From NCBI GenBank assembly GCA_017403955.1, contig JAFRDH010000016.1:62001-126000 (forward strand): a stretch of DNA of 64,000 nucleotides, in the 5' to 3' direction. Positions 1 to 64,000 of the stretch are shown here, one piece after another. This DNA comes from Mogibacterium sp. GTDB taxonomy: Bacteria > Bacillota > Clostridia > Peptostreptococcales > Anaerovoracaceae. Each line of letters starts with the position of its first letter. Position 1 is the first letter of the stretch. The notes under the pieces are model-generated. The model was given only the letters and a program-made list of their open reading frames with translations, did not search any database and was not told where the DNA came from. The translations under genes and the position numbers were made by a program.

Positions 1-450
1 CGTGGATTTCTCCTGTCGATCATAGGTGCTGTGATCGGCACGACGATATCGTTCATGCTGGCAAGAGTATTTGGAAGAGACTTTATCGAACTTTTGTTCG
101 ATAAAGAAAAAGTCGATTATTATCACAAAAAATTAAACTCCGGAAGGGGACTTCTGCTTGTTCTTCTTATATATCTTCTCCCCGGAGTGCCGAAGGATCT
201 TGTTTCATATATCGCAGGAATATCCGGACTGCACATCAGACCGTTTCTTCTTGTTTCTACGATAGGCCGATCTCCCGGAATGATCGGGAGTCTTCTGCTC
301 GGATATTTCTTCGGCAAACGCAATTATACAGCGATAGCTGTTCTCGCAATCATAACTGTCGCCATTCTGATAATATTCTTTATGAAGCGAAAAGAGATCA
401 TCGGAATTCTCGACAAGATCGAAGCAAAAGAAGAACTGAAAACGGAATAG
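1..450 (+). CDS. VTT/DedA-like membrane protein, 5' truncated by window edge
   Basis: The reading frame is open from the first base, so the gene starts before the window; about 149 C-terminal residues are visible. They hold several hydrophobic segments, and the central part (KLNSGRGLLLVLLIYLLPGVPKD, then a GLHIRPFLLVSTIGRSPG stretch) matches the conserved core of VTT/SNARE-associated proteins (TVP38/TMEM64, DedA superfamily): a re-entrant loop with a proline-rich LLPGVPKD and a downstream GRSPG. The tail is charged and ends in KTE. Family members are polytopic membrane proteins linked to lipid scrambling or envelope homeostasis; the exact substrate is unknown. A YbaK gene follows 25 bp downstream on the same strand. 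The family call is fairly firm. Confidence 0.75.
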   Translation, partial: RGFLLSIIGAVIGTTISFMLARVFGRDFIELLFDKEKVDYYHKKLNSGRGLLLVLLIYLLPGVPKDLVSYIAGISGLHIRPFLLVSTIGRSPGMIGSLLLGYFFGKRNYTAIAVLAIITVAILIIFFMKRKEIIGILDKIEAKEELKTE

Positions 451-475
451 ATCATTATAATCGGAGGGCATAACA

Positions 476-967
476 TTGGCTAAGAAGCAAAAGATCGAAA
501 AGACAAACGCTATGCGTCAGCTCGATTCAGCAGGTATCGAATATGAAATGGCTGAATATGATGTAGATGAAGAAGATCTCTCTGCTGTACATGCAGCACA
601 GGAGCTCGGTGTATCTGAAGATGAAATATTCAAGACCCTTGTCACCCGCGGTGATAACGGAGCTCTTAACGTCTTTGTTATTCCGTCAGCAGCAAACCTT
701 GACCTCAAGAAAGCAGCATCCGTTTCAGGAAATAAAAGGATCGAAATGATCCATGTCAAAGAGATATTCGACCTCACAGGTTATATCCGCGGCGGCTGCT
801 CTCCGATAGGAATGAAAAAACAATATCCTACATTTATAGATGAAACTGCGGTTCTGTTCGAAAAGATCTATTTCTCCGCTGGTAAGAGGGGAGTGCAGAT
901 CATTCTGGCACCTGATATACTCGCTGAATTTGTCGGTGCAGAATTTGCAGACCTGACCAAAGAATAA
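476..967 (+). CDS. ybaK: YbaK/EbsC family Cys-tRNA(Pro)/aminoacyl-tRNA deacylase
   Basis: 163 residues, the usual length for the stand-alone YbaK/EbsC editing domain. The core (ELGVSEDEIFKTLVTRGDN, then VFVIPSAANLDLKKAA and RGGCSPIGMKK) is diagnostic: the lysine of KTL and the GGCSPIG loop form the active site that hydrolyses Cys-tRNA(Pro) mischarged by prolyl-tRNA synthetase in the cytosol. I chose a TTG start because a good GGAGGG site lies 7 bases before it; an in-frame ATG at 511 would cut into the conserved N-terminus and has no comparable ribosome site. It follows the VTT gene closely and is probably cotranscribed with it. Identity is secure; the start is likely. Confidence 0.88.
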   Translation: MAKKQKIEKTNAMRQLDSAGIEYEMAEYDVDEEDLSAVHAAQELGVSEDEIFKTLVTRGDNGALNVFVIPSAANLDLKKAASVSGNKRIEMIHVKEIFDLTGYIRGGCSPIGMKKQYPTFIDETAVLFEKIYFSAGKRGVQIILAPDILAEFVGAEFADLTKE

Positions 968-1070
968 AACGATTATTCAGAACCTGTTACAACAGAAATC
1001 AGCATGCAGCGCTTGATCCGGAAGAGGAAAAGCGCTGTTTTTATTTTTCGAACTTTTGTTTGTTTTTCTC

Positions 1071-1119
1071 TTGACATCATTCGAACAAATGTTTATAATC
1101 ACTTTAGAACAAATGTTCA
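1071..1119 (+). promoter_or_regulatory. SOS promoter with two LexA boxes upstream of the LysM gene
   Basis: TTGACA (1071-1076), a 17-base spacer and TATAAT (1094-1099) form a near-consensus vegetative promoter. Two LexA-type operators overlap it: CGAACAAATGTTTA (1082-1095), between the -35 and -10 elements, and AGAACAAATGTTCA (1106-1119), over the likely transcription start. A weaker match, CGAACTTTTGTTTG, lies at 1049-1062. The Firmicutes LexA consensus is CGAAC-N4-GTTCG, and the same box sits at the recA promoter in this window. Tight repression until DNA damage is inferred. Confidence 0.85.
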
Positions 1120-1216
1120 CATGATTTTTTCCGGTATCTGGTGGTGCCGGCAACAGATATACGAGCTGATTCGCCGATAGGTGAGCAGTACAGAATGAAT
1201 ATCAAGAGGTGACAAG

Positions 1217-1519
1217 ATGAAACATTACAAGATCAAGATCGTGAACCCGGTAAGGTTCTTCATATTCATACTTATAACAGTATTTTTCATTACATTTGCA
1301 GGATTCAGTCTCCTCAGCGCAGGTCAGGCTGAGGCTTCTGCACCGGTCAGATACGCCAAGGTCGTTATCCAGGAGAATGATACTCTCTGGAATATCGCAA
1401 GTTCATACAATCCTGAGCGATCAGATATTCGTGAGCTTGTCCATGAGATCTATGATTTCAATAACATAGATGCCAACAATCTCCAGCCGGGCGATATCGT
1501 ATATGTACCGGTTTACTGA
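1217..1519 (+). CDS. yneA: YneA-like SOS-induced cell-division inhibitor (TM + LysM)
   Basis: 100 residues: a short basic cytosolic start, one hydrophobic segment (about residues 14-36), then a LysM domain (about 48-98; NDTLWNIASSYN near its start, LQPGDIVYVPVY at its end). This is the architecture and size of Bacillus subtilis YneA, a membrane-tethered, extracytoplasmic LysM protein that delays septation during DNA damage. The strongest argument is regulation: a near-consensus promoter overlaid by two LexA boxes lies about 100 bases upstream. In Bacillus yneA is divergent from lexA; here lexA is not adjacent. The ribosome site AGAGGTG precedes the ATG by 6 bases. The functional call is inference from domain plus SOS control; the domain call is firm. 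Confidence 0.75.
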   Translation: MKHYKIKIVNPVRFFIFILITVFFITFAGFSLLSAGQAEASAPVRYAKVVIQENDTLWNIASSYNPERSDIRELVHEIYDFNNIDANNLQPGDIVYVPVY

Positions 1520-1578
1520 TCAGCTAGCTTATATATGCCTCCGCGGTATGTATTTCTAGAATAGTGTGTTTTATTTGG

Positions 1579-1626
1579 GATCCGAGTCATGACTGCAAAC
1601 TGCATCCCGGCAGTCAGGCTCGGATC
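1579..1626 (+). terminator. Hairpin downstream of the LysM gene
   Basis: GATCCGAG (1579-1586) pairs with CTCGGATC (1619-1626), and a nested GACTGC (1591-1596) pairs with GCAGTC (1610-1615). It lies about 60 bases after the yneA-like stop codon. The tail lacks a good T run, so it is a weak or Rho-assisted terminator, or another structured RNA. Confidence 0.45.
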
Positions 1627-1661
1627 TTCAATTGCATAGAAATCGAATCAATAATACATAG

Positions 1662-1823
1662 ATGATGAATCACACAGATAATACGGATGTAACGAATAAT
1701 GCGGATGTAACGAATAATGCGAATGTTGCGACCAAAGCGAATGCTGCGAATAGTGTGAATGTAGCAAATAATGCGAATAATGCGAATGTTGCAAATAGCA
1801 CTGTAAAAAACAGCTCAGAATAG
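1662..1823 (+). CDS. Possible 53-residue Asn/Ala/Val-rich repeat peptide
   Basis: An open frame of 53 residues built almost wholly of a six-residue repeat of the form N-N-A-N/D-V-A/T (for example NNADVT, NNANVA, NSVNVA), ending STVKNSSE. No Cys, aromatic or hydrophobic cluster is present, and no convincing ribosome site precedes the paired ATG codons, so translation is doubtful. The unit length of 18 bp keeps this frame open, but it also keeps a His/Ser/Tyr-rich frame open on the other strand, so openness alone is weak evidence. It may be only a minisatellite in non-coding DNA. Nothing is recognised by family. Confidence 0.25.
   Translation: MMNHTDNTDVTNNADVTNNANVATKANAANSVNVANNANNANVANSTVKNSSE
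1677..1793 (+). repeat. 18-bp degenerate minisatellite
   Basis: About six full copies and one half copy of an 18-bp unit resembling AATAATGCGAATGTTGCG. The first copies read GATAATACGGATGTAACG and AATAATGCGGATGTAACG; later copies drift at several positions, and one is shortened to nine bases (1767-1775). The unit length is a multiple of three throughout. Confidence 0.85.
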
Positions 1824-2058
1824 GCTTGTTGTCATGAAAATGCATGTTTTTCCACAAATTAAGTCCATCTAAGGGCTGAAATACTGAAAATAATCAAATC
1901 CGAACAATTGTTTGTCATGAAAATGGGCAGGATTTCATGACAGATCGCAGCTATGCAAACGTTCATTACAGTAAATCCTATGATACAAGCCTAATTGAAG
2001 AGCATTTTGGAGTGTTTTCATGACAAACTGCGTGTCAGCGGATAGTTATTACAGTAAA
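1797..2058. repeat. Four copies of a bipartite 43-bp element, two in each orientation
   Basis: Each copy is TTTCATGACA, exactly 22 variable bases, then a variant of ATTACAGTAAA. Forward copies: 1933-1975 and 2016-2058, both with perfect ends. Reverse copies: 1880-1922 (distal end TTTTCAGTATT) and 1797-1839 (distal end TTTACAGTGCT). The inner two face each other head to head with 10 bases between them. The spacer lengths agree although the spacer sequences differ. A LexA-like CGAACAATTGTTTG (1901-1914) lies inside the second copy. I do not recognise the element; a protein-binding or recombination site family is possible. Confidence 0.7.
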
Positions 2059-2330
2059 AGCACGAACAGCGTAAGCCACATGAGTTTCCGCCAGAAAGAT
2101 CTGTACGAGCAATTACTGATACTTAGATGTGAACAGATGTGATCAGATCAGATGAGATCAGTTGTGAACAAAAGCAGCACAGAAAAAGTGTAGATCGTGC
2201 AGCCGTTCTGTAACAATGAATAAACATTATTTTTATTACGGATGTTATCCGGGTGAGACGTTTTCAAATGTGATGATCAGGACCGGCTCAAATGTGATGT
2301 ATTATAGATGCCGGACTGTTCTCTGTATAT
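2059..2330. other. Non-coding stretch without a recognised feature
   Basis: No reading frame with a ribosome site or recognisable product is seen. A short direct repeat of GATCAGAT-type units lies near 2139-2160. This completes an approximately 1 kb gene-free region that begins after the yneA-like gene. Confidence 0.6.
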
Positions 2331-2364
2331 AACTATTCCGAAAATTATGATTTTAGGAATAGTT
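2331..2364. repeat. Inverted repeat/hairpin in intergenic DNA
   Basis: AACTATTCC (2331-2339) pairs perfectly with GGAATAGTT (2356-2364); the stem extends through AAAAT (2341-2345) with ATTTT (2350-2354) after one mismatch, leaving a four-base loop. No gene ends directly beside it. It could be an RNA stem or an operator; its role is unknown. Confidence 0.5.
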
Positions 2365-2488
2365 GCCAATCTGAAAAACGAGCTTTTCCAGTGAAATCAA
2401 TGGGTGCAGGCACTCTTCCCGATGGCATGTAATGAGAAATCAACGATTCCATAAACCGCCCTTTTTCGGAATAATTAATTGCGGAATA

Positions 2489-2530
2489 AAAAATAATTAA
2501 ATTAATCGGATAATTAATTTAATTATTTTT
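2489..2530 (-). terminator. AT-only palindrome, terminator of the metallophosphoesterase gene
   Basis: A perfect 18-bp stem (2489-2506 with 2513-2530) made only of A and T, with a six-base loop. On the minus strand it lies about 40 bases past the stop codon of the phosphoesterase gene and is followed by further T residues. Such an A/T-only stem is thermodynamically weak for its length, so cruciform or binding-site roles are alternatives. Confidence 0.5.
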
Positions 2531-2566
2531 GTTGGAAATTATTTGGTTTATGAAAAATATATTCTA

Positions 2567-3439
2567 TTAATTATTATCAGGGCCCATTTCCAGATATATC
2601 AGTTCGCATGGATTTCCCCATCGCGGGAATATTTTGTATGGATTTGCGAGACCTCTTGAAATGATCATTCTTCCATAAGGTCCTTTGTGCATGCCTGAAG
2701 TATACTTCGGGAAGAATCCCTGTCCCGGTGCAAGTACTCCGTGTCCGAATATACGCCACTGCCCGCCATGGGCATGACCAGACAGCACGAGGTCAAATTT
2801 CCGGCTCATAAGATACGGTTCCCTCACGCACCAGTACTCCGGATGATGTGAGAGAAGTATTTTATATCCGGTTTCTTTTTCGAAATCATCGAGCCATTTA
2901 TTGTCAGTCAGCAGCTGAGAGACTTTACGCGGACGGCATCTTGACGGATAGGTTTCTGCGTTATCCAGGCTGTTTCTGAAACTTCTGTAGCTGATCACGT
3001 GTCCTGATGTGAGGCCGCCTATGGTCAGAGAACCATATTTTACCCATTCATTATCGAGCAATGTGATTCCTGTCGACTTCAGGATCTCTATATCCGCATC
3101 GCAAAGCAGGCATTCATGATTTCCGAGTGACATGAACACAGGCGCTATATCGCAGCAACCTTTCAGGAACGGTACGATATTAGAGGAATTCTCCACAACA
3201 AGAGAACCCTCCTCGGGATAATATCCGAGGACAACATCCCCCGGAATGAGGATGACATCCGGTTTTAGTCCTTTGCGGACAATGTCAAGGACCGGTCCCG
3301 GATCGTTGTTGTGAAAATCCGAGAGTACCACTGCCCTCATCCGTTCAGGTGCATTTAATTTGTATTCAGTTATCTGAATTTCGTGATCCGTAATTATTCT
3401 ATTCATTATTTCTCTAAAAAGAAAACTCAGCTGCCGCAT
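2567..3439 (-). CDS. Calcineurin-like metallophosphoesterase (YkuE/YaeI type)
   Basis: 290 residues. All metal-binding blocks of the calcineurin-like phosphoesterase fold appear in order: LSDFHNN (D-x-H, about residue 39), IPGDVV (GD), SLGNHE (GNH-E), LLSHHPEYW (His) and LSGHAHGGQWR (GHAHGG). The last block with GGQ is typical of the YkuE/YaeI branch, which acts on UDP-diacylglucosamine-like or other phosphodiesters; the substrate here is unknown. Unlike many relatives it has no membrane anchor or signal peptide. The start is uncertain: the upstream ATG has no ribosome site, and an internal ATG at 3406 follows a weak AGAGAA. It ends a run of minus-strand genes. Confidence 0.85.
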   Translation of the reverse strand: MRQLSFLFREIMNRIITDHEIQITEYKLNAPERMRAVVLSDFHNNDPGPVLDIVRKGLKPDVILIPGDVVLGYYPEEGSLVVENSSNIVPFLKGCCDIAPVFMSLGNHECLLCDADIEILKSTGITLLDNEWVKYGSLTIGGLTSGHVISYRSFRNSLDNAETYPSRCRPRKVSQLLTDNKWLDDFEKETGYKILLSHHPEYWCVREPYLMSRKFDLVLSGHAHGGQWRIFGHGVLAPGQGFFPKYTSGMHKGPYGRMIISRGLANPYKIFPRWGNPCELIYLEMGPDNN

Positions 3440-3484
3440 TTATTAAATGTGACAGCCGGTCCTGAGTTCGTCATTTCTGTGTCT

Positions 3485-3901
3485 TTAGTCGACTTTGGTC
3501 TTGCGCCATGTCTTACGGTATGCGTCAAGTTGCTTTTGAGGTGTACCACGCTTCTTGAGTTCGTTGATGTACATCGTCTCTGTGAGTCCGATCTTCTTAT
3601 AATACTTGATCACTTCTGTCTGCTTGTTTCTGAGGTATAAATAAATACCTCCGACAGTAACAAGACCGACTGCAAGACCGATCAAAAGACCCTTCCAGCT
3701 AAGCTTGATGGTGAGAAAAATCGAGAGTGCCAGCCAAACTGCTGCAACAACGATCACAAAGATCCTGAAAGTTTTCTCGTTGATCGCTTTAGGGGCTTTG
3801 ATACCTTCCGCATTCAGTTTCTGTCTGTAAAGATTCTTCTGGTATCCGCCTGAAGGTCTGTTGTAGTTGAAATTACCGTTTCTGTTACTTTTCTTGCTCA
3901 T
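3485..3901 (-). CDS. Uncharacterised two-TM membrane protein
   Basis: 138 residues. A basic, Asn-rich N-terminus (about 1-40) precedes two adjacent hydrophobic helices (about 47-68 and 71-90) joined by a short turn, then a charged C-terminal tail (about 91-138) with many Lys and Tyr residues, so both ends probably lie in the cytosol. I recognise no domain. It sits downstream of the SpoIIE-type phosphatase gene on the same strand, with a gap of about 100 bases, and may belong to the same transcript. The coding call rests on length, composition and gene spacing. Confidence 0.7.
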   Translation of the reverse strand: MSKKSNRNGNFNYNRPSGGYQKNLYRQKLNAEGIKAPKAINEKTFRIFVIVVAAVWLALSIFLTIKLSWKGLLIGLAVGLVTVGGIYLYLRNKQTEVIKYYKKIGLTETMYINELKKRGTPQKQLDAYRKTWRKTKVD

Positions 3902-3998
3902 TTAGTCTTTCCTATCTGTATTTATTCTTTATTTATGCTTAAAAAATCTACCGATTTATTGTATAGCAAAACTGTCTGTATTTCCACCCTTTTTAGCA

Positions 3999-6185
3999 TC
4001 ATAAACGCTTGATCAGGGTCAGAATATTCATATTATCAGAGAATCTGTATGTCACATCGTCCATAAGTTTCTTGACGAGATAAAGCCCGAGTCCGCCGAT
4101 TTGGCGTTCTTCAGCAGGCAAAGTAACGTCAGGATCCTCTTTCTTGAGTGGATCAAACGGAATGCCATGATCCATAAAGGTTATGTGTACACTGTTAGGC
4201 TCCTGATAGAATGACAACTTGATAGTTACCTTTCCTACTTCCGGAGTATATGCGAATTTACAGATATTCGTATAGATCTCTTCAGCAGCGATCAGCAGAT
4301 TATGGCAGGTCTTGAGAGTACAATCTGTATCCATCAGGCATTTCTCAATGAAATTACTTACCTTCTCCCAGTTTTCGAATTTGGCTTCTATTTCTAATTC
4401 TTCTGCTCGTACAAGCGCCCTGAATTTGTTTGTTGTCAGATATTGTAAACAAATCATGGTCAGATCGTCGAACTGTGCAGCACCTTCTGAGTATTCCTCG
4501 AGTGAATATTTGACCTCCATAAGTATCTCCTGAGGGATCGTATCAGGATTCCTATTGAGAGCATCAATGAGCCTGTTGGTACCAAAGAATTCTTCTTTGG
4601 TATTGATAGTGTCCGTAGCCCCGTCTGTATACTGGAAAATAACATCTCCAGGATTCAGTTTCAATTCATATTCAGGGAATGTCGCATCCTCAAAGCACCC
4701 AAGGACAGTTCCGTGAGGGTCTTTGAACAGTTCAAACTTGCCTCCTTCCCGCCTAATGGCCGGATACTCATGTCCGCCATTTGCACATTTCATTTTACCG
4801 GAGGATATCTCAAGGATCCCGAGCCATACCGTTACAAACATATCCGCCGGATTGCTTTCGCAGATCTCTTTATTGACATTTCTGAGAACTTCTGCAGGTG
4901 AATCCGGATATTTCATGATCGACATTTCCAGAAGGATCTTGGATGACATCATGAAAAGCGCCGCCGGAACCCCTTTGCCGGTCACATCAGCGATCATAAG
5001 AGCAAGATGGTCATCATCTATGAGGAAGAAGTCATAGAAGTCCCCGCCTACTTCTTTAGCCGGATCCATACTTGCATGCAGAGCAAACTCATTTCTATCC
5101 GGATATGCCGGGAAAGAATGCGGGATCATTCCACTCTGGATATCTCTCGCAACATCAAGCTCCGTATTGATACGCTCCTTTTCAGCTGTTGCTGTTGTTA
5201 ATTCATTGATATATTCATTGATATCGGATTCCATGTCTTTCATGGTAAGACACAGATTCTCGATCTCATCACCGGTCCGGATGTCAAGTTTGTCAAAATG
5301 ATTGCCTTCAAAGTTATTATCATGTCTGTCTCTGGTGTAGTTGTCAGCAGCCTTAGTAAGCTGTTCGAGAGGATTGATAACAAGGCGTATGAGGCGTCTG
5401 GAAATAATGAACGCAATTACCAAAGTAAATACGACCAGCAAGATGAAGAACTGCAGGAAAAACAGTCTGATCGCTTTGACCGCTTCCCCCATGTCCAGAT
5501 CCGCAAATGCAAGAAGTATATATCTGTCTTTTTCTTTGATTTTGCTTGCTCCGGTACAATTGTACCCGTATTCGTCATCGTTTGTTATATATGCCTTGTG
5601 CGTGTCAGTAAAGCCCAGAAGCTCGTCAAGTTTGCTGATTTTATTGCCATACAGATACGCATCGTATTCTTTTTGATCTTTGTCAGTTACAACATCAAAA
5701 CTGCCGGGATCTCTATGAGTTGACCTGTTCTTGTCAGCATCTATCAGATAGATCATCCTTCGCAATTCTTTATCATATGCACAAATGTAAACACATCTTG
5801 CATCATATCTGGACTCCAGATTCACAAGTGCATAATGAAAGCTGCTGTAGTCGATCGGCGTGACGACAGATGAGAAATTCTTCAGATACGCAGGATCAAG
5901 TCTTTCCTCATCAGTCGGAGCCAGTCTCTCATATATCTCTATTGTATCGTTAAATACTTTATCGAGATTATGCTGACCCGAAACGTAGGATGCCCCCCTC
6001 GCTATCTGGCATGACCTGCTCATAAACTCTCGTTTTAAGGTATTATCATAGAGACCGAAGCATAATGTCAAAGCAACGACCCCGATTGCAACTGCGAGCA
6101 CTACAACGATACGGAACATACGTCCATTCAATGAGTGGATCTTAAGTTCACGAGCCGACATCTCTCTAACGGATTTATTTGCCAT
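3999..6185 (-). CDS. Membrane SpoIIE/RsbU-type PP2C phosphatase fused to an anti-sigma-type ATPase domain
   Basis: 728 residues. Order: cytosolic start; TM helix (about 25-47); extracytoplasmic sensor (about 48-230); TM helix (about 236-260); HAMP-like linker; coiled coil (about 320-350); PP2C/SpoIIE phosphatase domain (about 365-575) with GGDFYDFF, IADVTGKGVPAALF and YTDGATDT metal-site motifs; then a GHKL/HATPase domain (about 600-728) with an N-box (AAEEIYTNICKFAY) and GGLGLYLVKKL. RsbU/SpoIIE phosphatases act on anti-sigma-factor antagonists, and RsbW-type ATPases bind sigma factor or phosphorylate the antagonist, so one polypeptide may carry both opposing activities. A 73-residue Cys-containing protein precedes it by 16 bases. 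The partner antagonist is not in the window. The domain assignment is secure. Confidence 0.88.
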   Translation of the reverse strand: MANKSVREMSARELKIHSLNGRMFRIVVVLAVAIGVVALTLCFGLYDNTLKREFMSRSCQIARGASYVSGQHNLDKVFNDTIEIYERLAPTDEERLDPAYLKNFSSVVTPIDYSSFHYALVNLESRYDARCVYICAYDKELRRMIYLIDADKNRSTHRDPGSFDVVTDKDQKEYDAYLYGNKISKLDELLGFTDTHKAYITNDDEYGYNCTGASKIKEKDRYILLAFADLDMGEAVKAIRLFFLQFFILLVVFTLVIAFIISRRLIRLVINPLEQLTKAADNYTRDRHDNNFEGNHFDKLDIRTGDEIENLCLTMKDMESDINEYINELTTATAEKERINTELDVARDIQSGMIPHSFPAYPDRNEFALHASMDPAKEVGGDFYDFFLIDDDHLALMIADVTGKGVPAALFMMSSKILLEMSIMKYPDSPAEVLRNVNKEICESNPADMFVTVWLGILEISSGKMKCANGGHEYPAIRREGGKFELFKDPHGTVLGCFEDATFPEYELKLNPGDVIFQYTDGATDTINTKEEFFGTNRLIDALNRNPDTIPQEILMEVKYSLEEYSEGAAQFDDLTMICLQYLTTNKFRALVRAEELEIEAKFENWEKVSNFIEKCLMDTDCTLKTCHNLLIAAEEIYTNICKFAYTPEVGKVTIKLSFYQEPNSVHITFMDHGIPFDPLKKEDPDVTLPAEERQIGGLGLYLVKKLMDDVTYRFSDNMNILTLIKRL

Positions 6186-6201
6186 TTATTGTCTCCCGCC
6201 G

Positions 6202-6423
6202 TTAATAGATCCTGCGAATATCTTCCGGAGATATGCCATTCGCATTACATATCTTCTGAAGAATCTTGGGTGAAGAAACCATCATAAGTTCCTGGACTTC
6301 GCGAGTCTCTCTGTCTATAATACAAAAAACCTGCTCTCCGGTGCAAATGCTGCACTTAAGAACAGGCTCGAATTTCTGAAGAGAAAAGCTCAGAACACTC
6401 TCTTTCTTTCCGAAAATACCCAT
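6202..6423 (-). CDS. Small uncharacterised protein with a CSIC motif
   Basis: 73 residues, starting MGIFGKKESV. It contains KCSICTGEQVFC, that is C-x2-C with a further Cys eight residues later, suggestive of metal binding but too short for a named zinc finger. The remainder is charged with a predicted helical C-terminus (SPKILQKICNANG). It lies between the phosphatase gene (16 bases downstream) and a large membrane protein gene (27 bases upstream), so the three probably form one operon. I do not recognise a family. The tight spacing and start-stop arrangement support a real gene. Confidence 0.65.
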   Translation of the reverse strand: MGIFGKKESVLSFSLQKFEPVLKCSICTGEQVFCIIDRETREVQELMMVSSPKILQKICNANGISPEDIRRIY

Positions 6424-6450
6424 TTATACTCTCCCGTCAGTATGATCGTT

Positions 6451-7590
6451 CTACCAGATCAGTATAGATTGTTCGTCCATTGTGCAGTCGCCTGTAGTAA
6501 TTATACTATCTTCGATCTGATTAGTATACTCCGCAATCTGATCTTCAGAATAATCATTTTCGTCTGCATGGTTCCATCCGAAATCGGAAACTATTTCATC
6601 GTCTGTTTCAGGATACTTACATACAGCAAATCCTACGAGTTCAGGATCTGTATCTTCATAGATGTCATCACTTTCAAATTTGAATGCAGCAAGATACGAA
6701 TCTCCGATCGTATCCAGTCTGTATCTCAGCACTGCTGTCTGCGGATCTGTCCCGGTTTCATATCCTGTGAAAACCAATTCATATCCGGCAGTCTGCCATT
6801 CAGTCATATCAAGGAAATCGTCCGCATCATCGCCCGCGATATCTTCAAACCATGAGACTTCTCTATCCCCGAGATCGAACAAGCAGCCCTCGCATATGGA
6901 CTCCAATGTGCTTCCGTCTTCATCTTCTGCATAATAAGGTTCGCCCCAATTCTCTTCAGTCCCGAAGAAATCATCAGCAAACATCGAAACTCCTATTGTA
7001 AGAACAAACATTATGGTAAGAATAATCGCAAGAACACCGCCGCCCGAGCTGGTATTTCTTCTGTTCCGTGAAGTGCTGCGTGAAGTATTTAAGGTAGGAG
7101 CCTTACCATTGAGCATCTCCTTTACCTTCTTATAGTCATCCCTTATCGATTCTTCATACTTACCGGTCTTCGCAGCCTTTTCTGCGATAGTTTTTACTGT
7201 TCCGGAAAGTGTCGGGCTCTTATTTACTGAAACAGACGGTTCTATAGTATTAGAGTCTGTGTATGGGTCAGAATATGAAGAAAAACGCTCAATAGATAGA
7301 CGGTCTTTCGTCACAGGTTCCGTTACTTTGATGTATATCCTTGTCAGGATATCACTGACTACGACAAGTAGTGTTACTATGACAAGTGACATAAGGAATT
7401 TCAGCGGATCAGACTGCATCGGACTCAGCCACGGAAATGGATAACCGCGCATACCGTCAGCTGAATGCAGCAATCCCAGGAGCATAATGATGATATCCAG
7501 TCCTATATATTTCTCAATCAAGGCGATGATCTTCTCCAGAGCCATGCCTGAGTTTATTCTCGATGTGTTGAAATGCTTATTAGTTTTCAT
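6451..7590 (-). CDS. Uncharacterised three-TM protein with acidic extracytoplasmic domain
   Basis: 379 residues. A first hydrophobic pair (about residues 30-45 and 66-86) is followed by a polar Ser/Thr/Lys-rich linker, a third TM helix (about 183-205, IILTIMFVLTIGVSMF), and an acidic C-terminal domain rich in Asp, Glu and Trp (for example GTEENWGEPYYAEDEDGS), probably outside the cell. No known domain is recognised. The topology resembles accessory membrane proteins with an exported sensing or binding domain. It lies upstream of the Cys-containing 73-residue gene and the SpoIIE/RsbU-type phosphatase gene, close enough to be one transcript; a role in that signalling unit is only an inference from neighbourhood. 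Confidence 0.7.
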   Translation of the reverse strand: MKTNKHFNTSRINSGMALEKIIALIEKYIGLDIIIMLLGLLHSADGMRGYPFPWLSPMQSDPLKFLMSLVIVTLLVVVSDILTRIYIKVTEPVTKDRLSIERFSSYSDPYTDSNTIEPSVSVNKSPTLSGTVKTIAEKAAKTGKYEESIRDDYKKVKEMLNGKAPTLNTSRSTSRNRRNTSSGGGVLAIILTIMFVLTIGVSMFADDFFGTEENWGEPYYAEDEDGSTLESICEGCLFDLGDREVSWFEDIAGDDADDFLDMTEWQTAGYELVFTGYETGTDPQTAVLRYRLDTIGDSYLAAFKFESDDIYEDTDPELVGFAVCKYPETDDEIVSDFGWNHADENDYSEDQIAEYTNQIEDSIITTGDCTMDEQSILIW

Positions 7591-7692
7591 TTATTTCTCA
7601 AATGTCTTATTCTTCAAAATAGCAACTTGGTAGAATTATTTTACTTGTTAATTATACCACATGAAATGAAAGCTGTTTCTTAACAACTCTAA

Positions 7693-7716
7693 AAGCGGCA
7701 GCCTGAGCCGCCGCTT
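7693..7716 (-). terminator. Intrinsic terminator after the 122-residue membrane protein gene
   Basis: AAGCGGC (7693-7699) pairs with GCCGCTT (7710-7716). On the minus strand it lies about 25 bases past the stop codon and is followed by TTTT. It separates the XRE gene pair from the membrane protein and phosphatase genes downstream. Confidence 0.65.
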
Positions 7717-7741
7717 AGGATTTACCCGGATATGATCTTTC

Positions 7742-8110
7742 TTAGTCTCTGAGCGCACTGATCCGTTGGATCGACTCAAGTCGGAGCAGTTTATCTTTAG
7801 TTCCTTTCTTGCTGTTTATCCGTACGAGAACCCACTCATCATCAACATCCAGAACTGTATTGGAACCGTATCTGGTATTACCGTAGTTGATGATGTCCAT
7901 ATCCTCGTGGTCTTCCTTGAGATCGATATTTACTTTCTGCCCTACATAAGATTTGATGGCCTGCAGCAATGCATATCGGTCTTCCTGGTAGGAAGTGCCA
8001 TTGACTTTAGTGAGCTCCCTCTCGAGATTTTCGATCCTTTTCTTTAATGACGATATCTGGAAATAAGAGATGAACCCGAATATCGCAAAAACAAAAGCTA
8101 CATATTGCAT
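7742..8110 (-). CDS. Uncharacterised membrane-anchored coiled-coil protein
   Basis: 122 residues: an N-terminal hydrophobic segment (about 3-20, VAFVFAIFGFISYFQI), a short Lys/Glu coiled coil (about 22-38), then a compact domain (about 50-122) with NVDLKEDHEDMDIINYG-like acidic and beta-rich sequence ending in LRLESIQRISAL. The ending resembles the DLYDV...LIPISSVRSMEV ending of the XRE protein encoded just upstream (3-base gap), and both may share an LSm/SH3-like barrel that ends in a residue block of the type 'I-P-h-x-S-I/V-x-x-h'. This suggests duplication or a matched pair; it is an observation from the two sequences only. The function is unknown. Confidence 0.72.
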   Translation of the reverse strand: MQYVAFVFAIFGFISYFQISSLKKRIENLERELTKVNGTSYQEDRYALLQAIKSYVGQKVNIDLKEDHEDMDIINYGNTRYGSNTVLDVDDEWVLVRINSKKGTKDKLLRLESIQRISALRD

Positions 8111-8113
8111 TTG

Positions 8114-8560
8114 CTAGCCCTCCTTCACTTCCATGGAACGGACGGACGATATCGGGATCAGTTTCTCGATCGTACCTTTTTTTGTATATGCTTCTATCTT
8201 CATCCAGCTGCCTTCAAAGTCCAATATCCGGCAGTCTACATCATACAGATCGACATCCGCCTCACCATCGAAGAACGACAGCCTGACCATTTTCCCTGCT
8301 GCCTCTCTTAAAAGCCTGCTGACGCCCTTGCCTGCAACTGTATTTTCCTCGGTAACATCATCCCTCAACAGAAAATCGCAGCTCACGCCAAGCAATGCAG
8401 CGATATCACTTATTTTATCGATGTCAGGCATCACACTTCCTGATTCCCATCGGCTGACAGTCTGCCTGGTAACGGAAAGCTTTTCTGCGAACTCTATCTG
8501 AGTCATTCCGATATCTTTTCTCTTCTTTGCTATCTTATTTCCCAGTTCGTTCATGACCAA
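8114..8560 (-). CDS. XRE-family HTH transcriptional regulator
   Basis: 148 residues. The N-terminal 65 residues are a classical Cro/C1-type helix-turn-helix (IGMTQIEFAEKLSVTRQTVSRWESGSVMPDI, written here in two parts: IGMTQIEFAEKLSV and TRQTVSRWESGS). The C-terminal half (about 75-148) is a small beta-rich domain ending ISSVRSMEVKEG, similar in layout to the end of the next gene's product. The longest start is a TTG; an ATG two codons later (8554) is also compatible with the AAAGGAA ribosome site. It is the first gene of a two-gene unit with the 122-residue membrane protein. Autoregulation is likely for this family but no operator is evident. Confidence 0.85.
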   Translation of the reverse strand: MVMNELGNKIAKKRKDIGMTQIEFAEKLSVTRQTVSRWESGSVMPDIDKISDIAALLGVSCDFLLRDDVTEENTVAGKGVSRLLREAAGKMVRLSFFDGEADVDLYDVDCRILDFEGSWMKIEAYTKKGTIEKLIPISSVRSMEVKEG

Positions 8561-8677
8561 AAGTGTTCCTTTCTTGATTTTTACACCTTGATTCTACAGA
8601 CAGTTCCATAACGCATTCAAGAAATTTACGTGTGCAAAATGTAACATACCGGTTTGCATTTTATCATATTCCAAAAA

Positions 8678-8705
8678 ATGTCTTGTTCATTATAGAGCAA
8701 GACAT
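8678..8705 (-). terminator. Intrinsic terminator of the 3D-domain gene
   Basis: ATGTCTTGTTC pairs with GAGCAAGACAT (11 pairs including one G-T) around a six-base loop. On the minus strand it is followed by TTTTTT, and it lies about 40 bases past the stop codon. Confidence 0.8.
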
Positions 8706-8745
8706 CTTTTCAAGCTATAGGTGATTAAGATAGTAACCGAAAAGA

Positions 8746-9273
8746 TCACCAGGTAACGGCGATATCGATCTGAGTCGGATTTTTCTTTGCAAAACCGCCG
8801 GTATCACATACTATCGCATCACCAAGTGAAGTCTCTACTATGCTCCCTCTCGGTCTGAGATTAAGATTAGCAGCAACCATGATATAGTCTCCGAGCATTT
8901 TGCATCCATCATCTCTTACCCAGTATTCGTCAGTATTCCCCATGCTTCGCATAATACTTACGACGCCTGACATATTAAGATTATAGTAGGTCTCTTTGCC
9001 TGAAGGACCGTAGTTGACGCCTCTCCCCGGAGACAGGACCGGCCCCTTCCATCTGTTGAGTTCTTCGATATAAGCATCATAAGCAACTTTGCCATCAGCA
9101 ACAGGATCTTCAGCATCCATAACACTGACAGAAAGGCATTCGGTGATCGCATCGGTCGTCCGCGCGATTCTGTGTTCTTCAGAAATGGTGAAAATCGTAT
9201 CGATGCAATACAAAACAGATAAAAACTCCGCCGCTATTAGTATAATAAGAAGATTTTTCTTTAAATCACTCAT
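8746..9273 (-). CDS. 3D-domain (double-psi beta-barrel) exported protein
   Basis: 175 residues from the chosen start (MSDLKKNLL). A hydrophobic N-terminal segment (about 7-25) acts as signal anchor; the C-terminal 80 residues resemble the 3D domain of Firmicutes cell-wall proteins, with DYIMVAANLNLRPRGSIVET, then GDAIVCDTGGF and a terminal IDIAVTW carrying the characteristic Asp residues. 3D domains are found in Rpf/MltA-like lytic enzymes and in small YabE/YuiC proteins; the substrate here is unknown but peptidoglycan is likely. A TATAAT (9298-9303) just upstream favours this start over a GTG at 9360. No good ribosome site is seen. The domain call is moderately secure. Confidence 0.7.
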   Translation of the reverse strand: MSDLKKNLLIILIAAEFLSVLYCIDTIFTISEEHRIARTTDAITECLSVSVMDAEDPVADGKVAYDAYIEELNRWKGPVLSPGRGVNYGPSGKETYYNLNMSGVVSIMRSMGNTDEYWVRDDGCKMLGDYIMVAANLNLRPRGSIVETSLGDAIVCDTGGFAKKNPTQIDIAVTW

Positions 9274-9355
9274 GATTTTACTGTATATAACGATAATATT
9301 ATATCTGTAATATCGGTTGTTGATAAAAGTATACACCATTCCGAGGCAAAAAATA

Positions 9356-9392
9356 AACACAGAAAGTGCTGAAAAACAGCGGTTTCTGTGTT
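9356..9392. terminator. Strong hairpin terminator after the PfkB gene
   Basis: AACACAGAAA (9356-9365) pairs perfectly with TTTCTGTGTT (9383-9392), and an inner GCTG/CAGC closes a five-A loop. On the minus strand it is about 30 bases past the sugar-kinase stop and is followed by a T-rich tract. Confidence 0.75.
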
Positions 9393-9422
9393 GTTTTCAT
9401 GATTTTTACGGATATCGGAACG

Positions 9423-10379
9423 TTATTTGCGGATATCGGAAGGGTTAGCCTCAAGAAATTCGATCACCTGCTCTCTCCTTCTGAGAGCAGCTCCGGCTCC
9501 GATCTTTGTAGTGCAGATCGCACCGCAGGCATTCGCAAACCTGAATGCACTTTCATGCTTGCTGCCTCTTAATATCTCAGAAATGAATCCTGCGATAAAG
9601 TTATCTCCGGCTCCTGTTGCATCTACAACATCCATCCGGTATGCAGGGATCATAAACGATTCTTCGTTGTTTCTGAAATAGCATCCCTTGCTTCCCAGCT
9701 TGATGATCACATTCTTTACACCATGTCCAAGGAAGACTTCAGCGGCAGCTTCCGGGTCTTCGTGACCTGTATAGTAGAATGCCTCGTCCTCATTTGGCGT
9801 GATATAGTCTATCATACTGAGAGAATCCGATATCTCGTCAAGTGTCAGTTTGCGGAAATTAGGCAGCTTGGTATCTGCAAATACCAGAACATTTTGTTCC
9901 TTTGCTGCCAGCAATACCTGCCTGATCACGTCGGGATCATTGAATGGCGCTCTGAAAAGCGATCCCAGTATCACAGCCCTGCTGTCAGTGAAAGCAGAGC
10001 AATACTGTTCCGGATGGAAATTATACTTATGAGACATATTGGTTATCGACTTGCGATTACCATCCTCAGTGACGAATATTGTAGTTATCGGGGTCGGGTG
10101 TTCGGCAGATCTTATGATCAGACTTGTGTCTACGCCGTTCGATGCCAGTTCATCACATATAATGTCACCTGCAGGATCAGTTCCGAGCGAGCAAAGGATA
10201 CCTGTCCTGAGACCAAGCTTTGCAGCAGCTCTTGCCTCATTGACAGCATCTCCTCCGACGTTAAGAGAACCTGACTCCGCCCTGTATCCTCTGACAGAAA
10301 CAGGTTCCGGATCAAATCCCCGTATTATTGAATCCATTATGGCCATTCCGATGCAGACCAAATCAAATTTACTGTCCAT
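9423..10379 (-). CDS. PfkB-family carbohydrate/nucleoside kinase
   Basis: 318 residues from the chosen ATG. The ribokinase fold signatures are both present: an N-terminal GGDAVNEARAAAKLG and a C-terminal DATGAGDNFIAGF with the catalytic Asp and anion-hole glycines. Family members phosphorylate sugars, nucleosides or sugar acids with ATP; the substrate cannot be read from the sequence. The start used here is one base after the stop of the DUF1097 gene, so the two are translationally coupled; the longer frame would overlap that gene. It ends an accessory cluster (LVIVD, EthD-like, flavodoxin genes) and could phosphorylate an alcohol or sugar released there, which is an inference from position. 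Confidence 0.85.
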   Translation of the reverse strand: MDSKFDLVCIGMAIMDSIIRGFDPEPVSVRGYRAESGSLNVGGDAVNEARAAAKLGLRTGILCSLGTDPAGDIICDELASNGVDTSLIIRSAEHPTPITTIFVTEDGNRKSITNMSHKYNFHPEQYCSAFTDSRAVILGSLFRAPFNDPDVIRQVLLAAKEQNVLVFADTKLPNFRKLTLDEISDSLSMIDYITPNEDEAFYYTGHEDPEAAAEVFLGHGVKNVIIKLGSKGCYFRNNEESFMIPAYRMDVVDATGAGDNFIAGFISEILRGSKHESAFRFANACGAICTTKIGAGAALRRREQVIEFLEANPSDIRK

Positions 10380-10380
10380 A

Positions 10381-10872
10381 TTATTTCTTACCGTTCCAGA
10401 TTCTGTGGATTTTGTCAAGCAATGCTCCTACATAGTATACACCAACAAGCATAGCAACTGCTATCTGAACTGTAAGACTGAGAAGCGGTGTCGTTTTATC
10501 CAGATTCATTGTCAGCATTCCAATAGCCCAGCCTGCAAGCCATGAAGGCATATGAATGAAATTCGGGGCCTTAGACGAGAAAATCACTACAAGGAATCCG
10601 AGTACCGCAAGAGTCAGAAACAGCGTGAGATCAGCGTTAAACGGCGTAGAAGCCATGATAATTGTCGCTGTATATGACCAGAGATCTCCAAGAAGATAAC
10701 CGAGCGCGATTTTGTGTGCGTCTTTGAAATTGTTGCCGTTAGTTGCGTAAATACCTGCAGCGATAAGTGCTATCGGTCCTACGGTGTTGCCCAGGTACGG
10801 ACTTGCTACAGCCCATATTGGCGGAAGAATGGCGATAAGTGCAGCCAGTGTGAGTATTTCTTTTCTGTTCAT
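10381..10872 (-). CDS. DUF1097-family membrane protein
   Basis: 163 residues, nearly all hydrophobic, with about five TM helices. The overall pattern (short start, LGNTVGPIALIAAGIYA, then MPSWLAGWAIGM and a basic end) matches DUF1097/YcdZ-type small membrane proteins, which often accompany catabolic or transport genes. Function in the family is unknown; small-molecule permeation is plausible. It is coupled to the PfkB gene downstream and is separated from the LVIVD gene upstream by a hairpin at 10891-10912. There is no strong ribosome site. The family call is tentative; the coding call is firm. Confidence 0.72.
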   Translation of the reverse strand: MNRKEILTLAALIAILPPIWAVASPYLGNTVGPIALIAAGIYATNGNNFKDAHKIALGYLLGDLWSYTATIIMASTPFNADLTLFLTLAVLGFLVVIFSSKAPNFIHMPSWLAGWAIGMLTMNLDKTTPLLSLTVQIAVAMLVGVYYVGALLDKIHRIWNGKK

Positions 10873-10890
10873 GTGATTCTTAAAAAGTTT

Positions 10891-10912
10891 GCGGCAGCCC
10901 GTGGACTGCCGC
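10891..10912 (-). terminator. Hairpin between the LVIVD and DUF1097 genes
   Basis: GCGGCAG (10891-10897) pairs with CTGCCGC (10906-10912), with two more C-G pairs inside. On the minus strand it is 8 bases past the LVIVD stop codon and is followed by AAACTTTTT, so it may terminate or attenuate transcription into DUF1097. Confidence 0.65.
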
Positions 10913-10919
10913 TTTTGTA

Positions 10920-12311
10920 TTAATCTTCGTATGTTTTTCTGAGGATATAGAATCCGTCACTGTTAGCGTCAATGATGATGTATCCTCTGTCGTCAACTAC
11001 AACGTCTTCCGTGCATGCCGGTGTAGGTCCCGGGAACGGGAAGAACTTGTGTACAGGATTCGGAGGAATGAAGTAAGCCTTCTCCTTGATGTAGAAAGGA
11101 TCGGAAACATCATATACTCTGAGTCCTGCGTGGAAGTAGCAGTCATATACTACATCGGTTCTCTGCTCGAGCCATGGCTTTCCATCCATTGGTTCATGGA
11201 GGTTATGAGGTCCGAACGGTCCGCCCTTTGAACCTTCTGCAAGGCAGTAGGTGTTGAAGTTAGGAGCCGGGAATCCTTCAGGTACCTCCGGGTACGGGAA
11301 CTGAGCAATGAGTACCGGATGTGTAGGATCGCTTACATCAACCATGTGGATATTATTCATAGCCTGTGCCTGATGAACCATACCGTCTTTGATGAATCCG
11401 AATCTCTCACCTTCGTTCATGACTACGCAGAGGTCTCTGCCCTTCAGAGGAAGAGCTGTGTGAGTCCTTGCTCCGGCAAGTCTTGATGAGAATGCCGGCA
11501 TGAACTTGAGCTGTCCGAGTGCCTTAGGTCTTGTGAAATCAGAAACATCGAGGATGTAGAGTCCGTCTCCGCCATATCCGAGATAAGCTTTGCCGTCCAG
11601 TACGAACGGAGGACCGTGCATCCAGCCTTTATCCATGAAGTCAGGATTATGAGGTGCCGAGTGATCTACCTCGCGTCCCGGAACTCCGTAGATATACTGA
11701 TGAGGTGCCCACCAGCGGCCGACTTCAGTAATGTTCTTAGGATCAGAAATGTCTACGATTCTGTAGATCATGCCTTCATGCTCATCAGCCTCTGCTGACA
11801 GATGAACATAAGGACCTCCGTTATACATGAATCTGTGAACGCCCATCGAATACGGAACTCCGCAGTCCCAATATCCGAGATAATCAGGATTCTCCGGATC
11901 ATTCTTGAGGTCATAGACCATGATTCCCTGGAGGCTCTTCATTTTAGCGCGGTCGCCTACGAGTACTCCCGGGCCGCTTCCTGATGTGAGCGCGAATACA
12001 AGCTTGTCATCAGCTATCTGAACTTTAGGGATCGAAGTAGTAGGATACTCCTCAATGTCGAACGGGCGCCACTTCTTGATAAATACAGGATTCGTCGGGT
12101 CGGTAACATCACTGATCATGATGCCTACTCCCTCAGGACCTGCTGCGAAAGCGGCTCCGTAAAGCAGATATCTGCCTGACTCGGTCTTATAAAGAGCCAT
12201 CTGGAACATGCCGGCTTTGCTGTCAAGATCACAGAAGCCGAGCACTTCGAGGTTCTTTATATAGCCGTCGTTGCCCTCGCCTTTTGAGTAGAAATATTTG
12301 CCTTTGCCCAT
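10920..12311 (-). CDS. LVIVD-repeat beta-propeller protein
   Basis: 463 residues, no signal peptide. At least five LVIVD-type blades are visible: GIMVYDLKNDPENPDYLG, YRIVDISDPKNITEVG, LYILDVSDFTRPKALG, IHMVDVSDPTHPVLIA and LRVYDVSDPFYIKEKA. Each has the V/I-D-V-S-D-P core of the family, which folds into a propeller. His-rich segments (for example DHSAPHN, FGPHNLHEPMD) between blades could bind metal. LVIVD proteins are uncharacterised; the fold is reminiscent of selenium-binding protein/methanethiol oxidase, but no catalytic Cys can be assigned. It starts 14 bases after the EthD-like gene with an AAGGAG site, so they are cotranscribed. Cytosolic location is inferred from the missing signal. 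Confidence 0.85.
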   Translation of the reverse strand: MGKGKYFYSKGEGNDGYIKNLEVLGFCDLDSKAGMFQMALYKTESGRYLLYGAAFAAGPEGVGIMISDVTDPTNPVFIKKWRPFDIEEYPTTSIPKVQIADDKLVFALTSGSGPGVLVGDRAKMKSLQGIMVYDLKNDPENPDYLGYWDCGVPYSMGVHRFMYNGGPYVHLSAEADEHEGMIYRIVDISDPKNITEVGRWWAPHQYIYGVPGREVDHSAPHNPDFMDKGWMHGPPFVLDGKAYLGYGGDGLYILDVSDFTRPKALGQLKFMPAFSSRLAGARTHTALPLKGRDLCVVMNEGERFGFIKDGMVHQAQAMNNIHMVDVSDPTHPVLIAQFPYPEVPEGFPAPNFNTYCLAEGSKGGPFGPHNLHEPMDGKPWLEQRTDVVYDCYFHAGLRVYDVSDPFYIKEKAYFIPPNPVHKFFPFPGPTPACTEDVVVDDRGYIIIDANSDGFYILRKTYED

Positions 12312-12325
12312 TTTGGTCTCCTTAG

Positions 12326-13201
12326 TTATCTCATCGTGATATATCCACGATACTGTGTGAGATTATCTGATCTTGCATAATCTGAGAGGAAAATGCCGCT
12401 GATTCCGTAAGACTTCTTGAGGTATGGGAAGTCCTCTGTCTCAGCCCATGCCGGCTTAGCGCACTTCTCAGCTGCTGCAGCTGCTGCTTCGCACCAAGCT
12501 GTCTGGCATTCGAACCACATTTCTACGATGCGGTCGAAATCGCAGTTGTTGACTTCCTTCTTGATTTTGCTTGAAACGCAGCGTGTGCATCCATCATGTG
12601 AAGTCCATGCAGGGATGAACTCTTCCTTGAGCCACTTGTCACCTTCTTCAGCGCTTACGCCTTCAGGATACTTGACCATGAACATCCATCTGTAGTTAGG
12701 TCCGTCTTCTACTGTGCGGCCTTCGCCCTTGAAGTCTTCTTCCCACCATACAGGAACGAATGCGAAGATGAACGGAACTGTTCCGAGGGACTCATCACCC
12801 TTTGTTGATCTTGCGTCATCGCCTTCAATATTGACTTCAGCAGACTTGTCGATTCCATGAGAATGTCCCATGTCAGGGATGTTATTCTGCCATACAAGAA
12901 CGTCTGTAGGGAAATACTCAGTGAGGATCTTGTGGTGATCCTTTGCAAATCCGATATCATTAGGATTTGCGAGCCAGTAGTGCTCTGTCATCTGCATTCT
13001 TACTGTTCCGAATCTTGCTCCGCCCGGAGGTGTAGGAAGTGCAGGATAGAAAGCGTACTTGCTTACATATGGTCCGAACTGTGAGATGCTGTCAGGAACA
13101 TGATATCTGTACAGCCAGTTCTCGAGTTTGATTCTGTAGTCCTCATGAGCAAGGTCTACCAGAATGATACTTCTTACAGGATAAAAATCAGGTCTGTTCA
13201 T
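12326..13201 (-). CDS. EthD-like tandem alpha/beta-barrel protein of unknown function
   Basis: 291 residues, cytosolic. Two halves look like repeated ferredoxin-like (dimeric alpha/beta barrel, EthD type) units: the first with RSIILVDLAHEDYRIKLENW and GTVRMQMTEHYW; the second with NYRWMFMVKYPEGVSAEEG and DRIVEMWFECQTAW. Between them is a His-rich stretch (MGHSHGID). Such barrels serve as enzymes for polyketide-like, heme or small aromatic substrates; no specific family is recognised. Four Cys residues lie in the second half (CTRC near 209, then C near 221 and C near 232), possibly structural. A good AAAGGAG site precedes the ATG, and the gene is followed closely by the LVIVD gene. Confidence 0.7.
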   Translation of the reverse strand: MNRPDFYPVRSIILVDLAHEDYRIKLENWLYRYHVPDSISQFGPYVSKYAFYPALPTPPGGARFGTVRMQMTEHYWLANPNDIGFAKDHHKILTEYFPTDVLVWQNNIPDMGHSHGIDKSAEVNIEGDDARSTKGDESLGTVPFIFAFVPVWWEEDFKGEGRTVEDGPNYRWMFMVKYPEGVSAEEGDKWLKEEFIPAWTSHDGCTRCVSSKIKKEVNNCDFDRIVEMWFECQTAWCEAAAAAAEKCAKPAWAETEDFPYLKKSYGISGIFLSDYARSDNLTQYRGYITMR

Positions 13202-13223
13202 CGAGTAATTCTCCTTTCAAGCT

Positions 13224-13243
13224 AAGGATCCGACCGGATCCTT
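13224..13243 (-). promoter_or_regulatory. Hairpin just upstream of the EthD-like gene's ribosome site
   Basis: AAGGATCC (13224-13231) pairs with GGATCCTT (13236-13243) with a four-base loop. It lies immediately before the AAAGGAG ribosome site on the minus strand. It may stabilise the 5' end or modulate translation; this is inference. Confidence 0.45.
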
Positions 13244-13258
13244 TAAATTGTATAAAAG

Positions 13259-13288
13259 CAGGCAGAGAACTGTTGTGTCCCCTGCCTG
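13259..13288 (-). terminator. Terminator after the flavodoxin-type reductase gene
   Basis: CAGGCAG (13259-13265) pairs with CTGCCTG (13282-13288). On the minus strand it lies about 20 bases past the stop and is followed by CTTTTATAC. It partly separates the reductase from the EthD-like/LVIVD pair. Confidence 0.6.
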
Positions 13289-13308
13289 TTCTTATCACTT
13301 AATAATTC

Positions 13309-14301
13309 TTATTTCTCCTTGGATGGGGATGGTGTAGGAGCGATTACGTTAGTGTAGTGCTCTTTACGTGCCTTGAACTCAGGGTCCTTGAAGAGGTTCA
13401 TGAGTCTGCCCTCATTCTCAAAGATGTCCTTTCCGTGAGCTGCTTTGCCGGAAAGCAGATCGTGGCAGTGTTCGATAGTTCCGTTTTCACCAAGTTCAGG
13501 ATCGTTTACCAGCTTCACGCCTTTGTCTGTCAATTCAAGGTGGCCTTCAAGACCGCAGAGCTCACAGACAGCATGGTTTGTACCAGGGAAAATGTAGAAA
13601 TTGTTGCCATGGCAATGTGGGCATCCGCCTTCCTCGCCCTTCCAGAGATCCAGATTCTCGGAACCCGGAATCATGACATTGTTGTCGATGATGTACTGAG
13701 CAGCTTCAACAAGGTTTCTGCCGATTTCTTTCATGCGCTCGACCTTATCGTCCTGCATGATAACATCCTTGCTCCAGGAGAAGTAGTCGTTGTTGATCAC
13801 CTTCCAACCCGGGGACAGAGACAGCATTGCATGGTCTGTCTCTACACGGCATGCCCAGTCAGAACCACCGATACCAACATATGAAGTAGCCTTCTGTCTG
13901 AAGTAACGAGGATTCAGGCCTTCTTTGCCCTGTTCTTTCAGTTTGCCATCGAGCATCATGAGCATACCTGTATCGTGTCCAGGCCCCATTCTGTCGCAGA
14001 TAATGTGGAAGAGTCCGGATCCGCCGGATTCATAGATAGGATCTACTACGAGTAAGCCGTCAGCTTCTACAATTTTCTCATAAAGAGCCTTGTAATCGTC
14101 CTTTCTTGTGCAGATCATGCCCTTGCCCATTACGAGTCCTCTTGAGCATGCTACGCAGCCTGTACATGTCTGGATGTCCCAGTCAAAAAGGTGGATGAAT
14201 TCGATTTCTGCGCCAAGCTTCTGGCACTCTTCGAGTGCTACACGGCACATAGTGTCATTGTTACCATTCTTGGTTCCCAGTGAAATTCCCAGAATCTTCA
14301 T
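13309..14301 (-). CDS. Flavodoxin-fold NAD(P)H:FMN-type reductase with zinc-ribbon extension
   Basis: 330 residues. The first 190 match the NADPH-dependent FMN reductase/iron-sulfur flavoprotein fold: MKILGISLGTKNGNNDTM phosphate loop, CTGCVACSRGLVMGKGMIC with closely spaced Cys residues (typical of the 4Fe-4S or flavin-proximal Cys cluster), and VDPIYESGGSG. The C-terminal part (about 230-270) adds a separate zinc ribbon, CPHCHGNNFYI...CELCG, not usual in the family. It probably reduces a small substrate with flavin electrons. A GGAGGG site precedes the ATG. It heads the cluster with the EthD-like and LVIVD genes downstream. The flavin-fold call is firm; the substrate is unknown. Confidence 0.83.
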   Translation of the reverse strand: MKILGISLGTKNGNNDTMCRVALEECQKLGAEIEFIHLFDWDIQTCTGCVACSRGLVMGKGMICTRKDDYKALYEKIVEADGLLVVDPIYESGGSGLFHIICDRMGPGHDTGMLMMLDGKLKEQGKEGLNPRYFRQKATSYVGIGGSDWACRVETDHAMLSLSPGWKVINNDYFSWSKDVIMQDDKVERMKEIGRNLVEAAQYIIDNNVMIPGSENLDLWKGEEGGCPHCHGNNFYIFPGTNHAVCELCGLEGHLELTDKGVKLVNDPELGENGTIEHCHDLLSGKAAHGKDIFENEGRLMNLFKDPEFKARKEHYTNVIAPTPSPSKEK

Positions 14302-14350
14302 TTTTTCCCTCCGTTAGTTATAATTTGATATCTACAGCGATTAGTTGTTA

Positions 14351-14420
14351 GTTATTTGTAACTGTTGTTACTATGTTACCATTAATTTATAATTGTTTCG
14401 AATTGTTTTTTATCGAAACA
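14351..14420 (-). promoter_or_regulatory. Repeat-rich region upstream of the flavodoxin-type gene
   Basis: GTAAC and GTTAC half-sites recur: GTAACTGTTGTTAC (14358-14371) is an inverted pair, overlapped by GTTATTTGTAAC (14351-14362) and followed by GTTAC at 14375-14379. A separate hairpin TGTTTCGA/TCGAAACA spans 14394-14420. LysR-type regulators bind T-N11-A dyads and a LysR gene lies about 1.5 kb upstream, so these may be operators. No clear -35/-10 pair could be fixed. Confidence 0.4.
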
Positions 14421-14427
14421 CTTGAAA

Positions 14428-14886
14428 TCAGTGCTGTTCAGGCTCATTGCAGATAGATCTTGAGAGCTTGTCAGCAACCGGATTCCAGAGGAATGCTACA
14501 ACATAGGAAGCGATGAAGCATGGGATGAATCCGCCAAGTACAGCCTTCCAGTATTCGCTCATAGGAGCATGAGCTGTAACAACAACACCAAAGTATGTCA
14601 TAATGAGATCAAGAACAATTGTGAAGATCAGCGCAATGACCAGATTTACGAGCAGTCCGAACTTAAGAGTGTTCGGCTGTGAGTGCTTCATTGCAAATCC
14701 AACGCCCCATTTGCCTACAGGCAGGAAATTCAGGACGAATGTTACAACATAAGCCAGGATGCAGCTTGGAACGAATGCGCCCATGTTCAGATTACCACCG
14801 AGTGCCAGTGCTACGATAGTAACAATTATTGACAGTGGCAGGTCCATGATCAGTGCATATACAGCAGTAAGTTTCTTACTCTTCAT
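14428..14886 (-). CDS. DUF2798-like four-TM membrane protein
   Basis: 152 residues from the chosen ATG, which follows a GGGAGA site; a longer TTG frame lacks one. Four hydrophobic helices form two similar pairs: LPLSIIVTIVALALGG with FVPSCILAYVVTFVLN, and VIALIFTIVLDLIMTY with FIPCFIASYVVAFLWN. The repeated (I/F)P-x-C/F-I-x-(A/S)YVV motif shows an internal duplication, the layout of DUF2798 proteins. The function is unknown; membrane permeation or assembly of a small-molecule system is possible. It sits just upstream of the reductase gene and downstream of LysR, from which it is separated by a strong terminator. Confidence 0.7.
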   Translation of the reverse strand: MKSKKLTAVYALIMDLPLSIIVTIVALALGGNLNMGAFVPSCILAYVVTFVLNFLPVGKWGVGFAMKHSQPNTLKFGLLVNLVIALIFTIVLDLIMTYFGVVVTAHAPMSEYWKAVLGGFIPCFIASYVVAFLWNPVADKLSRSICNEPEQH

Positions 14887-14956
14887 AATACTTGTTCTCC
14901 CTTCACAAACAATCAATGAATTCTTTTGGTCTCTTCTATAAAATCGTTAAAAAACA

Positions 14957-14996
14957 AACAGTTGACCTGTGTATAGTCTAACTCAGATCAACTGTT
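14957..14996 (-). terminator. Strong intrinsic terminator of the LysR gene
   Basis: AACAGTTGA pairs with TCAACTGTT, extended by CTG/CAG with one G-T pair (about 13 pairs in all). On the minus strand it lies 40 bases past the LysR stop and is followed by TTTGTTTTTTT. It isolates the metabolic cluster from the alaS-ruvX-LysR transcript. Confidence 0.85.
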
Positions 14997-15038
14997 ATGT
15001 ATAATTGTTATTCACGATATAAGTTTATAACCAAATAG

Positions 15039-15965
15039 TTATGAATCAGTATTTTCAATAGCTGCAGCGATTTTTTTCGCCTCCTGTTCACAAATCACCT
15101 GCTTCAGGATCTCTTCCAGAACATGTACCGGTTCACTGTTTTTGTTCCTCATTCTTACTGTTGAAACGATGTCCCTGGAATTAAATGGTATCCATGCAAG
15201 ATCTGCGGCATTCTTTGCCCATATCCATTCATCGAATATAGCAACGCCCATATTATTTCTGACACAAGTGACCGCTGACTCGTGATTCTTTACAAATGTA
15301 AGCTCAGGTATGAAACCATAAGGACGCGTATACGAAGCTGTCGCTTCTATGATCAGTTTGTCTACTATCTGCCACGGGGCGATAAAAACATCTTTGCTGA
15401 AGTCTTTGAGTGTGATGCCTTCCTTCCCTGCAAGTCTGTGATTGACTGAGAACAAAAGGATCTTATTTATCTCAGCTACATCGGTGCAAATGAATTCCGG
15501 AAAATGTTCCGCAGAATTCTTCATCGTTACAATGATATCAAGAGAATCTGTAAGGAGTGAAGAAGTCAGCTCTTTGACCCCGCAGCAGTTTATAACAATA
15601 TTGGACTCCGCATAAATCGCCTTGAATTTCTCCATCATCGGCGGAATGATATTGAACAGATCCCATCCTTCGAGGAACCCTACCCGCACTGTGCCCTTTT
15701 TCTTGCCAAGCAGCTCTGCTGCTTCAAGCTTCGTGTTGATCAGGTCAGCTTTATATCTGCTGAAGAGATCAAAATACAGCTTACCTACTGCTGTAAGTTC
15801 TGTTTTCTGATTATTACGTACGAACAGTTTGGCTCCAAGTTCTTTTTCAAGCGAAGAGATCTGCCTTGAAATGGCAGGCTGAGATACGAAAAGTTCCTCC
15901 GAAGTCTTCGTAAAACTCTTGTTTGTGGCTACAGCCATGAAATAATCGATTTGCAGATCATTCAT
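15039..15965 (-). CDS. LysR-type transcriptional regulator
   Basis: 308 residues, the typical length. The N-terminal winged helix-turn-helix (FTKTSEELFVSQPAISRQISSLEKELG region, with SQPAISRQI as the recognition helix) and the C-terminal two-lobed effector-binding domain are complete. LysR proteins usually activate a neighbouring catabolic operon in response to its substrate; the candidate target is the DUF2798/reductase/EthD-like/LVIVD/DUF1097/PfkB cluster downstream. The gene starts 18 bases after ruvX, so it is likely cotranscribed with the alaS operon, an unusual arrangement for a dedicated regulator. The ribosome site (GGTGATT) is weak. Confidence 0.88.
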   Translation of the reverse strand: MNDLQIDYFMAVATNKSFTKTSEELFVSQPAISRQISSLEKELGAKLFVRNNQKTELTAVGKLYFDLFSRYKADLINTKLEAAELLGKKKGTVRVGFLEGWDLFNIIPPMMEKFKAIYAESNIVINCCGVKELTSSLLTDSLDIIVTMKNSAEHFPEFICTDVAEINKILLFSVNHRLAGKEGITLKDFSKDVFIAPWQIVDKLIIEATASYTRPYGFIPELTFVKNHESAVTCVRNNMGVAIFDEWIWAKNAADLAWIPFNSRDIVSTVRMRNKNSEPVHVLEEILKQVICEQEAKKIAAAIENTDS

Positions 15966-15983
15966 TTCTAATCACCGTAGTAG

Positions 15984-16436
15984 TTATCCTTCGCGTTTCT
16001 CTTCTTCAGGCATTCTGTCCAGATATCTCTGCAGGATCACGATCGCAGCCTGCCTGTCTATGATCTTCTTCCTGTCTTCTCTGCTCATATTGGCTTCAAT
16101 GAGAACTTCTTCCGCTTCTGATGTGGAATATCTCTCATCCTGCCAGTCGACTTTTACTTTGGACAGACTTCCGGAACTTCTGAGTTTGTTCTCGAGCATT
16201 GTTCTGAAGGCCCTGACCTTTTCAGTCTGGACAGAATCTGAATCATCCAGATTAAGTGGGAGTCCGATCACGACTCTGGAGCAGTTATATTCTCTTATAT
16301 AATCAATTACTTTGCCGGTGTCTTTGCGTATGCCTACTCGTTCGATAGTAGTTACTCCGGTCGCGATAATGCCAAGAGGGTCGCTAACAGCGACCCCCAC
16401 AGTTCTATCACCTACATCAAGACCTAATATTCTCAT
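15984..16436 (-). CDS. ruvX: Putative pre-16S rRNA nuclease / Holliday junction resolvase-like RuvX (YqgF)
   Basis: 150 residues. RNase H-like fold with the YqgF signature: LGLDVGDRTVGVAVSDPLG at the start, VVIGLPLNLDD in the middle, and DWQDERYSTSEAEE, then IDRQAAIVILQRYLD at the end, supplying the acidic catalytic residues. Family members process the 5' end of pre-16S rRNA and were first described as resolvases. It follows ireB by 11 bases, in the conserved Firmicutes order alaS-yrzL-yrrK. Secure. Confidence 0.95.
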   Translation of the reverse strand: MRILGLDVGDRTVGVAVSDPLGIIATGVTTIERVGIRKDTGKVIDYIREYNCSRVVIGLPLNLDDSDSVQTEKVRAFRTMLENKLRSSGSLSKVKVDWQDERYSTSEAEEVLIEANMSREDRKKIIDRQAAIVILQRYLDRMPEEEKREG

Positions 16437-16447
16437 CCCAACAGGTG

Positions 16448-16705
16448 TTATTTCTTCTCGATGCCGAGATAATTCATAAGAATCTCTTCAAGAAGCTCAT
16501 CTCTGTCGATTTTGAGAATAAGGTTCCTTGCGTTGTTGTGGCTTGTGATGTAAGAAGGATCTCCTGAAGTAAGATAGCCTACGATCTGATCTACAGCATT
16601 GTAACCTCTGTCAGTAAGTGCAGTATAGATCTCTACGAGAGCTTCTTTCTTATCGAGCTGACTGTCTTTGAATCCTTCGAACATGATAGTATTCTTGCTG
16701 CTCAT
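16448..16705 (-). CDS. ireB: IreB-family regulatory phosphoprotein (DUF965, YrzL)
   Basis: 85 residues with the invariant start MFEGFKDSQLDKKEALVEI (after MSSKNTI), then ALTDRGYNAVDQIVGYL and SGDPSYITSHNNAR. This is the IreB/YrzL family, substrates of the PASTA serine/threonine kinase in Enterococcus that influence cephalosporin resistance. The Thr/Ser residues near the N-terminus that are phosphorylated in that system are present in part. It lies 16 bases after alaS with its usual neighbours on both sides. Family membership is secure; the kinase link is from known relatives. Confidence 0.93.
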   Translation of the reverse strand: MSSKNTIMFEGFKDSQLDKKEALVEIYTALTDRGYNAVDQIVGYLTSGDPSYITSHNNARNLILKIDRDELLEEILMNYLGIEKK

Positions 16706-16721
16706 TTCTAATCCTCCTTAA

Positions 16722-19334
16722 CTATCTTGATAATACTTCTTCGGCTTTGGCAAACGCAGCTTCGATCTTATCAGGATCCTTAGCTCCGGCCTGAGCCATA
16801 TTGGCTTTGCCGCCGCCACCGCCGCCTGCAGCCTGAGCCACTTCTTTGATCAGCTTGCCTGCGTGATATCCCTTACCGATGAGGTCATCACTAACAGATG
16901 TGATGAAAGTGACCTTTCCGCCGTTAACTGCTGCAAGTACTAATATTACGTTTTCTTTCTTCTCTCTGACTGCATCTGAGATGCTTCTGAGCTGATCTAC
17001 ATCTGTATCATTGAACCTTCTTGTGATCAGATCAACTCCGCCAACATTCTTAGCTGATGCTATTATATCATCAAGAGCGCCGGAAATCTCATCAGATTTG
17101 AAAGCTTTGATAGTATTCTCAAGTTCTTTGATATCTGCCATGACCTGAGTCGCCTTGCGTGTCAGATCCGATTCACTTGACTTGAGTGTTGCAGCAAGTG
17201 ATGCAAGCAGTGACTCCTTGTCAGTGAGATACTTGATGACGTTAGAACCGGTAATAGCCTCGATACGTCTTACGCCGGAAGCGATACCACCTTCGCTGAT
17301 GATTTTGAATCCGCCGACCTTACCTGTATTGTCGATATGAGTACCGCCGCAGAATTCTACGCTGTAGTCACCCATACTTACGACTCTGACTATGTCACCG
17401 TATTTCTCACCGAAGAGTGCCATAGCGCCGAGTTTACGGGCTTCGTCGATAGGCATTTCTTCCATCTTGATCGGCAGATATTCGTCTACCTTCTCATTGA
17501 CGATTGCTTCGATCTTCTCGATTTCTTCAGGTGTTACTGCCTGGAAGTGGTTAAAGTCGAATCTCAGGTAATTGTCATCTACATACGAACCTGCCTGCAT
17601 GACGTGATCTCCGAGAACGTCTCTGAGAGCCTGCTGCAGAAGATGTGTTGCTGAATGTGATCTTGCGATCTTATGTCTTCTGAGCGAATCGATAGCCATG
17701 GTTACTTCTTCGCCCTTATTCAGCTGATCTGCAAGGCCGGAATCATCAGCATGGAGTACATGCAGATAAATACCATTGTCCTTAACTACATCAACAACTC
17801 TCAGTTCGTCATTGCCGCGTCTGATAACACCTGTATCGAAGACCTGACCACCGCTTGTTGCGTAGAACGGAGTATCCTCTGTTATTACGAACTTGCGATC
17901 CTTATCGAAGTTACCAACATACATGACGTGAGAAACAGCAGTCTCGTTCTCATATCCGAGGAAGTTGGTCGGAGGAAGCTCACTGTATTCTGAAGCATCT
18001 CTCCATGCGTCTTCTTCCGTATCTCTCTGGTTAGCTCTTGCAAGTTCCTTCTGACGGGCCATGTTCTCATTGAATCCGTCAACGTCAGCGGTCTTGCCGT
18101 TCTCTTCAAGGATCTCCTGAGTTACTTCCAGAGGGAATCCGTAGGTATCATAAAGCTTGAATGTGAGCTCGCCTGCAAGCTGTGTCTCGCCTGCAGCATC
18201 CATATCTGCCATATATCCGTCAAGGATCTCCATACCCTTGTCAAGAGTCTTGGCAAAGTTCTCTTCTTCGTTCCTGATCAGCTTGATGATATAGTCATGC
18301 TTCTCAACGAGTTCAGGATATGCTCCGCCTGAAGTCGTGATAACGCTCTCGGCAAGAATTGAGAGTGGATGATCTTCAGTGATTCCGAGGAGTTTGCAAT
18401 GTCTTGCAGCTCTTCTGATGATTCTCTTGAGGATGTAGCCTCTGCCCTCATTGCTCGGAAGAATACCGTCAGCGATCATGAATGTCATGGATCTGAGATG
18501 GTCTGTAACGATTCTTACACTGATATCTACTTTGAGGTTGCCTGCTTCGTACTCTACTCCTGCCATATCTGTGATGGAGTCGCGAATATACTTTACAGTG
18601 TCTACATCGAAAATCGAATTGACACCCTGAAGGATACATGCAAGTCTCTCAAGGCCCATTCCTGTATCGATGTTAGGATGTGCAAGATTGGAATACGAAC
18701 CGTCTTCTTCCTTGGAGAACTGTGTGAATACGTGGTTCCAGAACTCCATATATCTGTCGCAGTCGCAGCCTGGTTTACAGTCAGGCTTACCGCATCCCCA
18801 CTCAGGACCGCGGTCAAAATAGATTTCTGAGCATGGTCCGCATGGTCCGAGACCGATCTCCCAGAAGTTGTCGTCTTTGCCGAGACGAACGATTCTCTCT
18901 TCCGGCATTCCGATCTCTCTCCAGATATCATGCGCCTGATCATCATTTTCATAAATTGTTGCCCAAAGCTTGTCTTCAGGCATCTTGAGCCACTCGGTAA
19001 CGAATTCCCAACCCCAGTGCAGTGATTCATTCTTGAAATAATCACCAAAGCTGAAGTTTCCCAGCATTTCGAAGAATGTACCATGACGAGCAGTCTTTCC
19101 TACATTCTCAATATCATTAGTTCTGATGCACTTCTGGCATGTAGTCATCCTCTTGCAAGGCGGTGTTTCTACACCAGCGAAATAAGGCTTGAGAGGTGCC
19201 ATACCTGAATTAATTATCAAAAGGCTCTTGTCATTCCTTGGTATCAGAGAAGAGCTTCCGCCTGCATAATGCCCCTTGCTGACGAAGAAATCTCTGAACA
19301 TATCTCTTAATTCATTTACTCCGAGTTTTTCCAT
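16722..19334 (-). CDS. alaS: Alanyl-tRNA synthetase
   Basis: 870 residues, full length. Class II catalytic domain at the start (LRDMFRDFFVSKGH, then GMAPLKPYF, with SFGDYFK and GLGPCGPCSEIY; Cys-rich zinc loop CGKPDCKPGCDCD), an editing domain with HSATHLLQQALR and later CGGTHIDNTG, and a C-terminal C-Ala domain that includes a glycine-rich GGGGGGKANMAQAG. It charges tRNA(Ala) and clears mischarged Ser or Gly. An AAGGAG site precedes the ATG. It is the first gene of the alaS-ireB-ruvX-LysR run. No T-box leader was recognised upstream. Confidence 0.97.
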   Translation of the reverse strand: MEKLGVNELRDMFRDFFVSKGHYAGGSSSLIPRNDKSLLIINSGMAPLKPYFAGVETPPCKRMTTCQKCIRTNDIENVGKTARHGTFFEMLGNFSFGDYFKNESLHWGWEFVTEWLKMPEDKLWATIYENDDQAHDIWREIGMPEERIVRLGKDDNFWEIGLGPCGPCSEIYFDRGPEWGCGKPDCKPGCDCDRYMEFWNHVFTQFSKEEDGSYSNLAHPNIDTGMGLERLACILQGVNSIFDVDTVKYIRDSITDMAGVEYEAGNLKVDISVRIVTDHLRSMTFMIADGILPSNEGRGYILKRIIRRAARHCKLLGITEDHPLSILAESVITTSGGAYPELVEKHDYIIKLIRNEEENFAKTLDKGMEILDGYMADMDAAGETQLAGELTFKLYDTYGFPLEVTQEILEENGKTADVDGFNENMARQKELARANQRDTEEDAWRDASEYSELPPTNFLGYENETAVSHVMYVGNFDKDRKFVITEDTPFYATSGGQVFDTGVIRRGNDELRVVDVVKDNGIYLHVLHADDSGLADQLNKGEEVTMAIDSLRRHKIARSHSATHLLQQALRDVLGDHVMQAGSYVDDNYLRFDFNHFQAVTPEEIEKIEAIVNEKVDEYLPIKMEEMPIDEARKLGAMALFGEKYGDIVRVVSMGDYSVEFCGGTHIDNTGKVGGFKIISEGGIASGVRRIEAITGSNVIKYLTDKESLLASLAATLKSSESDLTRKATQVMADIKELENTIKAFKSDEISGALDDIIASAKNVGGVDLITRRFNDTDVDQLRSISDAVREKKENVILVLAAVNGGKVTFITSVSDDLIGKGYHAGKLIKEVAQAAGGGGGGKANMAQAGAKDPDKIEAAFAKAEEVLSR

Positions 19335-19396
19335 AAATAGTCTCCTTGAATAACAAAACTATCAGTAATTGTACCACAATTATTTGTTTTTTTCAC

Positions 19397-19576
19397 CTAT
19401 TCTGCGGCATCTTCTATGATTTCTATGGAATCGAGTGTTGCTTTGAGATCTGCTCTTATTTCTGCAAGAAACTCTTTTCTGAGAACTGCCTGTTCTGATT
19501 TTTCTTCTTCAGTAAGTCCTGTTGTTTTTGACTTGCGGGCAAGCTCATTTATTCTATCGAGTTTATATTGTTCCAT
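19397..19576 (-). CDS. DUF896 (YnzC-type) small cytosolic protein
   Basis: 59 residues, MEQYKLDRINELARKSK at the start and TGLTEEEKSEQAVLRKEF in the middle, which is the family pattern of DUF896/YnzC (KxxRINELAxKxK...GLTxEExxEQxxLRxEY). It is a two-helix cytosolic protein often SOS-linked in Bacillus (the yneA-yneB-ynzC operon). A GGAGAG ribosome site lies 7-8 bases before the ATG. It stands alone between alaS and the Spo0A-like gene, apart from the yneA-like gene, so the Bacillus linkage is broken here. It was found by reading the sequence; it is too short for many gene callers. Confidence 0.85.
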   Translation of the reverse strand: MEQYKLDRINELARKSKTTGLTEEEKSEQAVLRKEFLAEIRADLKATLDSIEIIEDAAE

Positions 19577-19643
19577 TATCGTTTTCTCTCCATTTTTTTC
19601 ATATTCTTTTACAGAGAGATGCTAACACGATATCGGATCCAAA

Positions 19644-20126
19644 TCAACCTGCCAGACTTATCATTTCTTCGCACATCTTCCTGCTGACATATTCAGTAAC
19701 ATATAACAGGAACTGCTTGTTAGTAGGTCTTCTGCCGAAGATGTCCATCTTGTTAGCTCCGGGATGTCGTTCATTGTCAAGACAAGCTGATTTGATTGCA
19801 TTCCTTATATTATGCTCTATTGTCGTGTACTTCTTAAAATCATATTTGCGAGCTATGACAGGATACACATCTGTTTTGAGTCTCAGATCAAGTGTTCTCA
19901 GATCCATTATCAACATAACTGAATCAATGATGTATGAATATCCGTTATTCGAGATGTGAATGCCAAAATCATTCAGCACTTCGGTTATCGCCTTCATAAA
20001 TACTATGTATCGGTTATACGATTCTTTATTGGTTCTTGCTGAAGGGACAAAACCGAACAGATAGTTCCTTTCACTCTGTTTGAAAAGGCTCTGTGGATTA
20101 GATCCTGATGTTAATTCCATTCTCAT
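19644..20126 (-). CDS. Stand-alone Spo0A C-terminal DNA-binding domain protein
   Basis: 160 residues. After a 40-residue lead, the Spo0A effector-domain pattern runs to the end: VLNDFGIHISNNGYSYI, MLIMDLRTLDLR, LKTDVYPVIARKYDFKK, then VEHxIRxA-like IEHNIRNAIKSAC, then RRPTNKQFLLYVTEYVSRKM (compare IGxPxxxKGYxYLR, LYPxIAKKF, VERAIRHAI, KPTNSEFIAxVAD of Spo0A). No receiver domain precedes it, so there is no phosphorylation site. It may bind 0A-box-like DNA constitutively or act as a modulator of Spo0A; that is inference. An AAGGAGG site precedes the ATG. The family relation is clear by eye. Confidence 0.82.
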   Translation of the reverse strand: MRMELTSGSNPQSLFKQSERNYLFGFVPSARTNKESYNRYIVFMKAITEVLNDFGIHISNNGYSYIIDSVMLIMDLRTLDLRLKTDVYPVIARKYDFKKYTTIEHNIRNAIKSACLDNERHPGANKMDIFGRRPTNKQFLLYVTEYVSRKMCEEMISLAG

Positions 20127-20164
20127 ATAATTACCTCCTTGCTGATAATTTAAGAATAGTGTGT

Positions 20165-20791
20165 TTAAAGTGTTAAGTTATCTTTTATTTTTTCGTATGT
20201 TGCGTCCCCTATCCCTTTTACAGACTTGATATCTTCTATCGAGTTAAATCTGCTGCCGGTCCGGTATTCTATTATCCTTTCAGCCATCACCTCGCCAATG
20301 CCGGTCAATGTCATGAGCTCATCTTTGGAAGCAGTGTTTATATTCACTTTTCCTGTGGAAGTGATACCCTGCGAAGTTTGCTCGGGTGGACCTTCTCCGT
20401 CATCATCAGCATTCTGATCTTCCTGATAATGTATCGGTATTATGATCTTCTGACCGTCTTCTACGAATGCTGCCTGATTGATAGAATCAGTGTCCGCATC
20501 GCTCCTGAGGCCTCCTGCCATCTCTATGACCTCATATAATCGCGTACTGGTTGTAGCTTTGTATACTCCCGGATTTTTGATCGCACCTCCTATGTCTACA
20601 TATATTTCTTGTTCGATTGCGACTTCATCAGCCGCCTCTACGCTGATATCAGCTTTTCCGTTTTCATGTACTCTGAGCAGTAAAGCCGTCAGAAGAATAA
20701 AGATCACTATCGATATCCTGATGATCAGCTTTCTGTCGAGAAGCAAGTCTGCAGCCTTTGCTTTCAGTTTGTTTACAACGCTTACATTCAT
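20165..20791 (-). CDS. comEA: ComEA-family competence DNA-binding protein
   Basis: 208 residues from the ATG favoured by a GAAAGGAG site (longer starts lack one). One TM helix near residues 24-41, a SLBB domain (VDIGGAIKNPGVYKA, then RLYEVIEMAGGL), an acidic linker, and a C-terminal double helix-hairpin-helix (VNINTASKDELMTLTGIG, IIEYRTGS..., IKSVKGIGDATYEKI). ComEA is the membrane receptor for double-stranded DNA during transformation. comEC and comEB are not in this window, so the competence function is inferred from the family. The architecture is complete. Confidence 0.92.
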   Translation of the reverse strand: MNVSVVNKLKAKAADLLLDRKLIIRISIVIFILLTALLLRVHENGKADISVEAADEVAIEQEIYVDIGGAIKNPGVYKATTSTRLYEVIEMAGGLRSDADTDSINQAAFVEDGQKIIIPIHYQEDQNADDDGEGPPEQTSQGITSTGKVNINTASKDELMTLTGIGEVMAERIIEYRTGSRFNSIEDIKSVKGIGDATYEKIKDNLTL

Positions 20792-20988
20792 GGCCCGGGT
20801 CACTCCTTTCATGTTTTGCGCTGTAAATATAATATAATCCTGCAAAGTTTTAAAATCGTGCGGCTTTTACAAAACCTTACCGTTTTCCGGCGAAATCTTA
20901 ATGATTTTCAACGCGAATTCAACGAAAAAGCGCCAATTGCATTTTTTTGAATCTACATATTGTATAAAAAAGGTAAAAAATTGCACGA

Positions 20989-21031
20989 AAAAGTGCAGAC
21001 ATATTCTGGGTAAAAATATGGCTGCACTTTT
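20989..21031 (-). terminator. Terminator after obg
   Basis: AAAAGTGCAG (20989-20998) pairs perfectly with CTGCACTTTT (21022-21031), with an inner ACATATT/AAATATGG-type extension. It lies about 40 bases past the obg stop, and on the minus strand a T-rich tract follows the second arm. Confidence 0.7.
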
Positions 21032-21071
21032 GTTGTTGAATTTATTCAATTGTAAACGTGAAATTCGCCTA

Positions 21072-22355
21072 TCAGTCTTCGGTATACTCGAATTCGAAGT
21101 TCTCGATTCTGACAGTATCTCCTTCCTTAAGACCCATTCCGAGAAGCAGTTTTATGCCGCCCTGTCTGAGTATGTAGTTATAGAGATATCTGATCGAACT
21201 GTTGTCGTTGAAGTTCGTGGAATTGAAAATTTTCGTGAGCTGTTTGCCTTCAAGCACAAATGCACCGTCATCATCTCTGTATGCGCTGATTTTCTTGTAA
21301 TCAGCATCATAATCATCAAGTGAGAAATCGTACATTGGAATCGGTTCTTCATCAGGCTCTTCATAATGTTCGATCTCATAAAGAACTTCGTTCAGGAGCT
21401 CATCTATGCCCTGTCTGGCTGCAGCGCAGATCGGGAAGACCTTGCGTCCTTCTGATTCCATGAACTTCAGGAAATTCTCGTATGCTTCCTGATCTGTGAT
21501 GAGATCAGTTTTGTTGGCAGCAATGATCTGCGGCTTCTTGAGAAGCTTAGAGTCAAACTGCTCAAGTTCAGCATTGATCTTCTTATAGTCTTCGATCGGA
21601 TCTCTTCCTTCAGAGCCGCTGACATCGATGACGTGCACAAGAACTCTCGTCCTCTCGACATGCTTCAGGAACTTGAATCCGAGTCCTGCTCCCTGAGAAG
21701 CGCCCTCTATGATACCCGCGATATCTGCCATGACGAAACTTGTGTCGTGCAGATAAACAACGCCTAGATTCGGATCGATCGTTGTGAAATGATATCCGGC
21801 GATCTTAGGCTTTGAGTTGGTGCATACTGAAAGAAGTGTTGATTTGCCTACGTTAGGAAAGCCGAGAAGTCCTACATCAGCCAGGAGCTTGAGTTCGAGG
21901 ATGACTTGCCTTTCCTTGGCAAAACCGCCGGCTTCAGCAAAATTAGGCGCCTGCCTGATGCTGCTTTTGTAGTGGACGTTGCCTCTTCCGCCTCTTCCGC
22001 CTTTTGCAGCAACGACAGTATCGCCGTCATTGCAGAGGTCTTTCATGAGAAGCCCGGTCTCTTTATCAATGATAAGAGTGCCTACAGGTACCTTGATATA
22101 AAGGTCCTCGCCTTTACGGCCGAAACGATTTCTCTTCATGCCGTTCTGACCGTTTTCAGCTTTGTATTTTCTCTTATATTTGAGATCCATAAGGGTCCTG
22201 AGATTTCTGTCGGCAACAAAAATAACACTGCCGCCATCGCCGCCGTCACCGCCGTCCGGACCGCCGTCAGGTACGTAAGGATCTCTTCTGAAGGTAACTG
22301 CTCCGTTACCGCCCTTACCGGATATAATCGTTATTTCCGCTCTGTCTACAAACAT
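21072..22355 (-). CDS. obg: GTPase Obg (ribosome assembly)
   Basis: 427 residues. The three Obg modules are in order: Gly-rich OBG fold (about 1-158: GGDGGDGGSVIF, KGGRGGRGNVHYKS), GTPase (about 160-330) with GFPNVGKSTLLS (P-loop), DIAGIIEGA (G3), NKTDLI (G4), and a C-terminal OCT domain (about 345-427). Obg is an essential late 50S assembly and stress GTPase; the rplU-rpmA-obg order is the usual one. A terminator-like hairpin lies between rpmA and this gene, so expression may be partly reduced. Secure. Confidence 0.96.
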   Translation of the reverse strand: MFVDRAEITIISGKGGNGAVTFRRDPYVPDGGPDGGDGGDGGSVIFVADRNLRTLMDLKYKRKYKAENGQNGMKRNRFGRKGEDLYIKVPVGTLIIDKETGLLMKDLCNDGDTVVAAKGGRGGRGNVHYKSSIRQAPNFAEAGGFAKERQVILELKLLADVGLLGFPNVGKSTLLSVCTNSKPKIAGYHFTTIDPNLGVVYLHDTSFVMADIAGIIEGASQGAGLGFKFLKHVERTRVLVHVIDVSGSEGRDPIEDYKKINAELEQFDSKLLKKPQIIAANKTDLITDQEAYENFLKFMESEGRKVFPICAAARQGIDELLNEVLYEIEHYEEPDEEPIPMYDFSLDDYDADYKKISAYRDDDGAFVLEGKQLTKIFNSTNFNDNSSIRYLYNYILRQGGIKLLLGMGLKEGDTVRIENFEFEYTED

Positions 22356-22396
22356 ACAGTTTCTCCGAATTACTACGAAAATGAATCGACGTTAAA

Positions 22397-22423
22397 ATAG
22401 CCCCTACAATGCGTAGGGGCTAT
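22397..22423 (-). terminator. Hairpin between rpmA and obg
   Basis: ATAGCCCCTAC (22397-22407) pairs perfectly with GTAGGGGCTAT (22413-22423) around a five-base loop. On the minus strand it lies 10 bases past the rpmA stop and is followed by TTTTAACG. It is an intrinsic terminator or attenuator that would lower read-through from the ribosomal protein genes into obg. Confidence 0.8.
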
Positions 22424-22432
22424 CGATCATGT

Positions 22433-22693
22433 TTATGCTTCCTGGCTGTAAACGCTGACTTTCTTTCTCTTCTTGTCGTATCTCTCGAACTTAACTGTTC
22501 CGTCGATCTTAGCGTACAGTGTGTCGTCTCCGCCGATACCAACATTGTTACCAGGGTGAAGCTTAGTTCCTCTCTGTCTCATAATGATGCTGCCTGCGCT
22601 TACATATTCACCGGCACCTACCTTAAGTCCAAGTCTCTTGGACTCAGAATCTCTACCGTTCTTGGAACTTCCTACTCCTTTTTTACTTGACAT
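22433..22693 (-). CDS. rpmA: 50S ribosomal protein L27
   Basis: 86 residues: [18 protein letters not shown] then [17 protein letters not shown]. The mature L27 N-terminus reaches the peptidyl-transferase centre. In most Firmicutes L27 begins with a short extension (a LDLQFFA-like segment) removed by the protease Prp encoded between rplU and rpmA. Here the ATG, placed by an AGGAGG site, starts directly at the mature sequence, and only 28 bases separate rplU and rpmA, so no prp gene is there. Secure identity. Confidence 0.97.
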
Positions 22694-22721
22694 CGAATGT
22701 TACCTCCTCTTCTGTATTAGA

Positions 22722-23189
22722 TTAGTTGGCCTCGATAGCTGCAAGAATTTCAGCCTTAGTTGCCTTGGCAGCAACCTCGATGCCCATTTCCTTTGCGATC
22801 GCAAGGAGCTCGTCCTTCTTCATGGAAGCGTTAGCCTTAACATCGTCAGCCTCAGCTGCCTCTGTCTTGTCCTCAGCCTTGAAATCGCCGATTCCTGTAA
22901 CCTTAACGAGTGTATAAGGCTGTCTGTGACCATTCTTACGTCTGTAGTCCTTCTTAGCCTTGTACTTGTAGATGATGACCTTGTCAGCCTTGCCCTGCTC
23001 AAGGACCTCAGCCTGAACTGCACAACCTTCAACGAAAGGTGTACCAACTACGAGGTTCTCTCCGCCAACAGCTACTACCTCATCGAATACTACTTTGTCT
23101 CCTACCTTGGCATCAAGCTTCTCAACTCTGAACTCGTCGTCCATCTGAACTCTGTACTGCTTGCCGCCAGTCTTGATAATTGCATACAT
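22722..23189 (-). CDS. rplU: 50S ribosomal protein L21 with C-terminal extension
   Basis: 155 residues; the L21 core (about 1-102: [34 protein letters not shown]) is full length. After VKVTGIGDF comes an acidic linker and a 30-residue helical tail ([30 protein letters not shown]) that resembles HeH/LEM or Rho N-terminal-like nucleic-acid-binding folds. L21 is normally about 103 residues, so this is a fusion-like extension. It is the first gene of the operon, with a consensus promoter upstream. Core identity is secure; the extension's role is unknown. Confidence 0.96.
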
Positions 23190-23273
23190 TTGTCTATTCC
23201 TCCTTAAACCAGACTCGCCGAAAATCAGGTGCGTTATGCTTTAAAACCCTTTTCGAGCGGTTAACCGCGTTCA

Positions 23274-23302
23274 AGTATAACAAAGTGTAATGTAATCGTC
23301 AA
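23274..23302 (-). promoter_or_regulatory. Promoter of the rplU-rpmA-obg operon
   Basis: On the minus strand TTGACG (23297-23302), a 17-base spacer and TATACT (23274-23279). The leader of about 75 bases begins near the 12-base palindrome GCGGTTAACCGC (23257-23268), which could be part of an autoregulatory r-protein leader; I could not match it to a known L21 leader. Confidence 0.75.
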
Positions 23303-23326
23303 GCGGAAATTGTAATTATTATGTGA

Positions 23327-24397
23327 TTATTCAATTACTACACCGTCTTCGTCGACACGAATGTCATTCGAAGGGTTCTGTTCTTCCTTGAGGGCCCTGA
23401 AATGGTCCATGACCTTGGTTCTGATCTCCTCAAGAACTGCAGGATGTTCTTCAAGATAGAGCTTGACATTCTCTCTGCCCTGTCCGATACGCTCACCGTT
23501 ATAGCTGTACCATGATCCTGCCTTGTCAATGATATTGAGTTCTGTAGCAGTATCAAGAATATCTCCCGAGAGAGAAATACCTGTACCGTACATGATGTCG
23601 AATTCTGACTTCTTGAACGGAGGAGCTACCTTGTTCTTGACGATCTTGACGCGTGTCCTGTTACCGAGCATCTCTTCGCCCTTCTTGATAGTCTCGATCC
23701 TTCTTACATCCAGTCTCATGGAAGCATAGAACTTAAGAGCTCTGCCGCCTGTTGTTGTCTCAGGATTACCGAACATAACGCCGATCTTCTCTCTCAGCTG
23801 ATTTATGAAGATGACACATGTGTTGGACTTGTTGACTGCACCGGCGATCTTACGGAGAGCCTGCGACATAAGTCTTGCCTGAAGTCCGACATGGGAATCA
23901 CCCATCTCGCCTTGTATCTCTGCTTTAGGAACAAGAGCGGCTACAGAGTCGATAACTATGATATCAAGCGCTCCGCTCCTTGCGAGCATCTCACAGATCT
24001 CGAGCGCCTGCTCACCTGTATCAGGCTGTGAAACGAGGAGTTCATCAACATTGACTCCGAGGTTTCTGGCATATACCGGATCAAGTGCGTGCTCTGCATC
24101 TATAAAAGCAGCCTGGCCGCCTTTCTTCTGTGCCTCTGCGATAGCATGAAGTGTCAGAGTGGTCTTACCTGAAGACTCCGGTCCGAAGATCTCTATGATC
24201 CTTCCCTTAGGATATCCGCCTACACCTGTTGCAACGTCAAGGCTGATCGAACCGGTCGAAATAACGTCAAGGTTGCTGACAGGACCGGCGTCACCGAGCT
24301 TCATGATAGCGCCTTTGCCGTATTGTTTCTGAATCTGGTCAAGAGCTTGTTTAAGCGCTCTCTCCTTAGCTGAATTATCTGTTGTATTGTTAGCCAT
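23327..24397 (-). CDS. recA: Recombinase RecA
   Basis: 356 residues. Walker [17 protein letters not shown], Walker B region [14 protein letters not shown], the L1 loop, the RecA signature [16 protein letters not shown], and an acidic C-terminal tail (DEDGVVIE). It forms ATP-dependent filaments on single-stranded DNA, promotes homologous pairing and triggers LexA self-cleavage. A GGGAGGC site precedes the ATG. The promoter upstream carries a LexA operator, so it is SOS-induced. cinA lies upstream on the same strand, a common pairing. Secure. Confidence 0.98.
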
Positions 24398-24416
24398 ATT
24401 GCCTCCCTGAATTAAT

Positions 24417-24464
24417 AGAACAGTTGTTCGTATTTATGATACTTATTATGGGACTGGTTGTCAA
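24417..24464 (-). promoter_or_regulatory. recA promoter with LexA box
   Basis: On the minus strand TTGACA (24459-24464), a 17-base spacer and TATCAT (24436-24441), with the LexA operator CGAACAACTGTTCT (24417-24430) immediately downstream over the transcription start. It matches the boxes at the yneA-like gene. Confidence 0.85.
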
Positions 24465-24544
24465 TATTATAATTTGCTGCATGCAGAATTGTCGAACGAC
24501 AGCTTCACGATATCCTGCAAATCCATCACGTTTCAAAAAATTTT

Positions 24545-25774
24545 CTATTTTATCAGCTGATATACAGTCCTCAGCATTCTGAGTCTGAAGTAATTGCGGT
24601 TCCACTTTCTGAACGGTCTTGATGTAAGGACCTGTACAGAACCGGTTTTATCTCCGAAGGAATACCCGATATATGCTTCACCCGGACTGCGTCCCGGATC
24701 GGCTTCAGGACCTGCATAACCGGTAATGGCTATCCCTATGTCCGCTCCGGACGCCTTCCTTGCGCCGGAAGCCATAGATTCTGCAACTTCAGCACTTACA
24801 ACACCATATTCCTCGATCATTTCAGGTGGCACCCCTACCATGTCGGTTTTGGCCTCACAGCTGTATGTAACATATGAATACTTCATTACTGAAGAAGCTC
24901 CTGCAACGTCGGTTATCGATGCGGCAAAAAGCCCGCCGGTGCATGATTCAGCTGCAGCTATCGTCAGATTTTTCTCTTTGAGTATCCTGACTACGACTTC
25001 ATTCAGTTCTTCATTATCATAGCTGTAAATGTAATCACCGACCAGCTCATTGACTTTGCCGATCATCTCTTCAACAGCAGCTTCAGCTTCTTCGAGAGTA
25101 TCTCTCTGGGATGCTACTCTTAGAGTGCACTCGCCCTCTTTGGCGTAAGTAGCTATGGTAGGGTCAGTCTGACCGTTGATGAGCGGCAAAAGATCGGTTT
25201 CGAGATCCGATTCGCCTCTTCCGATCGTTCTGATTACCCTGTAGAACATTTTCTTTTCCATGAACTTCTCGAGGTACTGTTTTGCTCCATTCTCGAAGAG
25301 CCACTTCAGTTCGCGAGGCGGTCCCGGGAAGCATATCGCTACTTTTCCGTCTTTCTCAAGAGCAAACCCCGGAGCTGTTCCGGAATCATTGTAAAGCGGT
25401 GTGCAGCCTACAGGGAGATAGGCCTGCTTCATATTGTTCTCCGCCATATGACGGCCGTATCTTGTGAAAAATGCCTTAAGGTCTTCCACGACACGTTCGT
25501 CAAGATAAAGATCTGCGCCCATGTATTCTGCAACGATCTCTTTGGTCAGGTCATCCTGCGTAGGTCCGAGACCTCCTGTCAACAAGACAAGATCAGTGTC
25601 TGAAAAAGCTTCTGCGAGCTTCTCTCTGAGTCTGTCCGGGTTATCGCCTACGACAAAATGATACATGACGTCAAAGCCCATGTGATTGAGATTCTCAGAC
25701 AAATAAGCGGCATTTGAATTAACTACCTGTCCGAAAAGCAGTTCCGTTCCGACAGCTATGATTGAAGTCTTCAT
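24545..25774 (-). CDS. cinA: CinA: competence/damage-inducible protein, NMN deamidase-type
   Basis: 409 residues with both CinA domains: the N-terminal MoaB-like COG1058 domain (SIIAVGTELLFGQVVNSNA, LTGGLGPTQDDLT, CFPGPPRELK) and the C-terminal NMN-deamidase domain (AAAESCTGGLFAASITDVAGAS, then GIAITGYAGPEADPGR-type). It takes part in pyridine-nucleotide recycling and is often encoded beside recA and pgsA, as here. It ends about 150 bases before recA, and the recA promoter lies in the gap. Secure. Confidence 0.95.
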   Translation of the reverse strand: MKTSIIAVGTELLFGQVVNSNAAYLSENLNHMGFDVMYHFVVGDNPDRLREKLAEAFSDTDLVLLTGGLGPTQDDLTKEIVAEYMGADLYLDERVVEDLKAFFTRYGRHMAENNMKQAYLPVGCTPLYNDSGTAPGFALEKDGKVAICFPGPPRELKWLFENGAKQYLEKFMEKKMFYRVIRTIGRGESDLETDLLPLINGQTDPTIATYAKEGECTLRVASQRDTLEEAEAAVEEMIGKVNELVGDYIYSYDNEELNEVVVRILKEKNLTIAAAESCTGGLFAASITDVAGASSVMKYSYVTYSCEAKTDMVGVPPEMIEEYGVVSAEVAESMASGARKASGADIGIAITGYAGPEADPGRSPGEAYIGYSFGDKTGSVQVLTSRPFRKWNRNYFRLRMLRTVYQLIK

Positions 25775-25791
25775 CAGGTCCTCCTTATGGT

Positions 25792-26322
25792 TTACATTGA
25801 GAATACTTCTTTATTCTTGATGACGTATTCACATCCGGAATAAACGGTCATGATAAGTGAGAGGATGAATATAATGTATCCGACTTTTCCTATCATAGGT
25901 ATCTGTGGAAGGACGAGACCTAATATCATGATTATTACAGCTACCATCTGGAGAGCTGTCTTGATCTTGCCGGACATACCTGCAGCGAGAACGGTTCCTT
26001 CAGAAGCAGCTACTGTTCTCATTCCGGCAATTACGAATTCTCTTGCAAGAATAACGATCAGCATCCATGCATCGATAAGATCTGATTCGATGAAGAGGCA
26101 AAGTGCTGAATAAACGAGAATTTTGTCCGCCAGCGGGTCCATGATCTTGCCGAAATTTGTGACAAGATTTCTCGAGCGGGCGATCTTGCCGTCAAAATAG
26201 TCGGTGATCGAAGCTGCGATAAAAATCACAAGAGCCGGTGCGTACATTCCCATCAGATAGAAACCGATAAAGAATGGTACAGCAAACATTCTGATGAGTG
26301 TTAGTTTGTTAGGCAGATTCAT
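25792..26322 (-). CDS. pgsA: CDP-diacylglycerol-glycerol-3-phosphate 3-phosphatidyltransferase
   Basis: 176 residues, about five TM helices. The CDP-alcohol phosphatidyltransferase signature DG-x2-AR-x8-G-x3-D-x3-D is exact: SDYFDGKIARSRNLV leads into NFGKIMDPLAD. It makes phosphatidylglycerophosphate for phosphatidylglycerol and cardiolipin synthesis in the membrane. It overlaps the stop of rimO by four bases, so the two are translationally coupled, and cinA follows by 17 bases. Secure. Confidence 0.95.
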   Translation of the reverse strand: MNLPNKLTLIRMFAVPFFIGFYLMGMYAPALVIFIAASITDYFDGKIARSRNLVTNFGKIMDPLADKILVYSALCLFIESDLIDAWMLIVILAREFVIAGMRTVAASEGTVLAAGMSGKIKTALQMVAVIIMILGLVLPQIPMIGKVGYIIFILSLIMTVYSGCEYVIKNKEVFSM

Positions 26323-27638
26323 TTCACTTCCTCCCCTTCAAGGTCATATTCATATGCATTAGTAATTCTGACATTGACTATATCTCCCGGAACAAGGTCG
26401 TTTCCGGAAGAGAATGTAACTTCACAGTCTATCTCCGGAGAATCATATCTTGTTCTTCCGCTGAAGACGCCCTCATCTACGATCTCATCGACAATGACCT
26501 CATAAGTCCTGCCGATCTTGAGCTCATTAAGCGCTTCACTTACCTTGAGCTGATGCTCCATAACGAGATTGCGTCTTGCCTGTTTGGTCTCTTCGTCAAG
26601 CTTGCCGTCCAGTTCAAATGAAGGCGTTCCTTCTTCATCGGAAAAGGCAAAAGCGCCTACTCTGTCGAGTTTCATAGTGTCGATAAAGTCCAGCAGACAA
26701 TCTATGTCCTGCTCGGTTTCCCCCGGGAATCCGACGAGTAATGTCGTTCTTATATGTACATCAGGGATCCGTGCTCTCAGCTTCTCGATCGCCGCCTTGA
26801 TGGAGGATCCGGTCGACTGCCTTCTCATGCGGTGAAGCACAGGATCAGCTATATGCTGAATAGGCATGTCAATATATTTGCAGATTTTAGGCTCATTTGC
26901 GATAGTATCGATAAGTTCGTCAGTAATACCGTTATCGTAAACATACATCAGCCTTATCCAGTCAATGCCTTCGATACGGCATAACTGATGCAAAAGTTCA
27001 GGAAGCATGATCTTTCCGTACAGGTCTCTTCCATATTGAGATGTATCCTGCGCGATCAGGATCAGTTCCCTGATCCCTGCGTCCGCCATATCTTCTGCTT
27101 CGCGGACGCAGTCTTCGATACGCTTTGAACGGAATGGTCCGCGTATCGAAGGGATCGCGCAAAAGCTGCATGCATTATTGCATCCTTCAGCGATCTTGAG
27201 ATATCCGTAATAAGCGCCTTCATCAAATTCTCTTGCATGATACGCAAGATCGTCGAGTTTAGTCCCTACCTGATCTCTTACACCTGGATCATTGCTTTCG
27301 TCCATAAGGATACCCGGCAGATTGTCATAGTCATTTACACCGAAGAACATGTCGACTTCAGGCATTTCTTCCGCCAATTCGTTATGATAGCGCTCAGAAA
27401 GGCAGCCTGTAACAACAAGCTTCATATCACGGCCTTTCTGATCTGCAAGTTCAAAGATCCTTTCGATCGATTCTTTCTTTGCATCCTCAATGAATCCGCA
27501 GGTGTTGACTATCAGAATATCTGCTTCAAGCGGATCGTAAACAATGCAGCAGCCCCTCTCGAGGAGAGAAGCCGCCAGCATCTGAGAATCGTATTCATTC
27601 TTGGCACATCCGAGTGTGTCTATATATATTTTCTTCAT
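26319..27638 (-). CDS. rimO: Ribosomal protein S12 methylthiotransferase RimO
   Basis: 439 residues. N-terminal UPF0004 domain with Cys residues (DTLGCAKNEYDSQ, NTCGFIEDAKKESI), radical-SAM core with CNNACSFCAIPSIRGPFRSK (C-x3-C-x2-C), and a C-terminal TRAM domain (about 370-439). The LGCAKN opening and GPFRS loop are typical of RimO rather than MiaB. It methylthiolates Asp88-equivalent of S12 using two 4Fe-4S clusters. It is coupled to pgsA by a four-base overlap and follows ftsK by 22 bases. Confidence 0.95.
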   Translation of the reverse strand: MKKIYIDTLGCAKNEYDSQMLAASLLERGCCIVYDPLEADILIVNTCGFIEDAKKESIERIFELADQKGRDMKLVVTGCLSERYHNELAEEMPEVDMFFGVNDYDNLPGILMDESNDPGVRDQVGTKLDDLAYHAREFDEGAYYGYLKIAEGCNNACSFCAIPSIRGPFRSKRIEDCVREAEDMADAGIRELILIAQDTSQYGRDLYGKIMLPELLHQLCRIEGIDWIRLMYVYDNGITDELIDTIANEPKICKYIDMPIQHIADPVLHRMRRQSTGSSIKAAIEKLRARIPDVHIRTTLLVGFPGETEQDIDCLLDFIDTMKLDRVGAFAFSDEEGTPSFELDGKLDEETKQARRNLVMEHQLKVSEALNELKIGRTYEVIVDEIVDEGVFSGRTRYDSPEIDCEVTFSSGNDLVPGDIVNVRITNAYEYDLEGEEVK

Positions 27639-27660
27639 AATAATCAGTAATTCTTATAGA

Positions 27661-30600
27661 TCAGTCATCGAAATTGTGATTTGAATCCAGTATCTGTTTT
27701 CTGATATGTTCCGGCAGAGAATTGAAATAATCGACTGCCGCACTTGCACTTGTTTCTGCAGGTGGTTCAGCGAGTTCTTCTTCCGGCTCTTCAATTTCCT
27801 CCGGTTCCTCAGGTTCCTGAACAGTCTGAGGTGCATTGGAAACCAGATTCATATGAGGTTTGCCCGTAACATGCTCTTCGATTTCTCTCAGTTCCTGAGG
27901 ATCAACCTCATACTGCTCCGCAGCCTGCTTCGCATTCACACCGCCGTTATAGTACTCTTCTTCAGTTACAAGAACCTGTCTCGGTCTTGATCCGTCCGAA
28001 GGTCCGATGATTCCCTTTTCTTCTATTTCATCAATGATCCTTGCAGCTCTGTTGTATCCGATGCGGAATCTTCTCTGGAGCATGGATACAGATGCCTGTT
28101 TGGATTTGAGGATGAAGGCTATAGCATCTTCGGTCAGTTCATCCTGAGGCTCAGACGATCCTCTCTTGTCAGGATTGTCGATAGCGTTACGGAGCTCTTC
28201 ATCATAAACAGCACCGCCGCCTTCTTTCTTGACGAACTTGATGACTTTATCGATCTCAGAGTCCGAAATATAAGGTCCCTGTACTCTGTAAGGCTTGTTG
28301 GAACCTACAGGTGAGAACAGCATATCGCCTTTTCCGAGGAGTTTCTCAGCGCCTGCGATATCGAGGATAGTTCTTGAATCTATCTGCGATGCTACGCTGA
28401 ATGCGATCCTTGATGGAATATTAGCCTTGATAAGACCTGTAACAACATCTACAGAAGGTCTCTGTGTTGCTACGATAAGGTGCATGCCGGCTGCACGGGC
28501 TTTCTGCGCGAGACGGCAGATCGAATTCTCGACTTCTGATGGTGAAGCCATCATGAGATCGGCAAGCTCATCGATAATGATCACGATCTGAGGCTTGCAG
28601 CTTGCGTATTCATGGTTGGCTCTCATGAGTTCGTTATATGACTCGAGATCCTTGACACCTTCCTTGGCAAAAAGCTCATAGCGCTTGTCCATTTCTTCGA
28701 CAGCGATAGCAAGAGCTCTTGCAGCCTTCCTCGGATCTGTGACTACAGGAGTCAGAAGATGCGGGATGCCGTTATATGCCGCAAGTTCAACGACCTTCGG
28801 GTCGACCATGATGAGCTTGAGTTCTGACGGCTTCGCCTTATAAAGGAAGCTGGTGATGATCGTATTGATACATACCGACTTACCTGATCCTGTAGCGCCG
28901 GCGATCAGAAGATGCGGCATTCCTTTGAGGTCAGCGATGATATTGTTGCCGGAAATGTCTTTTCCTACAACAAATGAGATCTTGGACTTGGCATTCTCGA
29001 ATTCTTCTGATTCGAGGAGATCTCTAATCAGCACCGATGACGGTTTGTCATTCTCGACCTCGATGCCTACTGCAGCTTTGCCCGGGATCGGTGCCTCGAT
29101 CCTGATCGACTTTGCTCTGAGGTTGAGCGCGATATCATCCGCAAGTCTTGTGATACTGTTGACCTTGACGCCGGTTGCAGGCTGGACTTCATATCTTGTG
29201 ACTGAAGCGCCCTGTGTTACAGTCAGGACCTTTGCGTCTACGCCAAAATCATTGAGCGTCTTCTCGAGAAGATCGGCCTTCTGTTCCAGCTGATAATCAG
29301 ACATCATCTGCTTGGATCCGGAACTCTTCTTGAGGAGACTTGCAGGCGGGAATTCATAAGCAGTATCATCAGAAGCCGAATTGAAGCTCTTTGCGAGTTC
29401 GTCGTCTTCTTTATCGTTCACGGTTGCCTGGACAGGCTGAGCATTGTCCTTAGAAGGAGCTTTGCTCGTATTGGTGACAGCCGGTGCTGTTGCTGCAGGA
29501 CTCTTCGAAGCCTTCTTAGGAACCTGTCTCTGAGCTATGCCTGCACCTGCGGCATTTCCTGAAGCTGCACTTACTCCATCAAGTCCTCTTGATGATCCGG
29601 CCGGTCTTGTACCGGTCAAACCATAATGACCTGAATGTGTGATCTCGTTCGGATCACCAAGTCCGTATTGTTTATTGCTCGATGTCTTCTTCTCTTCAGC
29701 TACAGCCTTTTCCTTGTCCGGCATAAGACCCGATGTGGAAGCCTTTGGTTCTTCTTTCTTTGCAGCAGCAGGTCTTCTTCCCGGATAGCCGTAATCAGTA
29801 TCGTCATCATCATCAAAAACCATAGTCTGATGTTTAGGCTTCTGCTGAGGCTCAGGCTCTTCCGGTAATGTTCCGGAGAGCGTCTTGACAAGTCTTCCGA
29901 AAATAGTGTCCTTCTTGACCTCCTCCATGACAGAATTGTCTTTCTGTGGAGGAAGGCTTGTATTATCTAATTTAGTTACAGGCTGCTTAGGCTCCTCTTG
30001 ATGATTATCGACGATTACTGTCCTGTCTTTGCCCTTTCTGGCATTGTCGTATTGTTCTTTCTGTGTAGGAACAGTCTCAGGCTCATCATCTGCGGAGAGA
30101 TCTTTCGCGATCCCGTTCAGGATCGATTTCCAGATCGACTTGCCGCCGCGGCGCTCTTCTTCTGTTTCTACAATAGTATAGTCATCGACATCTTTTCTTT
30201 TGCCTGCTGCAACGATACCGGTCTCAGGATCAGCTCCCGGAGTTGCAGTCTTGGCTACTGCAGCCTGTATCTTAGCGATCTCAGCATCTTCCATCTCTCT
30301 GAGAATTCTCTTGCGCTCAGACTTTTTACCCATGTTGTCAAAGAATCTTGAGATCGGCGAATTCGCTACAAGGAAAATGGAAATCAGCAGAACTGCAGAT
30401 GCGATTATCAGAAGTCCCGGCTTTCCGAAAAATTTGACCAGGATTGAACCGAGTTCCATTCCGATAACTCCACCGTCTTCCTTATTGACTCCGTTGACGT
30501 AGTATTGAGCAATATCACCAAATCCGTATTTGACAGAATCCGGATCAATGAATCTGTATGAGTTAAGGATACACATGTTGACGAAGATCAATATGCTGAA

Positions 30601-31005
30601 GATGACCGTTCTCGCTCCGATATGCTGGGTTTTGCGTGCCAGAAGCAGGATGCCGAACAAAATCACCAGGAACGGGAGAACATATGCCATCATACCGAAA
30701 AGGCCAAGACATATATCATGGACCTGCATGCCGAATGCACCGGTAGAATCTCTTACAACTGTGAACAGCAGGAAAAGGCCCAATGCAAACAGAGTGATGC
30801 TCCAGATCACATCGACATTGCGTCTGTCGCGGTCATACTCTTCCTGCATGCGGGCGATTCTTTCCTGTCTCACCTGCTCAGGCGTAACATTAGCAGCAGC
30901 TTTCTTGCCGCCGCTCTGATTGGTCTGAGTCTTAGGCTTATTCTTGCTCCCCGGTGGTCTTCCCGGTCCTCTCTTCTTAGTGTTATTAGTATTGTCTGTA
31001 GCCAT
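27661..31005 (-). CDS. ftsK: DNA translocase FtsK/SpoIIIE
   Basis: 1114 residues. Basic Lys/Pro/Gly-rich N-terminus, then four TM helices (about 65-215), a long charged Pro/Lys/Glu-rich linker (about 225-590), and the motor: alpha/beta domain, Walker A (GATGSGKSVCINTII), Walker B (QIVIIIDELADLMM), and a C-terminal gamma winged helix (SVSMLQRRFRIGYNRAARII). It pumps chromosome DNA through the closing septum. A further acidic tail (about 60 residues after the gamma domain, rich in EPEEPEEI) is longer than usual. It is upstream of rimO and in the same orientation. Secure. Confidence 0.96.
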   Translation of the reverse strand: MATDNTNNTKKRGPGRPPGSKNKPKTQTNQSGGKKAAANVTPEQVRQERIARMQEEYDRDRRNVDVIWSITLFALGLFLLFTVVRDSTGAFGMQVHDICLGLFGMMAYVLPFLVILFGILLLARKTQHIGARTVIFSILIFVNMCILNSYRFIDPDSVKYGFGDIAQYYVNGVNKEDGGVIGMELGSILVKFFGKPGLLIIASAVLLISIFLVANSPISRFFDNMGKKSERKRILREMEDAEIAKIQAAVAKTATPGADPETGIVAAGKRKDVDDYTIVETEEERRGGKSIWKSILNGIAKDLSADDEPETVPTQKEQYDNARKGKDRTVIVDNHQEEPKQPVTKLDNTSLPPQKDNSVMEEVKKDTIFGRLVKTLSGTLPEEPEPQQKPKHQTMVFDDDDDTDYGYPGRRPAAAKKEEPKASTSGLMPDKEKAVAEEKKTSSNKQYGLGDPNEITHSGHYGLTGTRPAGSSRGLDGVSAASGNAAGAGIAQRQVPKKASKSPAATAPAVTNTSKAPSKDNAQPVQATVNDKEDDELAKSFNSASDDTAYEFPPASLLKKSSGSKQMMSDYQLEQKADLLEKTLNDFGVDAKVLTVTQGASVTRYEVQPATGVKVNSITRLADDIALNLRAKSIRIEAPIPGKAAVGIEVENDKPSSVLIRDLLESEEFENAKSKISFVVGKDISGNNIIADLKGMPHLLIAGATGSGKSVCINTIITSFLYKAKPSELKLIMVDPKVVELAAYNGIPHLLTPVVTDPRKAARALAIAVEEMDKRYELFAKEGVKDLESYNELMRANHEYASCKPQIVIIIDELADLMMASPSEVENSICRLAQKARAAGMHLIVATQRPSVDVVTGLIKANIPSRIAFSVASQIDSRTILDIAGAEKLLGKGDMLFSPVGSNKPYRVQGPYISDSEIDKVIKFVKKEGGGAVYDEELRNAIDNPDKRGSSEPQDELTEDAIAFILKSKQASVSMLQRRFRIGYNRAARIIDEIEEKGIIGPSDGSRPRQVLVTEEEYYNGGVNAKQAAEQYEVDPQELREIEEHVTGKPHMNLVSNAPQTVQEPEEPEEIEEPEEELAEPPAETSASAAVDYFNSLPEHIRKQILDSNHNFDD

Positions 31006-31165
31006 ATAAGCTCCTGTTCTTAATGTATATGTAATATATTAATAGTAGTATTATACTCTCATATGCCCCTTATCATGCTGAGGGGTGACAACACTTCATG
31101 GTGTGTATAACCAATTTATTATACTACAATATATTGAATTTGTAACGTTTTTTCACATAAAAACA

Positions 31166-31186
31166 GTGCAAGCCTGCGGCTTGCAC
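31166..31186 (-). terminator. Terminator of rpmF
   Basis: GTGCAAGCC (31166-31174) pairs perfectly with GGCTTGCAC (31178-31186), three-base loop. On the minus strand it lies about 50 bases past the stop and is followed by TGTTTTTTATG. Confidence 0.85.
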
Positions 31187-31239
31187 CCTTCCATCTCGTA
31201 ATGTATGTAACTATTACACGAACACGGCTTGTAATTATA

Positions 31240-31428
31240 TTACTGAGCGTTTACAACGTCCTTGCCGTCGTAGTAACCGCAGTTAGGACATACTCTGTGT
31301 GGAAGCTTTGGCTCATGGCACTGAGGACAAATCGAAAGTCCGGTAATGCTCTTCTTCATGTTAGCAGCCTTTCTGCCGCTTGTCTTAGCCTGTGATGTTT
31401 TCCTCTTAGGTACTGCCACTGTCGACAC
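31240..31428 (-). CDS. rpmF: 50S ribosomal protein L32
   Basis: 62 residues. The start [20 protein letters not shown] and the zinc-binding pairs CPQC and [10 protein letters not shown] are characteristic of the C-type (zinc-binding, Cys-rich) L32. A good AGGAGG site precedes the ATG. It is a single-gene unit here: the DUF177 gene usual upstream of rpmF and the fatty-acid genes downstream are missing. It has its own promoter and terminator. Confidence 0.96.
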
Positions 31429-31473
31429 CTCCTTGTACGCTTGATTTCGTTATTTAGCTTATCGCACCGATTC

Positions 31474-31502
31474 ATTATATTCATCAGGAATCGAATTGTC
31501 AA
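31474..31502 (-). promoter_or_regulatory. Promoter of rpmF
   Basis: On the minus strand TTGACA (31497-31502), 17-base spacer, TATAAT (31474-31479): a full consensus pair about 45 bases upstream of the rpmF ATG. Confidence 0.8.
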
Positions 31503-31596
31503 CAATTTTGTTGCCTTTTTCTATTGTCCGTTAGAAAAAACTTTAGAAAAAGGTCTTGCAATCAGTTAACTTTTGAGTTAACGTATATATACGCGC

Positions 31597-31673
31597 CGGG
31601 GTGTGGCTCAGCTTGGTAGAGCGCTTCGTTCGGGACGAAGAGGTCGCGTGTTCAAATCTCGTCACCCCGACCA
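31597..31673 (+). tRNA. tRNA-Pro (anticodon CGG)
   Basis: A 77-base cloverleaf including an encoded CCA. Acceptor CGGGGTG pairs with CACCCCG; the D stem is GCTC/GAGC; the anticodon stem CTTCG/CGAAG holds loop TTCGGGA, so the anticodon is CGG with G37, as in bacterial tRNA-Pro; the T loop is TTCAAAT. The T stem GCGTG/CTCGT has one T-T mismatch and a G-T pair, which is unusual but still foldable. Only CCG codons would be read by strict pairing, so other Pro isoacceptors must lie elsewhere. A terminator follows directly. Confidence 0.92.
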
Positions 31674-31676
31674 ATC

Positions 31677-31715
31677 AAGGCTTTGAGATAATATCTCAAG
31701 GCCTTATCTTTTTAT
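31677..31715 (+). terminator. Intrinsic terminator of tRNA-Pro
   Basis: AAGGCTTTGAGAT pairs with ATCTCAAGGCCTT (one G-T wobble), followed by ATCTTTTTAT. It begins four bases after the CCA end. Confidence 0.85.
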
Positions 31716-31757
31716 ATGTACATGTATTATAAACGGTTTTTCCGGGAGGTCAATAAA

Positions 31758-32387
31758 ATGGCAAAAAAATCTTTGTACGATAACACTTCTCTCTATGATG
31801 AGTATCAATACATGCTGAAACAGCTTGCTGATTCTGTAACAGACAGACCTTCAACTATGATCAGCGCGATCAGCAACAAGAAACAGGTATTCTCTATTCT
31901 TACTCAGGTTCTTTCACTCAACTCTCCGAGCAAGCTGACGATGCAGGAATGGCAGGATATCATTCCATACAATGCTGAGGACATAACTATCAGGAAATAT
32001 ATCTGTAAAAGAGGCAGTCTCTTTAAGAGTAAGATCTACAATGTTATGTCAGTTTCTTTCCCTAGTGTTGTGCCTGACTCTGTCAAGGACAGCAGCGGTT
32101 TCAAGGATTACCTCGAAGTTGGTTCCATTGTAGTTTTTTATGACGACAGCTGTAAGGATTGCCATGTAGGGATCACCCAGTTCGGATTCAGACTTCCATA
32201 CGGAAACGTATTTACTACGCATATGTTCGAAAATCATTATCCGTTTGATGTTCTGTCATGGCTCCAGCAGAATAACGCCACCGGATTCGGAAATCTGCCG
32301 GATGACAGTATTTACGAGTTGTATACACTTGCCTGCAGGATCACCGGCACATTCAATCCAAGAGAATTTGCATTCACTCCGGCATAA
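31758..32387 (+). CDS. Uncharacterised 209-residue protein
   Basis: 209 residues from the ATG placed by a GGGAGGT site; a longer in-frame start begins inside the tRNA terminator and is unlikely. No signal peptide or TM helix is evident. The N-terminal 50 residues are helical and polar (LYDNTSLYDEYQYMLKQLADS), the rest mixed, with two Cys pairs: C in RKYICKRG and CKDC near residue 133. I recognise no family. It follows tRNA-Pro and runs toward tmcAL, whose last 14 bases it overlaps on the opposite strand, so no terminator fits between. Confidence 0.72.
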   Translation: MAKKSLYDNTSLYDEYQYMLKQLADSVTDRPSTMISAISNKKQVFSILTQVLSLNSPSKLTMQEWQDIIPYNAEDITIRKYICKRGSLFKSKIYNVMSVSFPSVVPDSVKDSSGFKDYLEVGSIVVFYDDSCKDCHVGITQFGFRLPYGNVFTTHMFENHYPFDVLSWLQQNNATGFGNLPDDSIYELYTLACRITGTFNPREFAFTPA

Positions 32388-33615
32388 ACATGACCGGCCT
32401 GTGAACGGCATCGCTCTCAGCCAAAAGATCCCTGCCGCACATAAGGTTATAGATATCCGAAGCATATTTATCAAGTTCAAGTAAGGTCTTTGCTGCTGGA
32501 TCCGGTTTGTCCGATTCTTTGTTGATATTAGTGATGACCGGAAGTTCTGAAGTCTGCCCTGACTTCATCTCCGCAAGCAACAGCCTTCCCTTCTCATTGA
32601 AGCCAAGCACCCGTATATACCCGGGTGGATCGACAGGATATTTGCTTCTTGTGATGCCAAGCAGGACCTGCATGCACAGTCTTGAGATCCTTGAGTATGT
32701 ATATCTCTTGGAATGAACTCTCTGCGCAAAAGATTCCCAGTCTTTTGCGTTTTTTATTTCTTTTTTCATCAGATTGGCAAGGCCCTCTCCCCCGGACGGG
32801 CAATCTTCGATCACTTCCTCAGGTGTGGAGAGTACTGCGTACCTGAGTGTGTCGAACCACTTGTCGATGCCGGTTCCCGTGGCGTGTTTGCTCATGAGAT
32901 CTTTCCATGTGCATTCCGGAACGTATTTCTTCATGTCCCGGCCGTCAAAAAACTGTTTGCGTACGGCTGAAGCACTCTGATATTCGAACTTTATATCGTA
33001 AGGATCATCATATCCCGCTCCGGCTCTCTTTACAGCAAGCGGTTTTGCCTTCCTGAGTGACATAACATATTCGAGCGCAAGTATATCGTTTGAGCTATTG
33101 AAGAGCTTGCCGGCCTTCTGAATATATGGATCGTAATCAGGTTCTGTTCCTCTGATCTCAGAAATCACATTTACAAAGGCTCGCTCCCTTGCAGCCGGAT
33201 ATGAAAGGCCCAGACTTCTCAAGCTTAGTATCTCACTTGCTATTTCGTCTGCGTTATTATTAAAATCGTCCGCAATGCTTATAAGAAAATCCGTATCTCC
33301 GCATTCACTTCCGAAAGCGACATGACTCACGGCGCCCGTCGATTCAAGCAGCGAAACACCTGCAGATGCGTATTTGCCCGCATCACCCAGGCAGAACAGC
33401 ACCGGTATCTCAACGACAAGATCAGCACCGCCTGCAAGAGCGTGCTCTGTTCTCGTCCATTTATCAAATATTGCCGGTTCACCCCTCTGGACATAATTCC
33501 CGCTCATAGCAACAACAACAGCATCCGTGCCGCTGAGCTTGCGGGCCATATTCATATGATAAATATGCCCGTTATGAAGAGGATTGTATTCAGCTATGAT
33601 ACCTACTGCTTTCAT
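32374..33615 (-). CDS. tmcAL: tRNA(Met) cytidine acetate ligase TmcAL (YlbM)
   Basis: 413 residues. Nucleotidyltransferase-like start AVGIIAEYNPLHNGHIYHM with the HxGH motif, then MSGNYVQRGEPAIFDKW and GADLVVEIPVLF; these are the conserved blocks of YlbM/DUF795. TmcAL acetylates C34 of elongator tRNA(Met) using acetate and ATP in Firmicutes. It lies in the conserved ylb neighbourhood with coaD and rsmD upstream. Overlap at its 3' end with the convergent 209-residue gene is 14 bases. Confidence 0.93.
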   Translation of the reverse strand: MKAVGIIAEYNPLHNGHIYHMNMARKLSGTDAVVVAMSGNYVQRGEPAIFDKWTRTEHALAGGADLVVEIPVLFCLGDAGKYASAGVSLLESTGAVSHVAFGSECGDTDFLISIADDFNNNADEIASEILSLRSLGLSYPAARERAFVNVISEIRGTEPDYDPYIQKAGKLFNSSNDILALEYVMSLRKAKPLAVKRAGAGYDDPYDIKFEYQSASAVRKQFFDGRDMKKYVPECTWKDLMSKHATGTGIDKWFDTLRYAVLSTPEEVIEDCPSGGEGLANLMKKEIKNAKDWESFAQRVHSKRYTYSRISRLCMQVLLGITRSKYPVDPPGYIRVLGFNEKGRLLLAEMKSGQTSELPVITNINKESDKPDPAAKTLLELDKYASDIYNLMCGRDLLAESDAVHRPVMFMPE

Positions 33616-33647
33616 CTCTGCTCCGTTTGATCATGGTAAAAACAAGG

Positions 33648-33672
33648 GGTCTGCCTGATCAGCAAACCCCAT
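33648..33672 (-). terminator. Terminator after the coaD/coiled-coil gene pair
   Basis: GGGGT (33648-33652) pairs with ACCCC (33668-33672), with an inner CTGC/GCA extension; on the minus strand followed by TTGTTTTTA. It lies about 30 bases past the stop of the coiled-coil gene and before tmcAL. Confidence 0.7.
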
Positions 33673-33698
33673 GAGTTTCGTTAGTCAATATTGAGCGA

Positions 33699-34268
33699 TT
33701 ATTCTGCAGGCTTCTCCGGATTAGCTGCAGATTCACCAAGCTGTACTCTTTCTGCAAGTGTCTTCATCTCCTGACGGTTCTTGTTGACTCTTGAGTTGAT
33801 GTTGTTGAGCATCTCAGCAAAGTAGTCAGTCATCGGCTGAATGTACTGATTGCCTACACTTGCGATATCTGTCTGCATATCATAGAGAAGCTGATCGATA
33901 TACTCATATGATCTGTACTTCATGTAGTTGGCATGGCTCTCTGCTTCCTTGAGGATAGCATCTGCTCTCTTCTGAGCATCCTTATAGATGCTGTTGTTGT
34001 TGACCAGATACTCAACCTGCTCCTTAGCCTCATTGATCATTCTGTTGTACTCTCTCTTAGCATCATTGATGATGCGGTCTTTCTCCTGACCGAGCCATTT
34101 AGCCTGCTGGATGTCCTTAGGAAGATAGAGTCTCATATCTTCAATGATCTTCTGTGCAACATCAAGGTCAATGATACCCTTTTCAGAGAAAGGCATTTTG
34201 CCAGATGAAGCGATAAGTTCTTCAAGTTCGTCTAGAAGCGACATTATTTTGATGCTGTCATCACTCAT
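33699..34268 (-). CDS. DivIVA-like/ATPase-B-like coiled-coil protein
   Basis: 189 residues, almost entirely helical: a short lead, then LDVAQKIIEDMRLYLPKDIQQA, and a long coiled coil (about 60-130) with EKDRIINDAKREYNRMINEA, ending in a flexible Pro/Glu-rich tail. It is usually annotated as an ATPase or vacuolar H+-ATPase subunit H-like protein in Clostridia and lies beside coaD in many genomes; no enzymatic motif is present. Three bases separate it from coaD, so the two are cotranscribed. A role in division or envelope scaffolding is possible but unproven. Confidence 0.8.
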   Translation of the reverse strand: MSDDSIKIMSLLDELEELIASSGKMPFSEKGIIDLDVAQKIIEDMRLYLPKDIQQAKWLGQEKDRIINDAKREYNRMINEAKEQVEYLVNNNSIYKDAQKRADAILKEAESHANYMKYRSYEYIDQLLYDMQTDIASVGNQYIQPMTDYFAEMLNNINSRVNKNRQEMKTLAERVQLGESAANPEKPAE

Positions 34269-34270
34269 GA

Positions 34271-34759
34271 TTATTCCTCCTGCAATTTATCTTTGATTTT
34301 CTTAATGACATATTCAGGAACAAGCCCGTCGACACTTCCTCCCAGCGAAGCGACTTCTTTGATCATGCTCGAACTGATGAATGAGTATTTCGGATCTGTC
34401 ATCAGGAAGATCGTCTCAGTATCTCCACTGTACAGCCTTGCATTCATTTGCGCCATCTGTATCTCGTTCTCAAAGTCAGTTGTCGCTCTAAGTCCCCTTA
34501 CAACGGCGGCAAACCCGTTCTCATTAACGTAGTCTGCCAGAAGTCCGCTGAATTTATCGACCCTGACATTAGGAAGATGAGCTGTAACGTTGCGGACGAT
34601 CTCAAGTCTTTCGTCAATAGAAAAGAATCCTTTCTTGTTAGGATTGACAACTATGGCTACAGTAAATGAATCATAAATTCTTGCAGCTCTTTCGATGATA
34701 TTGAGATGTCCGTTTGTTATCGGATCAAATGACCCTGCGTATAGAGCTTTTCTTTCCAT
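34271..34759 (-). CDS. coaD: Phosphopantetheine adenylyltransferase
   Basis: 162 residues. Start ALYAGSFDPITNGHLNII with the T/HxGH nucleotidyltransferase motif, then VVRGLRATTDFENE and the ISSSMIKEVASLGG loop typical of CoaD. It transfers AMP to 4'-phosphopantetheine in coenzyme A synthesis. It follows rsmD in the conserved order rsmD-coaD and is followed by the coiled-coil gene with a three-base gap. Secure. Confidence 0.97.
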   Translation of the reverse strand: MERKALYAGSFDPITNGHLNIIERAARIYDSFTVAIVVNPNKKGFFSIDERLEIVRNVTAHLPNVRVDKFSGLLADYVNENGFAAVVRGLRATTDFENEIQMAQMNARLYSGDTETIFLMTDPKYSFISSSMIKEVASLGGSVDGLVPEYVIKKIKDKLQEE

Positions 34760-34816
34760 AATATAAATCCTTCTACAGAGTAAAGTGTAACAAAAAAAGT
34801 ATACATTCGCAATAAA

Positions 34817-35356
34817 TCACTTATAAATGTAAACATCTACACCTATAGTTCCGTACTTTTTTTCTTTGATTCTGGTCAAATTGCCGTAAGTATCTGATAA
34901 TTTGTTATCGTAAAGGTGCTCCGCTACTACTATGCTGTCCTCGTCAAGAAGCCCTTTTTCCTGCATAATGGCGAATGCTTCATCGTAATATGCAAGCTGC
35001 TCGTATGGCGGATCCATAATTACAACGTCGATTTTATCATTTATCCTGCTGAGAGCGGATTTGAAGTCGCAATTATATGCATGCGCCCTTTCTCCTGCCT
35101 TGCAATTCTCGATATTTCCGAGCAAGATCCTGAAATTTTGTCTGTTGAGCTCACAGAACCAGCATTCAGCAGCTCCCCTCGATAAAGCTTCAAGGCCCAT
35201 AGCTCCGCTTCCTGCAAACAGGTCAAGTACCGCAGCACCCGGTATCCATTCTCTTATCATGCTGAATACCGCTTCTCTTACCTTCTCTGTAGTCGGTCTG
35301 ATGCCGCGCGGGATCTCAATATTCCTGTATTTGAATTCTCCGGATGTGATTTTCAT
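34817..35356 (-). CDS. rsmD: 16S rRNA (guanine966-N2)-methyltransferase RsmD
   Basis: 179 residues. Opening RPTTEKVREAVFSMI, SAM-binding AAVLDLFAGSGAMGLEALSRGA, and catalytic MDPPYEQLAYY (NPPY-type). These are the diagnostic RsmD blocks; it methylates G966 of 16S rRNA. It sits between recG and coaD as in other Firmicutes. The start codon is an ATG with no unusual feature. Secure. Confidence 0.96.
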   Translation of the reverse strand: MKITSGEFKYRNIEIPRGIRPTTEKVREAVFSMIREWIPGAAVLDLFAGSGAMGLEALSRGAAECWFCELNRQNFRILLGNIENCKAGERAHAYNCDFKSALSRINDKIDVVIMDPPYEQLAYYDEAFAIMQEKGLLDEDSIVVAEHLYDNKLSDTYGNLTRIKEKKYGTIGVDVYIYK

Positions 35357-35393
35357 TTTTTTGTTTCCTTTTATATATGTATCTTATATACAA

Positions 35394-37433
35394 CTAAATA
35401 ATATCTGAGTTATCTGATTCTGCAGTGTCGTTCATAAAATCTTCGACATATGCAAGGTCTGTTTCGCCCGGATCTGCTATTATCCTGTCTGCATCAGCTA
35501 TCGCAGCTTCGAGTATATCAGTATACCGGCAAAGTGTCAGTATATCCCGGTTGTAGTTTCCCGACTGCATCGTACCCATGATATCGCCGGGGCCTCTGAG
35601 TTTATAGTCCACTTCGCTTATTTCGAACCCGTCGCTGATCTCGGCCATTGCTTTCGCTCTCGCTGCTGCAGTCTCTGATTTGCTGTAATTGATCAGATAG
35701 CAATATGACTGTTTGTCGCTTCTGCCTACGCGGCCTCTGAGCTGATGGAGCTGAGCAAGCCCGAATCTTTCACAGTTCTCGATTATTATGACTGTAGCCT
35801 CAGGCACATCGATCCCTACCTCGATAACTACAGTAGCAACAAGGATGCGATTTTTGCCTGCGGCAAAATCATTCATGATCGCTTCTTTTTCTTCTCCGGT
35901 GAGACGGCCGTGAAGGAGCGCAGGCTTATAGCCTTTGAATTTCTCCTGTATTTCAGCGAAAAGCCTGATCACTGAAGCCAGTTCGTCATCCTCGCTGTCG
36001 ATCGTCGGAGCAATGACATATGCCAGGTTCCCCGCTTCGAGCTCCTTTCTCATCGCTGCATAAGCTCTTTCCCTGCCGGTCTGGTCAAGGGCTCTTGTGA
36101 TGACCTTCTTTCTGTCTGAAGGTCTTGTCCTGATTATACTGAAATCCATGTCGCCGAAAACAGTTGCCGCAAGAGTTCTCGGTATAGGTGTTGCAGACAT
36201 CACGCATACATTAACGCCTCTGCCTTTCCTGGCCAGAAGCTTCCTCTGATTGACGCCGAACCGGTGCTGTTCATCTGTTATGACCAGTGCAAGTTCGTTG
36301 AATATTACATCCTTCTGTATTATGGCATGCGTTCCGATGATGACATCGATACTGCCGTCGGCTATGCCGGCAAGAGTCTCTCTTCTCTCTGCTGCTTTCA
36401 TTCCGCTGACAAGAAGTGCTGTCTTTATCCCGTATTTGCCGAAATCGGCTGTCAGCCTCTCGTAGTGCTGCCTTGCAAGGATCTCAGTAGGAGCCATCAT
36501 AGCAGACTGCAGACCGGAAAGAGCACACTTGAAGATCGCAGCCTCAGCAACAACAGTTTTGCCGCAGCCTACATCACCCTGGATCAGTCGGTTCATCGGC
36601 CTCGGGGAGATCAGATCTTTCTCGATATCTTCTATACACATGCGCTGTCCTTCCGTCAATTGAAAAGGCAGTCCGTCTGTGAAAGCACTTATTGGAGCGT
36701 CCGGAACCGAAGAATCTCCGGAAAATGATTCGATATCTCGTCTTGTCAGTCTTACAGCCAGCTGATATCTCAGAAGCTGTTCATATATGATACGGTATCT
36801 TGCAGCCTTGTAATGCTTCTCGCTCTCCGGGAAATGCATATTTCTGAACGCGAATTCCCTGCTGCAAAGCCTTCTTTCTGACACAATTTCACTGTCTATC
36901 CAGTCTTCTGTCAGGTCCGTTCCTTCGAGAGCTGTACGGATCCATTTTGTGAGATTGGTGCCTGTCAGTCCCTGGGAGCTTCTGTAGACCGGGACTATCC
37001 CTCTCTGATCCTTCTCTGTTCCGGCCATTGTCATCTCAGGATTCGTCCAGACCTTCATGCCGTTTCTGTATCTCATTTTGCCGAAAAGAACATAAGTCGC
37101 TCCTACAGCAAGTGATTTCCTCAGATATGGCATGTTGAAGAATGCTGCGCCGAAAATGCAGCTTTCATCCTTCAGAGTACATTCGACGATTGTCCTGTTG
37201 CCTGATATAGGTCGAAGCTGGACTTTGAGAAGCTCGCCTGCGACCATAGTATCCCTGTCCTCGCCGGCTCTGATCGCCGGAATGACATTGCGTCTGTCTT
37301 TATACTTCACCGGAAAATAGCTCAGAAGCTGCTCGATCGTCTCAATTCCAAGAGAAGCAAGAAGTTGTTTCTTCTTGCCTCCGATTCCCTTTATTTCAGA
37401 TACACTGTCGCTTAGTCTAAACTTATCAGACAT
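35394..37433 (-). CDS. recG: ATP-dependent DNA helicase RecG
   Basis: 679 residues. Wedge domain at the start with helix-hairpin-helix-like GIGGKKKQLLASLG, an OB fold, then superfamily 2 motor motifs: LIQGDVGCGKTVVAEA (Walker A), ITDEQHRFG (DExH), SATPIPRTL, and GRVGRSDKQSYCYL at the end. RecG remodels stalled forks and Holliday junctions. It overlaps asp23 by eight bases, so translation is coupled; the DAK-domain kinase gene usual between them is absent. Confidence 0.96.
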   Translation of the reverse strand: MSDKFRLSDSVSEIKGIGGKKKQLLASLGIETIEQLLSYFPVKYKDRRNVIPAIRAGEDRDTMVAGELLKVQLRPISGNRTIVECTLKDESCIFGAAFFNMPYLRKSLAVGATYVLFGKMRYRNGMKVWTNPEMTMAGTEKDQRGIVPVYRSSQGLTGTNLTKWIRTALEGTDLTEDWIDSEIVSERRLCSREFAFRNMHFPESEKHYKAARYRIIYEQLLRYQLAVRLTRRDIESFSGDSSVPDAPISAFTDGLPFQLTEGQRMCIEDIEKDLISPRPMNRLIQGDVGCGKTVVAEAAIFKCALSGLQSAMMAPTEILARQHYERLTADFGKYGIKTALLVSGMKAAERRETLAGIADGSIDVIIGTHAIIQKDVIFNELALVITDEQHRFGVNQRKLLARKGRGVNVCVMSATPIPRTLAATVFGDMDFSIIRTRPSDRKKVITRALDQTGRERAYAAMRKELEAGNLAYVIAPTIDSEDDELASVIRLFAEIQEKFKGYKPALLHGRLTGEEKEAIMNDFAAGKNRILVATVVIEVGIDVPEATVIIIENCERFGLAQLHQLRGRVGRSDKQSYCYLINYSKSETAAARAKAMAEISDGFEISEVDYKLRGPGDIMGTMQSGNYNRDILTLCRYTDILEAAIADADRIIADPGETDLAYVEDFMNDTAESDNSDII

Positions 37434-37827
37434 TTCTTCTGACGACCTCTATATTCCTTTTGATGAGCTGATCAGACATTATGCCTCTGACATTGACCGA
37501 TATAACGCCCGGTTTTTTGATCCTCAGGAGTTCAAAATCCGTTTCGATCTTCGCGAAGATCTTATCAGCTATGTCAGAAATACTCATACCGAAAATTGTA
37601 ATGATGAATACCTTTACTCTGATTTCCTGTCTTTTCTCATATACTTCGATCGCATCAAAATAGTCCGGATCGAGGAATCTTGAAGGTTTCTCCTTGATCG
37701 GTCTGCCTTTCTTGCTGCAAAGGATCAATGAATCGCTCATTTCGAGCAGATCCTCCACGATCATTCTTTCGATCACGCCCTTATTGACAGCTATAGCACC
37801 ATGTTCATTTCTGAGAATAACAGACAT
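37426..37827 (-). CDS. Asp23/Gls24-family protein (YloU)
   Basis: 133 residues. The Asp23 fold (GAIAVNKGVIERMIVEDLLEM, VYEKRQEIRVKVFI, ISDIADKIFAKIETDFEL, VSVNVRGIMSD) is complete and no membrane segment is present. In many Firmicutes the gene sits between rpmB and the FakA-like kinase yloV. Here it directly abuts and overlaps recG by eight bases. An AGGAGA site precedes the ATG. Function is envelope-stress related in staphylococci; otherwise undefined. Confidence 0.88.
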   Translation of the reverse strand: MSVILRNEHGAIAVNKGVIERMIVEDLLEMSDSLILCSKKGRPIKEKPSRFLDPDYFDAIEVYEKRQEIRVKVFIITIFGMSISDIADKIFAKIETDFELLRIKKPGVISVNVRGIMSDQLIKRNIEVVRRNV

Positions 37828-37888
37828 ATCGTTCTCCTGATGTGAGTTGTTTTGTATATTATAGTATTATTCCGGCAAAACAAAAAGC

Positions 37889-37906
37889 CTTAAGCTCGCG
37901 CTTAAG
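37889..37906 (-). terminator. Terminator of rpmB
   Basis: CTTAAGC (37889-37895) pairs with GCTTAAG (37900-37906), four-base loop; on the minus strand followed by GCTTTTTGTTTT. It lies about 20 bases past the rpmB stop. Confidence 0.8.
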
Positions 37907-37927
37907 ACCCTCCTGTTTAATATGCTA

Positions 37928-38119
37928 TCAGACGGCACGGTTGACCTTGCCCGATCTGAGGCAGCTAGTGCATACAGATGCTTTTCTTACTCTGCCGTTA
38001 TCATTGATTCTTACAGTCTGAATGTTAGCGTTCCATTTTCTTCTTGTATGGATGTTAGAGTGAGAAACTGCGTTTCCTGAAGTCTGGCCTTTGCCGCATA
38101 CTTCACATTTCCTGGACAT
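37928..38119 (-). CDS. rpmB: 50S ribosomal protein L28
   Basis: 63 residues from MSRKCEVCGKGQTSGNAVSH; the C-x2-C (CEVC) and CTSC pairs mark the zinc-binding form. An AAGGAGG site precedes this ATG; a longer frame upstream has none. It is the first of the rpmB-asp23-recG-rsmD-coaD run, but a terminator follows it, so it is likely a separate unit. Confidence 0.96.
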   Translation of the reverse strand: MSRKCEVCGKGQTSGNAVSHSNIHTRRKWNANIQTVRINDNGRVRKASVCTSCLRSGKVNRAV

Positions 38120-38174
38120 TTGCCGCACCTCCTTCGTTTGTATATTTTGCGTTTTCGTTTTCACACGCTCGATA

Positions 38175-38204
38175 AGTGTACCACAACCGGTATTCTAATT
38201 GCAA
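38175..38204 (-). promoter_or_regulatory. Promoter of rpmB
   Basis: On the minus strand TTGCAA (38199-38204), 18-base spacer, TACACT (38175-38180), about 55 bases upstream of the rpmB ATG. Confidence 0.55.
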
Positions 38205-38306
38205 GAACTTTTTTCGTTAAGAAATATTTCAGATTTAGAATTCTTTATTCCGTCACAATTGCATTGTATAATTGATTGGAATTTTTTAAAGGTAGTCTTA
38301 AACACA

Positions 38307-39788
38307 ATGAATGATATCATACATAAACACAGGAAAATAGCTCTGCTCATCACTTTGATAATAATTGTCTCTGTAGCAATCACTGCATATCTCATCTACT
38401 ACAAGAACAAAGTCAAGCTGCTTGACAGATCCCGTTTCAAAGAACTCACTGAACAGATAGACGCATTCACCGGTTCAGAAGAATGCAAAGATCAGGAATC
38501 CCTTCGCGGTTATATTACTGCATGGGCAGACGAGAACGGCATTAAGTACAGAGTAGACAATTCAGGAAATATCATTTTCAATTCAAAGTCTGCAGCTCGT
38601 AAGAAGAGTATGTCCCCTTCTGTTGTTTGCGTAAGCTATAATTACGAAACTGCACACAATAATGCTAAACTTCTTGCCTCTGCTGCTATGATAGCAGCTA
38701 CTGAGCTCAATTCCGGACGAAAAACCGTTATCTTCGTCAATGATGAGAAAAATTCAGGCGAAGGCTACAAAGGAATCAACAAAAAGTATTTATCCGGCAA
38801 ATCTAAAGTCATCTACATGGATTATGGCGAATCGGCTTATCTTTCATGTTCATCATTCGGGCGTACTATATCGCAGATCTCAATTCCATTCAAACGGGAG
38901 AAGGTCAGCTGTGATACCGGCGTCAGAGTACACATTTCCGGCATCAATTCTGCGGAGATCAGTGCTGACAGTTCAAAGCATCCGGATCCCGTTTCAGTAT
39001 TCAGCCAGCTCCTGACGAGATTGAAATCCAAGTCAGTGACGTTCCAGCTTGCAGATTTTGAAATTGGTTCCAATGGTTACATGTACCCTGTTTCAGTTGA
39101 CGCGACATTTGTTCTGAATTCTTATTCTGTCAGTTCATTTACCAAATATATTGATAAACGTATCAAGGAATGGGAAAAGTCGTATAGTAGCAGTTTTCCG
39201 GATTTAACTTTTACATACGAAATAATCGATGATGACGCGCAGTTGCCGGTGGACGCTTATTCATCTGCTGCAACAGGCAAACTTACAAATGTGCTTTATA
39301 CACTCAAAAGCGGGAATTATTCATATGAAGCATCCGACAATATCCCGGAAGGTATGGACGAAGGTGATATATACGGCATGAACAGAATCATAGATCTGAA
39401 ACCATCCGGAGATACTATCATCATCGACATAATGTCTCAGGCAAGCAGTGATGAGAATATGGAAAAGGTCACCGGAGATAATAAGGCTGCTGCCAGCCTT
39501 TTCAAGTGTAATTATGATATTGTCGATAATGTTGCAGTCTTCAATAACACCAGAAACTCACTTTCAAGGACGCTCCGCAAAACATTCTACAAAATAAACG
39601 ATATAAGTGGTGCTAACAGTGTCCTGAAAGAAAACTACGACAACTATTACACCCCTTGTTCTGTGCTTGCTTCCAAGGGCAAATCCAAAGATGTCGTTCA
39701 TCTGAGACTGAGCGAAAAAAAGGCAGCTCAGCTTACCAACACAGTACTCTGCTATATAGCAACCAAAGGTAATTTCTTTTCTTTATAG
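38307..39788 (+). CDS. Membrane-anchored degenerate M20/PepD-like peptidase homologue
   Basis: 493 residues from the chosen ATG. A signal anchor (about 11-28) is followed by an outside-facing domain whose first half echoes aminoacyl-histidine dipeptidases: VVCVSYNYETAHNNAK in place of the usual GHLDxV/GADNG metal blocks, VIFVNDEKNSGEGYKGI in place of TxDEExGxDGA, and VIYMDYGESAYLSCSS in place of NxDSEExGEIxxGC. The metal ligands are thus largely lost (His and Asp blocks replaced), so it is probably not a peptidase. The rest is a beta-rich lid-like region. It precedes the PBP1a gene by about 100 bases on the same strand. The relation is by my alignment and could be wrong. Confidence 0.6.
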   Translation: MNDIIHKHRKIALLITLIIIVSVAITAYLIYYKNKVKLLDRSRFKELTEQIDAFTGSEECKDQESLRGYITAWADENGIKYRVDNSGNIIFNSKSAARKKSMSPSVVCVSYNYETAHNNAKLLASAAMIAATELNSGRKTVIFVNDEKNSGEGYKGINKKYLSGKSKVIYMDYGESAYLSCSSFGRTISQISIPFKREKVSCDTGVRVHISGINSAEISADSSKHPDPVSVFSQLLTRLKSKSVTFQLADFEIGSNGYMYPVSVDATFVLNSYSVSSFTKYIDKRIKEWEKSYSSSFPDLTFTYEIIDDDAQLPVDAYSSAATGKLTNVLYTLKSGNYSYEASDNIPEGMDEGDIYGMNRIIDLKPSGDTIIIDIMSQASSDENMEKVTGDNKAAASLFKCNYDIVDNVAVFNNTRNSLSRTLRKTFYKINDISGANSVLKENYDNYYTPCSVLASKGKSKDVVHLRLSEKKAAQLTNTVLCYIATKGNFFSL

Positions 39789-39888
39789 TATTGTGATATA
39801 ATTTTATGAAGTCTGTATTTTTGATATAGATACTGAACCATAATCTTTGAGATTATTGATCATAATATAACTTACAGGAGGAATCCCA

Positions 39889-42800
39889 ATGAGATCAGAC
39901 AGAGACAATAGAACTGACAGCGAACGTGAAATCGATGAGTTCCTGTCAAGTTTCGAAACCCCTGTTGACGAATTATCAGCGGATATCAATTCGTATCTGG
40001 ATGAAAAAGATACAACAAAGATGACCGCAGCCCGCACTTTTTATGGTGTGAAATATTCATCAAAGCCTGAAGAACCTGCAGAATCAATCGAAGAAACTGA
40101 TTCTGCTGCTGAGGGACCTGCTTCAGACGAACAGCCTGAAACAGCTGATGAAGCAGCTGAAGAGCAAACTCCTTCACCGGCAGATCTGCCGGCCGCAGCT
40201 CAGGACCCGGCTAACGCCAAAAATGCACCGGGATCAGGCAATAAGGATGAAGATCAGGAGCAGGACAAGTCATCTGCTAAGAAGAAATCAGCTTCCAGAA
40301 AGAAAGCCGCTAAGAAAGCTTCCAAGAAGAAAGCAAAAAAGCGTACCGGTAAAAGTCTTGCCGCTGCCCTCTTCCTGAAGCCTAATCCTTCTTTCAATCC
40401 TTCCAAACCGGTTGGACCTAAGAACAAGAAAATGAAACTGAGTTTCGGCAAGATCATACGTGACTGTATCGGTCTCGGTATCATTTTCGGTCTCTGCGGA
40501 ATGATCTATGCACTCGGATGCATTATGACAGCTCCGAAGATCGATCCGAAAGATATCTACGCTGCAGTAGATACTTCATCTATGATCTATGATGATGAGG
40601 GCAAGCAGATCGACAGTGTTTTTTATACACAGAACCGTAAAGTAGTCAAGTATGATGAGATGCCCGAAGAGCTCATCAACTCTTTCATCGCGATCGAAGA
40701 TAAAACCTTCTGGAAGCACCATGGTTTCAACTGGACAAGAATGGTAGGCGCTGTCCTTTCATCCTTTACCGGAGGCGGCAGGATCAGCGGAACAAGTACG
40801 ATCACACAGCAGCTTGCGCGTAACGTATACCTTTCGGATATAAAGAGCGTCCGAAGTATACGCCGTAAGATCGTCGAAATGTATTATGCCAGCCGGATCG
40901 AACATGAGCTTAGCAAGCAGGAAATCATTGAAGCATATCTGAACTCGATCTATCTGGGATATGGATGCTACGGAGTAGATGCTGCAGCAAGGACATACTT
41001 CTCCAAGAAGGTCAGTGATCTTGATCTGGTTCAGTGCGCGGCCCTCGCTGCTCTTCCGCAGGCACCTGAAGATTATGCTCTTCTCAAATATGCTGCAGAT
41101 AATGCCCGTGTCAGTGACGACTCCAAGATCGTCCAGAAGGAACCTGATACGATCGTTACAAATGATATTGCTAAGGACAGACGTGCCCTGACTCTCAAGC
41201 TTATGCTCAATCAGGGCTATATCACCCAGGAACAGTATGATGAGAATTCTGAGAAGGCTCTGAATTCCTTCATCAAACCTACGATCACATCAGGCAATGG
41301 TATTTATTCATACTTCCATGAATATCTTGTAGATACAGTCATCAGCGATCTCATGGATCAGTATGGTATGGAATATGCAGATGCTGAGCGTATGGTTTAT
41401 ACCAAAGGTCTTCAGATCTATTCGACCGTAGATACGAATGCTCAGAAAATCGTTGTTAAAGAGTTCAAGGATTCAAGCAACTTCCCTACTATTTCTGCTC
41501 TTTATAACACAGATGGCGATGGGAATATGCTTAACAATGACGGTGATATCGCACTGTATAATTTTGATCATTTCTTCGATGGAAACGGCAATTTCACCCT
41601 TTCCGGCAAAGATGTCAGCATCAACAGCGATGGCTCAGTAACAATTACTGCCAACCGCAATCTGAACATTTATACAACAGAGGTCAACGGGGAGACCGAT
41701 TACAGCCTCGAGTTCAAGACTTATTACAGAGTGATCGATGATCAGGTCTACGCTATCCAGGGCGGATACATCAATGTGCCGTCAACATATAAGTCACTGG
41801 ATGATAAAGGTAATCTGGTCATCTCAGCAGATTATTTCACTGATCCTGCACATGAAGGCGAAATGCAGATCGACGGCAAGAAGCTCATCATCACAGATGA
41901 CGCTTACTCACTTGCATCACCTACTCTGCAGCCTCAGGGTGCTATGGTTATCGTAGGAGTCGGAACCGGTGAAGTCAAAGCCATGGTCGGTGGACGCAAC
42001 TTCAAGGGACAGAAGCTTCTCAACAGAGCTCTGAATGCCCGTCAGCCGGGTTCCTCGATCAAGCCTCTTGCTGTATACGGTGCTGCTCTTCAGAAGAGTT
42101 ATGAGCTCGCCGCAAAGAACCAGAAATGGAAATTCATCGATTTTGACATTGATCAACAAGGAGTCAGAGGCTGGGGAGATTACGTTACTGTTCACTCCTC
42201 GATCGAAGACGAGAAATGTCATATAGAGAACAGAGACTGGCCTGAGAACGTTACAAGATCATTCTCAGGTAAGAACACCTTCAAGACAGCGATTCAGCAA
42301 TCCATCAACACCTGTGCTGTCAAACTCCAGCTGCAGGTAGGAAATGAGTTCTCGATGAACCAGCTGCACAAATTCGGGATCACTACTGCCGTAGATGATG
42401 AGAGTCAGGCTGCTAACGATATGAACCCTGCGGCTCTGGCACTCGGTGCTATGTGTCAGGGTGTAGAACCACTTGAAATGGCTCTCGCATATTCTGCATT
42501 CCCTGCAGGCGGTAAACTCAACACACCGGTCTGCTACACAAAGGTTCTTGACAGAAACGGCGAAGTCCTTCTTGAAGGTAAGTCCGAACAGACTGAAGCT
42601 ATCAATGAAGGCGTTGCATTCATTATGACAGATGTTCTCCAATCTGTAGTCAATGCTAATCATTACGGAATCGAATCTGTCAGCCACGGTGGTAAGACAG
42701 GAACAACAAACGAAAGATATGATATCTGGTTTGACGGATTCACTCCAAGCTATTCCGCTGCACTCTGGATCGGAACCGACCAGAACGTCGAAATGTCATC

Positions 42801-43326
42801 GACATCATATGTAGCTGCAAAACTCTGGGGCAAGATCATGGATCAGATCCCGAAAGCTGCAAAAGGCAAATACCCTGCTCAGCCTGCAAATGTAATCAAC
42901 CGCGGAGGCGAATACTTCACATCAGGAACTGAAACAGGACTCGATTCCTGGAGCAAGAAGGACGAAGAGAAGAAACGTAAAGCTGAAGCAAAGAAGAAAT
43001 GGGAAGCTGAGCGTGCAAAGCATAAAGTCTGGGTCGAGGAAAAAGGACACTTTGAGACTCGTGTCGTCCAGGCTGCAGTCTATAAGGAATGGGATGAAGT
43101 CGTTCAGGGAGAAGAGATCTATGAAGAGGTCGATGTCCTTGATGCAGAAGGAAAGCCTACAGGCGAAAAGCAATTAGTCCCTACCGGAAGATATAAAGAA
43201 GAGACTATTCACCACAAAGAGCTCGTCACTCCGGAGAAAACTCAGCAAGTATGGGTAGTTGATGAGAAAGGTCATTACGAATATGAGAAAGGCTGGCGTG
43301 ACGGAGACTTCCACTACAAGGGCTGA
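39889..43326 (+). CDS. Class A penicillin-binding protein (PBP1a type)
   Basis: 1145 residues. A long cytosolic N-terminus (about 1-195) goes from acidic to Lys/Ala-rich (SAKKKSASRKKAAKKASKKK); one TM helix (about 202-222); glycosyltransferase GT51 domain with IEDKTFWKHHGFNW and GTSTITQQLARNVYL; transpeptidase domain with SSIKP (Ser nucleophile), SIN (SxN) and HGGKTGTTNE (KTG); then a C-terminal tail (about 1030-1145) with two VWV..EKGH(F/Y)E repeats and many Glu/Lys residues. It polymerises and cross-links peptidoglycan at the membrane. An AGGAGG site precedes the ATG. The catalytic residues are all present; the tails are unusual. Confidence 0.93.
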   Translation: MRSDRDNRTDSEREIDEFLSSFETPVDELSADINSYLDEKDTTKMTAARTFYGVKYSSKPEEPAESIEETDSAAEGPASDEQPETADEAAEEQTPSPADLPAAAQDPANAKNAPGSGNKDEDQEQDKSSAKKKSASRKKAAKKASKKKAKKRTGKSLAAALFLKPNPSFNPSKPVGPKNKKMKLSFGKIIRDCIGLGIIFGLCGMIYALGCIMTAPKIDPKDIYAAVDTSSMIYDDEGKQIDSVFYTQNRKVVKYDEMPEELINSFIAIEDKTFWKHHGFNWTRMVGAVLSSFTGGGRISGTSTITQQLARNVYLSDIKSVRSIRRKIVEMYYASRIEHELSKQEIIEAYLNSIYLGYGCYGVDAAARTYFSKKVSDLDLVQCAALAALPQAPEDYALLKYAADNARVSDDSKIVQKEPDTIVTNDIAKDRRALTLKLMLNQGYITQEQYDENSEKALNSFIKPTITSGNGIYSYFHEYLVDTVISDLMDQYGMEYADAERMVYTKGLQIYSTVDTNAQKIVVKEFKDSSNFPTISALYNTDGDGNMLNNDGDIALYNFDHFFDGNGNFTLSGKDVSINSDGSVTITANRNLNIYTTEVNGETDYSLEFKTYYRVIDDQVYAIQGGYINVPSTYKSLDDKGNLVISADYFTDPAHEGEMQIDGKKLIITDDAYSLASPTLQPQGAMVIVGVGTGEVKAMVGGRNFKGQKLLNRALNARQPGSSIKPLAVYGAALQKSYELAAKNQKWKFIDFDIDQQGVRGWGDYVTVHSSIEDEKCHIENRDWPENVTRSFSGKNTFKTAIQQSINTCAVKLQLQVGNEFSMNQLHKFGITTAVDDESQAANDMNPAALALGAMCQGVEPLEMALAYSAFPAGGKLNTPVCYTKVLDRNGEVLLEGKSEQTEAINEGVAFIMTDVLQSVVNANHYGIESVSHGGKTGTTNERYDIWFDGFTPSYSAALWIGTDQNVEMSSTSYVAAKLWGKIMDQIPKAAKGKYPAQPANVINRGGEYFTSGTETGLDSWSKKDEEKKRKAEAKKKWEAERAKHKVWVEEKGHFETRVVQAAVYKEWDEVVQGEEIYEEVDVLDAEGKPTGEKQLVPTGRYKEETIHHKELVTPEKTQQVWVVDEKGHYEYEKGWRDGDFHYKG

Positions 43327-43342
43327 TATGTAAAATTTATTA

Positions 43343-43372
43343 CAGGCTGTATATCACCGGATATACAGCCTG
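43343..43372 (+). terminator. Terminator after the PBP1a gene
   Basis: CAGGCTGTATATC pairs perfectly with GATATACAGCCTG around the loop ACCG, followed by TATTGCTT. It lies 17 bases past the stop codon. Confidence 0.75.
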
Positions 43373-43490
43373 TATTGCTTCACCCCGGTCTATTCACGAA
43401 TTGAAAAAAAGAACAATTCAGAACATGACTTGCAGCCTTTGAATGTGAAGGTTTTGTGATGACAGCCTTCATTTATACATCACAATTAAG

Positions 43491-43519
43491 TTGACATCTA
43501 ACGTGCAAAAAACTATAAT
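43491..43519 (+). promoter_or_regulatory. Promoter of the NSS transporter gene
   Basis: TTGACA (43491-43496), 17-base spacer, TATAAT (43514-43519), then about 50 bases to the ATG, with AAGGAGG just before it. A consensus vegetative promoter. Confidence 0.85.
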
Positions 43520-43567
43520 TTAGTGGTAATTAGACGCTTTGCGCCATTTATTAAGGAGGTATTTATT

Positions 43568-44950
43568 ATGGAACAAAGTAAAGGTCAATTCAATTCCAAT
43601 TTTGGATTTCTGATGGCCGCACTTGGATCCGCAGTAGGTCTTGGTAACCTCTGGTCCTTCCCTTATAAGATGGGACTCGGCGGAGGATTCGCATTCCTGC
43701 TCCTGTACGTAATTCTTCTCGTAACTGTAGGTTATCCATTGGTTCTTTCTGAAATCGCTATTGGACGTAAATCACAGAAAGCCGCAATCGAAGCTTACTA
43801 TGAGATCCACCCTGCATTCAAGTTCAACGGTGTTCTGCAGACAGCAGTTCCGTTCTTCCTGATCGCATTCTACTGCACATTCGGCGGATACATCATGAAG
43901 TATCTTGTATACTCAATCATGGCATTTGGCGGCAAGGAAGTTGATCCGGGCGCATTCTTCGAAGCATCCCTGCTCAGCAACGGTGGTGCTGCAATGATCT
44001 GGATGGTAATCTTCCTGGCACTCACAGTACTGATCGTACTCGGTGGTGTATCAGGTGGTATCGAAAAGTTCTGCAAGGTTGCTATGCCTGCACTTTTCGT
44101 AATGCTCATCATCATCGTAATCAGATCCTGCACACTTCCTGGATCAGGTGAAGGTCTTGCATTCCTGTTCAAGCCACACTTCGACACAATGAACTCTGCT
44201 GGCGCATTCTTCGATACACTGAAGCTTGCCGGTGGTCAGATGTTCTTCTCACTGTCACTCGCATCCGGCTGTCTGATCGCTTATGGTTCATATCTTGATA
44301 AGAAAGAGAACCTCGAGAAAGACGCTGTATTCATTGCTGTCGGTGACTCCGTAGCTGCTATCCTTGCTGGTATGGCTATCATGCCTGCTTGCACAGCTTA
44401 CGGAATTGAGCCTGGTGCAGGTCCTGGACTTCTGTTCATCTCGATGCAGACAGTATTCAACAACCTCACAGGTGGTAAGCTCTTCGGCTTCCTCTTCTGG
44501 CTCCTCGTATTCTTCGCAGCTCTGTCATCCTCAATCGGTATGATGGAAGGCGGAATCTCTGCTATCCTCGACAGCAGAATCAAAGCCGGAAAGTCTGTAA
44601 ACAGATTCGCAGTTACAATGATAATGGGTGCATGGGCACTGGTTGGTAACGCTCTTACAACTCTCGACTGCCTCGGCGCAGCTGATACAGTTGCATGGTT
44701 CCACCTGCTCGGACAGCCTGACGTACTCGATGTTTGGGATGCTGTTGCTGAAGGTATCCTGATGCCTGCTACTGGTCTGATCATGGCTATCCTCATTGGT
44801 TGGGTAGTTCCTCACTATGTTGATGACGAAATCGAAAAGGGTTCCAACTTCAAGTCAAGAGGACTCTTCGACTTCTGCATCAAGTGGCTCGGACCTATCT
44901 TCATGGCTCTTATCGTTTACGGCCAGATCACATCATTCTGGGGCAAGTAA
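43568..44950 (+). CDS. Neurotransmitter:sodium symporter (NSS) family transporter
   Basis: 460 residues, about 11-12 TM helices with the LeuT-fold NSS signature at the N-terminus: LGSAVGLGNLWSFPYKMG, where AVGLGN forms the sodium and substrate sites. The usual Arg of the WRFPY motif, part of the outer gate, is Ser here, a variant found in some Gram-positive members. NSS proteins import amino acids with sodium. The start is the ATG after AAGGAGG. It is convergent with the glycyl radical gene set and shares a terminator with it, so a substrate link (an amino acid feeding the radical enzyme) is possible but unproven. Confidence 0.92.
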   Translation: MEQSKGQFNSNFGFLMAALGSAVGLGNLWSFPYKMGLGGGFAFLLLYVILLVTVGYPLVLSEIAIGRKSQKAAIEAYYEIHPAFKFNGVLQTAVPFFLIAFYCTFGGYIMKYLVYSIMAFGGKEVDPGAFFEASLLSNGGAAMIWMVIFLALTVLIVLGGVSGGIEKFCKVAMPALFVMLIIIVIRSCTLPGSGEGLAFLFKPHFDTMNSAGAFFDTLKLAGGQMFFSLSLASGCLIAYGSYLDKKENLEKDAVFIAVGDSVAAILAGMAIMPACTAYGIEPGAGPGLLFISMQTVFNNLTGGKLFGFLFWLLVFFAALSSSIGMMEGGISAILDSRIKAGKSVNRFAVTMIMGAWALVGNALTTLDCLGAADTVAWFHLLGQPDVLDVWDAVAEGILMPATGLIMAILIGWVVPHYVDDEIEKGSNFKSRGLFDFCIKWLGPIFMALIVYGQITSFWGK

Positions 44951-44987
44951 TTAGAAAATAATAAGTATAGCGCAAAGTAGTAATACA

Positions 44988-45021
44988 AAAGGATCCGGTA
45001 TCGCGAGATACCGGATCCTTT
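44988..45021. terminator. Bidirectional terminator between NSS and glycyl radical activase genes
   Basis: AAAGGATCCGGTATC pairs perfectly with GATACCGGATCCTTT around a four-base loop, 15 pairs. It serves the plus-strand transporter and the minus-strand activase, whose stop lies five bases away. Confidence 0.9.
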
Positions 45022-45025
45022 GATT

Positions 45026-45922
45026 TTATCTGAAATCCGCTGTTTCTATGCCTTCACTTCTTACGATTTCCCTCATTTCTTCCATTCTTGCCGGTGATGG
45101 TGTAAAGAAATCAGGATGATCATAAGGTATTCCGAGTGCTTCGTATTTGACGATACCAAATCTGTGATACGGAAGCAGTTCCATCTTAGCTCCCGGAAGA
45201 TTCTCATGGACAAAGGCTGCAGATGCCCGGATGTTTTCATCGTCATCGTTCACCCCGCCAATAACAGGTATCCTTATCACCTTCTCCGCTGCAAAGTGTT
45301 TTAACCCGGAAATGTTTTCAAGAATAACAGCATTATCGACTCCCGTATAATATAAATGTTTGCATGGGTCCATATGCTTTATATCCATGAAGATGAGATC
45401 CATTCGCTCAAGTGATCTATACACTTTATCCATGTCGAAATAGCCGGAACTCTCTATATCGAGGCTGTAACCCATTTCGTATAGATTCTCTGTCAGATAA
45501 TCCAGGAACTCAGGCTGTCCTGTAGCTTCACCTCCGGAAAAAGTCACCCCTCCTCCGCTGTATGAATAGAACAGTCTGTGCTTGTGTATCTCTGATATTA
45601 CATAATCCGCATCAACATATGACACCAACTGCATTCTTGCATTCTGTGGACATATATCGGCACACTTTCCGCAAGCTATACATTTCTCCCGCTCAGGGTT
45701 CATATCGATCCCAATATTCTCAGGGCATACTTCGGTACACATCCCGCAGCCTATACATTTGCGCTTATACCACCCTATCTTCTCTGCTCTGGTGAAGCCT
45801 TCGGGATTCGAGCACCACTTGCACCTTAGAGGACATCCGGCCATAAAAATCGTTGTCCTTATCCCATCCCCGTCATTGACAGAAAATGGCTGTAATTGCA
45901 TTATATAGCCCTTAACACTCAT
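45026..45922 (-). CDS. Glycyl radical enzyme activating enzyme (radical SAM)
   Basis: 298 residues. Radical-SAM motif GCPLRCKWCSNPEG (C-x3-C-x2-C) near residue 30; two ferredoxin-like clusters, CIGCGMCTEVCP and CIACGKCADICP, between about 55 and 95 as in CutD/HpdA-type activases; then GGGVTFSGGEATGQPEFL for SAM binding. It generates the glycyl radical on the partner enzyme encoded five bases upstream. It is the last gene of a lysC-GRE-activase set. Secure as an activase of a non-PFL glycyl radical enzyme. Confidence 0.95.
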   Translation of the reverse strand: MSVKGYIMQLQPFSVNDGDGIRTTIFMAGCPLRCKWCSNPEGFTRAEKIGWYKRKCIGCGMCTEVCPENIGIDMNPEREKCIACGKCADICPQNARMQLVSYVDADYVISEIHKHRLFYSYSGGGVTFSGGEATGQPEFLDYLTENLYEMGYSLDIESSGYFDMDKVYRSLERMDLIFMDIKHMDPCKHLYYTGVDNAVILENISGLKHFAAEKVIRIPVIGGVNDDDENIRASAAFVHENLPGAKMELLPYHRFGIVKYEALGIPYDHPDFFTPSPARMEEMREIVRSEGIETADFR

Positions 45923-45927
45923 GACTG

Positions 45928-48300
45928 TCAGAACTCCTCATGCGCATTTCTGGCCATGATCGAGTCCTGCATCTCCCTGGAGAGATTGGTGAACTGTGCA
46001 CTGTAGCCTGCGACACGGACGAGAAGACTCCTGTATTTGTCAGGATTCTTCTGAGCATCTTTGAGGACTTCATTGGATATAGTGTTGAACTGTACATGGA
46101 ATCCGCCAAGAGCGAAATAACTCTGGAGCATCGCTCCGAGATTGGCTCTTCCTCTCCTTGTAGCGACCAGATCGTGATTCAGTCTGAGGTTGAGCAGAGT
46201 TCCGCCGCTATGCATATCATGATTCATTTTGGCAGCGCTTCTGAGAGCAGCAAGACATGTGGATGTATCGCTGCCTGTATAAGGCGAAACACCTTCGTTG
46301 ATCGGATCCTTGGCATACCTTCCTTCAGGTGTTGCCCCGAGGACTTTACCTGTAGGAAGATAGTTCGAAATTCCCATGAACGCAGTAACAAAATGATTGC
46401 CGTAGAGATCGTTATATCCGGTGACCTCATCATAGAAGAAATCAGCAAGATCTCTGGCTATTGAATCCACATAATCATTGTCATTACCGTATTTAGGACA
46501 TGCAAGAGCTTTTGCTCTCAGGCTTTCATGACCTTCCCAGTTATCATTCAGCGCATCAATAATATCCGCCATAGTAGCTGTTCCTTCTTCGAAAACAAGC
46601 TTCTTGATGACAGCGAGCGAATTGGCTGTTACAGAAAGGCCTACACCTGTGAAAACAGGTCCTATATTATACTTAGCTCCACCGTCAACGAGATCTTTTC
46701 CGTTCTTGAGGCAATATTCATTGCAGGCTGACATAAACGGTCTGTGGCCGATTTCCTTGTGGATCTCCTGTGCTGTAACGAGGCTGATAACTCCGTGCCT
46801 TACAAGATATCTGAACTGCTTCTTCCATGCTTCGATGATCTCTTCCAGGGAAGTGAACGTTCTCGGATCCTTCTCAGGCAGGCTTACCAGTTCTCCGCTG
46901 AGACGGCTTTTACCTTCATTGAGCGCAAATTCAAGGGCTGCGGCAAAACTGATACTTGCAGCTGATGTCCACTCGAACGTTTTGCGAGAATGAGGAACGA
47001 CGCATCCGCAGTTGTTCCAGTCTCTGGCGTCTTTCGGCTCATAGCCTAGATTGGACAGCATCTGATATCCTGTACGGTCGCCATGGATCGCCGGGAATCC
47101 GCAGCCTGTTGAAACGAGCTCGGTGACAGCTGCCATGAATTCAGGCGGACAGTCAGGATGTATCCTGCAGCTCAGTGTAGGCTGGTGAGTCATACATTCT
47201 CTTGTAGCCTGTATCGCCATGAACGAAATATCGTTGGTCGCATCCGTTCCGTCGACTTTAGTTCCTCCGATCGTAAGGTTCTCAAAGTTAGTATAACCTG
47301 CAAAGAAGCTTGCAGTATTCTTGGAGATAGTCCACGCCCATTCACTATATTTCAGCCACAGGCATTCAACCAATTCAAGCGCTTTGTCATAGTCAATGGT
47401 GCCCTCGTCAAGATCGTGCTTGTAGTATGGATACATGTACTGGTCAAAACGACCCGGGTTCCAGGCAAGCGGGTTTTCGGAGATAATACCACCAAGCTGA
47501 ACGAACCACACGAACTGAATAGCCTCTCTGAAGCTCTCAGGAGCGTTCTCAGGGATTTTAGCGCAGATCGCAGAGATTTCCTCGAGTTCTGTCTTCCGGA
47601 CCGGATCAGGCTCATTTTGCGCCATTTCAGCCGCCTTGGCAGAGTAGCGTCTGCCGAGAGTGATCATTCCGTCTGCGATCAGGATAATAGACTTGTAGAA
47701 ATCGATTTTCTGTTTCTCTTCAGGGATAGCTTCATCAAGAGCAGCAATATGATCAACCGCTTCTGCTTTGATGCCGCCGTATCCCTTCGGCAGCAGGACA
47801 TCTATATAATCAGCAGAGATCTCACCAATGCCATTTCTCCACTTTGAGTCTGTATCGAGAAATCCCGTATCTACACCGATTTTCTTGGTTGCTTCGGAAG
47901 TTCTGGCAAGGAAAGCTTCTTCGATAGATTTGCCCTTCCAGTACGGGAAGATATTCTTGCGGATAAACTCTGTCTGCTCAGGTGTTACATCGTACGGGTC
48001 CTGCCCTCTTTCAGGGAAAGTATCGATCTCATCGTTTATCCAAAGCCAGCCGAACTCAGGAGTCAGAATAGCGCATTTACGGTATTCTCCACTCGTTCCA
48101 ACGACAAGTTCCCCTTCCCAGATATTGACCGAAAGCTCTTCGCAGGTGTCTTTGAACGCCTGTGCAGTTCTGACGATATGAGGCTGCCCTTCAGTCCTCT
48201 GGAACGATTTGGTCCAGCTCCAGGCTCTTTCATAAGAAATATGAGGCTTGGTATTTACATAATTCTGCCTGATTTTCTCTACTCTTTCTGTGATTGCCAT
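45928..48300 (-). CDS. Glycyl radical enzyme of unassigned substrate
   Basis: 790 residues, cytosolic. C-terminal glycyl loop LVRVAGYSAQF (Gly about 765) and thiyl-cysteine loop NNCGCVVPHSRK (Cys about 433). Dehydratase-type members (CutC, PduC-like, HypD, IslA) have GCVE at this loop, with Glu two residues after the Cys as base; here that position is Val. HPA decarboxylase has GCLE. So it is outside those classes by that marker; related classes without this Glu include pyruvate formate-lyase and X-succinate synthases. The N-terminal half keeps TEGQP and ERA blocks common to the dehydratase/decarboxylase branch. An activase follows it immediately, and aspartokinase precedes it by about 30 bases. 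Substrate: unknown. Confidence 0.9.
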   Translation of the reverse strand: MAITERVEKIRQNYVNTKPHISYERAWSWTKSFQRTEGQPHIVRTAQAFKDTCEELSVNIWEGELVVGTSGEYRKCAILTPEFGWLWINDEIDTFPERGQDPYDVTPEQTEFIRKNIFPYWKGKSIEEAFLARTSEATKKIGVDTGFLDTDSKWRNGIGEISADYIDVLLPKGYGGIKAEAVDHIAALDEAIPEEKQKIDFYKSIILIADGMITLGRRYSAKAAEMAQNEPDPVRKTELEEISAICAKIPENAPESFREAIQFVWFVQLGGIISENPLAWNPGRFDQYMYPYYKHDLDEGTIDYDKALELVECLWLKYSEWAWTISKNTASFFAGYTNFENLTIGGTKVDGTDATNDISFMAIQATRECMTHQPTLSCRIHPDCPPEFMAAVTELVSTGCGFPAIHGDRTGYQMLSNLGYEPKDARDWNNCGCVVPHSRKTFEWTSAASISFAAALEFALNEGKSRLSGELVSLPEKDPRTFTSLEEIIEAWKKQFRYLVRHGVISLVTAQEIHKEIGHRPFMSACNEYCLKNGKDLVDGGAKYNIGPVFTGVGLSVTANSLAVIKKLVFEEGTATMADIIDALNDNWEGHESLRAKALACPKYGNDNDYVDSIARDLADFFYDEVTGYNDLYGNHFVTAFMGISNYLPTGKVLGATPEGRYAKDPINEGVSPYTGSDTSTCLAALRSAAKMNHDMHSGGTLLNLRLNHDLVATRRGRANLGAMLQSYFALGGFHVQFNTISNEVLKDAQKNPDKYRSLLVRVAGYSAQFTNLSREMQDSIMARNAHEEF

Positions 48301-48329
48301 ATGGATCCCCCTCTAAATTGCAGATGCCA

Positions 48330-49643
48330 TTATACAAAGGCGTTATAGATCGCGCGGATAGCTCTTTCGAAGTCAGGAGCTTCAACGCCGATAATGACAT
48401 TGATCTCATTAGTACCCTGGTTAAGCATACGGATATTGATGCCTTCATCAGCCAGCGCAGCTGTTATTCTGGCAGCTACACCTATCGTTCTGGCCAGGCC
48501 GAGACCTACTACAGCTATCATCGCGATATCTTCTGTAACGGTGATCTCGTCAGGTCTCAGGCTCTGCTCAAGTGATGCCAGGACATCATCGAGTTTATCC
48601 TCGAGTTCTTTGCTCTCGATTACTACAGAAAGCGAATCGATGCCTGTAGGTATGTGATCAAAATTGATTTCCTGGTCTTCGAGAACGGCAAGCGCTCTGC
48701 GGACAAAACCGATCTCCTTGTTCATCATATTCTTGTATATCGAAATGACTGTGAAAGGTTTCTTGCCTGCGATTCCGGAAAGTACCTTGTTATTGTTATA
48801 TGTATTCTCAGTAGTTATGATAGTGCCCGGATCTTCCGGTGCATTAGTGTTCCTGATGTTGATAGGTATATTGGCAAGTCTGACCGGGAAAACAGCTTCT
48901 TCATGGAGAACACTTGCCCCCATATATGAAAGCTCTCTGAGCTCTATGTATGAGATATATTCGATAGGCATCGGATCCTTGATGATCCTCGGATCAGCCA
49001 TCAGGAGACCTGATACATCTGTCCAGTTTTCATAGATCTCTGCCTTAACTGCTCTTGCAACAAGCGAACCGGTAACATCAGAGCCGCCTCTCGAGAGAAC
49101 TTTGATCTCTCCGATATCAGCATAGCTGCCGTAAAAACCCGGAATAACAGCGTACTCGTGTTTTGCCAGTTCTTCCGATAATCTTTTATTCGTCTCCTCA
49201 GCAAGAAGTCTTCCCTTGTGGTCGAAAACGATCAGGTCTTTCGTATCTACGAAGTCAAATCCCAGAAAAGCCGCTACCAGAATAGCTGACAGATACTCTC
49301 CTCTGCTCGCGATATAGTCTTCACTGCATCCGGCAGACATCTTCTGTCTGATCTCTTCATAATGACTCTCCAGATCCACCTGAACTCCAAGAGTGAACGC
49401 TATCGCGCTGTATCTGTCGGTAATGACCTGAAACAGCTGCTCATACGGAATATTGTGATCCGCCTGTGCTTTACACATGAACAGAAGATCCGTTATCTTA
49501 TTGTCCTTGTCAAAACGTTTTCCCGGAGCTGATACTACAATGTATCTCCTGTCCGGATCGGATTTGATGATCTGCTCGATCTTCCTTAACTGGATTCCAT
49601 CTGCAACTGAAGAGCCTCCGAATTTAGCGACTTTGATTCCCAT
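48330..49643 (-). CDS. lysC: Aspartate kinase
   Basis: 437 residues from MGIKVAKFGGSSVAD; a short extension upstream starts with TTG and lies too close to the AAAGGG site. Kinase signatures KFGGSS, SRGGSDVTGSLVA and ENWTDVSG are present, followed by two ACT domains (about 300-437; MMNKEIGFVRRALAVLED, VGLGLARTIGVAAR), which usually give feedback control by lysine or threonine. It phosphorylates aspartate for Lys, Met and Thr synthesis. It begins the operon with the glycyl radical enzyme, which is an unusual neighbour. Secure identity. Confidence 0.95.
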   Translation of the reverse strand: MGIKVAKFGGSSVADGIQLRKIEQIIKSDPDRRYIVVSAPGKRFDKDNKITDLLFMCKAQADHNIPYEQLFQVITDRYSAIAFTLGVQVDLESHYEEIRQKMSAGCSEDYIASRGEYLSAILVAAFLGFDFVDTKDLIVFDHKGRLLAEETNKRLSEELAKHEYAVIPGFYGSYADIGEIKVLSRGGSDVTGSLVARAVKAEIYENWTDVSGLLMADPRIIKDPMPIEYISYIELRELSYMGASVLHEEAVFPVRLANIPINIRNTNAPEDPGTIITTENTYNNNKVLSGIAGKKPFTVISIYKNMMNKEIGFVRRALAVLEDQEINFDHIPTGIDSLSVVIESKELEDKLDDVLASLEQSLRPDEITVTEDIAMIAVVGLGLARTIGVAARITAALADEGINIRMLNQGTNEINVIIGVEAPDFERAIRAIYNAFV

Positions 49644-49710
49644 AATGATCAATACCCTTTCTTGAATTGTTATATGACAGCAGGCATTTCCTGCAAAATA
49701 ATTACCGTAT

Positions 49711-49739
49711 ATTATACTGCAATTTCACCCTTGTAACAA
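49711..49739 (-). promoter_or_regulatory. Promoter of the lysC-glycyl radical enzyme operon
   Basis: On the minus strand TTGTTA (49734-49739), 17-base spacer, TATAAT (49711-49716). A small hairpin GCAGG/CCTGC (49680-49694) lies in the leader. No lysine riboswitch was recognised in the short leader. Confidence 0.65.
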
Positions 49740-49746
49740 TTAAATC

Positions 49747-49776
49747 TTGCCCAGTTGTAAAAGTCTCGGTTATAAT
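49747..49776 (+). promoter_or_regulatory. Promoter of the secreted lysine-rich protein gene
   Basis: TTGCCC (49747-49752), 18-base spacer, TATAAT (49771-49776), followed by an AAGGAGG ribosome site before the ATG at 49817. It is divergent from the lysC promoter. Confidence 0.6.
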
Positions 49777-49816
49777 TTATATGAAATAGTTACTGTCCAG
49801 AGCAAGGAGGTGAATC

Positions 49817-50752
49817 ATGTCTATAATCAAAAGAATTGCAACAATTCTGCTGACGCTTGTTCTCACACTGACATTCATCCCACTTGTACCGAATCTTGCT
49901 GTATATGCTTCAGATGGATTCGATCAGGATGAATATGTGATTGATGCAGGTTACCCGCGCAGTGAACTGTATATGCATTGCAACACAAAGATCGCACCAC
50001 ACAAGGCCGGTGTTTCCGATGCGACAGTAGTACAGCCTATGACCGTTTACGATGACGGTGTCTCGATCCTTCCTATAGGAGTAGGCGAAACAAATGTTTA
50101 TTTCTTCGATGGGATACGGCCTGCGACTTCAATGAATTGTTTTACTACGAAAGTCATCGTCACAGAAGCCGGGCTTGCGGCAGCAATGAAGAACCTGCAT
50201 GAGATCGAATGGGAGGATCTCGGCTATGGTTCAAAAAAGATCCGTATCAGCGGTGCAAAAGGTACCAAGTATACTATCAAATCAGGCAGTACCAAAATTG
50301 CCTCAGGCACATTTGAATCCTATGCTGAGAAAACCGTTAAACTGCCAAAAGTATACAAAGTCGGAACCACTCTTACTTACAGTGTGTCATACCCTTATAC
50401 TTCAGGCGGAACATCCAAGACTTTGACCTTCACAAAGAAATTCAAAATCAACAAACAATCCTATGTATCAGAAGCAAGACTCAAAAGTAAGAAAAAGATC
50501 AAGATAAGCCTGGAGAATGTGCATAAGGGAGATGTTTTCAAACTCACTTACAAAGGCAAGACATACACTAAGAAAATCAAGAAGAATTATCCGAAGGATT
50601 CCGGTGACTACACATTTACCATCAAACTTAAAAAGAAAATGACTAAGAACAGCAAGTTCAAAGTCAAGATCACCAACAAATACAAACAGACGCTTCTGAA
50701 GAGTACAGTCAAATTACATAATGGAAGTTTCTGGATCTACGGTGACGATTGA
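49817..50752 (+). CDS. Secreted Lys-rich repetitive surface protein
   Basis: 311 residues. A signal peptide (about 1-30, cleavage probably after VYA) leads into a 130-residue Asp/Gly/Cys-containing part and then a tandem set of Lys/Thr/Tyr-rich strands (for example KKIRISGAKGTKYTIKSG, KKKIKISLENV, KTYTKKIKK), like Clostridia proteins with fibronectin-III or cell-adhesion-like modules. No catalytic motif. The last gene of the window (63507 onward) has similar Lys-rich ends. It probably acts outside the cell; no partner is identifiable. The composition (high Lys, low hydrophobic) is unlike neighbours. Confidence 0.72.
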   Translation: MSIIKRIATILLTLVLTLTFIPLVPNLAVYASDGFDQDEYVIDAGYPRSELYMHCNTKIAPHKAGVSDATVVQPMTVYDDGVSILPIGVGETNVYFFDGIRPATSMNCFTTKVIVTEAGLAAAMKNLHEIEWEDLGYGSKKIRISGAKGTKYTIKSGSTKIASGTFESYAEKTVKLPKVYKVGTTLTYSVSYPYTSGGTSKTLTFTKKFKINKQSYVSEARLKSKKKIKISLENVHKGDVFKLTYKGKTYTKKIKKNYPKDSGDYTFTIKLKKKMTKNSKFKVKITNKYKQTLLKSTVKLHNGSFWIYGDD

Positions 50753-50762
50753 TCTTAAACTA

Positions 50763-50795
50763 AAATCCCCGCAGCCTGCATGGCCGCGGGGATTT
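50763..50795. terminator. Bidirectional terminator between the secreted and TIR genes
   Basis: AAATCCCCGC pairs with GCGGGGATTT, then TTT; it lies 10 bases past the secreted-protein stop and just beyond the stop of the convergent TIR gene. Confidence 0.9.
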
Positions 50796-50797
50796 TT

Positions 50798-52741
50798 TCA
50801 CTCTTTGCGTTGTGCGTATATGTCTCCGAGATCATCGAAGAAGTCAAACAATTCGTTGAAAAGCGCGTTACTCTTTTCTTTATCTGAATTTTCCGGTATA
50901 CGGAATTGAATAAATGCCAGGTCTCTGAGTCTGTGGCCTCTCACTGTTGCGAAGAATGTCCCGCACGGACAGACAAATACTCTTGCAGGGTCTATGAATT
51001 GTTTTTTGGCATTACGAATGAACAACTTCGGCTCTCTGCCCTCAGGGAAAACGGTTCTGTATAATCGATTGCCGCAGTATGGGCAGCGATATGCTGATGC
51101 ACTATAGTTGCTGACTCTTTCGCCCCATTGACCTGCAGGAACGAGGCCTCCCGGAAAATCGAAAACATGTTGATATCTGATCGGATCAAGTGTGTAGTGA
51201 TCCCAAAGAAGTGTACGCAATCTGCTTCTCTTCAGCTCAGAGATTGAGTCCATTAAATATTTATTCTCGCCAAGCGCTGTTATAAGCGCTGTGAAATTTT
51301 GCTTGGCCTGTTCAAACAGATATGCGGCATGTTCTATGTTGCCGGCTGCAGCATGTCGCTGCCCTTCCCTCAAATAAAGTATTCCGGGATTCGCACTTGA
51401 TGAATATACACCCTGTCTCAGCAGTATATTCATAGCCTCCTGAAGCATAACAGCAAAATGGCCGGCTTCTTCGATTTCCTCATAAGGCAGCATCGCCACC
51501 GGGTCTCCTACCATCTGAAAGAGTATTTCATCCGCAGTCCTGAACAGACTTGACGCAATACTTGCAGCCTCATCAGCAGTCTCAGGAGTCTCTTTAAGCT
51601 GTTCGTATAATAGTTCTGCAGCTCTTTTCCTCCAGTATTGTGACGCGTTATGATTCTCTGCAATGATATATCCATGATCAATAGCCTGAGCGATTCTCAG
51701 CATTGCATACGGGTGTCCCCATTCAACTGCCTGAACGAAAAGCTTATATGACAGATCCACATTACGTTCTGTCCCGTTTCCTTCCTGATATGCACAAGCG
51801 AGCATATACAAATGATCAGCACTGTAACCGGAGTGATGGTTGCCATTCAGTGTTTTCATTGTTTCGATTGCCGCGACTATACGAACTATGTCCCCGAAAT
51901 AAACAGGCTGAAGAAGCGGATATGCCATTCTGAATCGGACCGGATCGGTTTCTTTCATAAATACAGCGAACATCTGCTTATTCTCTATTACTGCCTGTTT
52001 ATACTCACATTCCAGGACATAGTTGCCCGGTTCGAGCAGTTCAGGTGTAGCCACAAACAGCACAAAATCGGAATCACTGAGTTTCTCCGAAATCTGCTCA
52101 TTGAAATCTTCGCCGGGATACAATGCGTTGTCATACCAAAGAGAAACATCCAGCATCTGATGATATGAGCGGATCTCCTTAAGCAGCATTGTGAGCTGAA
52201 GGTGATTCTTCTTGCGATAGCTGACAAAGCCTTTTAACGAGAAAATATTGTTGAATAGCTGTTTCTGCTCGTCGGAAAGGCCGATCATGTGATATAGATT
52301 GATACGCTGATCGATAAAAGCTTTTAAGTTCTCCTTGTAATGAGTGTCTCCTCTCTTGATTATCTGCAACGAACCAACGGTCTGATCAAAAAGTCTTTCA
52401 ATTCCTTCTTCGACCTGGACCGGCATGATCTTCATTCTGCACCTTAATGCGATATCAAGGACAAAATCTTTTGCAGGATTTCTGCTACTGAGAAATGCTC
52501 TTGAAACTATGAAAACAATAAGGTTCATTTCTTCAAGAAGCGATTCCAGTTCCGCCCCGCTCAATGACTCTTCCCGGCAATTCGAGCAATAAATGGTACA
52601 GTCATACACTTCGAAGATGTCATTGATAATACTTCTTGTGTATCCGGAATCTGCAGGGTGAAAGAATATCCCTACTTTATCTTTTTCCAGCAAAAGTCTG
52701 CTGCCATTATCATAAATCGAGAATAATTCGTTGTAACTCAT
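50798..52741 (-). CDS. Double-TIR, Sel1-repeat, zinc-ribbon protein
   Basis: 647 residues from the ATG inside the gene; the longer frame runs through a REP element. Order: TIR-like domain 1 (about 22-120; KVGIFFHPADSGYT, LIVFIVSRAFLSS); TIR-like domain 2 (about 168-290; GFVSYRKKNH, SDFVLFVATPELL, YVLECEYKQAV with Glu residues at the place of the catalytic Glu in NADase TIRs); Sel1-like repeats (about 306-376; YMLACAYQEGNGTERN, AVEWGHPYAMLRIAQ); a helical region; and a zinc ribbon (CPYC at about 553, CPC at about 591) followed by a coil. TIR proteins with repeats and zinc fingers occur in bacterial immunity and signalling. No immunity gene is adjacent except endonuclease V. Function is unknown; the domain calls are by eye. 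Confidence 0.72.
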   Translation of the reverse strand: MSYNELFSIYDNGSRLLLEKDKVGIFFHPADSGYTRSIINDIFEVYDCTIYCSNCREESLSGAELESLLEEMNLIVFIVSRAFLSSRNPAKDFVLDIALRCRMKIMPVQVEEGIERLFDQTVGSLQIIKRGDTHYKENLKAFIDQRINLYHMIGLSDEQKQLFNNIFSLKGFVSYRKKNHLQLTMLLKEIRSYHQMLDVSLWYDNALYPGEDFNEQISEKLSDSDFVLFVATPELLEPGNYVLECEYKQAVIENKQMFAVFMKETDPVRFRMAYPLLQPVYFGDIVRIVAAIETMKTLNGNHHSGYSADHLYMLACAYQEGNGTERNVDLSYKLFVQAVEWGHPYAMLRIAQAIDHGYIIAENHNASQYWRKRAAELLYEQLKETPETADEAASIASSLFRTADEILFQMVGDPVAMLPYEEIEEAGHFAVMLQEAMNILLRQGVYSSSANPGILYLREGQRHAAAGNIEHAAYLFEQAKQNFTALITALGENKYLMDSISELKRSRLRTLLWDHYTLDPIRYQHVFDFPGGLVPAGQWGERVSNYSASAYRCPYCGNRLYRTVFPEGREPKLFIRNAKKQFIDPARVFVCPCGTFFATVRGHRLRDLAFIQFRIPENSDKEKSNALFNELFDFFDDLGDIYAQRKE

Positions 52742-52758
52742 TTTATTACCTATCATTT

Positions 52759-52800
52759 GTGTCAGAAAGAACCGTCCCCGGTGACACACCCGGTGACACA
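52759..52800. repeat. REP-like repeat: GTGTCACCGGGGACGGTTC-type
   Basis: The core GTGTCACCGGGGACGGTTC reads across the minus strand and is followed by a second partial GTGTCACCGGG copy; GTGTCAG at the other end makes it roughly palindromic. Similar short sequences recur in many clostridial genomes as REP-like elements. The last codons of the endonuclease V gene lie in it. Confidence 0.6.
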
Positions 52801-53298
52801 CCAGTCTCTGGCGTATTTGTCTGCGAGTTTGACAAGATAAGGCAGACGATTCTCACCGGCCATACCTGCTACTATAGATTTGGCTTGTTCGTGGTCAATG
52901 CCCTTGCAAGTCACAAAAAGTGGTTTGAGGCTGGTGCCGCGAAGGACTTCTGTATTATCTATAAAACACAGGGCATAATGTGTTTTGGCTATGCCTATGA
53001 CAGGTATATGATACTCTTCGAATACATGTGCGCCGAGCGATCTTTCCTCCGTTCCGAAGTCTGCATATCCGTCTACAATGATGAGATCTACCTTCTCAGG
53101 GTCAAGCTGGCTGAGGATCGCTTCTACGCATTGGAGTTCTCTCTTGTAGAACTGCCCCGGACAGTATTCCTGAATGTCTTCGACCTCAGCCGTAACAACT
53201 CCGGATATTTCATCATCAAGCGGTGTTTCGCATATTATTCCTGCAACGTGACCCCTGTGGGTCGACTCATCATAATCTGCATCGATAACTACTATCAT
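52762..53298 (-). CDS. Endonuclease V-like protein (deoxyinosine 3' endonuclease)
   Basis: 178 residues. EndoV-like blocks: VIDADYDES at the start (first Asp), EYCPGQFYKRELQCVEAIL (Y-V/C-PG-F-x-K-REL; conserved Glu), DLIIVDGYADFG (second Asp), GAHVFEEYHIPVIGIAKTHY, and LPYLVKLADKYAR near the end. It cleaves DNA at inosine or related lesions. It is shorter than E. coli Nfi, and the last 12 residues (VTGCVTGDGSF) come from the REP-like repeat, so the true C-terminus was replaced or extended. It lies 19 bases downstream of the TlpA-like gene in the same operon. The family call is fairly firm. Confidence 0.82.
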   Translation of the reverse strand: MIVVIDADYDESTHRGHVAGIICETPLDDEISGVVTAEVEDIQEYCPGQFYKRELQCVEAILSQLDPEKVDLIIVDGYADFGTEERSLGAHVFEEYHIPVIGIAKTHYALCFIDNTEVLRGTSLKPLFVTCKGIDHEQAKSIVAGMAGENRLPYLVKLADKYARDWCVTGCVTGDGSF

Positions 53299-53316
53299 TT
53301 CAAACCCCCGGGATCA

Positions 53317-53874
53317 TCATTCGCCGAGATAACCGTTCAGTGCTTTCTTATACGCGCTGATATCGCTTCCGATGATCGGTTCACCAATAACATTGCCTTC
53401 ACTGTCAACAAGGATAGTTGTCGGGACGTACATGACATCATCCATAAAGCTCATTGAAGGGTCGACAAGGATATTTGAATATGTAAGCCCGTTATCCTGA
53501 ACAAGCTTAAGCGCATCCTTGTACTCGTCACAATCTCTATCCATAACATCACACAGGATCCCGATCATCTGGGCATTATCAGGCAGTGATTCGTTGATTT
53601 TCTGGAGATCCGGAAGTTCTTCGATACACGGAGGACAGAATGTTCCCCATATATTTACGATAGTTACGTCCTTAGATGCGAAAATATCTCCGGTCATCTC
53701 GTTACCGTCAAGATCAATTGTAGTAAAGTCGCTTATATTACCTGAGAGCTCAACTGCAGGCTCTTCCATCGTATCTTCGGTTTCATCTTGATCGACGGAA
53801 CTGCAAGCCGTGGTACCAAAGCATATGAATAAAGATAAACATAATATGAATAATGCTTTGAATTTTGATTTCAT
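53317..53874 (-). CDS. TlpA/ResA-like thioredoxin-fold lipoprotein
   Basis: 185 residues. Signal peptide with lipobox ending TAC (about residue 24) followed by an acidic linker; thioredoxin fold with the WGTFCPPCIEELP active site (C-P-P-C) and VPTTILVDSEGNVIG (cis-Pro). It is a membrane-tethered extracytoplasmic thiol-disulfide protein of the TlpA/ResA group; the partner is unknown. It lies four bases downstream of the Fe-S aldo-keto reductase gene, so the two are cotranscribed. Confidence 0.92.
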   Translation of the reverse strand: MKSKFKALFILCLSLFICFGTTACSSVDQDETEDTMEEPAVELSGNISDFTTIDLDGNEMTGDIFASKDVTIVNIWGTFCPPCIEELPDLQKINESLPDNAQMIGILCDVMDRDCDEYKDALKLVQDNGLTYSNILVDPSMSFMDDVMYVPTTILVDSEGNVIGEPIIGSDISAYKKALNGYLGE

Positions 53875-53878
53875 ATGC

Positions 53879-55066
53879 TTAAGCCTTTCCTTTTCTCAGT
53901 TTTTCTGCGGCTTCTTCTCTCTGTCTGCAGAGTTCTGCCCAATGCGGTCCGTTTTCAAGCATCTCAGAGAATTCTTTCATTACGGCCGGTATATCGATCT
54001 GCTGCGGGCAAACAGCTGCACAAGCACCGCATCCAATACAGCTTTCCGGACGTTTATCCTGAGGAAGTGCATCCATCTGCATCGGTACGGTGAATCCGGT
54101 CTGGAACTTCATGTCATTATAACTTGCGATCAGCATCGGGATATCCAGTTCCATCGGACATCCTTCGCAGCAATATCTGCATGCGGTACACGGCGCGCCG
54201 ACCTTCATCGAGTCAGCGATCTCGATCAGTTTTGCCTGCTCTTCTTTGCTAAGCGGAGTTCCGCCGCTGAACGTCGCTACATTATCCTTCATCTGGTCGA
54301 AATTCGACATCCCGCTCAGAACGATAGCGACTTCCGGGATCTCCTGAAGCCATCTGAAAGCCCACGATGCGATCGTTTCATCCGGCCTCATAGCCTTAAG
54401 AACAGCATTTCTCTCCTCTCCGAGATCTGCAAGCTTGCCGCCTCTCACAGGTTCCATGACTATGATCGGCAGGCCTCTCTCACCGAGTATCTGAACTTTT
54501 TTCTTCGCTTCCTGAAGATCCCAGTCCATATAGTTGAGCTGGATCTGAACGAATTCAATACAATCACCGAAGTAATCCAGCATCTTCTCAAGATTTTCAG
54601 CTTTCGCATGTGTCGACAGGCCGAGATGTCTGATTTTCCCCTGCTTCTTCTGTTCTATGAAGTATTCCTTTATCCCGTAGGCTTCGTTAGTATAAGTATC
54701 AAAGCTGTTCTCGCAGACATTGTGATACAGGTAGAAATCAAAATAATCTGTGCCGCACTTCTCAAGCTGTTCATTGAAGATCCCCTCGCAGTCATATTTC
54801 TTCATATGCTGATGTCCCGGGAACTTATCTGCAAGAAAATAGCTCTCTCTCGGGTATTTGGCAAGAGCCTTGCCTATCGAGAGTTCTGAAAGTCCATTAT
54901 GATAAGGATATGCAGTGTCAAAATAATTGATGCCGTTCGCTATAGCATAATCCGTCATTTTCTGGACCTGCTCCTGATCGATCGATCCGTCTTCCAGTAA
55001 AGGAAGTCTCATAGTACCGAAAGCCAGTGCTGATACCTTTTTTCCGCATGCGGAATTATATTTCAT
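53879..55066 (-). CDS. Aldo/keto reductase with C-terminal 4Fe-4S clusters
   Basis: 395 residues. AKR barrel in the first 280: ALAFGTMRLPLLEDGSIDQ, NYFDTAYPYHNGLSE (catalytic Tyr), IRHLGLSTHA. The C-terminus adds a ferredoxin-like part: CTACRYCCEGCPMELDIP and CIGCGACAAVCPQQIDIP, as in COG1453 anaerobic reductases. It probably takes electrons from ferredoxin or NADPH for an unknown carbonyl. An AAGGAG site precedes the ATG. It is in a long minus-strand run of eight genes. Confidence 0.92.
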   Translation of the reverse strand: MKYNSACGKKVSALAFGTMRLPLLEDGSIDQEQVQKMTDYAIANGINYFDTAYPYHNGLSELSIGKALAKYPRESYFLADKFPGHQHMKKYDCEGIFNEQLEKCGTDYFDFYLYHNVCENSFDTYTNEAYGIKEYFIEQKKQGKIRHLGLSTHAKAENLEKMLDYFGDCIEFVQIQLNYMDWDLQEAKKKVQILGERGLPIIVMEPVRGGKLADLGEERNAVLKAMRPDETIASWAFRWLQEIPEVAIVLSGMSNFDQMKDNVATFSGGTPLSKEEQAKLIEIADSMKVGAPCTACRYCCEGCPMELDIPMLIASYNDMKFQTGFTVPMQMDALPQDKRPESCIGCGACAAVCPQQIDIPAVMKEFSEMLENGPHWAELCRQREEAAEKLRKGKA

Positions 55067-55105
55067 GATGCTATTCTCCTTTCTCTGATCAGATCTATTA
55101 GATCA

Positions 55106-55468
55106 TCACGCAGGCGTACCTACTTCAATGAGATTCCCGTCAGGATCGTAGAATCGGATGACTTTCTGTCCCCAGCTGTGAGTCATCAGCCGGTTGACAT
55201 ATTTCACTTCCGGATAATACTTTTCCAGTTTCTCTACGAACCCTTCAATATCCCGCTCTTCAAAATAAAGTTCGCAGGAGTTGTTCTCAGGTATGATGTC
55301 TCTGCCGAGGAACTCCTTCCAGTATTTCTCTTCCTGAAGAACCAGACCCTCTGTAAGAATCATATTACCATCATTATCCAGAATCAATTCAAGGCCGAAA
55401 AGATCATGATAAAATCTCCTGGATCTTTCAATATCTTTCACTACGATCAACACATTCTTCAGTTTCAT
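55106..55468 (-). CDS. VOC-family (glyoxalase-fold) protein
   Basis: 120 residues. The betaalphabetabetabeta repeats are visible: KNVLIVVKDIERSRRFYHDLFGLELILD and WGQKVIRFYDPDGNLIEVGTP, with the typical FYDPDGNLIE metal-site end. It binds a metal and an unknown small molecule; resistance and isomerase functions are known in the family. It sits between the aldo-keto reductase and the HTH-AbrB regulator. Confidence 0.88.
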   Translation of the reverse strand: MKLKNVLIVVKDIERSRRFYHDLFGLELILDNDGNMILTEGLVLQEEKYWKEFLGRDIIPENNSCELYFEERDIEGFVEKLEKYYPEVKYVNRLMTHSWGQKVIRFYDPDGNLIEVGTPA

Positions 55469-55486
55469 GACAGTTTCCTCGTTTAA

Positions 55487-55912
55487 TTATTCATCGATCA
55501 GATTCGTGAGCTCATGCATTTTTTTTTCGAAGAATCCTATAGGGAAAAGAGCGATCCCGATCTCATCGCTGGCAACGATAAGACGTTCACCGGCTTTCAT
55601 CTCGAACTTGTCCCGGGCAGCCTTAGGGATCACGATCTGACCACGGTCACCGATCGTGACAACACCCCAGATATTCTTTCCCAGTGGAGCCGGAGGGAGC
55701 GTTCCGACACCATCAACAGTCACAGTTTTCATAAGACCGTCAATTGTAACTCCATAAACCTCGGCAAGTCTGGCAGCCTTCTCAATGTCAGGAATCGTTT
55801 CCCCGTTCTCCCACTTGGCATAAGCCTGACGTGAAATACCGATTCTTTCGGCGATACGTTCCTGCGAATAACCGTTGACTTTCCTGAGCATTACAAGATT
55901 ATCCTTAAGCAT
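55487..55912 (-). CDS. XRE helix-turn-helix fused to AbrB/SpoVT domain
   Basis: 141 residues from the ATG with the GAGGAG site. The N-terminal HTH (ERIAERIGISRQAYAKWENGE) is XRE type; after a linker the C-terminal 50 residues are AbrB/SpoVT-like (VVTIGDRGQIVIPKAARDKFEMKAGERL). Two DNA-binding modules in one chain. It lies directly after the ABC transporter permease gene, so it may regulate that transporter. The operator is probably the inverted repeat upstream of the ATPase gene. Confidence 0.85.
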   Translation of the reverse strand: MLKDNLVMLRKVNGYSQERIAERIGISRQAYAKWENGETIPDIEKAARLAEVYGVTIDGLMKTVTVDGVGTLPPAPLGKNIWGVVTIGDRGQIVIPKAARDKFEMKAGERLIVASDEIGIALFPIGFFEKKMHELTNLIDE

Positions 55913-55925
55913 TATGAGCTCCTCT

Positions 55926-56579
55926 CTACAGATCGATTTTCTCAAAGCTTACCGTTGCTTTATTATACGACAACCATGTAAGCAAAATAAACATCAATGC
56001 TCCGCCTGCTAAAAGCAGCATCTGAAGGCCGAAATGATCAAAACCAAATGCGTTCAGCGCTTCAAGGCCGGGAATATGATGCAAAGCCTCAGCAACACCT
56101 ACCAGAAGAAATGCCAAAATGATGTATGTTACGAACGGGCCGGAAAATTTATATGCTGTCTTGAAAAAGCCTCCGATGAATATCAGATTGAACACCCCGA
56201 AAAGCAGGAGCGTCATCCCTAAGAAGAATGGATTTGCATTCATCAGCGCATTCTGACGGTAGATCTGTGAGTCTGACAGTAAGGTCATTCGTACAAGTGT
56301 CAGGACAGCCATAATGAAAACTCCTGACAACTCTATCAGAATTGAAAACAGATATTTTCCTTTGACTACATCACGCTTTGCGATCGGCAGCAATGCTGAG
56401 AAAACAATATCATTTGCCTCTCTGGCACTCTGGAAACTCTGAAAGATCCCTAGCGTAATAAAGAACACACCGCAGAGTATCGGATATCCCGGCAGCAAGG
56501 TCATCACAGCAAAAGAAATAAACAGATATGACAAAATAGATGCGCTCAGGCGCATTTCCTTTTTCAAAAGTGCATTCAT
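55926..56579 (-). CDS. ABC-2-type transporter permease
   Basis: 217 residues with six TM helices; opening LKKEMRLSASILSYLFISFAV and FQSFQSAREANDIVFSALLPI are characteristic of the ABC-2 permeases paired with a YtrB-type ATPase. It overlaps the ATPase gene by four bases. It is likely an exporter or a lipid/antibiotic-sensing transporter; the substrate is unknown. Confidence 0.88.
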   Translation of the reverse strand: MNALLKKEMRLSASILSYLFISFAVMTLLPGYPILCGVFFITLGIFQSFQSAREANDIVFSALLPIAKRDVVKGKYLFSILIELSGVFIMAVLTLVRMTLLSDSQIYRQNALMNANPFFLGMTLLLFGVFNLIFIGGFFKTAYKFSGPFVTYIILAFLLVGVAEALHHIPGLEALNAFGFDHFGLQMLLLAGGALMFILLTWLSYNKATVSFEKIDL

Positions 56580-57295
56580 GACAGAACCTCCCTCTCCAAT
56601 CTCAAAAAGACCTCTTCCAGCGTCTCACCCGGTTTCCCGTGATCCTTGAGGAAAGCCTCCTTAGTACAATTCGCACGTATCTCGCCGTTGCTGATATATA
56701 CGATATTGTCAGCGCATTTTTCGAGGTCTGATGTGATGTGTGTTGAGAAGAGAATGGTCACGCCATGACTTCTCAGTGTCTTGAATAATTCGAGCAGTTC
56801 ATCCCGTGAAAATGGGTCGAGGCCGCTTGTCGGCTCATCAAGGATCAGGACTTCTGCCTTGTGTGAAAGAGCAAGAAGCAGGTTGAACTTGACCTTCATG
56901 CCCTCAGAAAGCTCAATCGGTTTCTTGTTTTCATCGATGCCGAATAGAGTCATGTATCTGCGATAGGCTTCTTCGTCCCAGTTTTTATAGAAAGTCTTCG
57001 TGATATCGACGATCTGCCGGATCGTTTTTCTCGGATACCAGCTTACCGTGCCGGTCGAATAACCTATACGCTGTTTGATTTCTGTTTCATGCTCAGATAA
57101 CGGAAGACCGAAATAGCAGACTTCCCCGCTGTCTGTATGGATCAGATTCAGCATAGACTTGATTGTGGTGGTCTTGCCTGCGCCGTTTCGTCCGATGAAG
57201 CCTGTGATCTTACCGCTTTCAAGAGAGAAAGAAACATCTTTGAGCTTAAAAGCCGGATATGTCTTGCAGACATCTTTAATCTCTACAATATTCAT
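56576..57295 (-). CDS. ABC transporter ATP-binding protein (YtrB-like)
   Basis: 239 residues from the ATG with AGGAGG. Walker A GRNGAGKTTTIKSML, signature LSEGMKVKFNLLLAL, Walker B ILDEPTSGLDP, and switch His (LFSTHIT). The C-terminal part is short, as in YtrB-type drug or stress ABC systems. It starts the eight-gene run; its promoter carries an inverted repeat that may be an operator. Confidence 0.93.
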   Translation of the reverse strand: MNIVEIKDVCKTYPAFKLKDVSFSLESGKITGFIGRNGAGKTTTIKSMLNLIHTDSGEVCYFGLPLSEHETEIKQRIGYSTGTVSWYPRKTIRQIVDITKTFYKNWDEEAYRRYMTLFGIDENKKPIELSEGMKVKFNLLLALSHKAEVLILDEPTSGLDPFSRDELLELFKTLRSHGVTILFSTHITSDLEKCADNIVYISNGEIRANCTKEAFLKDHGKPGETLEEVFLRLEREVLS

Positions 57296-57327
57296 AGAAA
57301 CCTCCTGTCGGTATGATTTATATGAAT

Positions 57328-57360
57328 ATTGTAATAATTGGTTGCATAGCGTACAACCAA
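57328..57360 (-). promoter_or_regulatory. Promoter and inverted-repeat operator of the ABC operon
   Basis: On the minus strand TTGTAC (57351-57356), 17-base spacer, TACAAT (57328-57333). TTGGTTG (57338-57344) pairs with CAACCAA (57354-57360) around nine bases, overlapping the -35 element; a repressor could bind here. The HTH-AbrB protein encoded in the operon is the candidate. Confidence 0.65.
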
Positions 57361-57383
57361 CCGAAGTTAACACTTTATGTCAA

Positions 57384-58112
57384 TTATTGTTGCGTTAAAT
57401 GCTGCGATGAATAGTATTCTTCACCGGTGTCCAGGCATATTGCCGCGAGCCTGCCGCCCGGCATACTTGCTCCGCAGTCAATCGCAATATGGTTATTTTC
57501 TTTGTAAATATATCCCGGAGCAGGATTCTCTTCGATTATCTGTGTAGGCGTATGGCCGGTCACTACGTATTTGTCATCAAAGTATTGGAAATCATAGTCC
57601 GCCCTGTCCCAGATCAGTTCGTAGAGCGTATATTCTTCTATGTCCTTTTCCGGCAAAAAGTTTCCAAGGCCCGCATGGACAAGCAGATAATCTTTACCAC
57701 CTGCTGTTACTTCTTCATAGATCAGGAACTCTTTCATGAAATCGATCACCGCGTGTTTTGTCTCATCATCAAGTTCTGCGAATTCATCGATCGTGGTCGA
57801 GCAACCGTTGAGCCGCCATGTCATAAGATTAGCCATTATGTCTTCGCCAAAAGCAGCAATGGAATCGTCAGTGATTTCTTTCATAAGAAATTCAAGACAC
57901 TCGATTGCCATAACTTCATGATTACCGACAATACAAATAACATTAGGCATTTCCATGATCTTTCTGAGCGTTTTGATCGGATGCGGTCCCCGGTCAATAA
58001 TATCGCCAAGAATATACAATGTATCGTCCTCTTTAAGATCTATTTTATCGAGCAGTTCGATGAACATATCATACTGCCCGTGAATATCTGAAATCACATA
58101 AGTTGCTATCAG
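57384..58112 (-). CDS. Serine/threonine-protein phosphatase-like metallophosphoesterase (PrpE/ApaH group)
   Basis: About 242 residues. Phosphoesterase motifs: VISDIHGQYD (D-x-H), ILGDIIDRGPHPIKT (GD-x2-DRG), CIVGNHEVMAIE (GNHE), and VHAGLGNF, VTGHTPTQI. The DRG and GNHE pattern marks the PPP/ApaH group. A GTG in the same frame lies inside the AGGAGG ribosome site and cannot be its start; CTG at 58112 (5-base spacing) or ATA at 58109 is better placed, and the residues MATYVISDIHG-like opening of relatives fits the latter. It is translationally coupled to the M20 gene upstream. Confidence 0.85.
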   Translation of the reverse strand: MIATYVISDIHGQYDMFIELLDKIDLKEDDTLYILGDIIDRGPHPIKTLRKIMEMPNVICIVGNHEVMAIECLEFLMKEITDDSIAAFGEDIMANLMTWRLNGCSTTIDEFAELDDETKHAVIDFMKEFLIYEEVTAGGKDYLLVHAGLGNFLPEKDIEEYTLYELIWDRADYDFQYFDDKYVVTGHTPTQIIEENPAPGYIYKENNHIAIDCGASMPGGRLAAICLDTGEEYYSSQHLTQQ

Positions 58113-58114
58113 TA

Positions 58115-59290
58115 TCACCTCCTGTATTCAAGTACAGATGCAGCATAAAGTGCAGCTGCATGATAAAGTGCAGAGTCATCAGTGTGGAACTGAGGACGGT
58201 GAAGGTCCTCAACAGGATCCCCTTCTGCCGTTGAACCTGTCCAGTAGAAGAAAGACGGTGCAAACTGCCTGTAAAGAGCGAAATCCTCGCTGGCAAGCGA
58301 TGGCGGTGCATCAGACAATTCACATCCTGCCGCAGCAGCAACGGCTCTTGCGTATCCTGTCATTTCAGGCGAATTATATACAAGCGGGATCCGCTCGCTC
58401 CAGATGATTTCCGCTCTGCACTCATAAGCAAAAGCTGTTTGTTCAACGATCGCCTTTACACGTTCTATCGCACGGTCCAGTGCTTCTTCAGACAATGAGC
58501 GTACCGTTGCTTTCATCATTACCTGATCTGCTACAATGTTTGCCGGACGGCCTCCTTCTATCATGTTTATTGAAAGAACGATATTGTCAAGCGGGCTGAT
58601 ATTCCTGCTGACAACACTCTGAAGTGACTGTATCACTGCTCCGCTGCATACGATCGGATCTATATTAAGATGCGGCATGGAACCATGTCCTCCGGAGCCG
58701 AAGATCCTGATCTCAAAATTGCATTTCGCGCTCATCAGCGCTCCCTCACGGCAGACAACTTTTCCGGTCTCCACTGACGGCCAGTTATGCATGCCGAAGA
58801 CTGCTTCAGGCCGGATCAGGTCAAAGAGACCGGCATTTATCAATTTTCTTGCGCCTGTAGTCCCTTCTTCTGCAGGCTGGAAAACAAGATCGACAATGCC
58901 TCTGAACTGCCCCTCTTTCTTCGCCTTCGCAAGCAATAAAGATGCACCGAGGAGTGCTGATGTATGAAAATCATGACCGCATGCATGCATCACCCCGGGC
59001 ACTACGGACTTCCATTCACTTTCGTAGGCTTCATTCTGCGGAAGCGCATCGATATCCGCGCGGAGCATTATCTCAGGCCCCTCTATATCGCCGCATATAC
59101 GTGCGATAAGGCCTGTTTCCACAGGAAGATCCAACACCTCAAAATCATTATGCGACTCCATAAATGAACGGATCTTTTGCGTTGTTTCAAACTCTGCTCC
59201 CGACAGCTCAGGATGCATATGCATGTCCCTTTTGAATGCCAGGATCTCCTGATATTCCTCATCTGTAAGAGTATATTTTGACAGTTTCAT
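58115..59290 (-). CDS. M20-family amidohydrolase (N-acyl amino acid/hippurate hydrolase type)
   Basis: 391 residues. Metal motifs: HMHPELSGAE at the start, VMHACGHDFHTSALLGA, PAEEGTTGARKL and GMHNWPSVETG; dimerisation domain in the middle (SGGHGSMPH); C-terminal region ASEDFALYRQ. These fit M20D amidohydrolases that remove acyl groups from amino acids (hippurate, N-acetyl-amino acids or IAA-conjugates). The substrate is unknown. It is coupled to the phosphatase gene downstream by a TGA overlap. Confidence 0.93.
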   Translation of the reverse strand: MKLSKYTLTDEEYQEILAFKRDMHMHPELSGAEFETTQKIRSFMESHNDFEVLDLPVETGLIARICGDIEGPEIMLRADIDALPQNEAYESEWKSVVPGVMHACGHDFHTSALLGASLLLAKAKKEGQFRGIVDLVFQPAEEGTTGARKLINAGLFDLIRPEAVFGMHNWPSVETGKVVCREGALMSAKCNFEIRIFGSGGHGSMPHLNIDPIVCSGAVIQSLQSVVSRNISPLDNIVLSINMIEGGRPANIVADQVMMKATVRSLSEEALDRAIERVKAIVEQTAFAYECRAEIIWSERIPLVYNSPEMTGYARAVAAAAGCELSDAPPSLASEDFALYRQFAPSFFYWTGSTAEGDPVEDLHRPQFHTDDSALYHAAALYAASVLEYRR

Positions 59291-59307
59291 AGTTTAACTC
59301 CGAGAAA

Positions 59308-59335
59308 GAACAGGCAGATAACTGTCTGCCTGTTC
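59308..59335 (-). terminator. Terminator after mtnN
   Basis: GAACAGGCAGA pairs perfectly with TCTGCCTGTTC, six-base loop; on the minus strand followed by TTTCT. It separates the nucleosidase gene from the M20 gene. Confidence 0.85.
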
Positions 59336-59374
59336 GTATGATTGTTAATGTTCAGTAGATCGATCATGATGCAC

Positions 59375-60085
59375 TCAGTGCGAGATCATATATCTGGTAA
59401 TAGCAGCACAGTGGATAGCTGCAGCCTGTTCGAAATCTGAATAGACCATTTCCGCAGATCCGTCCGCCTTATCTGAGATAGCTCGAATGATCACAAACGG
59501 AATATCATTCTGGCAGCATATCTGAGCGATAGCACCACCTTCCATCTCACAGCATAGACCGCCGAATTCAGCCGAAATCGCTTCCTTCTGCTTATCTGAT
59601 GATATGAATTGATCTCCGGTGCATACACGGCCTTCGAAAACATGTACTTCAGGTGCGCACACTCTTACCGCATTCACTGCTCTTTTGCGTAATTCTTCAT
59701 CTGCAGGTAATGATGGTGAATCATAACCGTCCAGTTGTCCCGGTGCATAACCGACCGGAGAGATATCAAAATCATGCTGCACTGCGTCTGTTGATACAAC
59801 GATATCTCCGATGTCGATAGATGCGTCCAGTGAACCGGCAACACCAGTATTGATAATACAGTCAGCGCCGAATACATTGATGAGGATCTGTGTGCAGGCT
59901 CCGGCATTTACTTTTCCGATCCCTGACTTAACGATAATAACATTCTCGCCATCCAGAATGCCCTCGCAAAAATCCATCCCCGCAATGGAAATCGTCTTTG
60001 CGTTTATGAGTTCCCTTTTCAGAGAATCTACTTCTTCATTCATTGCGCCTATTATTCCGGTCTTGACAGGCAGCTTTTCACTCAT
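59375..60085 (-). CDS. mtnN: 5'-Methylthioadenosine/S-adenosylhomocysteine nucleosidase
   Basis: 236 residues from the ATG after GGAGGA. Phosphorylase-like fold with TGIIGAMNEEVDSLK, VSTDAVQHDFD, GDQFISS and CCEMEGGAIAQICCQND (purine and ribose site: M-E-G with conserved Glu and later SDKADG). It cleaves MTA and SAH to recycle methionine and clear inhibitors of methyltransfer. It is cotranscribed with the lipase-like gene upstream (gap of 27 bases). Secure. Confidence 0.95.
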   Translation of the reverse strand: MSEKLPVKTGIIGAMNEEVDSLKRELINAKTISIAGMDFCEGILDGENVIIVKSGIGKVNAGACTQILINVFGADCIINTGVAGSLDASIDIGDIVVSTDAVQHDFDISPVGYAPGQLDGYDSPSLPADEELRKRAVNAVRVCAPEVHVFEGRVCTGDQFISSDKQKEAISAEFGGLCCEMEGGAIAQICCQNDIPFVIIRAISDKADGSAEMVYSDFEQAAAIHCAAITRYMISH

Positions 60086-60112
60086 TAAATCATCCTCCAT
60101 AATCGAATCGTA

Positions 60113-62683
60113 TTACGATTCTGCAGCAGGCATAGCTGCTGTTTCAGATTCAGAAGCATATTCCGGAACAAGGGTCGGCAGAGAGAATCCGCTTCCCGTG
60201 CTGGCCAATATGCAAACAGCGATATAATGCAGCGCAGCGGAAACAAAATGCAGTAAGAAATTATTCCCCGTTGCAGTATTGATAATGATCATAATTCCGG
60301 CAACGACCAAAAGGAATGAACCTCGTGATATTCTCGCGGAATGAGTAAAGGATGTTACAAGCAGAGCTGCTCCGCAGATGACATATGCATATGCGGCATA
60401 AGCCATATAGCCGAAATCACCTTTAAACCTCATCATTAATAATATCCCGGCTGCGGACAAAAGAATCCATACAAGTGTCCGGAACCAACCCGGGCGATCT
60501 GCTTTTGCGTAGTTATAACAAAGCAAGATATAAGCTGCGATATACAGAATCGCTCCTACAAGAATAGATGTCGTCATCATGACATCCGCTCCGGTCAGCA
60601 GGAGCACTGCAAATATTATGATCTTATGGAAACGATTCTTTATTCTCCTGTATCCGTAGAATGCGATGATCAAAGCAAAGAATCCTATCAACACCTTGAA
60701 AATGTTGACCACTGTATGTGATGGCTCATACAATGCGGTGATGAATTCTTTTGTCAAAAATAGCTGCTGGATCAGGAAGACGCAGATGATCGGCAGCGGC
60801 CGGAATCGGTAATCTGCCGGAATATACCCGTGATCGCGTTTATACTTGTGACGGATCCACATAGGCAAAACCGTGAGCAGGAACACAATAGTTGTGATCA
60901 GCAGGATCCCAGCCATAAGTATCACGAGGACAAGATCTCTCCATGATACATTATCCGGATAACTGTAGGCATTAAGCAAAAGATCGATACTTGTAATATC
61001 TTTTTCTGTCTGCAGTTCCATAGAAGTTACGAAATCGCCATCAGGGATCAGACTTCTTCCGGACTCATTATAGCCGATACGCATAACGTCACCGGCCTTC
61101 ATTTCGCTGGAATATTTCATGGTTTCGTCCGGTGCATGCAGTCCGATCTGGAATATTGCATCAAGGGCCTCGACTTTCTGATCAATATTTGAACAAATGG
61201 CCACTTCGTATTCCCGGTCCCCCGGAACCAGCACAGATAGTTTTTTATCCCGCATGCTCATATAACGATAATCTTCGACATCTATGGTCCCGAACTCCAT
61301 TGTTTCCAGTAATTCACCTTCTCTATACAGTGAGACTGTTGTATCGCCATCGATATACAGGATCGCATAATCAGAATAATCAGTATATAAGTCGGCAGGA
61401 TCATCTACGGAATAGACCCAAGAGATATAAAACTCCGGAGTATGCGTCTGCATGACATTTGATCCTACAGACGCTTTTTCATTAAACCGTCTGAAAGAAT
61501 TATCGAAGCTCAGGTAGTCAAAAATGAGATGTGTGATCTGATTCATCATGATATTCGCTTCGACACGATTATCATCATTGACAAGGAGCGGATCATCTGA
61601 CATTTGCAGCATACGGTTCAGAACACTGATAGCATCATGTTTTTCCCAAAGCGCAATGAGATGTTTTTGCAGACTTGCACTATAAGTTTCAACATCCGGG
61701 CAAAGATTCAGCAGGCAGTCCATCAGGACCCGCATCTGGCTGTTCATATCCGGATTAGCCCAATAATTGATTCCTGTGATCTCTTTATAGATCTTATCTG
61801 CTTCCTTTCGTTTATCCCAGAAGTCAGAATCTGTTTCCATCGTCGGTGTGAAGTAAGTGACACCATATCTGGAATATCCCCAGTCTGCAAATGGAACACT
61901 TGTGACCGGATCCATTTTTCCGCAGATATTAAAAATATTCTCGTATAATTTCGGTTCGGTTTCGCGAACAGTCATAGGTGTAGCGAATGTATAGGCAAAT
62001 ACATCTTCCTGAGATAAAGTATAAGAATCCGACAGAAGTGATGCAGTAATATTAGATACTGCCGCTGCTCTGGAAAAACCGGAAACCCATAACTTGATCC
62101 TTCCCCTCAGATGGTTCTCCGAAATGTAACCAAATACACGGTCATAGACAAGATGAGCCGCACTGTAGAATCCTTCCGGATTCTTTCCTGTTCCGACGGT
62201 AAGATTTGATTCCCACTCGTCCATATATCCCTGGCCGCAGATACCTATAGCAATAAGCTGGAATGAATCGTCTCCGTCACTTATTTTCTGATGTCCCATT
62301 ACCGTAGAAACGGTATACATACTCGGGTCCTTGTCATAGTCGTCACTGCGAAGATCCTGAAAGCCTGCCTGATCCAGGAAGGACCGCACATTATAATCCT
62401 GCGATTTCTTTTCTTCAGCGATTTTCTTGCTCGGACGGAATGCGGAAGTGGCAAGCCCCAGAGATAACTTCGCCAGATTATGATTGTAAATACGCGCATC
62501 ATTCCTGAACCATGCACTGTTATAAGGAACGTTCAGGGTATGGTCTTCCTGCGTTGTCGTCACGTAATATGTATCAACAAGAGTTTTTGTTTCGCCATCT
62601 CCTGTTTCTGCGTGTACCGGGGTCACCTGAGTCAGTAATAGTATTAATGAAAAAAACCAAACAATAATTCTTCTCATCTTCAT
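60113..62683 (-). CDS. Lipase-like alpha/beta hydrolase with C-terminal TM domain
   Basis: 856 residues from the ATG. N-terminal signal peptide; exported hydrolase-like part (about 60-430) with a nucleophile-elbow motif, VSGFSRAAAVSN (G-x-S-x-A), and a DPVTSVPFADWGYSR (possible catalytic Asp/His region); a beta-rich middle (YIDGDTTVSLYREGE and ESGRSLIPDGDF); then eight or so hydrophobic helices (about 620-840). The lipase resemblance is at the elbow motif only. Possible role: envelope lipid or peptide processing. It follows PhzF and precedes mtnN on the same strand. Confidence 0.65.
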   Translation of the reverse strand: MKMRRIIVWFFSLILLLTQVTPVHAETGDGETKTLVDTYYVTTTQEDHTLNVPYNSAWFRNDARIYNHNLAKLSLGLATSAFRPSKKIAEEKKSQDYNVRSFLDQAGFQDLRSDDYDKDPSMYTVSTVMGHQKISDGDDSFQLIAIGICGQGYMDEWESNLTVGTGKNPEGFYSAAHLVYDRVFGYISENHLRGRIKLWVSGFSRAAAVSNITASLLSDSYTLSQEDVFAYTFATPMTVRETEPKLYENIFNICGKMDPVTSVPFADWGYSRYGVTYFTPTMETDSDFWDKRKEADKIYKEITGINYWANPDMNSQMRVLMDCLLNLCPDVETYSASLQKHLIALWEKHDAISVLNRMLQMSDDPLLVNDDNRVEANIMMNQITHLIFDYLSFDNSFRRFNEKASVGSNVMQTHTPEFYISWVYSVDDPADLYTDYSDYAILYIDGDTTVSLYREGELLETMEFGTIDVEDYRYMSMRDKKLSVLVPGDREYEVAICSNIDQKVEALDAIFQIGLHAPDETMKYSSEMKAGDVMRIGYNESGRSLIPDGDFVTSMELQTEKDITSIDLLLNAYSYPDNVSWRDLVLVILMAGILLITTIVFLLTVLPMWIRHKYKRDHGYIPADYRFRPLPIICVFLIQQLFLTKEFITALYEPSHTVVNIFKVLIGFFALIIAFYGYRRIKNRFHKIIIFAVLLLTGADVMMTTSILVGAILYIAAYILLCYNYAKADRPGWFRTLVWILLSAAGILLMMRFKGDFGYMAYAAYAYVICGAALLVTSFTHSARISRGSFLLVVAGIMIIINTATGNNFLLHFVSAALHYIAVCILASTGSGFSLPTLVPEYASESETAAMPAAES

Positions 62684-62706
62684 CGCTATCAACCTTGTTT
62701 TATGTC

Positions 62707-63489
62707 TCAAAATAAGTCTACAAACAATTCATCAATAGAGTAAAGTGCGGCTTTTCCGGCGAGAAAAATCTTACTTCCCTCTCTCCTGCAGTAAAGCGTT
62801 CCGCCACGTTTTGATGCCTGATATGCAATGAGTTCATCTTTACCGAGTAAATCAGCCCAATATGGAATGATGTGACAGTGGCCCGAGCCACAGACAGGAT
62901 CTTCCGGTATCGCGAGCTTTGGTGCAAAACTGCGGGATACACAATCTGCTTCCTTGCCTTTTGCGGTAACATGCACCAGCAGCCCATCGATTTGTTTTAT
63001 TTTTTCAAGATTGGGTATTAACTCCCTCACCTTTTTCTCGTCATCCAGAACACATAGCAGATCACGAGCCATATAGGCTTCTATTGGTCGTACTCCAATC
63101 GCTTCAGTCATTGCGTCAGTGACTTCCACCGGTTCAAGATCATATGCCGGGAACTCCATCTCAAGCAAATCACCATTCTTTGTAACGATCAGATCACCGG
63201 AAAGTGTGGTAAACACAAGTTTTTGCACATCTTTTTCGAAAAACCGGAAAAGAACATAAGCAGTCCCCAGCGTTGCATGCCCGCAGAGATCGATCTCTCC
63301 TCCCGGAGTAAACCAGCGGAGATGCCATTTCTCCCCTTCCTTTACAGTGAAAGCGGTCTCAGAGAAATTGTTCTCTCTGGTGATATTCAGCATCAATTCT
63401 TCGTCAGGCCAATGATCAAGAACACATACCGCTGCCTGATTGCCATGAAATACAGAATCAGTAAATGCATCGACTACATATTGCTTCAT
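62707..63489 (-). CDS. PhzF-family isomerase-like protein
   Basis: 260 residues. PhzF core: VVDAFTDSVFHGNQAAVC, ENNFSETAFTV (catalytic Glu region), GEIDLCGHATLGTAYV, and IPEDPVCGSGHCHIIPYW (DPVCGSGH). Members include PhzF and yeast YHI9-like proteins; most have unknown substrates. No phenazine gene is nearby, so phenazine synthesis is not indicated. It lies between a fibronectin-III-type gene and the lipase-like gene. Confidence 0.92.
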   Translation of the reverse strand: MKQYVVDAFTDSVFHGNQAAVCVLDHWPDEELMLNITRENNFSETAFTVKEGEKWHLRWFTPGGEIDLCGHATLGTAYVLFRFFEKDVQKLVFTTLSGDLIVTKNGDLLEMEFPAYDLEPVEVTDAMTEAIGVRPIEAYMARDLLCVLDDEKKVRELIPNLEKIKQIDGLLVHVTAKGKEADCVSRSFAPKLAIPEDPVCGSGHCHIIPYWADLLGKDELIAYQASKRGGTLYCRREGSKIFLAGKAALYSIDELFVDLF

Positions 63490-63506
63490 GAAATATCTTT
63501 ACCCCT

Positions 63507-64000
63507 TTATTTCACTTTGATTTTCTTAGCCTTTGACCATGTTGAATACAGGTTTTCCTCTAAAGATGGCGCATATTTAAACGTTCTTATGCGAACATAG
63601 TATTTCTTCTTTGATTTCAGTTTCTTTATTTTGATAGATGATATCGAATTCTTCTTCACCGTAACAGTCTTCCTGCCCTTAGTGAATGTACTGTTAAGAG
63701 CATACTGGATCTGATAGCCTCCGACCTGTGCTGTCTTCTTTGTCCATGTTACAGTCATTGACTTCTTTGCAGCCTTGACTTTCTTGATTGTTGTAGGCTG
63801 AGGATAGATCCGGAAGGTTCCCACACCTTCTATTGATTCCATGCCATAATCTCCCAGACCATCTACGAAAAAACAGTATTCATCGACATTTCGCGGCACA
63901 TCGTCATCACCAGTTACAGAGGCTTCATAGTCGACCCCGTTCTTAAGAACTTTGCCGAAAGAATCAATCACTTTGAGGACCGGTTTTTGTACTTTTCCAT
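63507..64000 (-). CDS. Fibronectin-III-type surface protein, 5' truncated by window edge
   Basis: About 164 C-terminal residues are visible, and the frame stays open to the window edge, so the start is outside. It has a KPVLKVIDSFGKVLKNGVDYEASV-type block (shown as KPVLKVIDSFGKVLKNG then VDYEASV), then a fibronectin-III module with KSMTVTWTKK, GGYQIQYALNSTFTKG and YYVRIRTFKYA, then a Lys-rich end. This architecture is common in Clostridia extracellular proteins of unknown partners. Confidence 0.75.
   Translation of the reverse strand, partial: GKVQKPVLKVIDSFGKVLKNGVDYEASVTGDDDVPRNVDEYCFFVDGLGDYGMESIEGVGTFRIYPQPTTIKKVKAAKKSMTVTWTKKTAQVGGYQIQYALNSTFTKGRKTVTVKKNSISSIKIKKLKSKKKYYVRIRTFKYAPSLEENLYSTWSKAKKIKVK

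Follow-up and report, generated by a model that had tools for sequence, protein, structure and literature searches.

A putative flavone/flavonol catabolic cluster in Mogibacterium sp. and its LVIVD propeller protein as a candidate auronol hydrolase

In a 64,000-nucleotide stretch of Mogibacterium sp. DNA (here the window), six open reading frames lie on the minus strand between 9423 and 14916. A LysR gene, also on the minus strand, is located upstream in the reading direction. Which pathway do these genes serve, and what does the LVIVD protein do in it? The first-pass annotation had described six gene families on one strand adjoining a LysR gene, which is borne out by coordinates and strands. 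It had read them as an unassigned, poorly characterised set acting on a small aromatic or sugar-like substrate. The following features were assigned.

9423..10379, minus strand: PfkB-family kinase (PF00294, E 1.4e-59; ATG at 10379, TTG at 10418 also possible)
10381..10872, minus strand: DUF1097 membrane protein (PF06496, E 2.4e-19)
10891..10912, minus strand: terminator-like hairpin in the LVIVD-DUF1097 gap (hairpin scan, listed on both strands)
10920..12311, minus strand: LVIVD beta-propeller protein, candidate auronol C-C hydrolase (PF08309, E 1.3e-11)
12326..13201, minus strand: bacterial chalcone isomerase, CHI (PF18232, E 4.9e-49; E. ramulus CHI, E 1.7e-90)
13259..13288, minus strand: terminator-like hairpin in the FLR-CHI gap (hairpin scan)
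13309..14301, minus strand: flavone reductase, FLR (7D38-7D3B, E 3.3e-75; activity-critical residues kept)
14428..14886, minus strand: small membrane protein, at best DUF2798-like (possible alternative TTG start at 14916)
14957..14996, minus strand: inverted repeat with 16-nt arms, then a T run, after the LysR gene (repeat and tail)
15039..15965, minus strand: LysR-family regulator (HTH_1, E 6.7e-20; LysR_substrate, E 3.1e-13)

Flavone reductase and chalcone isomerase in a conserved core

The protein previously called a flavin reductase with zinc ribbon is, judged by its sequence, the flavone reductase FLR. In the solved-structure search, residues 1-323 of its 330 aligned to residues 1-305 of the 310-residue chain (E 3.3e-75), and this full-length likeness covers the C-terminal tail past the flavodoxin-like domain. 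Pfam gave FMN_red (E 8.7e-16) and a sub-threshold zinc-ribbon match (0.013). Overall identity is moderate, and 12 of the 18 residues checked against the characterised enzyme are identical while six differ. The identical ones include G106, W149, H271 and I275, at which mutation strongly cut activity.

By the same kind of comparison, the former EthD-like protein is identified as bacterial chalcone isomerase. No EthD match was found in Pfam; Chalcone_N (PF18232) was the only family at E ≤ 0.1, scoring 165.4 bits where the cut-off is 25. H34 of the window protein aligns with the catalytic His33 and is invariant in eight sequences. The DUF2798 label (PF11391) for the small membrane protein was likewise dropped. 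The window protein had no Pfam match at E ≤ 1, and two relatives matched PF11391 below the cut-off (E 0.21 and 0.28; 11.7 and 12.1 bits against 23.5). The labels PfkB, DUF1097, LVIVD, FMN_red and LysR were reproduced by Pfam.

FLR and CHI are characterised enzyme families of flavone and flavonol breakdown, as described in the available sections of PMC7862272 and PMC9694015 for Flavonifractor plautii and Eubacterium ramulus. From these two identities, the cluster is strongly predicted to serve anaerobic flavone/flavonol catabolism. The description as poorly characterised holds for three members (the small membrane protein, LVIVD and DUF1097), and the aromatic part of the earlier guess was right in spirit.

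Known systems share parts of this arrangement. The F. plautii FLR and CHI locus tags are consecutive (A4U99_05915 and A4U99_05920) in the accessible text, and the same sections of both papers do not name LVIVD. In E. ramulus ATCC 29099, LVIVD is not linked to either of the two FLR-CHI pairs, whereas in the window LVIVD starts 14 nt after CHI. Unlike the F. plautii and E. ramulus FLR-CHI genes, the window run also holds DUF1097 and the small membrane protein. The operon-like FLR-Fcr-Phy set of Clostridium butyricum likewise begins with an FLR-type step, but it has no CHI and follows a dihydrochalcone route, in contrast to the auronol route considered here (PMC11868195, in part).

Conservation was assessed in the regions of 30 relatives, a hand-chosen sample with genes named by their best BLAST label and gene order read within 8 kb, a limit that we chose ourselves. 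LysR was labelled in 25 of the 30, though this is a broad family, the small membrane protein in 21 and DUF1097 in 20. The conserved core consists of LysR, the small membrane protein, FLR, CHI, LVIVD and DUF1097, without PfkB. The first-pass annotation had let its reading depend on conservation of the gene set outside this strain. Such conservation was found for the core: FLR, CHI and LVIVD recur together above chance throughout the genus, and further genera carry them in different gene orders.

Co-occurrence of LVIVD with chalcone isomerase

Among 148 relatives, LVIVD and CHI were both present in 35, LVIVD alone in two, CHI alone in two and neither in 109. The association holds at genus level (p 1.5e-5). 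Across 391 genomes of the class, LVIVD was found in four and CHI in six, and all four LVIVD genomes had CHI. LVIVD also accompanies FLR-CHI pairs in E. ramulus and E. oxidoreducens.

The neighbours of LVIVD in other clades were informative. In C. puniceum and at three further loci, LVIVD lies in clusters with FLR, CHI, a 2-oxoacid oxidoreductase, a phosphotransacylase and a kinase (L119, L109, L143 and, for C. puniceum, L102/L181). At L137, the gene run is CHI-CHI-2-hydroxyacid dehydrogenase-LVIVD. Two of these genes were tried as genome-level markers and rejected. Homologues of the acyl kinase AckL occur in 117 of the 148 relatives. The gene for the alpha subunit of the 2-oxoacid oxidoreductase belongs to the core genes of the genus (103 of 148 relatives; 39 of 47 genus members, including LVIVD-less ones). 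Its position after LVIVD at L071 is therefore weak evidence, because the gene is widespread also without LVIVD.

The linkage is not universal. Neither CHI nor FLR was present within 6 kb (again our own limit) at 36 of 80 LVIVD loci, the best 80 of 184. These 36 loci belong to 35 genomes, of which 10 show no CHI anywhere; many are drafts. In G059, LVIVD (48%) stands beside a transporter gene and a relative of old yellow enzyme, and CHI is absent. Some other LVIVD relatives without CHI adjoin an ABC transporter set plus a short, distant relative of CHI.

Conversely, four relatives or class members carry CHI without LVIVD (G039, G097, G305, G365). In G039, CHI is a piece on a small contig. The other three have CHI and FLR and no LVIVD; LVIVD is therefore not essential to every CHI pathway. 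In all three, a PhlG-like C-C hydrolase (PF18089) was read near CHI, in a version of about 206 residues that scores under the Pfam cut-off. C. puniceum has both LVIVD and a PhlG-like protein. The genome of the window has no PF18089 match above cut-off; its only PhlG-like frame is weak and lies on a different contig. The G305 family comprises six genomes only.

A different combination was found in G108, a genome without CHI or LVIVD matches. Its FLR cluster holds a full gene of the phloretin hydrolase family (PF18089) together with DUF1097. As far as the C. butyricum set is described in the available part of PMC11868195, the G108 cluster resembles it in that FLR adjoins a PF18089 hydrolase, with DUF1097 in addition. 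DUF1097 was thus discarded as an indicator that the auronol route is present.

A candidate auronol hydrolase and competing readings

The LVIVD protein matches PF08309 with 44 bits (cut-off 20.2), and one stretch alone passes. At E ≤ 0.1, Pfam returned this family and a sub-threshold Beta_propel match, and no match to PF18089. In 83 sequences, H159, H284 and H369 were present without exception, and E300, E302, R303, E435 and D436 were likewise invariant; H394 is not conserved. With the window protein alone, the solved-structure search reached E 0.028 at best. A profile search gave haloalkylphosphorus hydrolase as the nearest solved relative (5HRM, 5.9e-9; 5IOJ, 1.3e-8), a seven-bladed propeller enzyme that binds two metal ions. 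The 5HRM match is the sum of four weak pieces, the best with 12.5 bits, and the comparison is one of profiles, not of metal ligands. The likeness is weak and patchy, and that enzyme cleaves phosphotriesters, not C-C bonds.

We tentatively propose that LVIVD may be the missing C-C hydrolase for auronols (alphitonin, maesopsin), a metal-dependent propeller enzyme feeding arylpyruvate into ATP-yielding or reductive branches. The proposal is made because of the co-occurrence with FLR and CHI, the oxoacid-metabolising neighbours, the PhlG-like gene in CHI genomes that lack LVIVD, the invariant residues and the profile match to a hydrolase. Family identity, conservation, co-occurrence and neighbourhoods were derived from sequence, and the FLR and CHI reactions were taken from papers; we infer the catalysis, metal site and product of LVIVD. 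In this scheme, FLR would reduce the C2-C3 double bond, converting flavonol to flavanonol. CHI would then abstract the C3 proton, opening flavanones to chalcones and contracting flavanonols to auronols (taxifolin to alphitonin). LVIVD, presumably a seven-bladed hydrolase with a metal site, would act on the ring-opened auronol, which is a 1,2-diketone. Hydrolysis of the bond that joins its phloroglucinol ring to the carbonyl would yield phloroglucinol and an arylpyruvate. From the arylpyruvate, a 2-oxoacid:ferredoxin oxidoreductase, phosphotransacylase and acyl kinase could lead on to arylacetate with ATP formation. Alternatively, a 2-hydroxyacid dehydrogenase could end the pathway at aryllactate. 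On the same tentative footing, LVIVD would perform a retro-acylation of the phloretin hydrolase type on an unrelated fold; phloretin hydrolase and PhlG catalyse this kind of C-C hydrolysis and have no sequence relation to LVIVD.

Arylpyruvate has already been proposed as the product of alphitonin cleavage, and anaerobic conversion of flavonols like quercetin to 3,4-dihydroxyphenylacetate is documented (PMC11170127). CHI is not listed for C. scindens and C. decagia in the abstract of that paper. The auronol-cleaving enzyme was called unknown in 2025 (PMC12203004, available text). A literature search listed no flavonoid paper that names LVIVD, and titles and abstract openings of the LVIVD-repeat literature showed none. 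The LVIVD link is the new part here; the functions of FLR and CHI are already known.

LVIVD might instead catalyse another step of the same pathway, as a dihydrochalcone hydrolase replacing phloretin hydrolase or as an isomerase, racemase or tautomerase acting on a CHI substrate or product. Co-occurrence with FLR and CHI would fit equally, and the genome of the window has its weak PhlG-like frame only elsewhere. However, dihydrochalcone cleavage would leave no need for the 2-oxoacid oxidoreductase and the hydroxyacid dehydrogenase encoded near LVIVD, and in G108, a single case, the phloretin-hydrolase-family gene stands in an FLR cluster of a genome without CHI and LVIVD. We consider this reading rather unlikely.

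It is improbable that the cluster degrades other phenolics, with FLR and CHI relatives of altered specificity and LVIVD acting on a matching non-flavonoid compound. The moderate identity of FLR with its six differing residues would allow it, as would the CHI-less LVIVD relatives beside transporters or an old-yellow-enzyme relative. Against it, FLR keeps its activity-critical residues and CHI its catalytic His, and E. ramulus and E. oxidoreducens combine FLR-CHI pairs with LVIVD, E. ramulus being a documented quercetin degrader (PMC11170127, in part). LVIVD repeats have been described in cell-surface proteins (available part of PMC2447325), but a non-enzymatic role as a cytoplasmic flavonoid-binding or scaffold protein is hardly to be expected given the weak hydrolase match in the profile search and the His, Glu, Asp and Arg residues that do not vary in 83 sequences.

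Plant phenolics commonly met in gut and rumen include flavonols, quercetin among them. The window presents a gut bacterium with conserved flavonoid-breakdown genes, of which the uncharacterised LVIVD gene is a promising candidate to encode the enzyme cleaving the flavonoid skeleton. As a single gene with a predicted product and downstream enzymes, it makes auronol cleavage testable in one assay. If the auronol hydrolase proposal is true, metagenome surveys could separate the auronol from the dihydrochalcone route, a possible ATP gain from flavonols would be explained, and part of the LVIVD repeat family would gain a defined enzymatic role.

Flanking kinase, membrane proteins and hairpins

A transport role may be assumed for the membrane proteins. 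The PfkB kinase (best solved match 3h49, YdjH, 1.6e-53) is a neighbour outside the conserved unit. It was found in none of the 30 regions and at none of the 80 LVIVD loci (best 80 of 184). Because its start lies 1 nt past the DUF1097 stop, co-expression is possible in this genome. The sugar or nucleoside part of the earlier reading is unsupported, since PfkB falls outside the conserved unit, and a single unassigned six-gene pathway in which PfkB acts on such a substrate is highly improbable despite this tight spacing, FLR and CHI now being assigned.

Terminators between segments had been suggested as a sign of graded expression, and hairpins do exist in the FLR-CHI and LVIVD-DUF1097 gaps, with partial conservation. 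The latter was not picked up in the window under a stricter tail rule. For the FLR-CHI gap, 22 relatives (no shuffle control) showed the same stem core in five, another hairpin in six, none in 10 and no gap in one. Nine terminator-like sites were counted in 8.5 kb; this excess is modest, because shuffles give 5.7 ± 2.5. Of 20 relatives, 16 have a stable hairpin followed by T-rich sequence in the gap after LysR (no shuffle control), and the inverted repeat at 14957..14996 is probably the LysR terminator.

Composition and conservation of the gene cluster

The genes were found on the minus strand of a draft genome of 2.2 Mb, arranged as follows.

9423-14916, minus strand: run of six genes directly preceded by a LysR gene; in reading direction LysR, small membrane protein, FLR, CHI, LVIVD, DUF1097, PfkB
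13309-14301, minus strand: flavone reductase (FLR)
12326-13201, minus strand: bacterial chalcone isomerase (CHI)
10920-12311, minus strand: LVIVD propeller protein (PF08309)
10381-10872, minus strand: DUF1097 membrane protein
9423-10379, minus strand: PfkB kinase

CHI and LVIVD are separated by 14 nt, and the PfkB ATG lies 1 nt on from the DUF1097 stop. The window's organism is likely a ruminant-gut anaerobe, because the nearest LVIVD relatives among the best 80 of 184 loci (titled contigs) came from sheep, goat and RUG-series metagenome-assembled genomes (MAGs) labelled Mogibacterium or Clostridiales.

The gene described in the first-pass annotation as a flavin reductase with zinc ribbon is real, and its product is relabelled here as a flavone reductase. 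It matches PDB entries 7D38, 7D39, 7D3A and 7D3B at 3.3e-75, which were deposited as the Flavonifractor plautii flavone reductase (Yang et al. 2021, PMC7862272). Mutation of G106, W149, H271 or I275 strongly cut or abolished activity (PMC7862272), and the window protein has all four; the comparison took in 18 FLR residues, of which 12 were identical and 6 different. The label EthD-like had to be dropped, as matches to PF18232 (4.9e-49) and to Eubacterium ramulus CHI (1.7e-90) identify this protein as a bacterial chalcone isomerase. At the position of catalytic His33, all eight aligned sequences, including one with just 26% identity, have the same residue.

The comparison used thirty regions selected among the hits to LVIVD, CHI and FLR; they come from 28 genomes, 22 belonging to the window's genus. 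LVIVD was labelled in 26, FLR, CHI and LysR in 25 each, the small membrane protein in 21 and DUF1097 in 20. PfkB, previously counted as a cluster member, occurred in 0/30 relatives' regions and is a neighbour outside the conserved unit. The window's order without PfkB recurred in 11/30 regions, and LVIVD and DUF1097 were swapped in 5/30. In three genomes (G005, G034, G036; loci L039, L056, G036:C94) CHI is only 48-49% identical to that of the window. FLR (74-75%) and LVIVD (79-80%) stay genus-type there, which suggests that CHI was exchanged in place. We are highly confident that the gene set is a conserved flavone/flavonol catabolic cluster.

Among the best 80 of 184 LVIVD loci (titled contigs), 44 had CHI and/or FLR on the same strand at a distance of up to 6 kb, and 36 had neither. 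Members of the 44 beyond the genus included Baileyella, Emergencia, cryptic C. difficile strains, Clostridium puniceum, a Hungatella MAG and an Enterococcaceae MAG, with several gene orders. The other 36 loci represent 35 genomes; a genome search found CHI elsewhere in 25 (including E. ramulus and E. oxidoreducens) and none in 10. In total, this search took in 40 LVIVD loci in 39 genomes, with CHI in 29.

The first-pass annotation asked whether LVIVD, the EthD-like protein (here CHI) and the reductase co-occur above chance; for LVIVD and CHI this was borne out. Among 148 relatives, LVIVD was present in 37, CHI in 37 and both in 35 (Fisher p 3.9e-29, a value that shared ancestry inflates); FLR was present in 40. 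By genus, each occurred in 5/81 genera, 4 of them shared (p 1.5e-5). Across the class, in 391 genomes that partly overlap the first sample, LVIVD occurred in 4 and CHI in 6, with CHI in 4/4 LVIVD genomes (p 1.0e-6, own genome left out).

A possible role for LVIVD in auronol cleavage

E. ramulus CHI converts taxifolin to alphitonin via ring contraction (PMC9694015). The open form of alphitonin would be a 1,2-diketone and, on chemical grounds, hydrolysis at the bond to the phloroglucinol ring would yield 3,4-dihydroxyphenylpyruvate, a 2-oxoacid. This intermediate was proposed from the products of quercetin, namely 3,4-dihydroxyphenylacetate in C. decagia and 3-(3,4-dihydroxyphenyl)lactate in C. 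scindens (Goris and Braune 2024, PMC11170127). Alphitonin cleavage was expected from an unknown enzyme in a 2025 ISME J article (PMC12203004), and no named alphitonin-cleaving enzyme was found in the open-licence literature covered. We tentatively propose LVIVD as the auronol C-C hydrolase, a reading that we hold at slightly less than even confidence.

The neighbours of LVIVD in other genomes are a clue to this function, since auronol hydrolysis would supply a 2-oxoacid. In the Hungatella MAG (L119), a single same-strand run encodes a CbiA-like protein, a three-subunit 2-oxoacid:ferredoxin oxidoreductase, a phosphate acyltransferase and an acetokinase-family kinase, and then LVIVD, FLR, DUF1097, CHI and a transporter. 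Genes of these kinds form a single cluster in the Enterococcaceae MAG (L109), in G265 (L143) and in C. puniceum (L102 and L181, one contig); the C. puniceum oxidoreductase has an alpha subunit similar to the single-chain type found at L144. Locus L137 has the order CHI, CHI, 2-hydroxyacid dehydrogenase, LVIVD. In P. paucivorans (L178) and G525 (L185), FLR, CHI, phosphotransacylase and kinase lie together with LVIVD on a separate contig. The oxidoreductase, the 2-hydroxyacid dehydrogenase and the associated neighbour enzymes act on 2-oxoacids.

In the window's own genome, the CbiA-like gene and the genes for a three-subunit oxidoreductase form a cassette on a different contig (G000:C22). The later steps could take place in this genome, yet they are not tied to the window, because the alpha subunit occurs in 39/47 genus members with and without LVIVD and kinase homologues in 117/148 relatives. 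Type III CoA-transferase genes adjoin FLR and CHI at L183:11419-12633 (PF02515, 2.3e-83) and L186:10285-11514 (1.6e-80), in two genomes with LVIVD elsewhere; they possibly provide an alternative product activation.

LVIVD has 463 residues and no signal peptide by eye, and its repeat motifs suggest seven blades. Invariant in 83 distinct sequences were H159, H284, H369, E300, E302, R303, E435, D436, Q37, K96 and Q98; H232 was kept in 82/83 and H372 in 81/83, and H394 was variable. By our blade assignment, several invariant residues would start successive blades, as central-channel ligands would, a pattern rather than a site. Among solved structures, haloalkylphosphorus hydrolase, a propeller of seven blades with two metal ions, is the closest by profile (5.9e-9, summed over four weak pieces).

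PhlG-like proteins in genomes lacking LVIVD

Four genomes had CHI and no LVIVD match (G039, G097, G305, G365). The CHI of G039 is a piece on a small contig outside the neighbourhood comparison, which covered loci L040, L144 and L145. In 3/3, a short protein related to PhlG/phloretin hydrolase was encoded within 3 kb of CHI. Its Pfam match was sub-threshold (E 0.0015 in L144, 0.00026 in L145), and the L040 protein is 76% identical to that of L145. In G097 and G305, oxidoreductase, phosphotransacylase and kinase genes also adjoin the PhlG-like gene. Such a pattern is expected if one slot can be filled either by LVIVD or by the PhlG-like protein. Against simple slot-sharing, C. puniceum carries both proteins, and a weak PhlG-like frame is present on another contig of the window's genome. 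In genome G108 (L051), FLR and DUF1097 lie in a cluster with a hydrolase that passes the PF18089 cut-off; the genome has no CHI or LVIVD match.

Membrane proteins and further observations

Speculatively, both DUF1097 and the small membrane protein could act as transporters or membrane partners. DUF1097 occurs in both kinds of FLR cluster, with CHI and LVIVD (several clusters) and with the PF18089 hydrolase (L051:8439-8984), a pattern that hints at some membrane function for phenolics. At L125 and L126, LVIVD lies next to an ABC transporter set of the branched-chain type and to a short, distant relative of CHI; no CHI was found in that genome, and LVIVD possibly serves a different substrate there.

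Three further minus-strand features of the window were recorded.

8746-9360, minus strand: small protein without Pfam match, homologues labelled around the flavonoid cluster in 16/30 relatives' regions
45026-48300, minus strand: glycyl radical enzyme and its activase; the enzyme falls short of all NCBIfam equivalog cut-offs (closest model choline TMA-lyase CutC, 685.8 bits vs 1050)
50798-52801, minus strand: TIR-domain protein (PF13676, 3.4e-8) with a weak Sel1 repeat match, adjoining an endonuclease V-like protein (52762-53298)
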